A stretch of DNA of 64,000 bases from positions 18,522,573 through 18,586,572 of the forward strand of contig NC_049984.1 of the NCBI RefSeq assembly GCF_000003815.2. Direction: 5' to 3'. Positions 1 through 64,000 of this stretch are shown piece by piece. The stretch comes from Branchiostoma floridae. Lineage: Eukaryota > Chordata > Leptocardii > Amphioxiformes > Branchiostomatidae. Numbering within the stretch: position 1 is the first letter of the stretch; each line of letters starts with the position of its first letter. The notes under the pieces were generated by a model. It did not search any database, was not told the DNA's origin, and saw only the letters and a program-made list of their open reading frames with translations. Both the position numbers and the translations under genes were made by a program.

Positions 1-289
1 GTTCGCAGTGGTTTTAAGTTCGCGGTGAAGCGGCCACCACAAAAAATTGCTAACATAAAACCACCGCAAACATTTCTGCATTTACAGTAATCTTGAACCA
101 GTCTAGCACACCACTGGTCATTACACGAAAGACAGAAGATTAATATTCAATATGAAAACTGCATACTTTCTAAAACTACATGTACTAGGGCACAATCTTC
201 ACTTACACTATTTCTCCATGTTGAACTTCCAGTTCTGGATTATCATTCTAAATAGAAGGTTAGACAAATTAAACTGAAAATGGACTTAC
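1..289. other. NOB1 intron sequence at window edge
   Basis: The exon ending at 290 is followed on the minus strand by a GTAAGT donor, so this stretch is intron. I see no further NOB1 exon in it; the C-terminal tail must lie beyond the window. Confidence 0.6.
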
Positions 290-3200
290 GATGAGACCAC
301 GAGTGTTAAGTGGTCGTCTGCGTGAGAAGTGATATCTGATGGTCCCGTCACTGTCCACGCTGCAGGTGAGTTTAGTCAGGGTCCTGTTGCCACAGTTGGG
401 ACAAAACTCTCTCATCATCTCACTTGTCACCCTGCAAACAACATGGAAAAAACTTTTATTATAAAGATACAGAGAATTAAGGTGCCGTGACATGACATGT
501 GGTTGAATGATTGAAAGTGCAATGTTGATGGTTGAAAGTACAAGGCTGTTCTCAGTCCAAATGCCTCAAGTAGACATCACAATGGAGGGGGATGGATGGC
601 CCCAAACTCCTCAGTCTTTTTGATAGACCTCATCACAGAACAGCAGAGAAGAAGAGGGAGGGGGGCTCAAGAATGTAACAAGAAATTTCACTATTTTCTC
701 GTCTTTAATTCAACCTGTTCTTGTTTAAACACATTGGATGGAGTTTGGAAGAGACAAGATTCTATGAGGGGAAGAGAGACTCACTTGTAGCAGGCGTGAC
801 AGCGCAGTACGTAGCTCTTGGCTCTCCTGATGAGGAAGCCCTCCACAGAGATGACATGCAGGCCCATCTGGATCAACACGTTCTGGGGAACAGGAATAAA
901 ATGGTCTTGTGAAACATGTTCATATTCAAGGTGGTATTCTCACTGCAATTGGGGCACTGGTGCGGCACTGCGGGGTTGTTAGATTACTCAATCTTCCATT
1001 TTGTGTATTTTTCTGTCTTCTAAGTCATATTTTTACGTACTATGCAATAACTGAATTATCAAAAATTAACAAAACAGTGAAGCAGTGCCTCTCCAGTGCC
1101 CCTTGTGCAGTGAGAGTCCACCTTAAGTGACAGTTTATCAAGACACTATCTGGATAAAATTACAGTAAATAAAGAACTCTCATTGGCTGAAGGGATGTGT
1201 CAGTGTTCTAAGAAATGACACCATATTGAAGCCTTCTTTTCTTCACTATCCGGAATCTTCTTACTGATATTTGGCCTGGTTGGACAAGATCAAAGATGGT
1301 ACTATTTTGACCTTGACATACCTGCATGGCAAAGTCGGTGGTGATACATCCGACCTTCACCTCCCTGGTTTCCATGGAGCCCAAGGTCGCGTTCCTCTTC
1401 AGCTTGTGGATGTTACTGGGGGTGATCCATCCCTCATCATCATCATCATCATCTTCTTCTTCTTCATCCTCCTCCTCCTCCTCCTCCCCTATGTCCTCTT
1501 CCTCCACTCTGTTTCCTTCTATTGTCAACTCTAATTTTTGCAGCTGTCCCTCCACTTCAGAGACATTATCAGCAGTACCCTCAGACAAGCAATCTAACAC
1601 TTCTGACTTGTTGGATGTGATTTCCACATCTTGTTTCTCATCAGTGGCAGTCTGGCCACCATCCTGTAGAATGTTTAGCTTGTCCGTGTCCTTACCAACG
1701 ACTTCATCTTCAACTTGACCTTCTGAGATGAGGGGGGTGCTGTTCTTTGCATCTTTGTCCTGTTTGGGTCCAGAATTAAGTACTGTATTATAAAAGGTGT
1801 CTGTAGAAAAGCTACTTTTCCCATTTCCCTATTTCCCATTTCATAAGTGCCTTGTGGCTTTATGGAAAAAAACATCATTACAAAAAACAGACTCAAAAAT
1901 ATGAAAATGTGATTACAGTAGAAAGTTCAAGGTTGTTCTCAGTCCAAATGCCTCAAGTAGACATCAAATGGGAGGGGGACGGCCCCAAACTCCTCAGTCT
2001 TGTTGATAGACTTCATCATAGAACAACATAATGAAAATAAACCATGTTAAATCAAAACTTTTACAAATAAGATATTACAGACCACTGGGTATCAAACCTA
2101 TTGATCCAAGACAAAAAAACATTTTGTCTTTCATTGTACCAACACGGAAAGCTTTATTCCGAGTGGTTGACATGCAAAAGGCAGATTTTACTCCATGTTC
2201 CAGTCCTACAAAAGAGACTCAAGTCCTACTATACCTGTTTAGTTGTGACAACCCAACCTGGCAGGTCTGTAACCCTCTCCAGGGGCTTCTGGGTCGCAAA
2301 GTAGGTCGGCTGTGGGGGAGACAATAGTCAGAGATAAACAAAAGAGCAAAACTCCACTGGTTTTGTTTACTTATAAATATTGAGTACTGCTACTTTAGTC
2401 CAGTTTCTTAATCTACATAGAATGAGGATCAAGTCAAAAGTTTAAAGCTGTTCTCAGTCCAAATGCCTCAAGTAGACATCACAATGGAGGGGGATGGATG
2501 GCCCCAAACTCCTCAGTTTTGTTGATTGACTTCATCATAGAACAGCAGACATATACATATTAAGGATCTTACAGTTTTCATAATACAATGTAGTATCAAC
2601 AAAATACTGTCAGCCATTTTGTGGTTGAGTTTTAATGGCTTTAACTTCATTTTTTTTCAAAAGTTTTGCAGCACTGTTATCATAGAGCATTCATTTTTCT
2701 TCTTCACTGAGAACAGAGAAGAGGTTTCTGTCCAAGCAGAAATATTGCATTCTGGTCATGAATCTATTATAAGAACAATGTGGACCATAGTCAAAACTCC
2801 CAACATACCTTTTTCTCCGGCTCAGTCTTGATGTGTTCTGTGCCCACATGTTGTTTCTCCAGCTGCAGGGTCAAGGCCAGCACCTTAATGTCCACAGCTG
2901 ACAGACTTGGGTAGTCTCCAGTTTTCTTAGAGAACTCAGTCACTTGTAGGACACACAAGGAGTGAATGTTAGCCTAGACAATTTGTTAGATATTGCGTCT
3001 ATCAAACATTGCTCGGACGTCTGATGAAAGATGTGGCTCCTAAATAATGCAGGTAATTTTAATGAGTAGGTCACAAGTACTGGTGCGTTCATGACGTTTA
3101 TGCTTTTAAATTAGATTGAAATATTCACCACACAGTACTAAGAGATCCAGTGTTACAAGCAAGCAACATTACAGTTCTAATGGGAAACTCTGGCCAGTTC

Positions 3201-5095
3201 TCAGTCCAAATGCCTCATGGAAACATCACTAGAAGGGAGGAACCCCAACTTGTCAGTCTCGTCATCTGTTCATCACAGGAAGATTGGCCCAAAACTCAGT
3301 AACAAATGTTTAACATTCTTCTGCCTCTTTTAAAGTTTTCTTCACCAACCTTGTCTTACATTCTCCACACTTGGCTCCTTAAAGGCTATCTGGTACGGCA
3401 GCACCTCCAGTCTTTGTCTGGTCTCCTTGTCTCTGATCTCAGAGACCACCCCTTGTAGACTGTACACATTCTCTGCAATGTCCTGTAAAAACACAATTGA
3501 TTTTACAAAATATTCCCAAATTTTAAACTTCTCCCTGCTGTCTAACCCTGTAAGTTGTAACCATTGCAGACTTAGTACAAGGAAACATATCAAGGGAATT
3601 CCTAGCTATTTTAGTCTGACATAAATAAAGCCACTTTTTTTTACCAGAACTTTGCCCCACACACAGTACAGTGAGATTTAGGCACGATCTAGACACAGTT
3701 TATCCCGATATCTGCGAGCCGACAACCTCTCGCCGAAAGCTTTTTTTTCAGCATCTAGAGCTTAGCAGGGGTCCCCAATAGCTTAGCAGGGGTCCCCGAC
3801 AACTTCCCATGGAAGAGTCAAGCCAGTTCTCAGTCCAAATGCCTCATGGAGACATCACTAGGAGGGGGTAACCCCCGACTCAGTCTCGTAATCTGTTCAT
3901 CACAGAACGGCTCTCTCCGCCTTCAGCCAACAGGGAATAGGTAAAAATGCAGAGCACTGGGAAACAGCTGAGCTGAACCCTATCTTTTTATACTAAAGCC
4001 TGGTATCCAGCCGTAATACAGCTCCTGAGTCTCTTCTGTCCTCCAGCCGTAATATACTACATGTAGTAGCTCCCGAGTCTCGTCTGTCCTCTCTGTATTG
4101 CGTAGAGGACAGAAGAGACTCGGGAGCTATAATATGGCTGGATACTAGGCTAGTCTTTTTATAGAAAGGAAAAAAAATAGATTCTCTGAACTGAACCCTA
4201 CGTCTACTTGGAGATAACTCTAGTGCTCTACTCTGCTTTACTTGGATAATGTTCCTCTTCCTCAATGTTGCCTGAGTAATGTGGTGGTAACTATCATGAT
4301 ACAGATTTCCAGACAGCTGTACATAGAAGTACCAACAACAACAAAAACATTAGAAATGCCACTTCCGTAGAACATTTCAAAGCCGGGGTTGCCAAGCATT
4401 ATAATGGCTACCCTAGCTCTGCCCAGCTGTAAGACCCAGTCATGCCCTAGCAAGATATTTTGTACAGCACAGCACCGTTATTTTTGTTTGTTGAAAGAAT
4501 TCGTTCTTCACTTCACTATTTTGTTTCACCACCACCGGTTTGCTAGGGCATCCTCACTCCCCTGGGCACAAAGTCCCGCGAGGGGCATTGCCCAGTACTA
4601 CGTAGATGTAGATGTAGATGCTGAGAGGGATGTAAGACGTGCCTGTAATATGGTCATGCACAACAGATAAATTTTTGCACGTTATGATTTTTGCATGTAT
4701 CCTACTCCTAGACTGTGAGGAAGGGGCTTTAACGACTGGCTTCTGAAAATAAACTTCTACATTTTGCCATAACCATGAAGTGCCATAATTTTCAAACGAC
4801 TAACGCCTAGCTACAATGTAGCTACCAAATGGTCTTGCTCAAAAATAATTTTGTAGTCGCGTTTGGAACTCGTGTCGGACACGTGCATACATGCTGCAGA
4901 ACAGGCGCTGGAGTTTCATCCGAGTTTTTACCCACCACTGGTGTATTCAGGCATAATTCAGCAACGGTATGATCTAGAGAATGATCTCATCCATCTTACT
5001 TCCCATTGTTGTATGATAAGACTTACCCGAATGGGCGCATTTCTTATAAAAGCACCCGAATCCACCACAACGTGTTCCACTTTTCCTTCCGCCAT
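290..5095 (-). CDS. NOB1: NOB1, 20S pre-rRNA endonuclease (3' end outside window)
   Basis: Seven exons on the minus strand, 5095-5027, 3482-3350, 2942-2809, 2309-2235, 1759-1322, 882-785 and 431-290, join in frame for 363 codons; human NOB1 is about 412, so one or more final exons lie before position 1. The product cleaves 20S pre-rRNA at site D to make the 18S 3' end in the late 40S particle. The N-terminus (MAEGKVEHVVVDSGAF) has the conserved early Asp of a PIN nuclease, and the PIN domain fills roughly residues 1-110. A very acidic Glu/Asp run (about residues 205-235) precedes the conserved GWITPSNI segment. A zinc ribbon follows, with CHAC (around residue 312) and CPNCG (around 327) as the two Cys knuckles. 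The start is the first ATG in the PIN frame, next to a divergent promoter. All donors are GT and all acceptors AG. Confidence 0.93.
546..647 (+). repeat. NOB1 intronic repeat, copy 1
   Basis: About 100 bp beginning GTTCTCAGTCCAAATGCCTC, then GTAGACATC, a G-rich block, CCCCAAACTCCTCAG, and ending CATCACAGAACAG. It is the first of five related copies, all within introns of NOB1. Confidence 0.75.
1934..2027 (+). repeat. NOB1 intronic repeat, copy 2
   Basis: Same start (GTTCTCAGTCCAAATGCCTC) and same ending (CATCATAGAACA) as copy 1, with a few base changes; lies between coding exons 4 and 5. Confidence 0.75.
2449..2545 (+). repeat. NOB1 intronic repeat, copy 3
   Basis: Nearly identical to copy 1 through GATGGATGGCCCCAAACTCC, ending CATCATAGAACAGCAG; lies between coding exons 3 and 4. 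Confidence 0.75.
3195..3281 (+). repeat. NOB1 intronic repeat, copy 4
   Basis: Shares TTCTCAGTCCAAATGCCTCA with copies 1-3, but has ATGGAAACATCACTAG in the middle and TCTCGTCATCTGTTCATCAC at the end, a subtype it shares with copy 5. Confidence 0.7.
3826..3909 (+). repeat. NOB1 intronic repeat, copy 5
   Basis: Same subtype as copy 4 (ATGGAGACATCACTAG, then TCTGTTCATCACAGAACGG). It lies in the first NOB1 intron, just after a small 22-bp direct duplication (AGCTTAGCAGGGGTCCCC) at about 3752-3798. Confidence 0.7.
4003..4151. mobile_element. Palindromic MITE-like element
   Basis: Two inverted arms face each other in the first NOB1 intron. The left arm runs from GGTATCCAGCC through CTGAGTCTCTTCTGTCCTC, and the right from GAGGACAGAAGAGACTCGGG through GGCTGGATACTAGGC. 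Arms are about 45-50 bp. No coding capacity is seen, so it is a nonautonomous DNA element or fold-back repeat. Confidence 0.6.
4553..4622 (+). mobile_element. Solo 3' end of a CR1/jockey-like LINE
   Basis: The order CACTCCCCTGG, then GAGGGGCATTGCCCAGTAC, then a short tandem tail of GTAGAT units, mirrors the 3' end of the full LINE at 12146-12223 (ACTCCCCCTGG, GAGGGGCGTTGTCCAGTAC, ATCAAG tail). It is therefore a severely 5'-truncated relative, as is usual for this class of retrotransposon. Confidence 0.6.
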
Positions 5096-5579
5096 GATGG
5101 AGATAAAATTAGCCAATCAGTGACTACCTCAGTTCCATCTGATAAGCTGTTTGATATGTTACAGACGCTACCATTGGCTAAAGATTGCACAATTCTAATC
5201 GCTAGAAACACTCTTTATTCACATGTGCAATATTGAGTGTAGATACAAACCACTTAGATTCATTTGATTTATGGTATTCATATCGACATCGATGCCTTAT
5301 TAGCAAGAAATAACTTCATATCGGTATGACTGATCCCATGATTCATAGCGGCCATGTCGTCTGCAAGTTTCTGTCAAAAACAAAGCTTTTCGAGTTTGTT
5401 AAACCTTTATGAGCAATAATAAATGATTCTTTTGATTCCATTTTATTATCTACGTCCCTTTTTGATGAGTTTTGCCCATGAACTTGGCGGAATCCGCGGC
5501 TGAAATATCGTACCTGGTGCCAAGCTACCGTCTGACGTGACGTCATGACCAACTCTCACGTGACCAGGCCGGGCCCCGA
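5096..5579. promoter_or_regulatory. Divergent promoter between NOB1 and the WWP gene
   Basis: NOB1 starts leftward at 5095 and a probable noncoding WWP first exon runs rightward from about 5580. The right half is CpG-rich and carries a perfect CRE (TGACGTCA, 5538-5545) and a palindromic E-box/USF-type site (TCACGTGA, 5556-5563). No TATA box stands out. Its bidirectional use is inferred from gene orientation; transcription starts are unknown. Confidence 0.55.
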
Positions 5580-5689
5580 TGGTATGGCGGAAATAAACGT
5601 CGTCTGAGCAAAGAGGACCATTACTTTCTCACAGGATTATACCCCTTTCACGACGCCAGGGGATTAACAGAGCACCATAATCAACAGAG
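5580..5689 (+). other. Probable noncoding first exon of WWP gene
   Basis: This stretch ends in CAACAGAG followed by a strong GTAAGC donor at 5690. The only downstream plus-strand gene is WWP, whose ATG at 12641 lies just after AG dinucleotides suitable as acceptors (around 12615-12630). The 5' boundary is a guess. If right, the first intron is about 7 kb and contains the LINE. Confidence 0.4.
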
Positions 5690-8600
5690 GTAAGCTTCTA
5701 AATGTATATATGGTTACGCTTTTGTAGATTATGATTCCGTAGGTGTCCGATTCGGCCTATTTTTTTTGTTCAGACGTCTGACCATTCTTTCCAAAATGGC
5801 CGACGTCCAGGCGTAGCCAGTCCCCGATGCTCCTTTTGGTAGCAGAACCAGGGACAAAAGACACGGCGAGCCAGATCTAACACTGTAGAAGACACACCTG
5901 GTAGTATAAACAGAGAGAGATGTTGTATAGTAGTATAAAGCACTTGACTGATGCCCTAACGCGGATGACACAAGCTCCAAACTTCATGTTTTGTGGCGTA
6001 GAAGTGACTGGTGCGTTCCTTCGTGTTTCAACCAAAATTTATGCCGCGAGACATCCACCATGGTAGCAACAAACTTCCCTGGTGCCACGCTGCTGTTGTG
6101 GAATGTTTCTAATGTAAAGATTATCACCCTGAAGCATAGAAAATCACATTTCAACATTGTGTTGCTTAATATGGTGTTGTTAACACTTGGATCAGTAAGA
6201 ATGTAGGGTCAGTTCACTTGTGAAGTGTGAAAACTTGGGTTTGTGGAGGACCATGTTTGGGGAGTTGTAACGTGATAAGTCTCAGCACCTCTGACACACT
6301 GCACATGGTGTTGACAGAAAGACTGCCCATATAAGAATTAAGTGTAATAATTTTGATGCATAATTTTTGCAAATAAACTGTTATGTGGACAAGTAAACAG
6401 TTAAATACAAGCTTCAGATGTGACAAATAACTTGATACATAATGTGTAACCAATTGTGTTTTGTGCAAAGTCTGTTGTACATTATCTGCATAAACTTGCT
6501 TACATGAATGAAATCTTCTGAAGACCTTTACTCTGTTGATGAAATGATCTGGTCGGTCAATGATTGCACCATAGCCATCATTGCATGTTTCTGAGTAATG
6601 TCAAGGAAAGGTTGCATCAAAAGTTAAAAAACAGACATAATTTGTCACTTTTTTACTGACTATGGATCTTATGTCATAAACGTGTGATAATCACAGACAA
6701 TAACATTTAATGATGATGTGCATGATTTCAAAGACCTCTGTAATCTTTAATGACTTTATATTACATTGTTTCTCCCCATATTTTTGATATACCAGAATAA
6801 AATACACAAATTGCTAGTACTATAGGTTGTATACCTACAAAGACCACACATTCAACCGTGGGATTTCAACTCATTCAAGCATAAAAAAATATTATTAGAA
6901 GGGTGTGAGAGACACAACATCAACATGAAGCATGGTCATTGAATTTTAGTGAATAGCAATCATATAGCATGGTTGGTGCATAGTAGAGGACAACTCTCAC
7001 TCGGAAAACCTAACCCTTAACCTCATGTTTGCTAGGAGGGCCAGCAAAATATAGCAGTATCCTCTTTTGACGTAATGACAAATAAGAAGAACAATACTTT
7101 CTGTCAAGGCCGTTTAATTGTCATATCATCTGTCTTTCTTTTCAGAGGGAGGGAAGTCAAGTTTGCAATTCTGTCAATAAGATTCTTGTGGGAGAATTTA
7201 TACACGTATGATGCATCACTCTTCATGGGTTTTAAGAATAAGTTAATAAACGTAATGCCGATGATAGCTAATTATATGTATTTGATTTAATGATGTATAA
7301 TGAAATAAATCCAGTCATTGACTAATGATTGAGTAAAGGACAAGGAGATAACTTATATTTCAAGTTACCAGGATGTGGCTTGTCATGGTTGTTGTGATAT
7401 ATTTACACAAAACTTAACGACTTACAAGGTACGCATGACATCATTTGGGATACATTTGTAATGGCCGCAGTCCTGTATTCCCTAGTGCAAAGGAGATGAC
7501 ATTGATAAAAGTATCAATATTTAAGCTCTAGATTGATTCCAAATCATCTAACTTGGTGTTGATCCATACTTTAAATGAAATGCCCATATTACATGCATTT
7601 TGTTTTTTCTACCACTACAAATTGTCCATAGTATAATTGTCCCAAGTACGCATGTAGGTTTTTATTTTGGAAATAAAAATTTGTAAAGCTTCAGGTTTCT
7701 GTGTAAACTAAAAGACTTTGTGTAAACATGTAGCTTGATTTCCATTAAGTTTTATTTTACCGACAACAAAAACCGGCAAGTGTGTAGTTATATGGCTTTA
7801 TTGACATAGTCAATCCACAGTCATGTGACAAGGAGTCAAATATTTTAAAATTGATAGTTGATTTTAATAATTCTAGCATTCAATATAGGAAGTGGCTACT
7901 GCGTTAACTAGTATTAAAGAGTGTATTAGTACTAAAGGTGCAATTATTTTCTTGTACGTGTAGAAACAAGTTAAATTCACATCATTTTATGACACTTATC
8001 CAGTAATTTGAAATTACATAGCGCCTTTCAAATTCACTCCCTGTTAAACTCTTTCCAGACAAAGCCCATGATATTGCTAGCATCAGCAACAAGTCAAATA
8101 AAATTCATGCACACGTTTTCACTCGATAAGAGGTGCAGATATATATATGAAATGGCAAGCAAGGTAGTACATGTACAAGTATGAATCAATGATGCAGACA
8201 TTTTGCCCTGTATTTATTGATCATTTCAGCCTACAGACTCACTTCCAATTTGGAAGCTCACTTTTTTTCCTTCTGAACTTGGTGATCTGCAACTATATTT
8301 TCAAAGAACAGGTGCCAAAACACTTCATTTTTACTTAACTCCCTTGGGGATGAAGTAATTTACTTCATCCCCATGGGAGAGATGCATTGTTTTGTGGATT
8401 TATTGTGTGTGTTTGTGTGTGTGCCTCCAAAACATGGTTACCCTTTGTTGGCTAAAATTGCTTTCAAATGTCAAAATGAAATTATCATACATAGATGCAA
8501 TGATCTTGATTACTTTCTAGTGTGGTAGCCACGAGATTGGTAACGATAGTAACATGGCCAGCTTTTCAATCCTGTTGTCTGATTACTAAAGTCAATCTTG

Positions 8601-9330
8601 ATAAGAAAAATGTACAAAGGTTGGTATAGGTGACTTTTTAGGTGTTTTGTGGTAAATAGCCAGTTTGTAAGAAAACCTGGCTAGTATGTTTGGTCTAGAT
8701 TTTAACAGGTAACAGGTAAATATTAGTTGTACTTTTGTGTACCCAAAATTGGAAGCCGTGTACCTTATGTTTGACTGTAGGTGCACCTTTGCACCTATTA
8801 GTGTAAGATAACATGAAGATACAATGTACTATTGTATAATCTTGATATCTTAGTAAGTGTCATGAGAAATTTGTTGTACAAAATTGTTGAAAAATTTGAA
8901 GTTAGCTGTTTAATTTCAAGTTCAGGTCCTGAAGATGTGGTGGTACTTAGTACTTAGGTTTTACTAGCTTATTTCAAAATTTTCTCACCATCTGAATTCA
9001 TGCAGGAATTCGTTATGATGGAATGCATTAAGTTATGTAACAATGCATTAAGTTATGTAGCAAAGAAGGACCCTTTATGTAGGTCATATGGGGTCAAGTG
9101 CTAATGTGTCAGCTAGGTACAGTAACAGAATATAGATTCTGAATTTTGCTGCTATGCACAATATTAGTTGGCATCCCATGTTGTCCTTTAGGAGGGATGT
9201 AAAGCTCTTAGTCCTATGTAATTGTTTGTCTTTGAGGTAAAACTTGAACATGTTAAAGAATCCATGCTTCTTGTTGAAAGTAAGGGTGTATGCTCTCTAA
9301 ATATTTTGATATAATTTTCTGTGACAAAGG
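5690..9330 (+). other. AT-rich presumed 5'UTR intron of WWP
   Basis: No conserved coding segment is visible. The stretch is AT-rich and holds scattered short repeats, a tight hairpin at 8339-8379 and a 21-bp direct duplication (AATGCATTAAGTTATGTA) at about 9022-9061. Short ORFs here show no protein-like features. Confidence 0.45.
8339..8379. repeat. 20-bp inverted repeat with 1-nt spacer
   Basis: CTCCCTTGGGGATGAAGTAA at 8339-8358 is matched by its reverse complement at 8360-8379 with one mismatch. The near-zero loop makes it a cruciform-type palindrome rather than a miRNA precursor. Confidence 0.7.
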
Positions 9331-9333
9331 GCA

Positions 9334-12144
9334 ATGAACTTGCTGCCATCAATATATGAGCTACTCGACACTATAAATTTCCAGGGTATACGCAACAAAA
9401 CTGCTGATCTAGCAGCATGCTTAGACCAGCATTCTCCAGATATTATACTAGGCTCAGAAACACATCTAAATGACTCAGTTGGCAGTAGTGAACTTTTCCC
9501 CCCAGACTATACCGTCATAAGGAAAGACAGAGAACTGGGGAGAAAGGGAGGGGGTGTTCTCCTTGCCTACAAGAACGACTTGATAGTTACACATAGATTA
9601 GATCTAGACACTGAGTGTGAAACGGTATGGGCAACCTTGGAGATCCAAGGAGCCAAACCGATTACAATTGGTTCTTGTTACAGATCTCATACTTATGCAA
9701 AAGACATTGACTTTGTAGATAAACTGAGAGCCTCATTAAACAAGATCAAACCACAAGGTGGCCAAGTATGGCTAGGGGGGGATCTCAATTTCCCTGGTAT
9801 AGACTGGAACAACTTAAGTGTGAGCCCAAGCGCTCCCTATAGTGCACTTTCTAAACATTTTTTAGAGTTAACACATGACTTTGGGCTCGAACAGGTTGTG
9901 GATCAACCAACCCGTCTCAATAACACCCTTGATCTTTTCTTAACTAATAATTCATCACTTGTTGAAACTTGTTCTCTGATCCCAGGTATAGGGGACCATG
10001 ATGGCATCCCAGTTATTACTGTTAATGTTAAACCTAAGAAAATCAAACAAAGCCCCAGGCGTGTTTCACTTTGGAAAAAAGCTGATGAAACCGCCATAAG
10101 AACTGAGCTACAGGATTACAGTAATAATTTAGCCAAACGGAACATTGACAACTGCACAACAGAAGAGCTTTATAATGAATTTGTGGACAAAATCAAGATA
10201 GTGATGGACAAATATGTCCCATCCAAAACTATTAACAATAATAATTTTTCACCTTGGATTAACAACAAGGTTAGGAAAATACATAAGAAAAAACAGCGAG
10301 CCTACAACTCTTACCGTAAAAACCCAACAACCGAGAACTTGACTAAATTCCGCACTATTCGCAAACGAGCAAAAAAGACTACCAGACAAAACTACCGTAA
10401 ATATGTAAATTCTATATGTTCTGATTCCCCCAAGAAGTTTTGGTCGCACATCAAACACTTAAAACAGGATACAACTGGGATCCCTAGTCTTAAGCAGAAA
10501 GGAAAGCTAGAAACAGATAACAGAAACAAAGCTAACATCCTTAACAACCAATTCAGCTCTGTCTTTACACGAGAGGATGAACACATGCCCCACCTCCCCC
10601 GTAGTTCTATCCCCACTATGCCCGACTTTTCCATCAACGTAAACGGAGTCACCAAACTCCTAAAAGATCTGAATCCACACAAAGCAAGTGGACCAGACGG
10701 CCTGCCAACAAGGATCCTCAAACTAGCAGCTGCTGAGTTAGCCCCTGCTCTGACTATTATTTGTCAGAAATCACTTGAAACTGGCCAAATCCCTTCCCCA
10801 TGGCTACATGCCAATATCTCTCCCATCTTTAAAAAGGGGGACAGGACTGATCCTGCAAATTACCGTCCTGTTTCTCTCACATGTGTTTGTAGTAAGGTTA
10901 TGGAGCACATAGTGCAATCACAGATGATGGATCATTTTGACAAATACTCTATATTATCTGACAAGCAGCATGGGTTTAGGAAAAAGCGTTCATGTGAAAC
11001 CCAACTTATTTTAACTACAACTGACTTAGCCCATTCTTTAGATACCAGGTCGCAAACAGATATGATTATAACCGACTTCGCAAAAGCTTTTGACAAAGTT
11101 CCTCATGATCGCTTACTCCTAAAACTCCAAAATTATGGTATTAGGGGTAAGGTTCTCCACTGGATTTCTAATTTCCTCAAAAATCGTAAACAAAGAGTGG
11201 TAGTTGGAGGAGAGCACTCAGAGTGGGCAGAGGTAGTCTCTGGAGTGCCCCAGGGCACTGTGCTCGGACCACTACTGTTCTTAGTGTACATTAACGACTT
11301 AACCGACAACCTCAACTCTAACATCCGTCTCTTTGCGGATGACTGCGTCATTTACAGGGAGATAAACAGTGACAGAGATCACACCCTCTTACAAGAGGAC
11401 ATCAATACATTAGATACATGGCAAAACACATGGCAGATGAAATTACACCCGGACAAATGTTTTGTTATGCGTTATACCCACAAACGTAAACCTAAACTCT
11501 ACGACTACAAATTAGGAAGTCATGTTCTAGCCGAGACTAACAACCACAAATACTTAGGAGTCACACTCAACAACCAGCTCTCTTGGTCACAACACATACA
11601 GTACAGTGCTTCCAAGGCTAACAAGACGTTAGGCTTTGTGAGACGCAATCTTTATAACTGCCCCAAATCAGTCAAAACAAATGCATATACATCCCTTGTT
11701 AGACCGCATTTAGAGTATTCCAGCGCTGCCTGGGATCCATACCACAAAGAGCACATTGCTAAGTTAGAGTCCGTTCAAAAAAGAGCGGCCAGATTTGTCA
11801 CAAATTCATATCATAGTTATGATAGTGTCACCAAACTTGTCTCTGATTTGGGGTGGGACACTTTACGCAACAGAAGGACAGCAAATAGATTAACAATTTT
11901 ACAGAAAGCAAGACACCACAAAGTAGCCCTACCGGTCGAAACTCATCTAAAGCCTGTACCGCGCCAATCGCGACACTCAAACCCAAATTCTTACAAGGCT
12001 CTACCTTTTCACAAAGACTGCTACAAACATTCCTTCTTCCCACAAACCGTGAGAGATTGGAACTCCCTACCGTACGAGGTCACGGAGATCACAGACGCTC
12101 CAAAGTTCAAGGAGGCAGTTCTCCAACGCCTCAGGGAACATTAA
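9334..12144 (+). CDS. LINE endonuclease-reverse transcriptase (ORF2-like)
   Basis: A 936-residue protein with two domains. An AP-type EEP endonuclease spans about residues 14-235, with NFQGIRNK near the start, the catalytic SETHL, GGDLNFPG and the terminal GDHDG motif. A reverse transcriptase spans about 440-760, with NPHKASGPDG, ANYRPVSL, DFAKAFDKVPH, GVPQGTVLGPLLF and the catalytic FADD at residues 667-670. A C-terminal segment containing RPHLEYSSAAWDP is typical of jockey/CR1-like elements. It would nick target DNA and prime reverse transcription of the element's RNA. The first dozen residues (MNLLPSIYELLD) may come from flanking host sequence, since the family start is expected further upstream. 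Confidence 0.9.
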   Translation: MNLLPSIYELLDTINFQGIRNKTADLAACLDQHSPDIILGSETHLNDSVGSSELFPPDYTVIRKDRELGRKGGGVLLAYKNDLIVTHRLDLDTECETVWATLEIQGAKPITIGSCYRSHTYAKDIDFVDKLRASLNKIKPQGGQVWLGGDLNFPGIDWNNLSVSPSAPYSALSKHFLELTHDFGLEQVVDQPTRLNNTLDLFLTNNSSLVETCSLIPGIGDHDGIPVITVNVKPKKIKQSPRRVSLWKKADETAIRTELQDYSNNLAKRNIDNCTTEELYNEFVDKIKIVMDKYVPSKTINNNNFSPWINNKVRKIHKKKQRAYNSYRKNPTTENLTKFRTIRKRAKKTTRQNYRKYVNSICSDSPKKFWSHIKHLKQDTTGIPSLKQKGKLETDNRNKANILNNQFSSVFTREDEHMPHLPRSSIPTMPDFSINVNGVTKLLKDLNPHKASGPDGLPTRILKLAAAELAPALTIICQKSLETGQIPSPWLHANISPIFKKGDRTDPANYRPVSLTCVCSKVMEHIVQSQMMDHFDKYSILSDKQHGFRKKRSCETQLILTTTDLAHSLDTRSQTDMIITDFAKAFDKVPHDRLLLKLQNYGIRGKVLHWISNFLKNRKQRVVVGGEHSEWAEVVSGVPQGTVLGPLLFLVYINDLTDNLNSNIRLFADDCVIYREINSDRDHTLLQEDINTLDTWQNTWQMKLHPDKCFVMRYTHKRKPKLYDYKLGSHVLAETNNHKYLGVTLNNQLSWSQHIQYSASKANKTLGFVRRNLYNCPKSVKTNAYTSLVRPHLEYSSAAWDPYHKEHIAKLESVQKRAARFVTNSYHSYDSVTKLVSDLGWDTLRNRRTANRLTILQKARHHKVALPVETHLKPVPRQSRHSNPNSYKALPFHKDCYKHSFFPQTVRDWNSLPYEVTEITDAPKFKEAVLQRLREH

Positions 12145-12223
12145 GGCGCAGCACTCCCCCTGGACGCTTTGCCCCAACTGAGGGGCGTTGTCCAGTACCC
12201 AATCAAGATCAAGATCAAGAAGA
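9355..12223 (+). mobile_element. 5'-truncated CR1/jockey-like non-LTR retrotransposon
   Basis: The element carries one long intact ORF (9334-12144), a short 3'UTR and a tail of tandem ATCAAG units instead of poly(A). There is no ORF1, and the 5' edge falls about where the endonuclease domain begins, so it looks 5'-truncated. A short microsatellite tail is typical of the CR1/L2 group. It sits in the presumed first intron of WWP in the same orientation. Its uninterrupted ORF suggests a recent insertion. The 5' boundary is approximate. Confidence 0.85.
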
Positions 12224-12640
12224 CACAAGAGGTGGATCACTCATTTTACCTATTGAGCGTAGAATTCATGTTAATGCTCTACTGTAACCTCATGTATGTT
12301 TCTGCAGTTTTGCTGTACTGTGGCCCGGCAGTCATGCCTCCCACAACCTGATCATCAAACTTGACTTCAACCACACAACCAGAAGGGCAACCCACTACAA
12401 CATAGCAAAGGTACCATAATCCTTGTAGTTCCAATGTATAGTCCTTGTACTAGCTCAACTATGATATTCAAGGTATACTGTGTAGCCCCTTTTCAATGTT
12501 ACACTTATCTAAATTTGTTGCAAATTTTTAATCAATTCGTTAGCATTCAGACAGTGTACGTCATCATGACAATTGATCCCACAGTTGTGTAAAGTCCATT
12601 GTTACCAATCTCCATTAGGCCCAGTAAGCAGACTCAGAAG

Positions 12641-25781
<13,141 letters not shown>

Positions 25782-28445
25782 GGACGGGCCAGGGAAACCT
25801 TCCAGCCTGCTGTCCTGCCATTCAACCATAGCTGGGCCATTTGGAGTCTTTGGTTTTCTGCATGGCCCACCTGGGCCAAGTCTAAACCATTTTTACCTGC
25901 TCTAGGTTGATCCAGAATCAAGCATGATGTCTGAAAGTGCACCAAATTTTCAGAAAATTATGTATCGCAAAATAGGCAAGCTGATGATACCAAATCATAG
26001 AGAATAGCCATTTATTCCCAAGGATTCAAATGAGTATTTTCTTTATTTTGGGGATGGGGAAGGCTTTTAAATGTAAATGTAGCTGAATGCCATCTTATTA
26101 ATGTGTTAGGAGTAAGTAATGAAGACTCTTTGTTTCCAATGAACAGATCTTATGTTGAATAAGGAAGTATGTGCAAAACTAGTACCTGTCCAATCATGTT
26201 AATTTCCTGCATAGCAGGCACAAGTAGGGGACGACAGTTCATTCAACTAAAGTAGGAATGGACGATTGATTAGCAAAAGGGTAAGGTTTGATCCTTGGTT
26301 AAGCTTGAATTAGGCTTCTGTGTCATGAGGTAGTAAATGTAGCAAATCCATACCAATTTTTTCAAGACCAATCTGAACTTGTGTTAGGAACTACCATGCC
26401 TTTTAACCCTGGTCACTCTTTCAGTAGCTCCTTGTTTCAAATTCCCGTGTGTAATATTTTTTCTAGATGAACAGTAAAATCTCTCGTAATGTTACATGCA
26501 ATGAATGTGCTCCCTTTGTATATTATATTTCATAAGTTTTATCATTATAGGTATATTTGACTTTACAAATTTGTAAGATTCTTCAAATTTCCGTTGTCTA
26601 CACAAATCTTAAGTGGCCAGGGTTATTAAACCTTCTCAATACTGAGGTAGCCTTTTTAGCACTACAGTTGTATTGGTTACAGAGTTAGGCTACAAGGAGA
26701 GGGTTAGAAATTGCACAAGGCATACAGCAGAGAGCATAGCAACCCTGTCAGCACCCATTTTGTATGTTGTGTAAAAAGTTGGTGGCAGGCTATCAGCCAC
26801 CAGAAGCCATGAGCAGACTGGTATGTACATAAATCAGATTTTTTTCCTCCCTGCTTGGTGAATGTTGTATGAAAGATTTATGATTCTCAATTCCATGTTG
26901 ATTCTTTTTTTTGCTGAGAATTGTGACTTTGATAAAACTGTGTCAATCTCGCAGTTTTTTTCTGGCGTGAAGGAAAGTCAAATCGTCTTTTCTGCACGGA
27001 CAAGTTCCAAAGTGTAATGGGGTCTGCAGAGATGCACATAACCAGCCAGATATGTAGTATAAACACTTACAACTGGCCAGTGCCTATTGTAGACACTCCA
27101 TGATCAGGCCATTATCAGTCCTTTGGTAATCCAATAACCAGACTGAGTGTGAAGAGATCTTGATTTAGACTATTGTATATTGAGCATGGGCACCTCTCGG
27201 CTACTACCCAGTTGAGTAAAAATGAAGCAGCAACTTCCTTCAAAACCAAACTGTAAAATGGTATATAGTGAGACAGTCAATTTGTCCACACACTGAATGC
27301 CTTCATTTGCAAATAGCAAATCTCTTTGTATGACATGTGAAGATCTTATTATTTCAGCGTTAATTATGAGTACATTATAAGTCTCCCACTTCCTCTATAT
27401 GTGAAGAGTTTTTGGCAATCTGCAATCTGCTTTGTACAAATACATGTAAATTTAATGTCATCCAAGCTGACTAGAGCCTGGCAACTGTGAAAGGGAAGGA
27501 AAGATTTAAGTTAGCAATTTTCCAAGTGGATGATTTTACTAACATTATAGTTAAAAAAAGAAATCCTTATGTAATGTAAATACTGTTATATTAGTCTGGG
27601 AGGGGAATACCTGTGATTTTGTTGTTTGTGTATGACCGCTGCTACTATTTTTATCAGGTGTGTATTTATACAGATATCGCCCTTCCCTCCTGGTTCGATA
27701 TCGCCTATATGGAAGGCGATACATGTACCACAAGAATACTGTATTTTCAGTGCACAATTGTAAATGCCAAGCTTCTCTAGACTACTGTCAAATCCTAGTA
27801 TTGTCTCCAATGTGTGTTTGCAGGGTCCATCAAAAACTGATACAGACGTTTTGAGATGGAAAAAGTCACTCCAACTGAAAGGAAATATTTCCTTCATTTG
27901 CAGGGTATTCACTTTTTAATAAACTTCAAATTCTGTTGATGTGATCTGAATTTGAATGAAGGCAGGCCATCCCTGCATTACTCTATTTCGTGTCGTTTGC
28001 AGGAATCAAAATTTATGACGCCATTAGATTGTCATTTAATTTCAGATGATTCCTCTATTCGTATAGATTCAGGCAGTTTAAATCATCAGCATCTGTTTGA
28101 TCAGAAAACTGTTTTTTTGTGACCCTGTAGTATACACTTTGGCTTCTGCAAGACAGCTGCCCATGTTGGATTGAATTTCTTTGATAGGTATTCCGATACA
28201 GCAAAAGCCACTAACACAGCAACCATTAGAGCATCTTCTGTGATTTATTTTCATCTTAATCAGTTGTGGATGTGGAGTACTTTTCAACTGTCATTCGGAA
28301 TGCCTATCTTGAATGTACATGTAAGTTTGTCTCCAATCTTTGCTATCCCAGCATAGACCTCCCACACACTAATGTACAGGTCTGTCTTCCTCTTGTCATC
28401 CTCAAACGAGTCTCTTTTCCAATAAATTGCTGATTTTATTATGAA
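25782..28445 (+). other. WWP 3' untranslated region
   Basis: From the TAA stop to the AATAAA at 28421 there is no conserved coding segment and no visible transposon with ends. A long AT-rich UTR with a strong terminal poly(A) signal is the simplest reading. Short ORFs here look random. Confidence 0.55.
28421..28426 (+). terminator. Poly(A) signal, WWP
   Basis: AATAAA followed about 25 nt later by a GT-rich stretch (GTCTGTGTGTTTC), the usual layout of a vertebrate-type cleavage and polyadenylation site. Earlier weaker candidates exist. Confidence 0.55.
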
Positions 28446-28554
28446 ACAGTCTGTGTGTTTCTTTATTCGTCATAATAGTTATAAGGGGGATGTAGTCTTT
28501 AACATGTTACAATCAAAAGTAACTTTCAGTAAAATTAAATGTTAATGGCCATGT

Positions 28555-29164
28555 TATACTAGTAGTATAGGGCGTGCTGTACCCAAAACTATGTTCCATA
28601 CATAACGGCATTTTCTTTGCAAACGCACCCGGGCAGAGCCTAGCTAGTCCTACTGTACAAGAACAAATTCTTCATTCTTGTACATGTACCTCCATTGGGA
28701 GGTTGGCGGCTTTGCGCCAGAAGATGTGGTAACAAAAATCTAGCCGATCAAACGGCTCCCCTGGCGCCCATGATTATATTGCACCGTTTTGTACTCCACA
28801 CACCTGACAGTATTTTGAAATTATCAATCGATAAACAAACAAAACACTGTTGCATATCTTTAAAGTATTATTATTCTAAAACCTTCAAAATGCCGTTCTC
28901 TGTTACCATGTACAATATTTTCCATGTTTCTACCTCGACCTCCTACCCCAAAAGTTTAGTCCTTCTCAGTTTCCCAGAAAATTGGTCTGCCTCTTGCAGA
29001 AAAACAAAATGCCATCTTTAGCTCGCACGTCATGCCGCGTCATCCCTCCTAATATGGGCAAAGATATCCTCACTTCTTCAGACATATCATGGCATATTAA
29101 TCCATATTCAATCACCTTGACGTTGGCTGCTGTATTATTGGTTTCTTGACTGTACAGTACAGTC
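28555..29164 (+). repeat. Duplicated upstream block of lectin A
   Basis: This block aligns almost base for base with 34332-34929 upstream of lectin B (for example TAGGGCGTG(C/T)TGTACCCAAA, GGGAGGTTGGCGGCTTTGCG, and the stretch around AAAATGCCGTTCTCTGTTAC). It holds the promoter and 5'UTR of the first lectin and marks the left edge of the tandem gene duplication. Confidence 0.8.
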
Positions 29165-31494
29165 ATGTACGCGCAAGCAGAGCCGGTCCGGTCGCCTTTC
29201 TCGCGCCCTGACAGCGGCCAAACCAGCGGGCCACCGTCCCAGTCCCCTCCTGTCCATCAGGGCGGTTCCCGCGGGCGTGTCCGCCATAGTAACGACAAGT
29301 GGCAAGGAGACCAAGAAAAGTCTTCAGACACGTACGAAGAAGCCGAGGCAGTGAAACGTTATGCCACGTACACGTCTGCAGGTAGCCGTCGGTTTTGTAA
29401 CTTGCCTTATAATAGGAATACATGTTTCTTAGCATTTGGACAATAAGAAGACACAATATCATGTAGAGATGGCGAATAATCACTTTCTTCTCATTACTTA
29501 TTTTACTACTGTGTAACTGAGACAAATATGTATTTCTCATAGACCGCACATACCCGGATGGAGCAAGCGGCCGCCGTGCCCGCTGTAGCTTCATCCACTC
29601 TCACCGTAGCTACTTGGCCGCTGGCATTGCCGTGCTGTTAAGTCTGGTTGCCGTGGGATTGGCCCCTCTCACTGTCATGAATAAGGAGGTAAACACACTT
29701 TTGTACCACAAAGATATTTTCAAACATCTTTGCTGCAGTGTGTCTGTTGTTCTTGTTTAGAAATTACCAACACGGAACATGCTGCTGTTATTCCTTCGAT
29801 TTTCCAGCTTATGTTTGATGCTCTGACTTTCGTCTTTAGGAAATAAGTCAACTGTCCGCTACTGTTGAAACCTTGAAGCGCGACCAAGACGACATGCGCC
29901 AACTGTCCGCTACTGTTGAAGCCTTAAAGTTAAAGCGCGACCGAGACGACATGCTCCAACTGTTCGCTACTGTTGACGCCTTGAAGCGCGACCGAGACTA
30001 CATGTCCACTACTGTTGAAGCCTTGAAGCGCAACCAAGATGACATTCGCCAACTGTCCGCTACTGTTGACGCCTTGAAATGTAACCAAGACGACATGTCC
30101 ACTACTGTTGACGCCTTGAAGCGCGACCGAGACTACATGTCCACTACTGTTGAAGCCTTGAAGCGCAACCAAGACGACATGTCCACCACCATTGACGCCT
30201 TGAAGCGCAGCCAAGACGACATGTCCACCACTGTTGACGCCTTGAAGCGCAACCAAGACGATATGTCCACCACTGTTGACGCCTTGATGCGTGACTAAGA
30301 CGACATGTCCACCACTGTTGACGCCTTGAAACTCGGCCTGGACAATGAGCGAATCGCCGCCCTGGAGCAGCGTCTTCACGAGATGAGTAAGACGCCAGGT
30401 AGTAAGTTGGGTTTTCCTTCTTATGTGTATTGCTTGTCATGGTGTATTGAACAATATCATTTGTTTAGAAACGTGAAAATCTGTGGTACTATCATTATTC
30501 CATCAAACGATATTATTTACTTTACCAATATTTCATGTGCAGTTTTTTTTTCATTAATAGATAAAGTACATCTTATTTCCATCAATACATATAATGCACT
30601 TACATTACTTGTGTACATACCTGATGTCATGTTTTAACATAGTGTTTTACTGTCTCGTTTTGGTTATTAGTTATGCTGATATATATATTGAAATATATTG
30701 AAACTACACAATGAAACTACACAATCTAATGGAGAAGTATGGTAATCTAAATGTAATGTGCAATAAATGTAATGATTTGTTAGTGATGGAATTCTAGAAC
30801 ATTTTAAAGATCACAAGTCTCTATTCCTTCTTCTTACCTGACCAATATTTTCCAGCATCTTGTCCTAAAGGTTACACAGTGTTCCGTGGAATCTGCTACA
30901 AGGCCTTCAACACAACAAAGACCTTCAGCGATGCGGCCGCGGCCTGTGGTAAAGACGGCGGCACCCTCGCCATGCCCCGAGACGCTGAGACCGACGCCTT
31001 CCTGATCTCCTTGTACAAGTCCGTAAGCGACAGGGGGAAATTCTGGTGGTTCGGCCTGCACGATCAGCGCGAAGAGGGAAGCTTTGAGTGGGTGGATGGT
31101 TCTGCACTTGGGACCTACAGCCCCTGGGCTTCGGAACAACCAGACAACTATGGGGGAAGCGAAGACTGCGTTCATTATTCCTCATACTGGACAACAAAAG
31201 AAAAGTGGAACGACGCCAGTTGCACCTCGGTGTTTTACTTCATATGCCAGGCTGTTCCAGGTACTGGTTCTAACCGCACCATTTCCTGACACCCTTCCAT
31301 CTAGTATTTATATATTTATCGGTTAGATAGACCATCGATACTCTTGTTCTAAACCATGTCAAAACACATCAGTCTGATCACTCCTCATCCCATCTCATCC
31401 CTGCCAATTTTGTTCATTGTTTCCAGGACGTCCGAAGGCGACAGGCGGAACTCTCACCACCACTGTACAGCGGCTCTCCGACCATCCGCAGTAA
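29165..31494 (+). pseudogene. Type II transmembrane C-type lectin A (stop in neck exon)
   Basis: Exons 29165-29381, 29543-29688, 29840-30386, 30856-31260 and 31427-31494 join in phase over 461 codons. In order they encode a Pro/Ser-rich cytosolic tail, a transmembrane segment (YLAAGIAVLLSLVAVGLAPL), a coiled-coil neck built from ten LKRxxDDM..TVDA repeats of 14 or 17 residues, a C-type lectin domain and a short C-tail. The lectin domain keeps its Cys residues, a QPDN motif (galactose-type specificity in the family) and WND for calcium. One neck repeat has TAA at 30296-30298 where its neighbours have CGA, which would remove the lectin domain. Every other feature is intact, so it is a very young pseudogene, a null allele, or a sequence error. 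Alternatively the lectin exon reads through its donor to a stop at 31287-31289. Confidence 0.8.
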
Positions 31495-32368
31495 AACTGA
31501 CCAGCAGAACGTGAAACCTGGAATTGTAGCAACAGAGAGAATCAGAACATGGAGTAGAAATCAACAAAAGAAATAGTGAATGTGCACCAAAGCAATGGAT
31601 CACTTATTGTACAATAGTAGACGGGCATTAGTTTTCACATATGTAAAGGATGTCTTCGCATAAACCAGGAGTTCTTTTACACGAAACACGCTCTAGAAAG
31701 GGAAAAGCTTCTGGTTTGCCTGTTTCTTTCGCATCTCGTACAAAATGCTAAACAGACAGTACAAAGAAAATGTAAGCATAACTTGACTAATAGTAATAAT
31801 ACGTAAACTCCGCTGTTTCACAACAGGCAAACTTCCTTTTGTTGTAGTAGAAATCAAAAGCAGAAGTGGCCGCTTGTATTTATTATTGGAGGATCCTTTG
31901 TAACAAGCCTGAACCAAGTTATAGAGTTTTCTGAATACGTTTAAGAAATTGTCGAGTCGAAAACTAACAGAAGAAATAGTGAATGGGCATCTAGTTGTTC
32001 TCCAAAGTCTGTAGACTGTGGCTCATTTGAGCCTGGAATACTGAAGAAGCCACATTGATTAAACCGGTTTGTGTAACACAATGAATAAAAGTTGCATTGT
32101 AAACGGGAAACTCTGTGGCTCCAACTGTCTTACTGGGGGGTGACTGTGAGGAGAAAGATGTTGATAAGCGTGGATATTAGTTCCAGCTCTCCCGGTTATA
32201 CGAGTTATACAACCTTTTCTATAAAATAGTTATCCAATCTTTGGATACTGACCAGTAAAACCACACAAGGCATGAATGAGCAGTGCTGATGAGTTTGAGC
32301 TGAATGTGACTTATTACCTGCATGTATGCAGGTATGGTTTTGATGCTAGTGGAAACTTTTCGGTAGCC
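31495..32368. other. Lectin A 3' flank, no gene seen
   Basis: Contains lectin A 3' sequence with AATAAA-like motifs (for example ATGAATAAAAG near 32081) and no convincing coding segment. Likely 3'UTR followed by spacer. Confidence 0.4.
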
Positions 32369-32965
32369 GGGGATGTAGGGCGCTGTATCTCGTGAACGGA
32401 TGGTGCGAGCACGACGATTTTTGGTACGTGGGTTGGGGGTGGTAGCCTGACACTCAGGTGTGATTTTGGGCCTCCTGGCGCTTGACCTTGACATTGAAGG
32501 TGGCATTTTTGGTGTTTTTGGGGCACTTTTGGCGCTGTGTGTCCGAAACGATACGCGCGATTGCGACGATTTTTGGTGCATGGGTGGGGGGTTGTTGCCT
32601 GTTGCCTAGGATTGACTTTGGGCCTTGTCGCGTTTGAACTTGACCCGGCAGGTCGAATTTTGTGTCCGGGAGGGGTGTTTCCGGAGTTATATCTTCTGAA
32701 CGGCTGGTGCTGGCGCGATGATATTTGGCACATGTGTCGGCGGTGGCTGAATAATGCTCAATTTTGATTTTGGCGCCCTTGGTGCTTGAACTTGACATTT
32801 TAGGTTACCTTTTGTGCGGGCTCGGGGCGTGCGCTGTATCTCCGGAACGCAAGCTGCCATTGTGTTGCCATTTGGTATGTGAGTTGTTTGTGGTGTCCTG
32901 GTGGTCAGGTTTGATTTTGGGCCTCCTAGTGCTTGAACTTGATACTGTATAGGTTGACCCTGTTT
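32369..32965 (+). repeat. Degenerate tandem array, about four units of ~150 bp
   Basis: Four diverged units can be laid end to end. Each has GCGCTGTAT or GGAGTTATAT, then a GAAC(G) step, a GCGACGATTTTTGG-type core, a (G/C)AT(G/T)TG(G/T) step, TTGATTTTGGGCC(T/C)CC and GTGCTTGAACTTGA. Anchors lie near 32369, 32531, 32683 and 32830. The unit plan resembles parts of the repeat at 35668-36550. Confidence 0.6.
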
Positions 32966-33235
32966 TAGTGTGGTTGGGGCATCCTCCCAATATCTGCTTG
33001 GTTTTAAAAACAGATTATGGTTGGGCGTAGAACCATCATCTGGCCTGGGCCACCTTCAATGTATCAGGTTACTTAGTGGCACTGACAGTTTGCCAGATGA
33101 CGGGAGTGTGCCAGATTATATATCTGTTGGTCAGGTATAATTGGAGTTTGCTTATTACTCTTTGTGGTGTTTCTAGAGCTGTATAGTACTGAGTTTTAAG
33201 TTCCGGTACAAGTTCCTTTACCCTGTTGGCAATCA

Positions 33236-33317
33236 TGGTTGAACTTGAACTTAAACAGAAGAAGATGCAATTTTCTAATGTGGAGGAGAACTGTATAGAG
33301 TGTGGGCATAAGAGAAA
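33236..33317 (+). other. Possible short coding exon, unidentified
   Basis: An ATG begins a Lys/Glu-rich reading frame of 27 codons that includes CIECGHKRK, a Cys-x2-Cys pair, and ends at a GTATGT donor. I recognise no family. It lies in the interval unique to the spacer between the two lectin genes. Confidence 0.25.
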
Positions 33318-33478
33318 GGTATGTGTATGATTTGTCCTGTGTTTCTTTTTGTTTCTTTGGTAATGCCATTTCCATACTGTATACAGGTAATTTGTTGTTT
33401 TGGGCTAGTCATATTCGCTTGGTTTTTGGGCCTGCTTAATCTATGGTATAGGCAGGGTTAAGTGGTGGAGGCTTAGCT

Positions 33479-33910
33479 TTGTTCTGTTTTAAATTCAGTA
33501 TCGTTTGTTGCATTTTGTCGCGGCAAATATATGATGAAATTCCCCTTCTAAGCAACTGCTCATTGGTTTGTGGGGATGTTTGCTGGGTGTTTGCTTTGAC
33601 TACAACAGCTTCTGAACTTTTCAAAGCTTCCATTGCCAGCAGCTTGCCATCTATAAATGGGATTGACAAGGACATTTTTCATAGTAAATTATGCTGTTAA
33701 ATTTGGCTTAGATACTACAGGAGATTTAGGTTTGGGTTGGATGGATTGAATGAAAATATCATACCACCCTGGGGACAAACTGTTGCTGCTGCATGGGGGC
33801 TACCACTATTCATGTTGTCTAATGTCTATGGAACTACAGATAAAAGTATCATTGGTCAAATTATGCGAGTAACATTCCGATGTCAAGTGAATAACACCCC
33901 AGAAATAAAT
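33479..33910 (+). pseudogene. Unidentified interrupted ORF in lectin spacer
   Basis: One plus-strand frame stays open from 33479 to a TAA at 33698, then continues in the same frame through protein-like sequence (RFRFGLDGLNENIIPPWGQT) to another stop near 33907. A minus-strand frame (33436-33675) is also open. Nothing here matches a family I know. The split frame suggests a decayed gene or transposon fragment, but chance is possible. Confidence 0.25.
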
Positions 33911-34019
33911 CTTTAATGAATATCATTGGAAGAACACAAACCAAGGAGACTTAGCAGCTGCATTAGGTCAGTACATTGAAATAGGAAGATATTAGTATAT
34001 CATGTGACAGAGTAACTAC

Positions 34020-34310
34020 ATGTGCATGGGCCATCTGAGACAAAAAAAGGTAGCGTCTCAACAACTTCAAAGTACTGTGGTTGGTTACATACTTAAGAAA
34101 TCCAAAATAAGTAATGTTCATCCCTGTCCAAACTTACAAATTCAGAAAATGGAATTTCAGAGTCAGACTTTTGCATGGTGCACAACCAACACAGTAAAAA
34201 GCTCATTTTTCCAACCACGTACCACAGACAAAAAGGCAAAAATACACAATAGGTCTACAGAAACCCAATGCATTTCATGCAGGCCTGAGGTCTACGAACT
34301 CTTGTTTTAG
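34020..34310 (+). CDS. Unidentified 96-residue ORF
   Basis: A Lys/Gln/Ser-rich ORF with a Cys pair (CISC) near its end, stopping just before the duplicated lectin B block starts. No recognised domain. It may be the last exon of the same decayed unit as 33236-33910 or a random ORF. Confidence 0.2.
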   Translation: MCMGHLRQKKVASQQLQSTVVGYILKKSKISNVHPCPNLQIQKMEFQSQTFAWCTTNTVKSSFFQPRTTDKKAKIHNRSTETQCISCRPEVYELLF

Positions 34311-34331
34311 TAGATTTGCATGGCTATTTTA

Positions 34332-34929
34332 TAGTATAGGGCGTGTTGTACCCAAAACTATGTTCCATACATAATGGCCCTTTCTTTGCAAACGCGCCCG
34401 GGCAGAGCCTAGCTAGTCCTACTGTACAAGAACAAATTCTTCATCTCTTGTACTTCCATTGGGAGGTTGGCGGCTTTGCGCCAGAAGATGTGGTACCAAA
34501 AATCTAGCCGATCAAACGGCTCCCCCTGGCGCCCATGATTATATTGCACCGTTTCGTAATCCACACACCTGACAGCAGTTTGAAATTATCAATAGATAAA
34601 CAAACAAAACACTGTTGCATATCTTTAAAGTATTATTATTCTAAAACCTTCAAAATGCCGTTCTCTGTTACCATGTACAATATTTTCCATGTTTCTACCT
34701 CGACCTCCTACCCCAAAAGTTTAGTCCTTCTCAGTTTCCCAGAAAATTGGTCTGCCTCTTGCAGAAAAACAAAATGCCATCTTTAGCTCGCACGTCCTAC
34801 CGCGTCATCCCTCCAAATATGGGCAAAGATATCCTCACTTCTTCAGACTTATCATGGAATAATAGTCCATATTCAATCACCTTGACATTGGCTGCTGTAC
34901 TGTTTGCCTGTTGTCTGTACAGTATAGTC
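34332..34929 (+). repeat. Duplicated upstream block of lectin B
   Basis: Copy of 28555-29164 with few differences. Here the upstream frame reads openly into the lectin start (no stop between 34747 and 34930). In the A copy a TGA interrupts the same frame, so the conserved ATG at 34930 is the likelier start. Confidence 0.8.
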
Positions 34930-37900
34930 ATGTACGAGCAAGCAGAGCCGGTCCGGTCCCCTTTCTCGCGCCCTGATAGCGGCCAAACCATCGGGCCGCC
35001 GCCGCCCCAGGCCCCTCCTGTCCATCAGGGCGGTTCCCGCGGGCGTGTCCGTCATGGCAACGGCTCTTCTGACAAGTGGGAAGGAGACCAAGAAAAGTCT
35101 TCAGACACGTACGAAGAAGCCGAGGCAGTGAAACGTTATGACACGTACACGTCTGCAGGTGGCCGTGACGGTTTTGTAACTTGCCTTAGGAATACATGTA
35201 CTAGGGGTGGGTACACGGTACAAAACCGTTTTTTTTCCTTATTGGACCGGTCCAGAAAAACTGGACCTAAAAGAAATCGATGGACCGGATGTTGGACCTA
35301 TTGAAAATGAGCAGATTATATGATAAGGCATTCACACGTTTCGGGGCTTACAAGTCGAGGAAAATAACAAGAGCGAAGTAGAGTAGAGTCTATAGTCATT
35401 TCTACCAAGTTTTACAGTCAATCGTGCAGAGGTAGTTAACCTTTTAGGATTCTAAAACGCCAGTGGGAGTCGAATACTCCACAAAACAGATTTCTTTGTT
35501 GCGAAATGGATCGTCCATTTGAGGTTCGTCCATTCACAAGTCCTGAAATACTGAAATCAGGTCCAGGTTCAGGTCCAAACCTGGACCTGATCCTCTGGAC
35601 TTGAACCGGACCTAGACCTGAATTTTCTGTACCGGTACCCACCCCTAACATGTACCTTGGCATTTTTTCATTCGCCAAGAAGGTTATATTTTGGGTAGCG
35701 TTTGTGTGTATATGTGTGTGTTTGTTTGTAGAAGATCACCATAACTCGAGAATGCCCGGATGGATTATATTGATATTTGGTATGTGGGTAGGTCTTGATG
35801 AGACCTGGGAACGATGAGATTTTGGGCCCCCTAGCGGACTGTTACGGTACTGCAGCTGAACTTTATGGTTTGATATCTCGAGTTCTGGACTTGCTGCGGC
35901 TATGAATTTGATGCTGAGAGCTAGTGGTATAGGTTTGGGCCCCCAAGCGGCTTGTTTTGTAACTGCAGGGCAGGTTTAGTATCAGACTTTAAAAGGGTTG
36001 ACGGATTGTTATAATTTTTTGTATGTGGATAGCTTATGTAATGCTTCATATAATTACATATTTATTATGCAAATCGCAAGCTAATTTGCATAATTAATTG
36101 GGAAATTGTCTTAACACGCTCAGTTCCATTATAGGACCATTGCAACAAGTGACATTTGTAACTGAGAAAGAGAAGAATATTGATAGATATATATTATGCT
36201 AAAAAAGACCCAATTTGTATGATTAATGTTCAACGATGTTCACTTGTACATAACTTCCAAATGCTACAAGTAAGAAGTTCTTGTCATTTACCACTCTGAC
36301 ATTTTCTCATTAATTATAATTATGCATCGTTAAACATTGATTATACAAATGAAGTCCTCATTTGCATAAATTATAAGAAAATCTTTCTTAACATAGATTG
36401 TGTGCGTCTGTTGTTTGGTGGAGAAAATGATCAAGTAATGTGATTTATGCAAATGAGAGCCTTATTTGCATAATTAATGACAAACACAAATAATACAGCA
36501 GTTGTAAAAGATAGAATCATTTGGCGAAGGTATGGAGTCGTGGAACTCTAGTTTTTTTCCTATTTTGCTCTTGGACAGACGAGGACAATGTGGCACTGCA
36601 CTCAAGTTTTGTAACTTATATTAACAGTGCTACATACACGATAGTCTTTTACCTCCCTGACCGAAGTTAGATATACCCATTCATACACCTGGGTGTAGTG
36701 AGGAAGGTCGTGTGAAGTGCCTTTCCCAAGGGCACAAAGTCGGGGGCACGGCGGGGATCGAACTCAGAACCTCTAGTTTCCGAGCCGAACGCTCTACCAG
36801 TTACGCCACGCCCGACGCTACCTTAGCATTTGGACAATAAGAAGACACAATATCATGTAGAAATGGCGAATAATCACTATCTTCTCATTACTTATCTTAC
36901 CATTGTAAATAAAACTGTGACAAATATGTATTTTTCATAGACCGCACATACCCGGATGGAGCAAGCGGCCGCCGTGCTCGCTGTAGCTTCATCCACTCTC
37001 ACCGTAGCTACTTGGCCGCTGGCATTGCCGTGCTGTTAAGTCTGGTTGCCGTAGGATTGGCCCCTCTCACTGTCATGAACAAGGAGGTAAATATACTCTT
37101 GTACCACAAAGATATTTTCAAACATATTTGCTGTGTCTGTTGTTCTGTTTAGAAATTACCAACAAGGAACATGCTGGTGTTATTCCTTAAATTTTCTAGC
37201 TTATTTATGATGCTCTGACTTATGCTCTGACTTTCGTCTTTAGGAAATAAGTCAACTGTCAGCTACTGTTAAAGCCTTGAAGCGCGACCAAGACGACATG
37301 CGCCAGCTGTCCGCTACTGTTGACGCCTTGAAGCGCGACCGAGACGACATGTCCACTACCTTGAAGCGCAACCAAGACGACATGTCCGCCACCATTGACA
37401 CCTTAAAACGCAGTCAAGACAACATGTCCGCCACCATTGACGCCTTAAAGCGCAGTCAAGACAACATGTCCACCACTGTTGACGGCTTGAAGCGCGACCG
37501 AGACGACATGTCCGCCACTGTTGACGCCTTGAAGCGCAACCAAGACGACATGTGCCAACTGTCCGCTACTGTTGACGCCTTGAAGCGCGACCGAGACGAG
37601 ATTTCCACCACTGCTGTCGCCTTGAAGCGCGACCGAGAGAGCATGTCCCCCACTGTTGACGCCTTGAAGCGAGATCTGGACAAGGAGCGAAGCCGAACCG
37701 CTGCTTTGGAGCGAGGTCTTCACGAGATGAGTAAGATGCTGCGTTAGTTGCAATGTGTGCTATTTGTGATGATCTATTTGCCAACATCATAAGAATGGAA
37801 GGGCAAAATTTGGGGAACTATCATTATTCCATTGCACAATATTATCATTATTCCTTCATCAATAGTACATATAGCTGCAGAATGATTTGCATCAATAAAT

Positions 37901-38614
37901 AGAGTCCGTATTCACAACCACAGTCATGTCCTCACCAAAGTTTCAATGAGGGTTTCTTAACATTGTGTTATTTTTTAACAGAGTAGAAATCTATATTGAT
38001 GCCACTAATAATCAATAATGGTACATATGTGACATGTTTCACAAGAAACGGTAATGTTACATGTGTATGGAATGCTGTCCTTGTATGTTAAGACTAACTG
38101 TAGTGTAATGATTTGTTTTGGTCCGGGAATTCTAGAACATTTTCAATATCACCAAAGTCTGTTGTTGACTCAATTTTTTCCAGTTCCTTGTCCTAAAGGT
38201 TACGCAGTGTTCCGTGGAATCTGCTACAAGGCCTTCGACACACACAAGACCTTCGGCGATGCAGCCGCGGCCTGTGGTGAAGACGGCGGCACCCTCGCCA
38301 TACCCCGAGACGCTGAGACCAACGCCTTCCTGATCTCCTTGTACAAGTCCGTGAGCAGCAATCATGACTACTGGTTCGGCCTGCAAGATCAGCATGAAGA
38401 GGGAAGCTTTGAGTGGGTGGATGGTTCTGCACTTGGGACCTACAACTCCTGGGCTCCGGGACAACCGGACAACTATGAGGACAACCAAGATTGCGTTCGT
38501 TACGACGCATACTGGGTGTGGAAAGACAAGTGGAACGACTCTCGATGCGAACAGCAGATTTACTTCATATGCCAGACTGTTCCAGGTACTGCCTTTGGCG
38601 GTACCATATTCTGA
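34930..38614 (+). CDS. Type II transmembrane C-type lectin B
   Basis: Four exons, 34930-35158, 36941-37086, 37244-37730 and 38184-38614, give 430 residues with no internal stop. The order is cytosolic tail (MYEQAEPVRSPFSRPDSG), transmembrane helix, coiled-coil neck of about ten 14- or 17-residue repeats (one shortened to 11), and a C-type lectin domain. The lectin domain has CPKGYAVF at its start, WVDGSALG, QPDNYEDNQDC, KWND and the closing FICQ. QPD with WND fits a calcium-dependent, galactose-type binder in this family; ligand unknown. The last exon can end at TGA 38612-38614, or splice at 38585 as in gene A, though no matching terminal exon is seen. Intron 1 is 1.8 kb against 161 bp in gene A, enlarged by three insertions. 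A surface pattern-recognition role is inference. Confidence 0.88.
35202..35647 (-). mobile_element. hAT-like MITE, copy 2
   Basis: TAGGGGTGGGTAC at the left and GTACCCACCCCTA at the right, flanked by a perfect 8-bp target duplication ACATGTAC (35194-35201 and 35648-35655). 446 bp, in lectin B intron 1, opposite in orientation to copies 1, 3 and 4. The matching site in lectin A intron 1 (ATACATGTTT) is empty. Confidence 0.9.
35668..36550. repeat. Modular interspersed repeat
   Basis: Starts near CATTCGCCAAGAAGG and ends near GGCGAAGGTATGG..AACTCTAGTTT. It contains two diverged modules with a TATCTCGAG or CTCGAGAA step, a GGTATGTGGGTAGG step and TTTGGGCCCCC(T/A)AGCGG, then an AT-rich part with several ATTTGCATAATTAAT-type motifs in both orientations. 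It resembles the array at 32369-32965. Class unknown. Confidence 0.5.
36645..36819 (-). mobile_element. tRNA-derived SINE
   Basis: Read on the minus strand it opens with a tRNA-like head: an A-box-like TGGCGTAACTGGTAGAGC and a B-box-like GAGTTCGATCC, bases normally recognised by TFIIIC for pol III. The body follows, with CCCTTGGGAAAGGCAC and CCAGGTGTATGAATGGGTA. It lies in lectin B intron 1. The 3' end is uncertain. Confidence 0.75.
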
Positions 38615-38757
38615 CACCCTTCTGTCTAGTAAACATGACACTGTTGATATCATACAACCTTTCTCCATAAAAAAAATTCGCCCTGTCAAATGTACATATA
38701 TCTAAGTCATGGTCCCCGCTATCCCTATCTTCAGTTTGCTCGCCCTCGGTTCGGCAC

Positions 38758-39185
38758 TAGGGGTGGGTACCGGTACAGAAAATTCAGGTCCGCTTTAGGT
38801 CCACAGGATCAGGTCCAGGTTTGGACCTGAACCTGATTCAGTATGTGAGAACTCGTGAATGGACGATACTCAAAACAATGGTCCATTTCACTACAAAGAA
38901 ATCTGTTTTGTGTAGTATTCGACTCCCACTGGCGTTTAAGAATCCTACAAGATTAACTGCCAAAGAACTATTGACTGTAAAAATTGGTAGAAATGACTAA
39001 AGACTCTACTTCACTCGTTATTTTCTCGACCCGTAAGACCCAAAACGTTTCAATGCCTGATCATATAATCTGTCCAATCTGTCCAACATCCGGTCAACCA
39101 ATTTTTTTCAGGTCCGTTTTTTCTGGACTGGTCCAATGAGAAAAACCGGTTTTGTACCGGTACACCGTACCGGTACGCACCCCTA
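38758..39185 (+). mobile_element. hAT-like MITE, copy 3
   Basis: TAGGGGTGGGTACCGGTAC at the left and GTACCGGTACGCACCCCTA at the right, with near-identical 8-bp flanks TTCGGCAC (38750-38757) and TTTGGCAC (39186-39193). 428 bp, just downstream of lectin B. Confidence 0.9.
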
Positions 39186-39501
39186 TTTGGCACCTGTAGC
39201 TTGAACTACAGCTTATTCTCTCAAGGCTGACGCAACAGCCCAGCATGTAGCTGCGGGTGCCGGTCCGTATCAGTCGTCCATTACTTACTCTACTGCCCAA
39301 ACTACACCAACAAACGGTCAATGACGTGCTTTCAATTACTTTATGTCATATATCATTTAAGTCATACACATCATTTCAGTTCACCTGTTTTAAGTTGCGT
39401 CCATATTCTCTTGCGATATTGTCTGTACATGTACATAGGTGAATCAATATGTGTGGAGAGAAAAGGATTCCACACAAAGTACACATACAAATTTTACTCT
39501 C

Positions 39502-39507
39502 TTTATT
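39502..39507 (-). terminator. Candidate poly(A) signal, LDHD
   Basis: TTTATT on the plus strand reads AATAAA on the minus strand, about 770 bp beyond the LDHD stop. Nothing between shows coding sequence, so 39490-40271 is the probable LDHD 3'UTR. Confidence 0.4.
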
Positions 39508-40271
39508 TACATATTATTAGGTTATTGAATGAATTCTTATTTCAAAGTATTGAAAAAAAAAGGTACAAACAAAACAGAATGTAGGAGAAAAAAGTTCAAA
39601 ATGTCCACTAAAGGTACAGAATCTGATGTACCAATATATGGTAGGTCTCATTACCAACACTATTCAAGCTCTGATTTGAACTCCAATACCATGTACAGTT
39701 TAAAATGCCTTTAAAGGCACATTGATACTCAATTATAACATACAAATGCAGCAATAAATATAGCACATCTAATTACACATATCATCAATTCATTATTATT
39801 TCTGCAATCTTAGCACGACTGATGCCTTAAAATGATATTGCACTCTGCCATTGTGTTTCTAATTCAAGCACATTACCTTAAAAGATATGTCCAATGCACT
39901 ACCTCACCATCAGCGGTTGAAACCAAAGCATAACAAAAGTATTCAATAAAACAGTGTGGGTAAAATGCTCTACAGAGAGCTTATTTCAGATACAAATTGA
40001 CAGGTTATTTTACACCCATTTTTGTAAGTTTTTTCAAGCATAGCCAGACATTACTGCAAAAATGATGCTGAAGCATGCAGCTGTTACACATACTGCTTAA
40101 GGCCACACCTGGAAGTACTGTACAAGATACAAACAAATCTGGGTAAAATCTGAAATTAAAGTATTCACTTGTGTAAAACTATGTGACTTCCCTTGTTTTC
40201 ATGGTTGTTTTCTAGTTCAGCACTTTCCAAATTTGACCACCCACAAATCACTTAACTGGCTATGTGTTTTG

Positions 40272-43200
40272 TTACACAGGGATGACTTTCTCTGGGTTCA
40301 TGATGTTTTTAGGGTCCAGCGCACGTTTCAGTGCTTTCATGACGCTGAATGTTCCCTCTCCCATCTCCTCCCGCAGTAGGTGGCGCTTCCCCAGTCCGAT
40401 TCCGTGCTCCCCGGTACACGTCCCTCCAACGGCTAGAGCTCGTCTGCAGAGAAACAACACTCTAAATCTTACCTGTAATGTTGCAAGTTGCTAGAAAGGT
40501 TCCTTGCAATTTTGAAAAACATTCTGCTAAGATAGCCTCCTTCATAGACTTTGAACGGGGCTTGGTTTTATTGGGGGTGGGTGTTTTTTTCCCTAGTTTC
40601 AAAATTGGATAAGATTCTCTAATGCCAGGAAAGGGAGTTTGCCCTGAAAAGTACTTTGCAGGGCGAACTGGCAAACTCCTTCCTCAGCAAACTCCCTTTT
40701 CCATTTGAGAACCTAAGCCAACTTTGAAACTAGCAAAGCACCCACCCACCCCCTGTTAGGCCCTAACATAAGAGCCAGCCCCACTCAAATTCTGCAAAGG
40801 TACCTACTGTTAAGAAGAGTCCTTCCCTGTGTGATGGATCAAACATATTTAATATTAGTTTGTTCTGATGCAGCTTGTACCTACTGTACAATACTAAAAT
40901 GTGTTACACCTTTAGGCAGATTACAAGCTGTGCAATACATATGAGCCAACAGATGGGTAGAGTCCGTAAGACTCAGACAGCCTACCTCGCCATGCGTTCA
41001 TGTAACACGTGCGCCTCCTCGATTTGAGCTGGGTCATTTGGATCAATGGTCAGGATACTGTGGAAGTTCCCGTCACCTACATGGCCAACTATTGGTCCTG
41101 TCATAGTGGGATAACAGAAATCAGTTTTGTTGTATTCCTAGCTAAACAAATTCCTCACCGTACAGTGGAGGAAAAGCACCTCTAGACTAGAATGCATTGA
41201 ACATACATAGAATTCCTATTAATAAAGCAAAAGGAACACTTCTAATGCAAATGATCACCTATGAGGGATGACTTGCTGATGTCCTCTTTAGTTTCAACGA
41301 TGACCTCCGGTAGTCTAGAGATTGGAACACAGACATCCGTGGCACAGCCCTGGAGATGTATAGTTCACATCATCACACTTACAGCCTGAGAACTTTGACT
41401 TTATTTGAATTGTGACAGGGACAATACAATGAGAAAATGATCTTGTATGTGTTTGTGGTCATTCCTACTACCACTTGGTACACACATACTATTGCAGTGC
41501 TTGAAATACTTCTTTCAGCCAAAAGTCAAAAGGTAGATTGCCGCATCAACAAGTTATTACTTTCTTCAAATCAGCTACTTATCCATTATCTTTTCTTCCA
41601 GTAACTACTTATGTTGAAGAAATAAATATAAAAGCTTATTTGCACATTTGTGGGGGGAAAAGCGGTGTTCTATTTATAACTGCAAAATTTTAGGTTCTGC
41701 ACTGCACTACACGGTTTTGAATTAAGTTGCGCCAAGCAAAATGTGGTTTTGTTTGCAAGTGGTATTTCAAGCACTATATTCAAAACATAAAAACCCTTGA
41801 GACTGACCTTTGACCCAGGCTTGAGCGCCAGCGCAGCATACCAGGCGTTGTGTCGTGCCGACCACAGCTTCTTTTTGTCAGCAGGGTCTGATGCCATCTG
41901 GAAGTCTGACCCCTCATTCATCTGTGCAATCTCAGCTGGGAAAAACAAAAATATTCATTCTATATCCAAGTCCCTGTTTTGAGGAGAGTCACACTTTTAA
42001 AGAATTAACCATACTACCTGTATAAAAAACATTAGGGATATGCTACAGTGTGAGTGGATCAAACCTATACACCTATCTCATGCGGTGGCCATGAGTTCAA
42101 TAAAGCAAACATAAGACTGTCCATCATAATTGGCAGTTAAACCAATGATAGCCTGCCAATAAGGAAAGTGAGCAATAAGAGAATGGCTGCATGTCTGTCA
42201 AATATTTGCATTAGTATGTTTTTTTTTGCATCTCTTAACGGACTGTGGGATCAGTCTATGCTACCCTAAATTGCTACATCTTTCCGTGCATAACGCTAGT
42301 TATAATATTTATTATTTGATCTTATATTGTGAAAATGTGTGTGGTTTGGGGAAAACTAAATGGGAGCTGATTTTAGAAATAAGTTTTGTCTGTTTGCTTC
42401 ATTGACCTAGTTTTTGATCTATGATGGCCGCCATGTGAGTAAGGTGTATTGGGCTTACCCAGCTTGTGCTTGTGAAAAAAAAAACTGTGTTTTACGAAAT
42501 AAATGTATGAGTCAGTTTTACCATTTGTGCCCCACAAACAAACAAAAGTGACCATCTTGACACTCACCCACAGCCTCTGCTTGGTCTGCCACATTCTTTT
42601 CTGAACCGTGGAACTCCAGGAACAGGGTGGGTGCCACGGGGTAGTCCAGCCCGCCAAACTTGTTACAGGCGTCCATCATCACATCATCTAGGAACTCTGA
42701 GGGGGAGGAAACATGATTTCATGATTTGAATCTCCAGAAATAGTTCCATCAACCTAGGTCATGGAGGAGCCACATCACAAACGAACAACTTTACAGAGAC
42801 TTGCTATTAGTAAGCATAACGACAGCCAACCTCAACCAAAGGATGTGTCTAGCAGGGCATGTGATTTGACATGAAGAAAGCAGTCCTGCTCTGGCAACCG
42901 GATGAGCCCCACAGGCGTGGTCGCCCTTCTTTGACACTTAGAAAATTATTCAAGGAGGATACAGGTCTTCAGGTTGACGAGCTCTGCTCTGTCATGGTGG
43001 ACAGAACTTTGTGAAAATTTTGGTATCACAGAGAATGAACTGAGCTGAGCTGAACTGAAGTAGATCAAAGGATTATTTAGGGTTTTATTGTACACAACCA
43101 CGAAAGAAGCAGTGGGGAGCATATATATTATCCAGCACCTTCTAATAACGAAAAGTAGTCCTTACAAGGCCAAGGAATGCAGCAGACAAACTTATAATGG

Positions 43201-46200
43201 CAAGTAAACAATTACAATGTGTACTTATGAACAGGATGAAGTGGAGAAAGTTGAAGAAAGACTGATTGCAGCTGCATGAGTGTCTAGACCACTGCAGCAG
43301 CAGAACACAGTTGACTACTACTATGTATTTATCCATCTTTCTGAACGTGAAAGGAACTGTGCACGTGACCTCACCTATTCTGGCGATGGGGATGCCGCTC
43401 TGCATAGTCATGACTGTCGTGTCCACGGCAGCTTGAACCGAGGGGAACGAGCACACAGCTGCCATGATCTGTGAAACAGGAGCCATGTACTCAGGTCAGA
43501 TTGAACCAATTGGTGAATAATTGGCAAATAGAAAAAAACAACATTCTTCTCTAGCCAAAAAATCATGTAATTTGACAATTAGGGGTGGGTACAGGTACAG
43601 AAAATTCAGGTTCAGGTCCGGTTCAGATCCAGAGAATCAGGTCCAGGTCTGGAGCTGAACCTGAACCTAATTCAGTATGTGATAACTTGTGAATACTCAG
43701 AACAATGGTCCATTCTGCTACAAAGAAATCTGTATGGTGGAGTATTTGAGTCCCACTGGAGTTTTAAAATCCGGCAAGGCTAACTGCCACTATACGATTC
43801 AACTGCAAAACTTGGTAGAAATGACAATAAACTCTTCTTCGCTCTTGTTATTTTCTTCAACCTGTCATCCCCAAAAGAGTAAATTTGTCATCATTTCACC
43901 TCTTCATTTTCTAATAGGACCAACATCCCGTCTACCACATTTTTACTAAGTCCAATAAGAAAAGACGGTTTTGTACTGGTACATTGTACGATGTACACCC
44001 ATATCGACAACACAAGTGAAGACTTTCTGACACCCACAGTTTCTGGTATTCCAAATAGTCTGAGCGTCGCCTTGGTGATGATACCCAGCGTGCCCTCTGA
44101 CCCCACATAGATGTTCGTCAGGTTGTAGCCTGCTGCAGTTTTCCTGCGGATGTACAAAGACATGAGCAGCCATTTCTTATTGAACCATACGAGAAGAGGT
44201 AAAGATCAGACAAAGGATGACAAAGATACAGATTATACAATGGCTGTCCTAAATAGTCCTGTCTCAGTAGCATGGACTTCTTCTGATATAGGATATGTTT
44301 TGCAGCCAAGTCCTGTAGTGCTACAGTGAGATTTGGAAGTCGAATAAAATTTTTACCTTCTTTTACCTGGTAAAGTATAGAGAGCTCATCATATTTCTGT
44401 AACCTAAAGTTTATCATTTCCAAAAGACCAGTACAGTAGAAGTCAGTTAATTGCACAACGGATTAACGCACACTTCTGTTAACTGCACAGAATCCCAAAA
44501 TCCCAAACCGATGCGGTCCAGCTAGATAACTTCGCATTATTCACTGTCAAATAGGCCATGCAATTAAGCGTCTTCTACATTAGAACTTTGAATATCACAT
44601 TAAAGTACAAATGGCGCCTTACTTTGTCCTCCTGTCCTTCCCGGCAGTGTTGATGATCGTTCCGTCTGGCAGCACGACCTCCAGGTTTATCACGTTCTCC
44701 CGCATCGTCCCGTACCGCACGGCGTTGGTGCCGGAGGCGCTGGTCGCCGCCATGCCACACAGCGAAGCATCTGCACCCGGATCTGTATCATTAGGAAAAC
44801 TTAACTGTGTCAGGCCACAGCTATTGAACTTTTTGGTTCTTGAATTTAAAAGTATAATGCTTAATAATGCAAATCAGAATGAAATTCTGAGGAAGATTTT
44901 TTTTCTGGGAGTAAATATAGTCTGTTCTCATCTCATGTACTTACTACATTTTTTCTTCAATGTGCCTAGAGTTGCCTCTATCAGGCTCCGCAGATCGGTG
45001 GTCTAATTGTAGAAATTGGACAAATAGAGTCTATAGTACACTAGGGGAGTTGGCCAGCCAGACGATAATGGACAGAGGACAATGGATAAGTGAGTGAGTG
45101 AGTGGACGGCCGACTACCCTATAGCATACTATTGACTCTATCCAATTTCTACAATTAGACCATCGATCCTCAGAGCCAGACCCTACTTCTAACCCACCTA
45201 CCTACAGGGAACCACAGGCCCGTGTCACGTAGGTAGGAGTTGAGTGCGTTCCTCGTCACTCCAGGCTGTACGCTCACATCAAAGTCTTCAGGATGGAGAT
45301 CTAAGACCTGATCCATCCTGGTCAGGTCAAGACACACACCGCCCTGTACAGGACAAGGGGAATCTTTTAGACATCTTATACTTACGCCACCTGATTACCC
45401 CTGTACTGCTTAAATACAACGTTGTGGAGGCTTTGGTGCAATGCTCATGGAATGTTAAGATACTGAAAATACAAAATCTTCATAATGTAACAACATATTG
45501 CAGCAACAGTTATCACTTCATGAGCATAGAGCTAAGCAGTAAAAAATAACAGTTATTACTTATTACAACTGTGAACAAATCATATACTACTCTTTGTCAG
45601 TGATTAGTGATGGACCTTTACCTAACTACTGCTGACACTTCACTGTCACTGCTTGTCTCCCTCTCTCTTTTCATGTAGCTCTTGATAGATGATACACACA
45701 CACAGACACACATATATGGACAGAGATGCAGATAGATACATTCATGTAGATAGACAGATGGATTAATAGAGGTGAGTGTGAATGAAGACTTGAAATGTCC
45801 TCCATATTTCTATATTTCTATCAACCATGATTTTCAGTCCTACCAATAACTTATTGAATAAAATTAAAATACACCAAGGCCACACTGATCTATTTTGTCG
45901 GTTCTCTGCCTTTCAAAGTGAAACGAAAGAGAACAAATTTTAACAGAGGCCAGGAAGAAAAACTTTAACTATATTCACCAAGGTAACGTAACAGACCTGC
46001 TACCTTCAAATTATATGCAGTGCTTCTAGCCAGCCTAGATTTTGAATTTAGAAATCCTGTTGAGCGCTGAAGGCGCAACGATCCTAGAGGGGTCCGGGGG
46101 CATGCTCCCCCTGGAAAATTTTGAAATCCAGACCCTCCTGCCATTTCCTGCATTTGAAGGGGCAAATTTTTCTTGGATCAATGGTATCTGTTGAAATATT

Positions 46201-47910
46201 TTTACTTGCCGATTTTGGTCCATCATAGAGGACGGAATGGGCAAAATTTTTGTGCGTCCCCAGCAGCAAATTAAAATTCCATCAAAGGACAGAAGGGCGG
46301 ATGCTGGCTAGAACCCTGTTTTTCAGATCAGTGGTATGTTTTTTGATGCGAGAACAACAAAACAAATTGGTGTGGCCCATGAAAGACGAAAGCTTACCCT
46401 GGGCGCGCTGACACCCGACTCCAATCCTGTGCCCGTACCAAATGGAATCATGGGTACATTGTTGTCATAACAGATCCTGGCAACTTTGCTGACAGCGTTT
46501 GTAGTCTCCGGCCAGACAACGACATCAGCTGGTTGTGGCCTGTTCCATTTCGTTTTATTCAAAGCGCCGTTAGCAAGAACAAGCACAACAACAAAATAAA
46601 CAAGCACACAAAAGCATAGATCCTAAGCCCTTTTTGGATAAACAAGACATAAGTTAGCAAAGGCTCTGCAAAATACATATATTGAATTTGCAAAATGCTA
46701 GCAAGCTGAATACATTATTGAAGCTGCAAGTACACTAGATGTTAATTTTAAAAGCAGCCTGTATCTATCTCAGTAGTACTGTGAAAATGAGATGGACCCT
46801 GGGCCCACTCAGCTCTTGTGTTGTTCACTGATCCACATGACATTTGTCAAGCCTGTCAAAGAAGGCTGAAAATTTACAATGTCCCACCCCAACCTCTGCT
46901 TGGAGATTACTGGAGGTTGACGACCTCAACTCGAGACATTTTTGTTAGATATTAAACCTAGAATCATGGCAACCAGGCTACAAAAAGATGTAACTTTAAA
47001 GGTTGAATAACGGTTGAACTGTACATAACTACATGAGAAATTCACATATATATCATAACAGTTGTATATGTACATGGGGAAAGTTGAATCATTATACTAG
47101 TAATTGAATTGATATATTACACGTGGTAAGACTCGTCCTTCCCATGCTGCTCCCTGACTGCGAATGATGTGGAGACGTTCTTCAGCCCGACCGCTGCGGA
47201 CAAGGCTTCCACCAGGGTGTCAGGCAGACGGCACGTCTGAAAGGATGGGGAAATACATGAATGCTTAAGTTATAACGTTATCTGGAGACTTTTTCATTGC
47301 CATTACAGCAGCAGCCATAACATGGATCCACAGTACCCATTTCAGTCACATTTATTTTAATAGGCAGCAGAATTTTGACAATTTTGCTGTTGTTGTTGTT
47401 GACAGTTCCAACATTACCGCAAGATGATACAGATGCCTTTGACCAAATCCATAGGCCCCTCAGACTCCGTTTTCAAGTTGCTCTGACCAGATCAGCATCA
47501 GATTCCAATACCCAACATATTACTACTTGTGACCTTTAAAAGCCTGGTCATAAAAGGTGAGTTGAACTAGAAACAAGGACGAAATACAAAACGCCTTTGC
47601 TAGAATTTTTATAGAAACGACTGAAACTGACTTGTTGTTGTCATATGTAGAATCAAGCTGACTACAACAGCTTTGCAAAAGTACATTTGTGCCAAATTGC
47701 TATTTTCGTCCAACAGCATTGCGCACATAACGTAAGATCCCTATATGATATGTCACGTTAATAGTTGCAAAATATAACGTTATAACATAAACAGTGCGTC
47801 CTTGAACCCTAAAAAGCTCCCTTCCCTACCTCTGGAGTCCCAGGACAGTAGGTCCGACTGATGACCCCAGCCGGCCGGTACAAGCTGCCCACTACACGCA
47901 GGAAGTTCAT
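40272..47910 (-). CDS. LDHD: D-lactate dehydrogenase, mitochondrial (FAD-linked)
   Basis: Twelve minus-strand exons, 47910-47830, 47236-47121, 46539-46398, 45343-45202, 44782-44623, 44143-44038, 43468-43375, 42696-42568, 41935-41808, 41349-41259, 41097-40986 and 40443-40272, join in phase to 490 residues (human about 507). The enzyme oxidises D-lactate and related D-2-hydroxyacids to 2-oxoacids, passing electrons via FAD in mitochondria. The N-terminus is basic and hydroxylated with no acids early ([19 protein letters not shown]), a plausible targeting peptide. The FAD-binding PCMH domain runs from about residue 66, with [31 protein letters not shown] and [18 protein letters not shown]. The C-terminal FAD-oxidase domain has [35 protein letters not shown] and [11 protein letters not shown], and the product ends MNPEKVIPV. 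The human orthologue is linked to D-lactic aciduria. It is head-to-head with RPL14. Confidence 0.95.
40574..40753. repeat. Fold-back repeat in LDHD intron 11
   Basis: GGGGGTGGGTG..CTAGTTTCAAAATTGG on the left is the imperfect reverse complement of CCAACTTTGAAACTAG..CACCCACCCCC on the right, and an inner pair surrounds GGGAGTTTGCC. A nonautonomous element is likely. Arms are about 36 bp. Confidence 0.6.
41496..41775. mobile_element. AGTGCTTGAAATAC MITE
   Basis: Perfect 14-bp terminal inverted repeats (AGTGCTTGAAATAC / GTATTTCAAGCACT) bound 280 bp in LDHD intron 9. The right half (AAGTTGCGCCAA, GCAAGTGGTATTT) resembles 51260-51575. Confidence 0.7.
43580..44003 (+). mobile_element. hAT-like MITE, copy 4 (oldest)
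   Basis: Starts TAGGGGTGGGTAC. The right end is decayed to TGTACACCCATA. Flanks TTGACAAT (43572-43579) and TCGACAAC (44004-44011) agree at six of eight positions. It sits in LDHD intron 6, its end about 35 bp from an exon. Confidence 0.75.
44993..45168. mobile_element. Palindromic MITE in LDHD intron 4
   Basis: GATCGGTGGTCTAATTGTAG at the left and CTACAATTAGACCATCGATC at the right are inverted copies, and pairing continues through AAATTGGA and AGAGTC to arms of about 45 bp. 176 bp long. Confidence 0.75.
46022..46314 (+). mobile_element. GTTCTAGCCAGC-family MITE, copy 3
   Basis: GCTTCTAGCCAGCC at the left and GATGCTGGCTAGAAC at the right. Shares AGAAATCCTGTTGAGCGC and GGACAGAAGGGCGGATG with copies 1, 2 and 4. 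In LDHD intron 3. Confidence 0.75.
46540..47120 (-). other. LDHD intron 2
   Basis: About 580 bp of AT-rich sequence between the second and third coding exons. I see no repeat boundary or RNA gene in it. Confidence 0.5.
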
Positions 47911-48471
47911 TCCGACTTCACGTAATGGACGACACCTTGGACTTGGACTTGCAAAGAACTGAACTTCCGCAGTGCGCGCAGCTGGGGTGGACGTGCCAAC
48001 CTATCTGGAGTACATGGACACTGACGCTTATTGGGAGGAATGATACCAAAATGGAAGCAAGGCTTTAGAAACTTTTCCTGTTTTGTAGACTGAAAAAAAA
48101 TTATGACATATTCATGTATCTGAAGAATAAATCAGTTTTGATAATTCTTTTGAACTCTTATTTTATCACTTTTTTGTACGTTTTTTTTAATCAGCAGGGT
48201 TTCTGATGATACTGTAAACTGTGGTGCAGACATTCCTCCTAATAAAGAGGTCGTTGACTTATAAGGAGGTTAAAGGTTATAATGAACTTTTTAATAAAGA
48301 TTATATTACTATTTTCATAATACACATGCAGTATGCATAATTGTTGATTTAGTCTGAAAACATGACTTATTGCAGAAATATGTTTAAAAGCTTCATTTTT
48401 CGCAAATAAATTATGAAAGTTCCCAGCGTGCTTTGCGGCCCATGCTCTTCCTTTCCGCCATCTTGCTGAAA
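47911..48471. promoter_or_regulatory. Divergent promoter region, LDHD / RPL14
   Basis: Only about 560 bp separate the LDHD start (leftward) from the RPL14 start (rightward). Before the RPL14 ATG a pyrimidine-rich run (CTCTTCCTTTCCGCCATCTT, 48445-48464) fits a 5'TOP-type transcription start for a ribosomal protein gene. The GCCATCTT is also a YY1-like site, common at such promoters. Confidence 0.55.
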
Positions 48472-51400
48472 ATGGTGAGCATCTCCAGTAGATTTTTCAC
48501 GTCAAAAATAGACAGAAAGAGCACATTTCACGCATTCTTCTGGCCTAGAAACATAGCATACCGTTGTTTGAATGTCACGGATCGTAATGGATGGATACAA
48601 GTTTGGCTATATTCCGTTCATTTGTTGAAAATTGTTCGTTTCTGTGGGACACCTCCATGCCATGCCGTATGCCGGTTGGGCCGTTCCAAAAAATAAATGT
48701 GGGGGGTGGGTTGAAGAGGTCAGATTTTACTGAGGGGGGGTCAAGGAAATCTTGGATTTGGATTTCGTTTGAACGGGGGGGTCAAGATAAGTCTGGATAT
48801 GGGTTTTTCTACCAAAAAGTCAAGAAAATCTGGATTTGGATACTTTTACTCCTATCTCAGTTACAGTACTGTAAGGGCAAGGTTCTAGGATGAAAATTAT
48901 GAGGGGGTAAGGTTACTCAGATGAAAAAAAAGGGGTATAAGAGGCATTTGGACCTCGGATGAAAGAAAGGGGGGGTTGGAGCTCTCGGATGAAATTAGAG
49001 GGGGGTCGAGGCACTCGGATGAAATTCAATGGGGGGGTCAGGCACTCGGATGAAATCCAAAGGAGGGGTGAAGCAATTGGAAAATCCAACCTCTTCAACC
49101 CCCCCTCCACATTTATTTTTTGGAACGGCCCATTACAACTTGCAACTGCAGCAGAAAGTCGACGTGGTTCACTCAAACTCCTAAAATTCACGTTTATACT
49201 AGAAGCACTTTTTTGCTATTTTTATGAGCCATAAAGAACTCTTCATCATTTTTGTGTTCCTAAGTGGTATGGTTATCAAATTTGACGATAACACTGGAAA
49301 ATTCCACGTAAAAGATCAGTCTACTTACGACTTATGTTCACATGGTTTGTAAAAGCAAGGAGGATTTTCAACCTCCTTGGTAAAAGGTGATAATTCGTGT
49401 AAGAAAAGATATTAGGGTTTTTATTTGCAGTGCTTGTGTTAGCAATAGTACTTGGATAGGATCAAAATTATGCACGATACTATGTTTGTCATGTAGTAGT
49501 ATGAATAATTTTGATGTGCAAATTGAACAATACAAAAGTGAGTTTTTTTAATGGTTTGCTACTTATACATGTTCCATTTTGACTGACGTGACGCTCTTTC
49601 ATGTACAGGTGTACAGACGGTTTGTCGAGATCGGCCGTGTGGCCTTCGTGCGTTTTGGGCAGGATGAGGGCAAGCTGTGCGCCGTGGTCGACATTGTAGA
49701 CCAGAACAGGGTGAGTAACTCCATGCAGTCAGCCATGTTGCAGAGGCAGAAAAAAGGCCTCTCATGTTTTTATTCAACTGTTGAGTCACAGCTGAAACAT
49801 GTTACTAGTACTAAATACTCTAGTGTCAATCTTCAGGCAGTATGCAAAACTCATCAACATAAAAGATATGGATAAACTGTGACAGTCCTACTAATCACAT
49901 TGTCGTCAGTGGCAATAAAAGTAATTTTTAGCAGAAAACTGCCTCAAGTCCGTTCAGATAAGTAAGCCAAGTGCTTCTAAACTCAAAGTACATGTACGTA
50001 TGATTGAGAAATCGCACTTGTGCATTCTTACTGGGGCACTTCCCCTATTGTGGGGTATCTGCCATTCTTTGAATGCCAGAGTAAGGTTCCTTCTCCACCG
50101 AGACTGCTATCTACGTTTGCTTTCTCAACTAAAAAGGAACGACAGCTGACTTGTCATACAACCTTGATTTTTAACCACTAGGCTTAACTTGTAGACATCA
50201 AAGATGAAATATATACGGTAAAAATACCTTATGATAAAACTGATTCTTCTCTTCAGGCTCTTGTCGATGGCCCCAACATCCGCCGCCAGGCCATCAGCTT
50301 CAAGTTCCTCCACCTGACCCCAGTTGTGATCACCATCGGACACGGCTGCGGCACCAGCGCCGTGAAGAAGGCCTGGGAGAAGGAGGGTGTGGAGGAGAAG
50401 TGGCGCCAGTCCACCTGGTACAAGAAGCTCCAGATGAAGGCCACGGTACAGGCACATTTATGTTTCTTTGTGGCTGTATATAGATTTCTTTAAATCTTGA
50501 TTTGTCTTGCAAGTGTCATGATGCAAGGTTCTAGCCAGTATCCGTCCTTCCATCCTTTGACGGCAGGGGACAGAAAAATGTTGACCATTCCGTCCTCTGT
50601 GACTGACAAAAATTGGCATGTAAAGATATTAAACAAATAAAATTTTGCAAATCTGCAGAAATTAAGTGTACTCTACTAGCAAAATTTTCTCCTCAAAATG
50701 AAAAAAATAGCATTTTGGTGGGTCTTTGATTTCAAAATTTTTCCAGCCCCCTCCTAGGACTGTCTTGTGGAAGCCTCTGCCGCTCAACAGGATTTCCATT
50801 CAAAATCCAGGGGACGAAAAAAATTCAGGCTGGCTAGAACACTGTCATAATGATATCCGATTGAAGAAGTATGATTATATAAACTATAAGGATACTCCCC
50901 AAACCATGCTACAAAACTTTGAAATTAAAAAAAAAGAACATGAGAAATTTCTCTTGGGCATTCTTACTGGGGCACGTCCCCTGTTGTGGGGTATCTGCCA
51001 TTCTTTGAATGCCAGAGTAAGGTTCCTTCTCCACCGAGGCTGCTGTGTACGTTTGCTTTCTCAACTAAAAAGGAACGACACTCAACTTTCCATAGTACCT
51101 CTTTATGTATCATCATGTCCATTGGTGGTATTGCAGAGGATTAGCATAAAGTATGTTGCATATGAGATCCTTGCTTGATCATAAAGTCTTTTATGTTACA
51201 ATGTAATATCCGTAGTAAACACACCATACCTTACCTTAGTCCATAGACATACTGGTACAGTGTACAAAATACTTTTCTGAGTCAGATTGCACAGTGTGCA
51301 ACCTGGGGCAAAAACTAGGTTGCACAACTGAATTTCAAGTTGCACCACTGATTTCTGAAAAAAGGGTACAATACATACATACAAACATAACCTTTTACTA

Positions 51401-51971
51401 TCATATTACTTATAAGCATGTTTGTTTTGAACTAAAAATCAAGTAACTTAAAAACAATAGTATCTATCATATTTGAAAATTACAAAATTGAGTTCTGAGG
51501 GTCAAAATTTTAGAAGTTAAGAAGTAAGTTGCACCAAACTAAAAGTGGTTGCAATGTGCAAGTGGTATTTTGCACGTTGCGGGTACCATCTGAGGTGGCA
51601 AATTCTCCTTGTGATTTTTGAATAGTAGAAGGCCTGCAACATATATTCTTATGTTTTGTTTTTCATTACAGAGAAAACAGCTCTCCGACTTTGACCGCTT
51701 CAAGTTGATGAAGGTCAAGCAAAGGGTAAGACATCAAATTAGATTGGAATAAGATTTGAAGATGACAAAATGCTGTTTGCATATTATAGTTTCTATCTTG
51801 TTTTATCATCTCATATCTGTTGATAGTAAGCATGGGTGGGGTTGATTTGAATGACATGTCTATGTAGTTCAGGTATGTCTGCTTTCTTGCTGAGTTTCTT
51901 TTGTTCTTCTTCAGCGTTCCTGGCTGATTAAGATGGAGATGGGCCGTCTGAAGAAGGCGCAGAATAAGTGA
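48472..51971 (+). CDS. RPL14: 60S ribosomal protein L14 (eL14)
   Basis: Exons 48472-48474 (ATG alone), 49609-49710, 50257-50445, 51672-51725 and 51915-51971 join to 134 residues. The start [20 protein letters not shown], the segment [19 protein letters not shown] and the helix [14 protein letters not shown] identify eL14, a large-subunit protein with an N-terminal SH3-like barrel. The long Ala/Lys tail of the vertebrate protein is missing, as in most invertebrates. The first coding exon is the start codon only, a common plan in ribosomal protein genes. Introns 2 and 3 each carry an H/ACA-like RNA. A poly(A) signal lies at 52007-52012. Confidence 0.95.
48678..49131. mobile_element. 454-bp inverted-repeat element with G-rich subrepeats
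   Basis: Left GGGCCGTTCCAAAAAATAAA is inverted at the right as TTTATTTTTTGGAACGGCCC, and pairing continues inward through TGTGG and TTGAAGAGGT for over 40 bp. The interior has several diverged ~28-bp units of GGGGG..CACTCGGATGAAAT (about 48930-49070). In RPL14 intron 1. Confidence 0.8.
50019..50147 (+). ncRNA. Candidate H/ACA box snoRNA, copy 1
   Basis: Lies within RPL14 intron 2, ending about 110 nt before the acceptor. Hairpin 1 closes with GCATTC (50022-50027) against GAATGC, and has an apical CCCC/GGGG stem. The H box AGAGTA (50078-50083, ANANNA) follows directly. Hairpin 2 closes with GTTCCTT against AAGGAAC. The ACA box at 50142-50144 leaves three nucleotides to the expected 3' end. 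Such RNAs guide pseudouridylation of rRNA or snRNA with dyskerin. The target and vertebrate name are unknown. Confidence 0.75.
50528..50840 (-). mobile_element. GTTCTAGCCAGC-family MITE, copy 4
   Basis: Starts GTTCTAGCCAG and ends GGCTGGCTAGAAC, with internal CCATCCTTTGACGGC and CAACAGGATTTCCATTCAAA blocks of the family. In RPL14 intron 3, between the coding exon and snoRNA copy 2. Confidence 0.8.
50955..51083 (+). ncRNA. Candidate H/ACA box snoRNA, copy 2
   Basis: In RPL14 intron 3. Very similar to 50019-50147 over the whole two-hairpin unit, with the differences mostly outside the lower stems. Hairpin 1 closes with GGCATTC against GAATGCC (one base pair longer than copy 1). The H box AGAGTA is at 51014-51019, hairpin 2 closes with GTTCCTT against AAGGAAC, and the ACA box at 51078-51080 has three nucleotides after it. 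Similarity ends close to the expected RNA ends, as for a duplicated gene rather than a random repeat. Confidence 0.75.
51260..51575. mobile_element. Probable MITE related to 41496-41775
   Basis: Ends GTGTACAAAATAC and GTATTTTGCAC are imperfect inverted repeats. The right half (AAGTTGCACCAAA, GCAAGTGGTATTT) matches the LDHD intron element. In RPL14 intron 3. Confidence 0.5.
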
Positions 51972-52006
51972 ACATCACCAGGTCCAGAATATCTTTGGTA
52001 GACGCC

Positions 52007-52012
52007 AATAAA
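52007..52012 (+). terminator. Poly(A) signal, RPL14
   Basis: AATAAA 36 nt after the stop codon, giving the very short 3'UTR typical of ribosomal protein mRNAs. TTTTTGTCTC downstream could serve as the U-rich element. Confidence 0.75.
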
Positions 52013-52019
52013 ATCTTAC

Positions 52020-53290
52020 TAAAAACACATGAACCTTGTCAAGTCATTTTTGTCTCAGCCACTTGGTTTGTAGAAACGGACTTTCCACTCACTCACTAGC
52101 CGGTTTAGCGTCCATTGTTCTCTGTCTTGCAGAGGTTGGACGTATCGTCAAGTCTTTAAAATTATACCCAGGAAAAGTGTAAAATGTATCTTGACTACAG
52201 TTATGCAGCTTATTAAGGTTATGAGTGAATTAAGAAAAATGGTCAATTTTGCATGGTCTTGCACCATACGCATTTCACATTTGTTGGACAAAGGTTTCCA
52301 GATAGACAAAGGTTTCGTCTGCTGATGAAAATTCCCACAGTTTTGTAGTACATCATCTTGCATCCTTTTGTATGTCACAGTACAGGTACAGTTTTATAAC
52401 CTACCAAAATGTAACCATTTATAAGAACAATGCCAACACACCAAATGTGCATTATTCCATTTTTATAATCTCTGCAGCAACTTTTAAGTTGAGATGCGAT
52501 CATGGAAATAAAAGGAGTGATACATGCACCTTTGTTTGCACCTTTCTGTCGAAAAAAAGTTTCCGTAACCATTGTGTAACCCTATTGTGCCATCGGCTTA
52601 AGATTTTCAACCATTGTTTTTGTATTAAACAATGGATCTACATGTATATGACGTACATGCACTGCACAATCCATGAATTTTTTATACCATTGTGTGGTAT
52701 TTCTGTAGCTGACCAGGTCGATTTGGGTCTACCAGCTTGTCAAGAAGATGCTATTTATAGTTCCTCTGGTTCCTATGTGCACTTTGTAGTGTAACAAGTT
52801 GTACTACACGTATATACTCACAGAAGGTACTAGTACATGTCTAAGCTACATGTCTAAGCTGTACTACTGGTCATGAATTTTGTAAGGTATTGTGCAGATG
52901 TCCCTATTCGGTTCTGTAGAGCAACATGGCATCCAAGTATCTGCCAGCTTTCTGTGGGTTGGTTATTGTGGCTGAAAACTGAAATGCAAACTGAAAAAAT
53001 TACTTTTATATAAACTCTAGAGCAGTGCAACCATGCCAAGGCACTCGCCTTCGTTACTTTATATCATTATTATTGAGAGACCTATATTATACATTCATAC
53101 CTCTGGGCTAGGTACAGGTCACTGATGTGTGATGTAACAGGTATGCAGAAAAACAGAAACAACAAGGTACAATTTAACTATATGAAGGTGCTAAGTTAAC
53201 GGGATGTTCAACACCTTGCTTCTCCTCGGTCCCAGTGAGAACCTTCAGTGACAAGAACGGTATCCACAGATTGTAGTTTAGCCGGCCCAA
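52020..53290. other. Intergenic stretch, RPL14 to LRRC74-like
   Basis: AT-rich with no recognised gene. A 140-residue ORF at 52372-52794 is Cys/His/Phe-rich with no pattern and looks fortuitous. A short stretch at 52085-52140 (CCACTCACTCACTAGC, GTCCATTGTTCTCTGTC) recalls the interior of the palindromic element at 44993-45168. Confidence 0.45.
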
Positions 53291-53299
53291 AAGGCAGAT

Positions 53300-53497
53300 A
53301 TGGAAGCGTTAAAGATCATTTCCGATGCGGGTCTTCCTGATAAAGGCCTTTCAATGGGAAGTGACGGATGGCATGTTCTCTCATCAAATATTTATCGTCC
53401 AGCGACGTTTGACACGCCAGGGTATCAGAACCGCAACAAAGACTTAGCAACCGTACAACATATCAGGGAAGTGAGGCGGAACCTACGAAATATATAG
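53300..53497 (+). CDS. Upstream 65-residue ORF
   Basis: An ORF with balanced composition (includes SDGWHVLSSNIYRPATFD) ends 62 bp before the LRRC74-like ATG. It could be an upstream ORF in that gene's leader, or the first exon of a separate gene using the GTGAGG donor near 53472. No family recognised. Confidence 0.3.
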   Translation: MEALKIISDAGLPDKGLSMGSDGWHVLSSNIYRPATFDTPGYQNRNKDLATVQHIREVRRNLRNI

Positions 53498-53559
53498 CTA
53501 TGACTTTTGATTTAGAGGAAACCCGCGAGAAAAGCATGGAATGGTAAAGGCAACGGAAC

Positions 53560-56500
53560 ATGGAATCTGCGTGTTCTGATGGCATGGACATCGGAGACGA
53601 CCAGGAGTCGAAAGTTAGACGTAGTATCAACATGAAAATTGACGTGGATTCTGCTGTAACTGATGAACACGGGCTCTTTCAGCCGAACCAGGCGCCTGGT
53701 AACGATGAAACACCCATGGACGTTCATACAGACGCGTTGGAGGAGGAGGAAACTTATCTTGATGGTTCCTATGATGAAGACAGTTCCGACTCGGAGTTAT
53801 CCATGGAGGAGGAGGAGGAGTACCATAGTGATGTGTCCCTGGATGAAGACGAAGACGAGGAGCTACCCGAGCCTGGCATGACGCCTAGAATGGCGCTGAA
53901 GGGAGACATGGAAGGTAACTAGGGTCACATTATCTCCGTATTACACTAGTCATAGTTTGGAAAATCGTTTTCATAGTTTCAAGGGTACGATATTCGGAAG
54001 TCCTGTATGTCAGCTTGCTTACTAATTGATGCGTGATACACCGTTAGGTTATAGTTGGGAGCGTACTTCTTCCTGTACTAGTAATACGTAGTTTCGAACA
54101 TCATATATGGTTATGAACCCCATGGTCATGAAGGTACAACGTACGTGTATTCAGGTTTAAACATTTGGTAGATATAGAAGGGGAGGGGGTGCAAGATACA
54201 TTGAATGAAATGATATCTGATTCCGTTTGTTGGTACGGAGTGAGATTCGTAGAAACGTGGAAATTGAAATATCTTTTTTCAATGTAAAATGCTTTATGAT
54301 CTGTTGATATAGTCTTTTCAGACAAATCGGTGGGTTTGACCATCTTGTCGCACTGGTTAACGACACCAAAAACAACATGCTCTGACCAACGCTTTTGAAT
54401 CTCTTTTTGATTTCTTAACGTTTCCGATATTTGTACCTTTGCCCTCAACGCCCTATCCGTAAGGCCTGATTATAGGTTGTTTGCACTCACGTGACTATTT
54501 CCTAAACATTTCTGGCCATGTTGGTTGGTTAAAGTTGTATGTTTGACTCCAGTCATCAGGTAATTATGACAATGTGCATGTGCAAATGTATATAGTTCGA
54601 ACTTCTGACTCTTGTATGTTCAACCAACCTATTACAGGTGCCTATCGTCTCTAGCTTCGTCCTCTTACGCAAATATAAATTATTTGCTATTTGAGGACAA
54701 CCCAGACTCGGCTGTAAGAGAATGTTGTGACGCCATGTTTAAAAAATTGTGCTTGCATGAGCGTAATAGGTTTGACAGAATATAGAGAGGAAAAATGGGG
54801 GATCCAAGTATCGTGAAAGTCCCGAGGGTTTTGTAGGGTTTCTAGCGGTCAGTCTCTAATCTGACACTGAGTAACCTGTGCCTCTAAGGACTGGTAGATA
54901 ACCTTGATGTATCCATCAATAGTTTGATAGAGTTTCTACCTACGCTTTTGAATAGTGATAAAACACTGACAATGATAATGCACTAAACTGTAGAGAACCA
55001 AAAGGACAACGCATCGCTTCTTAAAAGTTAAACAAAACGTCTTCTCGGAGGTCACTAAAAACGAAAACAAAGAGGGCCAGGGTCTTTCTTTCTTTCCAAT
55101 GTACAAAAGACGGACATCTTTCAGTTCTTCCCTCGCCAATTCAAAAGACTAGTACCGCGGCCCATTTTGTGCGAGATTTGCTCTACAATGCCCCTCCTCC
55201 GCAATCGATCTCTATCGGGACCAATTACCGGGGTATAAAGTGAGGGTGAATCAAAGTAGACGTAAGGAATGAAGAGTCCCAGGCAGCTGGTGTTCGCTCC
55301 TGCAACGGAAATACATAGCACCATTCTTGCACCGTAAACAGTTCAGTCTGACTATCAGGGGGAAGGATATGGAGCAGGCGGAAGAACAGCACTGTGGCAC
55401 CGATGAAGAGATTTCGAACGGTCGGTGCATGCTCCTCGATCTCTTTAGACCCCGCACACATCGTACGACAACAAAATTTGGGGGAACTTTGGACCAGTTT
55501 GGGGTTTTCAGCTGTCTTGTGACGGAATAGGTTGTCGTTTATCCTTAAGTTGCTTCTGTCTTTTCAGTGCTGTCAGTTAATTCCGCGGAGTGAAGTACTA
55601 GCATTGTTTTTTGCATGTCCTCTCTCTTCAGCTCCGCGCGCCCTCGTGTGTGTCCATTTGTCTGTCCATCTGTCTGAGTGTATCGTTGGTTGTTCTTTGC
55701 TGTTATACAGATGTACCAGGTAAACAGGATTACCTGGACACATGTAAACAGCTGAACGTGGTTCCTGTGTGGTCCTTTGTCCGGATGATGCGGGTTCACC
55801 GGCTCCGGATCCGGCACCGCAGTCTCGGGCCGCTGGGGACCAGGGCGATCTGCGTTCCTGTCGCCGTAAGTATTTGGACACCTTGTATTTAGATGAGAAT
55901 TTCAAGTCTATTTGTACAGGCAAATGTCTAAAATTTCATAATGGATGGGAGATAAATTTACACATTTTCTAAATAAAAAAGCAAGGCAAAAACGGATTTG
56001 CCGAATATTTGGCCGATCCTTTGGCCTTCCTCAAGATGCCTGACCCACTACTTTCACACGTGACCTTTTGGACACGTGACTACATTTTGTAAGTCGAGGG
56101 TGATGAACACATGGTTTCCCACTGAATTATGTTGGAAAATGCAAAAAGAATGTGTGAATGGTAGCACTCAGAATTGAGCTAAGGTGTCATGTTGTTGTTT
56201 TCATCAATAAACGCTGTAACAAACATGCTCGTGTATTGACAGATGAGTCCGTATATCACCGCCCTTGACCTTGAGGATAACGGTATGGGAGCAGAGGGAG
56301 CCTGGAGTGTCACCGAGATGCTCAAGGCCAACCAACAGATCACAACAGTGGTGAGTAACAACACACAGTAACTCATCACAACAATGGTGAGTAATCATAC
56401 ACATGTAACCAACTCATCACCACAATGATGAGTAATAATACACACTAACTCATCACAACAGTGGTGAGTAACCGCACGCACTAACTCATCATAACAGTGG

Positions 56501-59500
56501 TGAGTAACAACACACAGGTACAACACATCAGAACAGTGGTAACCATGCACACCAACTCATCACAACAGTGGTGAGCAACACACACTAACTCATCACAAGA
56601 TCACAACAGTGGTGAGTAACCATACACAGCTAACTCATCACAGCAGTTGTGAGTAACCACACACACCAACTCATCTCAAGAGTAACTACCAACACACTAT
56701 CACCACAGTAGAGAGTAACACACACTTGCTTCAGTGATGACTAACCTCACACATTGACTGCGAAATAGCGGAAAAGCCAAAAGCTGAGTAACAACATATG
56801 GCTATATGTTTATTTGTTCTTTTGTTCCTGTAGAATCTGTCCTATAATAACCTCGGTCCAGAAGGAGCCCTGGCTGTGGCGGAAATGTTGGAAGAGAACA
56901 AGGTCATCACGTCTATAGATCTGTCAGGTGCGTCTTGGGAACGTGTAATGTATGTATCTAGTACACGTTGATGATTGCAAATTTGTATATTGAGACATAC
57001 ACAATGTATACATCAGATTCTGTAGATCTGCATTGATGTTACAAATGTATTGTATGTAGTGTACTGTTCTGTCTATAAGATGCCTACTGTGCATCGTACC
57101 GCTCAGATTATTTCTTGTGTACGGATATACTATTAAGGAAGAACATCTAACAGAATAGTTTGTTGGGGACATTTGGGAGAGATTATTCCATCTATTATAC
57201 CAACAGCACTGATATAAAATTTTTTTTTTTTTTCTTAGGCAATCATTTCGGAGAGTCGGATGGAGTGCATTTTGCAAGGGTATTGAAGGTAAATCGTCAT
57301 TCAAAATTATGAATAGAATAATATTTGGAATTGTAGAACATTAGTTTCATATTTACGATTGGTACTATAATAACTGTACCTCAGAGATTTTAATTTCGGG
57401 AATGAATGGTTTAAATCGCTGTTGAGAAATTGTCCTCGCCTGTTTCCATTTTGTTCTTTTTTCTCTCAGGAGAATACCACTCTACAGGAGCTGATATTGA
57501 AAGAAAACGAATTCAGAGAGAACGGTGCGAGGCTCATAGGAAAAGGTTTAGGTGAGTTGAAAGTTAAAACCTTTGGCTCTTTATTAATCCATCCTCTTAC
57601 GTAGAGACGTCCAACGGCGCCAGCAAACCGCCTGTCAGTGTACTCTCCTATCTCAACCGTCACCATCAATTCTTGACCACCCTGTTTATAAATGGCTTAC
57701 CCTTGTCTATGCGAGATCCCTTTTGAAAACTGAAAGGTCTATTCTTTGATTGGCTGACAGCTGTTTTGTGGCGACGCCCACAGGAACTGATCATGGTGAC
57801 GGTTGGGATAGCATAGTACAGACAAGAGGCGGTTTGCTGGCGCCGTTGGATGTCTCTGCGCAGGAGAATGCATGAACCAACAATTCAAATTCCTTTAATG
57901 AATATGGCAATGCGTAATTCCATCAGTGGGTCAAAGGTGCCTGGCAGTGTGCAGCACCCCAATGCAATTTTCTGTTAGAGTGAATTAATATCAGTTGACC
58001 CTTAAAGTGCTTTCTCTTTTTGCACAGTTCTTAACAGCACGTTGCGACGATTGGACCTGAGTTGGAACCACATACGGAACAAGGGTGCCCTAGCCATCTG
58101 TACGGCCATGAAGGTCAGTGTATGGGGAGGGGGGCATATTCCGTTAGTCTATGGAATATGGGTGCTAGCTAGTCTGCAATATCTTCAAACAAAAATCCTT
58201 TTCTACTTCTAAATTTGCTCAATCTTTCTATCAAGTTGCAACGTATTGCAAATAAATAATAACTGTCCATGGATGTATAGATCAAACAATAAGTGGTGTC
58301 TTAAAACATCTATTTCGATGACCTTGGTAGAAAAACCTCGGTCTGCGTGACCTTGACGTGTCCTGGAACGGGTTCAGTGACGCGGGCGCCATCGCCATGG
58401 CAGCGACCCTGAAGGTGAACGTGACCCTGACTGACCTGGACCTGACCAATAACAGAATAGGACCGACAGGAGTCCGTGCGATCGCCAATGCACTGCTGGT
58501 CAACCAGACGCTGACCACTCTCAGGGTAAGTCAGTTTTGTATGGGCAAATAAAAGATAACAACAAGAAAATTTCTTTAAATTTAGTTCTTACGTTTTTCA
58601 TTTTCAACGGGTAAGCGGTAGAGTGCATGAACTCAGGAGCCAAAAAATGTTTTGAGAGTGGAGAGGTTTATTCTTGCGAGTTTTCAAAATTTGTTTTAGG
58701 AGTTTTCAATCTCATTCAATTTTAATCCCACGTGATATGAAAGAAGTGGGCAAATTAAATTCGTCTTCCATTGTCTCAAAAGAAGGCGTCAAACCAAACA
58801 AGATTAACACCTTGTATATTTTATTTAGAACGTATTACAACATCAGTGGTATCCCCGAACAATGATTTTATTTTCATATGTGATGATTGGCTTGTACATG
58901 CAATTATGTATTTGCAATAAACTTGAATTATAGAAAATTGGCAGTTAAGATTATCCTTTGTCTGTTTTCCATCCAAGATGGGGAAGAACAATGTCCCGTA
59001 CGAGGAGGGAGCCATCCTGCTCAAAGCCATCAAGAAGAACAAGAACTCCGCCATGTCCCAACTGGACCTAACGGTGAGTAATCTTTTAATCCGGAACAGT
59101 GTGCATAATTTATATTATGATCGGTGATGCGTCTGTGTATATTCTATAAACCAATACATGTTTTAGATTATTGTAAATTAAAGAATCATCTGATGTCACT
59201 TTACTGATATATCCTTGATACAGTTGTGGCATCATTGAAAACTATGAAGAATCGCATGTGCTATACGTAATTGAGAAAATGGGTCCGGATACAGTCCAAT
59301 CCGGGCCATTATTTATCCGTTTAGTTAAGGGATACAGACATATACTGGCGGATACGAATGGTATCTCGTATCGGCCCGTAATATGGTTGTATCCATTAAA
59401 ACGGCCCAGATTTGGCTGTATCCGGACCCATTTCGTCCAGCGCTGGTTGGTTGAAAATAACGAAACTTCGACGGTAGATCTAGCTTCCAATTGAACATCG

Positions 59501-62500
59501 CACATGTCCTCTGCTCCATGGATGTTCTCTGCTCTTCGCCCTGGTCTATCCCACCCAGTTGGACCTGACGGACAGGCTGCGCTCGGCCAGCCAGATGCTC
59601 TCGGTCCTGCTCCTCATTGACACCGCCTGCAGCCTCGAGGTATCCCGGTGTGGGTACCGAGGCTGCGAGCGACGGTATTTCCTCCCGGAGGGGGATATTC
59701 CTGTACAAAAAGAATATCAACACCATCCTGATAAAACCTGCAAAGTGAATACTAGCAATATAAATGTTCTCGGGATCATTACGATGAGTCATTTATAAAG
59801 ACCCCCGTGCACTTATAACTTTTGTTAGCGGAGGTAAAATTTTTACAAATATTTTCCATTGCAATGTGTAAGACTTATTTCTAGATGGCAATTCATGATC
59901 AGGACTGCTGTACATTGGATGGACCTGGATAATCTCCAAACATATGTTAAGCCAATGTGGAAGACTACGATGTTTTAATGGCAAAAAAGACACAATTTTT
60001 TAATCTAACATCTTCGTGTAGATTACTCGATACTCTAAAACTTACTGTTAATCTTGGCGCGGCATCGGCACGCTTGCACGACAGCGGCTCGGTACTTCAC
60101 TCCCTGGAACACGTACACCAGCGGGTTGAGGACGGGGTCCAGATCGTACAGGAGGCGGAGGATGAAGCCCAAGCTGTCCGGCAGCGAGGCGACACCGCGC
60201 GAGGCCGTCAGAGTCAGGCGGGAGAGGTGCAGGGGGAGGCGGGTTACCAGGAACACGGCCGACACCACCAGCACCATCCGTGTCACCCGGTTCCGCGCCT
60301 TGAACACGCTCGTGGTCTGCCCTGCCCCGCGCATGTGGTTTTGCAGAAGCATGTAGTGCGGCGTCACAACGCACAGCGGCACCAAAAACGCCAACACCAG
60401 AACGTAAGACTGCAAGATGACGCCGAACGTCTGGACGTCTGTGCCACTTGGACTGGCGTACACGCAGACCTGTACGGAGTCCTGAACAACCAGGTGAGAG
60501 AGTACACCACACGGCACGGACAGGACCAGAACAGCTAGCCACACCAGCCCGGAGTACATGACCGCTCTCGGCACGGTGCGCCTGTGCATGTACTGGAACG
60601 GGTGGACCACTGACCGGTACCGCTGTACACTCAGGATGGTCAGGAAACACGAACTGCCGAACATCGTCATGAACTGCAGATAGTGCATCGTCCGGCAAAC
60701 TATTGACCCCGGAAGCCAAATCCAATCGATGACCCGGAAAGACATCCATAAAGGTCCCATCAGGCAATAGATACCATCCGCCAGGGCCATGTTAAAGATG
60801 TACACGTTGGGCACCGTCCGCATTCTCTCATTCCTGTAAATAACATCATATGGTCCCACTTAGCTTAGATACAAAAAATACACATCAGAATGATGATAAA
60901 TACTAGTAGATAAACTGGATCACTGCTATTAAAATGTCACGTTATCAAATCAAGTGGCTATCAAATCTACCTTGTTCGAAATCAATATAAAAGAGCTGAC
61001 CAAGGAGATTGAAAAAAGGAGGCCTGTCTTTTTAACCTCCTTGAGCTGCCAGAATAACAACCATTGCAATGAAAGATATAAAAGTTACATAGATATCTAG
61101 TAAAGTAACGAAATCAAAAATATCTGAGACGTTGAACGTAGATTGCAATTGTTTGTTGTCTAATGTAAACTGAACCACTTTGATTACTACTTGAACGGTA
61201 CTCCTAGGATCTATCCATGAAACTTGGACTCACGGCGTACCCACCTGATGATAATGTAGATCACAACTGCGTTACCTAGCAACCCTGCGAAGTAAACAAT
61301 GCTGCTGAGAGCAATTTCCGCTGTGTCCATGTCCGAAAGTGCCGACCGGAAACCCATGTCGGCTGGGGTGGTGAAGGTAAAGTTCATCTGGACACTGGTG
61401 TTGGGGATAGACTCGGTCATTTCTGGGCAAAATCTGACCGAAATCCTGAAAAAGAGAATGGAGGCACCATGGATGTGGTGGCTGATCGTAAAGAGAGGCT
61501 TTTCTCCGAATTCCTGACAGAGAAACCGAGAGAAAATAAGTAAAAAAAGAAGAAATAACGCGCCGTATTTGCTCCGTTATCATTAAGCGACTGCCCGTCA
61601 TCAGGGAGATTTTCCCCATGTAACTTAAGAAACAAGAAGAAAAATGTCTTTGTATAGATTCAAAAGTTAGAAAAATGCCTGAATGTTACCGCTGTTGCAA
61701 ATGGGGGTCATCAGATCATGACAATGACTATAAACAACAGAACGTAATAATACAAGTAGAAAGGCGATGTCGAAACGCCGTGCGTAGAAGAGCCTGTTGT
61801 GTGTGTGGTCTGGCACATTGGATCATCTATTCTACATCATAACCCTTTGTGCTATCAAAACAATTATGAAATCCCTACCTAGTTACAGTTGTGCTGTGCC
61901 GTTGGACCTGCTCCTGGTTCTAGAATCTGCAGATGAGCTCACGCTACCTGTGAACAGCGTCAAGCCGAAAACAATTTTTTTTCTTGTATAGCGTCAGGAA
62001 GGGCACCTGAAGCGTTAAACACACACACAGCGCCTAAAAACCATGTAATAATGGAGATGGTAAAGTAATCAAGGAAAGATTAGCAAACACATCTTTCCGT
62101 ACAGCTGTTTGTCGCCATGGATTCGATGAGTATCCTGGAGAACGTAGTTACGAAATGACTTGGTATAGGCCATACATTCGACTTGACAAACGACGTATCT
62201 GGCGTCATGCCTACAAAAGTATTGCCATGAATTCACAATGTTTCTTTATTATGCTCTCTTTGTGGCTCTTAGGCCGCTATTTGTATAATGTGCATGGCAA
62301 ATGAGGCAACGTTTGCATAACCCGGTCTCTAAGCCCACAAACGAGGCATTTTACAACGACTTCTTCTGATAGGGCGAGTACTATTGAAGTTTTATTGAGT
62401 AATGAAAAACTAATGACAACATGGAAATGTGTGTTTGGTTACATTATACCCACAGAATTGGATAAGGTCGAGTCTTCCGTCACTAAGGCTGAAGACAATC

Positions 62501-63848
62501 ATGTCTATACATAGCTCTCAATTGCTCTATGTGTAAAAGGGGCCGTTTCAAGCTATGAAATGGCTAGTCAAGGGTATATGTTACTCAACCGCATATGGCA
62601 GGTAGATTGCCTTTGTGTTTTTTTTTTACATAATATCAAGAAACAAGCGATTATAAAAATACCTACCGCGAAAACTTCATCATCGCGCACTGCGTGCAGA
62701 CGACATGCCAAACTACATACGAATGCAGCAAAGGGAACATAGAGATACAGATGCGAACACTCCGTCAGGTTACCCTCCGTCACAGAGTAATAAACCAACA
62801 TGCAAACGTCATTGGGCAAATTCTGAAATATTAAAGATCTTCTGCTAGTCGGTATTATTCAAGAGAGTTTCGATTTCTCTTGTTCTAGGATGTTGCAGTC
62901 AACCAAGACTTCCTGCGGTTTCTTCGCAAGATCAACAAGCTGAAGGGGAGAAACATGACCGCCATCTACGGCTTCGTGCAAAGAAAGGTTAGCAAAATGA
63001 TTCATCTCCATCCTTACACACAATCGACCTTAACCACTGTCCTGCTGAGATATTTTGCCAATTAACCCCCCCCCCTAAGCTGGTTAATTAATCAGATGAG
63101 TAAAACCTGGCACATTCTGCGCTGCTGCTGCTCTTATTTTACCCAACACTTGATGTAAACGGATTGTCATTTAAGATACTTAGGTAAATGTTTGTGTAGA
63201 ATTTTAGAACAGAATGTATGCTGCTAATGTATATGATTGTTTTGTCTTATTTATTGTCAACTGCAGTGCAATTCAAGTAGCTTCAGCAACTTGCAAGACT
63301 GTTAAACTCAACTGAATTGAACTAGATTTACCTTCCTGATCGATGCGGTTTGCTGAGGTATGCCGCGTTCATCATGATCAAGCGAAAAATGTCCCAAACC
63401 GGACAGATACTGGACCAACATACAGGAATTTACACGGGTTCAGTAGGACAACACAAACCTGTGTTTTTCTACTCCTAACCCAAGTCTCAGTTGTAGTCGT
63501 GACATACTGACCAAAGCGATTGTTGAACAAAGCTACCTTCAACTTTGTTCATATGATGAAGGAACGTCTTTGTGTTTGTGTTCCTTTTATGTTTTTGCGT
63601 GGGTGTTGGGAGGAAGAAAGTCTGGCTCTTTACAAAGGCTTCATCATCCCTCCGCGTTTCATGTTGACCTTTTCATCTTGTCTTCCCAGGTGATGAAGCA
63701 GGAGTGGCAGCAGCCGCTGGAGGATCCCCGCCGGATCTTCCAGGACTACATCCTGAGGAACCACCTGCGCATCTCAGACGTCTTCCGCCGCTTCGACAAG
63801 AAACAGAACATGGTCATCACGGTCGAGGAGTTCCGCACAGGCATGAAG
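53560..63848 (+). CDS. LRRC74A: LRRC74-like leucine-rich repeat protein (3' end outside window)
   Basis: Exons 53560-53914, 55711-55865, 56243-56350, 56834-56927, 57239-57288, 57470-57551, 58028-58113, 58331-58525, 58978-59073, 62889-62987 and 63690-63848 join in phase for 493 codons, and a GTAACT donor at 63849 shows that it continues. An acidic Glu/Asp-rich N-terminus (about residues 60-110) is followed by YLDTCKQLNVVPVWSFVR, then about eight ribonuclease-inhibitor-type repeats (ALDLEDNGMGAEGA, RRLDLSWNHIRNKGA, RDLDVSWNGFSDAGA, TDLDLTNNRIGPTGV), and an EF-hand-like region (DVFRRFDKKQNMVITVEEF). This order matches vertebrate LRRC74A/LRRC74B, of unknown biochemical role. RI-type repeats form protein-binding horseshoes. 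Symbol A versus B is uncertain. Confidence 0.85.
53915..55710 (+). other. LRRC74-like intron 1
   Basis: About 1.8 kb with no recognised repeat ends. Two overlapping minus-strand ORFs (55121-55461) have protein-like stretches but match nothing I know and have no splice context that I trust. A TCACGTGA palindrome occurs near 54487. Confidence 0.4.
56338..56740 (+). repeat. Minisatellite built from an exon end and its 5' splice site
   Basis: From the end of LRRC74-like exon 3, the block ATCACAACAGTG plus the donor GTGAGTAAC and an ACACAC(A/T) linker plus AACTC recurs about nine times with decay, each unit about 35-45 bp. Several units keep a perfect CAGTG/GTGAGT junction (for example near 56465, 56500, 56570 and 56612). 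The true donor is the first, at 56351. Confidence 0.85.
57602..57858. mobile_element. CAGAGACGTCCAACGGC-family MITE, copy 2
   Basis: TAGAGACGTCCAACGGCGCC at the left is inverted at the right as GGCGCCGTTGGATGTCTCTG. The terminal repeats extend about 35 bp, and the interior matches 19456-19716. In the intron after LRRC74-like exon 6. Confidence 0.85.
59277..59433. mobile_element. 157-bp palindromic MITE
   Basis: AAATGGGTCCGGATACAGTC on the left and GCTGTATCCGGACCCATTT on the right are inverted copies. Arms continue to GGGCC / GGCCC, about 32 bp. In the intron after LRRC74-like exon 9. Confidence 0.75.
59559..59639 (+). other. Possible 27-codon cassette exon of LRRC74-like gene
   Basis: A pyrimidine-rich tract and CCCAG acceptor precede an 81-nt open stretch ending at GAG/GTATCC. 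Both ends are phase 0, fitting the flanking phase-0 intron exactly. It begins LDLTDRLRSA, echoing the QLDLT that ends the preceding exon. Skipping it also gives a good LRRC74 alignment, so it may be alternative or chance. Confidence 0.35.
60035..61420 (-). CDS. Rhodopsin-class GPCR nested in LRRC74-like intron
   Basis: Two minus-strand exons, 61420-61245 and 60833-60035, splice as AG/G to 324 residues. The N-terminus has NTS and NFT glycosylation sites. The seven helices show LLGNAVVIY (TM1), NVYIFNMALAD (TM2), a TM3 Cys (SIVCRTM) paired with one in the second loop (VQVCVY), and DPVLNPLVYVF (TM7), then a Cys-rich tail (ACRC). The helix 2-3 sequence is closest to somatostatin/galanin/opioid-type peptide receptors. 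The DRY motif is QRY (residues 129-131), and TM6 reads VTRLPLH with no CWxP tryptophan. Ligand unknown; a peptide is a guess. Confidence 0.88.
61421..62888. other. Upstream of nested GPCR, remainder of LRRC74-like intron
   Basis: No exon or bounded repeat is recognised. The GPCR promoter should lie in the first few hundred bases, but I see no clear core element. An A-rich and pyrimidine-rich mix precedes the LRRC74-like acceptor at 62888. Confidence 0.4.
62988..63689 (+). other. LRRC74-like intron between last two visible exons
   Basis: About 700 bp with a run of ten C at about 63067 and no recognised repeat or gene. Confidence 0.5.
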
Positions 63849-64000
63849 GTAACTTGAAAAGAGAGACCATTTTTCACAGTTAAGAAAAATAGTTAAAGTC
63901 CTTCCCACGCCTGTTGGCGCATAGAGCGTCGCCCATCTCCATTTCAGTAGCCCTGGGCCACACAACTTTGTGCAATCACTACAGTAGGCGGCTGGTCCGC

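Follow-up and report, generated by a model that had tools for sequence, protein, structure and literature searches.

Described systems closest to the amphioxus locus

Box H/ACA snoRNAs encoded in introns are trimmed from the spliced, debranched intron and are bound by dyskerin, NHP2, NOP10 and GAR1. The closest described counterparts of the RNAs considered here are two separate vertebrate RNAs, ACA41/SNORA41 and ACA4/SNORA4, for which chicken provides the details. GGgACA28, the counterpart of ACA41, is assigned to 18S-1598 through its 5' pocket and resides in EEF1B2, while GGgACA26, the counterpart of ACA4, is assigned to 18S-1305 through its 3' pocket and resides in EIF4A2 (PMC2653536 Table 2). 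Yeast snR83/RUF3 is given as a functional homolog of the chicken ACA4 counterpart (PMC2653536). Passages of the same study describe snoRNA paralogs duplicated in cis in neighboring introns of one host gene, as well as recombination of guides between snoRNAs. The host gene, too, has a precedent: Drosophila RpL14 hosts two intronic snoRNAs (PMC4028297), and RpL14 is named as a snoRNA host (PMC13228274). Among the open-licence PMC matches listed, as represented by their titles and abstract starts, none describes a pair of such RNAs in amphioxus RPL14. Neither is there a catalog of amphioxus H/ACA RNAs among the matches listed, which are not exhaustive, and passages of PMC2246290, PMC8480181, PMC12239590 and PMC2780460 contain nothing on an RPL14 H/ACA RNA.

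Here we analyze a 64-kb stretch of the 513-Mb amphioxus assembly (C6:18522573-18586572, hereafter referred to in its entirety as the window), in which RPL14 carries one such unit in each of two neighboring introns. Our analysis indicates that these intronic units very probably encode a box H/ACA snoRNA directing the pseudouridylation of 18S rRNA at the equivalents of human Psi1643 and Psi1347.

Structure and location of the two RPL14 units

The joined exon translations match the Pfam family Ribosomal_L14e (PF01929, 1.6e-29) and the eL14 chains of solved ribosomes in PDB (best match 2.4e-41; 51 distinct sequences at E<=1e-10), confirming RPL14 as the host gene proposed in the initial annotation. 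The units were located where that annotation had placed them, one in intron 2 and one in intron 3 (Table 1). The length of about 129 nt given there needs correction, as each unit measures 126 nt including the ACA and the three nucleotides after it.

Table 1. Coordinates of the RPL14 introns and of the predicted snoRNA features in the window
Feature	Positions	Strand	Basis
RPL14 intron 2, hosts copy 1	49711..50256	+	GT...AG splice sites; flanking exons match eL14
RPL14 intron 3, hosts copy 2	50446..51671	+	GT...AG splice sites; flanking exons match eL14
Copy 1, predicted mature box H/ACA snoRNA, intron 2, 126 nt	50022..50147	+	fold, duplicate, descriptor, boxes
Copy 1, 5' hairpin, 5' guide strand UUACUGG	50028..50034	+	internal loop; pairing with own 18S
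Copy 1, 5' hairpin, 3' guide strand AUUCUUU; predicted pocket for human 18S Psi1643 equivalent	50064..50070	+	fold; own 18S pairing
Copy 1, H box AGAGTA, 14 nt past upper stem of hairpin 1	50078..50083	+	fold, box position
Copy 1, 3' hairpin, 5' guide strand CUCCACC	50093..50099	+	fold; own 18S pairing
Copy 1, 3' hairpin, 3' guide strand AACUAAA; predicted pocket for human 18S Psi1347 equivalent	50127..50133	+	fold; own 18S pairing
Copy 1, ACA box	50142..50144	+	box position, 3 nt before predicted 3' end
Copy 2, predicted mature box H/ACA snoRNA, intron 3, 126 nt	50958..51083	+	fold, duplicate, descriptor, boxes
Copy 2, 5' hairpin, 5' guide strand, same as copy 1	50964..50970	+	copy comparison
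Copy 2, 5' hairpin, 3' guide strand, same as copy 1	51000..51006	+	copy comparison
Copy 2, H box AGAGTA	51014..51019	+	box position
Copy 2, 3' hairpin, 5' guide strand, same as copy 1	51029..51035	+	copy comparison
Copy 2, 3' hairpin, 3' guide strand, same as copy 1	51063..51069	+	copy comparison
Copy 2, ACA box	51078..51080	+	box position

Minimum-energy folds of both copies reproduce the arrangement described initially, namely hairpin, H box AGAGTA, hairpin and ACA plus three nucleotides. The closing stems GCATTC/GAATGC and GTTCCTT/AAGGAAC, said to be kept in both units, are present in copy 1 as well as in copy 2, and the internal loops of both hairpins are symmetrical (7/7 nt). The units show the sequence and structure features of the box H/ACA class: two hairpins with internal-loop pockets, a hinge between them that contains a match to the H box motif ANANNA, and a short tail with the ACA located 3 nt ahead of the predicted 3' end. 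The distance from the top of the pocket to the box is 14 nt in hairpin 1 and 15 nt in hairpin 2, within the class range of 14-16 nt. Fold energy by itself is moderate evidence at most, since copy 1 has a z-score of -2.56 (5/200 shuffles fold equally well) and copy 2, folded from 50959 and so 1 base short of the closing stem, has a z-score of -1.46 (12/200 shuffles).

Applied to the 64-kb window, a strict two-hairpin H/ACA descriptor, in which lower stems have at least 6 bp, matched only copies 1 and 2 on the + strand and nothing on the - strand, against a chance level of 0.48 matches per strand on average (60 resampled 64-kb strands). With a looser descriptor there were 8 places on the + strand and 5 on the - strand of the window, compared with a chance mean of 3.18. 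Further loose H/ACA-like matches between 44 and 60 kb are those at window positions 46522 and 55030 (+) and 57023 (-).

Pattern of divergence between the copies

The initial annotation had noted that the two segments share sequence over the whole unit. This holds: a repeat search aligned 50005-50164 with 50941-51100 (160 nt, 89% identity, spacing 936), and within the core, from GCATTC through ACA (123 nt), 118/123 positions are identical and 5 are changed. The immediate flanks are less similar, with 4/17 nt differing upstream and 8/20 nt downstream (12/37 together), and the difference between core and flanks is significant (5/123 versus 12/37, Fisher p = 1.3e-5). Beyond these near flanks the similarity is at the level of chance (74/100 and 67/90 positions differ). 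That similarity falls off where the RNA is predicted to end is what one would expect if a processed RNA were under selection.

The changes within the core are also unevenly distributed. All five are apical, with 2 changes in the 29 apical positions of hairpin 1 and 3 in the 27 of hairpin 2, and one of them retains its pair as G-U. None of the 28 guide bases, 26 closing-stem bases and 9 hinge bases differs between the copies (0/63 in total). Taken alone, the apical bias of the core changes has p ~0.02. Since all four guide strands are identical, the copies would be isoforms with the same two targets and not two different guides.

It might be argued that only one copy is a working snoRNA and that the other, recently duplicated, is decaying into a pseudogene, which would leave the guide RNA assignment unaffected. 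In other animals, many copies of snoRNAs lack function, and copy 2, though folded one base short, has the weaker z-score (-1.46 versus -2.56). However, neither copy has lost a box, a closing stem or any of its four guide strands, and the core has changed only apically while the flanks have drifted. We consider the decay of one copy rather unlikely and regard it as probable that both copies work.

Genomic copy number and neighboring mobile elements

Searching the 513-Mb genome at the DNA level produced two candidates; both were scored, and both proved to be matches, copies 1 and 2 themselves, although strongly diverged copies could escape such a search. The presence of the unit at only two genomic places argues against a transposon. 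The initial annotation had named many genomic copies outside RPL14 with transposon ends as an observation that would speak against functional guides; with 2 matches in 513 Mb such copies were not found, and we rejected a transposable element as the source of the units on this ground. Retroposition of the bare RNA is likewise unlikely, because the similarity extends beyond the unit on both sides, reaching 17 nt before it and ~20 nt past it.

Mobile elements do occur nearby. Beside copy 2 in RPL14 intron 3 is a MITE-like element (window 50524-50844), and the window contains related stretches at 17753-18106, 21530-21826 (reverse) and 46034-46318 (reverse). Another element (window 48677-49132), which precedes RPL14 exon 2, has 52-nt terminal inverted repeats that are 92% complementary, with 352 nt between the arms, and holds a short direct repeat.

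The MITE-like element and its relatives are what could be put forward in favor of the units being copies of a mobile element, or else a pair of hairpins arisen by chance. Yet the element overlaps neither unit, the DNA search of the genome gave two matches only, and the result of the strict descriptor and the fit to 18S rRNA targets described below speak against it as well. This makes a mobile or fortuitous origin of the units exceedingly improbable.

Predicted target sites in 18S rRNA

The 18S rRNA of the same genome was found by DNA search (L016:231-2046) and identified by RF01960 (1727.7 bits); its numbering is used for the sites below. Uridines of this 18S rRNA were scored against each pocket, and significance was estimated from letter-shuffled guides. 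The scan, proposed in the initial annotation as a search of both pockets for a complementary uridine in rRNA, returned a best site for each. For the 5' pocket it is site 1592 (cgaggaau[U]cccaguaga), with a score of 28.1 against 17.2 for the next uridine; 0/1000 shuffled guides reached this score. For the 3' pocket it is site 1301 (uucuuagu[U]gguggagcg), with a score of 25 against 17.9, reached by 9/1000 shuffled guides.

The predicted pairing has the bipartite form expected of the class, with complementarity on both sides of an unpaired U at 1592 as well as at 1301. The strands UUACUGG / AUUCUUU of the 5' pocket pair with own 18S ..CGAGGAAU[U]CCCAGUAGA.. at 14/14 positions, three of them G-U. 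The strands CUCCACC / AACUAAA of the 3' pocket form 5+6 contiguous pairs with ..UUCUUAGU[U]GGUGGAGCG... The 3' pocket is the weaker of the two, as there is one unpaired nucleotide atop each guide and ~0.3-0.9% of shuffles reach its score. In the region of L016:1822, own 18S has CCCAGUAGA after the Psi1643-equivalent, whereas C(C/U)AGUAAG is found there in human 18S, in L001 and in the Rfam consensus. Guide pairing at this variant is preserved through a G-U.

The same two sites also come first in other 18S sequences. In an unrelated eukaryotic 18S (L001), shuffled guides reached the scores in 0/2000 and 12/2000 cases, although for the 3' pocket a rival U scores 24.5 versus 25. In the Rfam consensus (1218-1691) the corresponding numbers are 0/2000 and 14/2000. 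Both L001 and L002, members of a viral collection, contain eukaryotic 18S stretches; another viral scan gave none. Finally, the same two uridines are best in the 3' part of human 18S (shuffles 0/3000 and 8/3000), a sequence of ~625 nt numbered from its 3' end; there, the sites are 1643 and 1347.

This numbering puts the right base at 25/25 of the modified positions listed in PMC6182160 Table 1 (1248 is left out of these 25, though in range), compared with at most 16/25 if it is shifted by 1 to 3. According to the same table, human 18S 1643 and 1347 are both pseudouridines, 96% and 98% modified. The sites had also been considered as human Psi1692 and Psi1367, with SNORA70 and SNORA15 as the guides, but the 25/25 numbering ruled this out, giving 1643 and 1347. 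Literature differs on the U1692 guide, which is SNORA64 in PMC7760958, unlike in PMC7072173, where it is SNORA70.

Chicken site numbers can be converted to human ones through two reference sites. For the sites of ACA13 and U67 we take the human numbers to be 1248 and 1445, respectively. The resulting chicken-to-human offsets (PMC2653536) are 42 for the ACA13 site and 45 for the U67 site, from which it follows that chicken 1305 is human 1347 and chicken 1598 is human 1643. The number 1445 for SNORA67 is also given in PMC7760958. The sites predicted for the 5' and 3' pockets are, by sequence correspondence, the equivalents of human 18S Psi1643 and Psi1347.

Strong predicted guide pairing does not always yield guide activity in the cell (PMC8522698). 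The pockets might guide another RNA, such as 28S or an snRNA, or belong to an orphan RNA, the 18S matches being due to chance. The own-genome target scan was confined to 18S, and the score of hairpin 2 was reached by 9/1000 shuffles. On the other hand, no shuffle out of 1000 reached the match of hairpin 1, both best sites are known human pseudouridines, and the hairpin that each falls to agrees with the chicken assignments for ACA41 and ACA4. We therefore regard other targets as improbable and retain the two 18S sites as the predicted targets.

18S rDNA loci of the genome

The four main rDNA places, represented by 10 loci (several overlapping), carry both target sequences in every locus, while a locus from a fifth place (L014) has the first target sequence only. 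There is also a divergent class of 18S sequences at no fewer than five places (at least L015:1501-3259 on the - strand, two in C192, and those in C183 and C2). All 18S copy counts are lower bounds, as the best candidates were scored. The one divergent place that was read, L015, shares 94% identity with the main 18S; with a single mismatch in the first target site and a deletion across the Psi1347-equivalent site, it looks like an rDNA pseudogene. The divergent 18S places are thus probably rDNA pseudogenes. In L016 and L017, the 18S region gives way to a run of N.

At L003:7-37, close to one end of a contig catalogued under an alphaproteobacterial genome, 31 nt match eukaryotic 18S exactly. Rfam revealed no rRNA in 8 kb of L003, and the match is possibly contamination or a chimeric end.

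Relationship to known guide RNAs

None of the 4227 Rfam models reached its gathering score anywhere in the window. In a permissive search (E<=10) of 49700-51680 there were 7 matches, all low-scoring and all clear of both units. The Rfam check of both introns, suggested in the initial annotation, therefore turned out negative, the units being recognized by no family. We also searched the whole genome with the two families most relevant by predicted function. SNORA41 (RF00403) had no match at E<=10 (46 of 53478 first-look candidates scored), and the best match of SNORA4 (RF00394) was on another contig, at 36.3 bits versus a cut-off of 56 (52 of 43112 candidates scored). Each of these searches gave sub-threshold matches in 5/14 control genomes and none over the cut-off. 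Because so few first-look candidates were scored, the genome searches with SNORA41 and SNORA4 are weak as negatives.

In predicted function, the RPL14 RNA resembles both families. Like SNORA41/ACA41, it has a 5' hairpin predicted to guide the Psi1643 equivalent of 18S, and like SNORA4/ACA4, a 3' hairpin predicted to guide the Psi1347 equivalent. Unlike SNORA41, hosted by EEF1B2 in chicken, it resides in RPL14 and has a 3' hairpin that also fits the Psi1347 equivalent; unlike SNORA4, with EIF4A2 as the chicken host, it has the RPL14 host and a 5' hairpin that also fits the Psi1643 equivalent. By predicted function, then, the RPL14 RNA would work like SNORA41 and SNORA4 combined, but profile searches do not establish membership in either family.

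The mode of duplication has parallels as well. Similarly to the cis-duplicates described in passages of the chicken study, the amphioxus intron-to-intron pair keeps its guides and structure while the rest diverges; the difference is that it involves another RNA and another host. Since both cis duplication and guide recombination are known from chicken, neither feature is new in kind. The likeness to Drosophila RpL14 consists in the same host gene and the number of intronic snoRNAs, two. This resemblance extends to the host and not to the class of RNA. The Drosophila RNAs are box C/D U49 copies and not H/ACA RNAs, and the two cases are therefore probably independent.

Proposed function and origin

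The interpretation in the initial annotation is supported, with a correction. The box H/ACA guide identity is supported by the architecture, by pocket matches in 18S on two sites known as pseudouridines in human, and by core changes that are exclusively apical. The notion of two different guides does not stand, as the guide strands are identical.

By analogy with the class, the snoRNA would be released by trimming once the RPL14 intron has been spliced out and debranched, and dyskerin, NHP2, NOP10 and GAR1 would bind it, protecting both ends. It would then direct two pseudouridylations of 18S rRNA, one per hairpin. The two copies probably arose by duplication at the DNA level between neighboring introns. 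With identical guides, the second copy would provide dosage or backup and no new target, so that the copies may be regarded as redundant isoforms serving higher dosage or mutual backup.

A single two-headed RPL14 RNA may do the jobs that in vertebrates are split between SNORA41 and SNORA4, using the same hairpins as in chicken. Vertebrates would then have split an ancestral two-site guide, with one head retained by each descendant, or else recombination would have joined the hairpins in the amphioxus lineage, with doubling between introns to follow; we give this scenario roughly even chances.

The RPL14 RNA is a new example of the known box H/ACA class and not a new kind of RNA. What is mildly novel is that both predicted target sites are joined in one RNA that is present in two copies. 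As no Rfam model exceeds its cut-off in the window, annotation by family can miss guide RNAs of this lineage that a combination of fold and target matching can nevertheless find. The locus also offers a concrete case for studying how guide hairpins are reshuffled between snoRNAs at a fixed modified site. Moreover, duplicates in neighboring introns, with guides frozen and apical parts drifting, constitute a natural test of selection within an H/ACA RNA.
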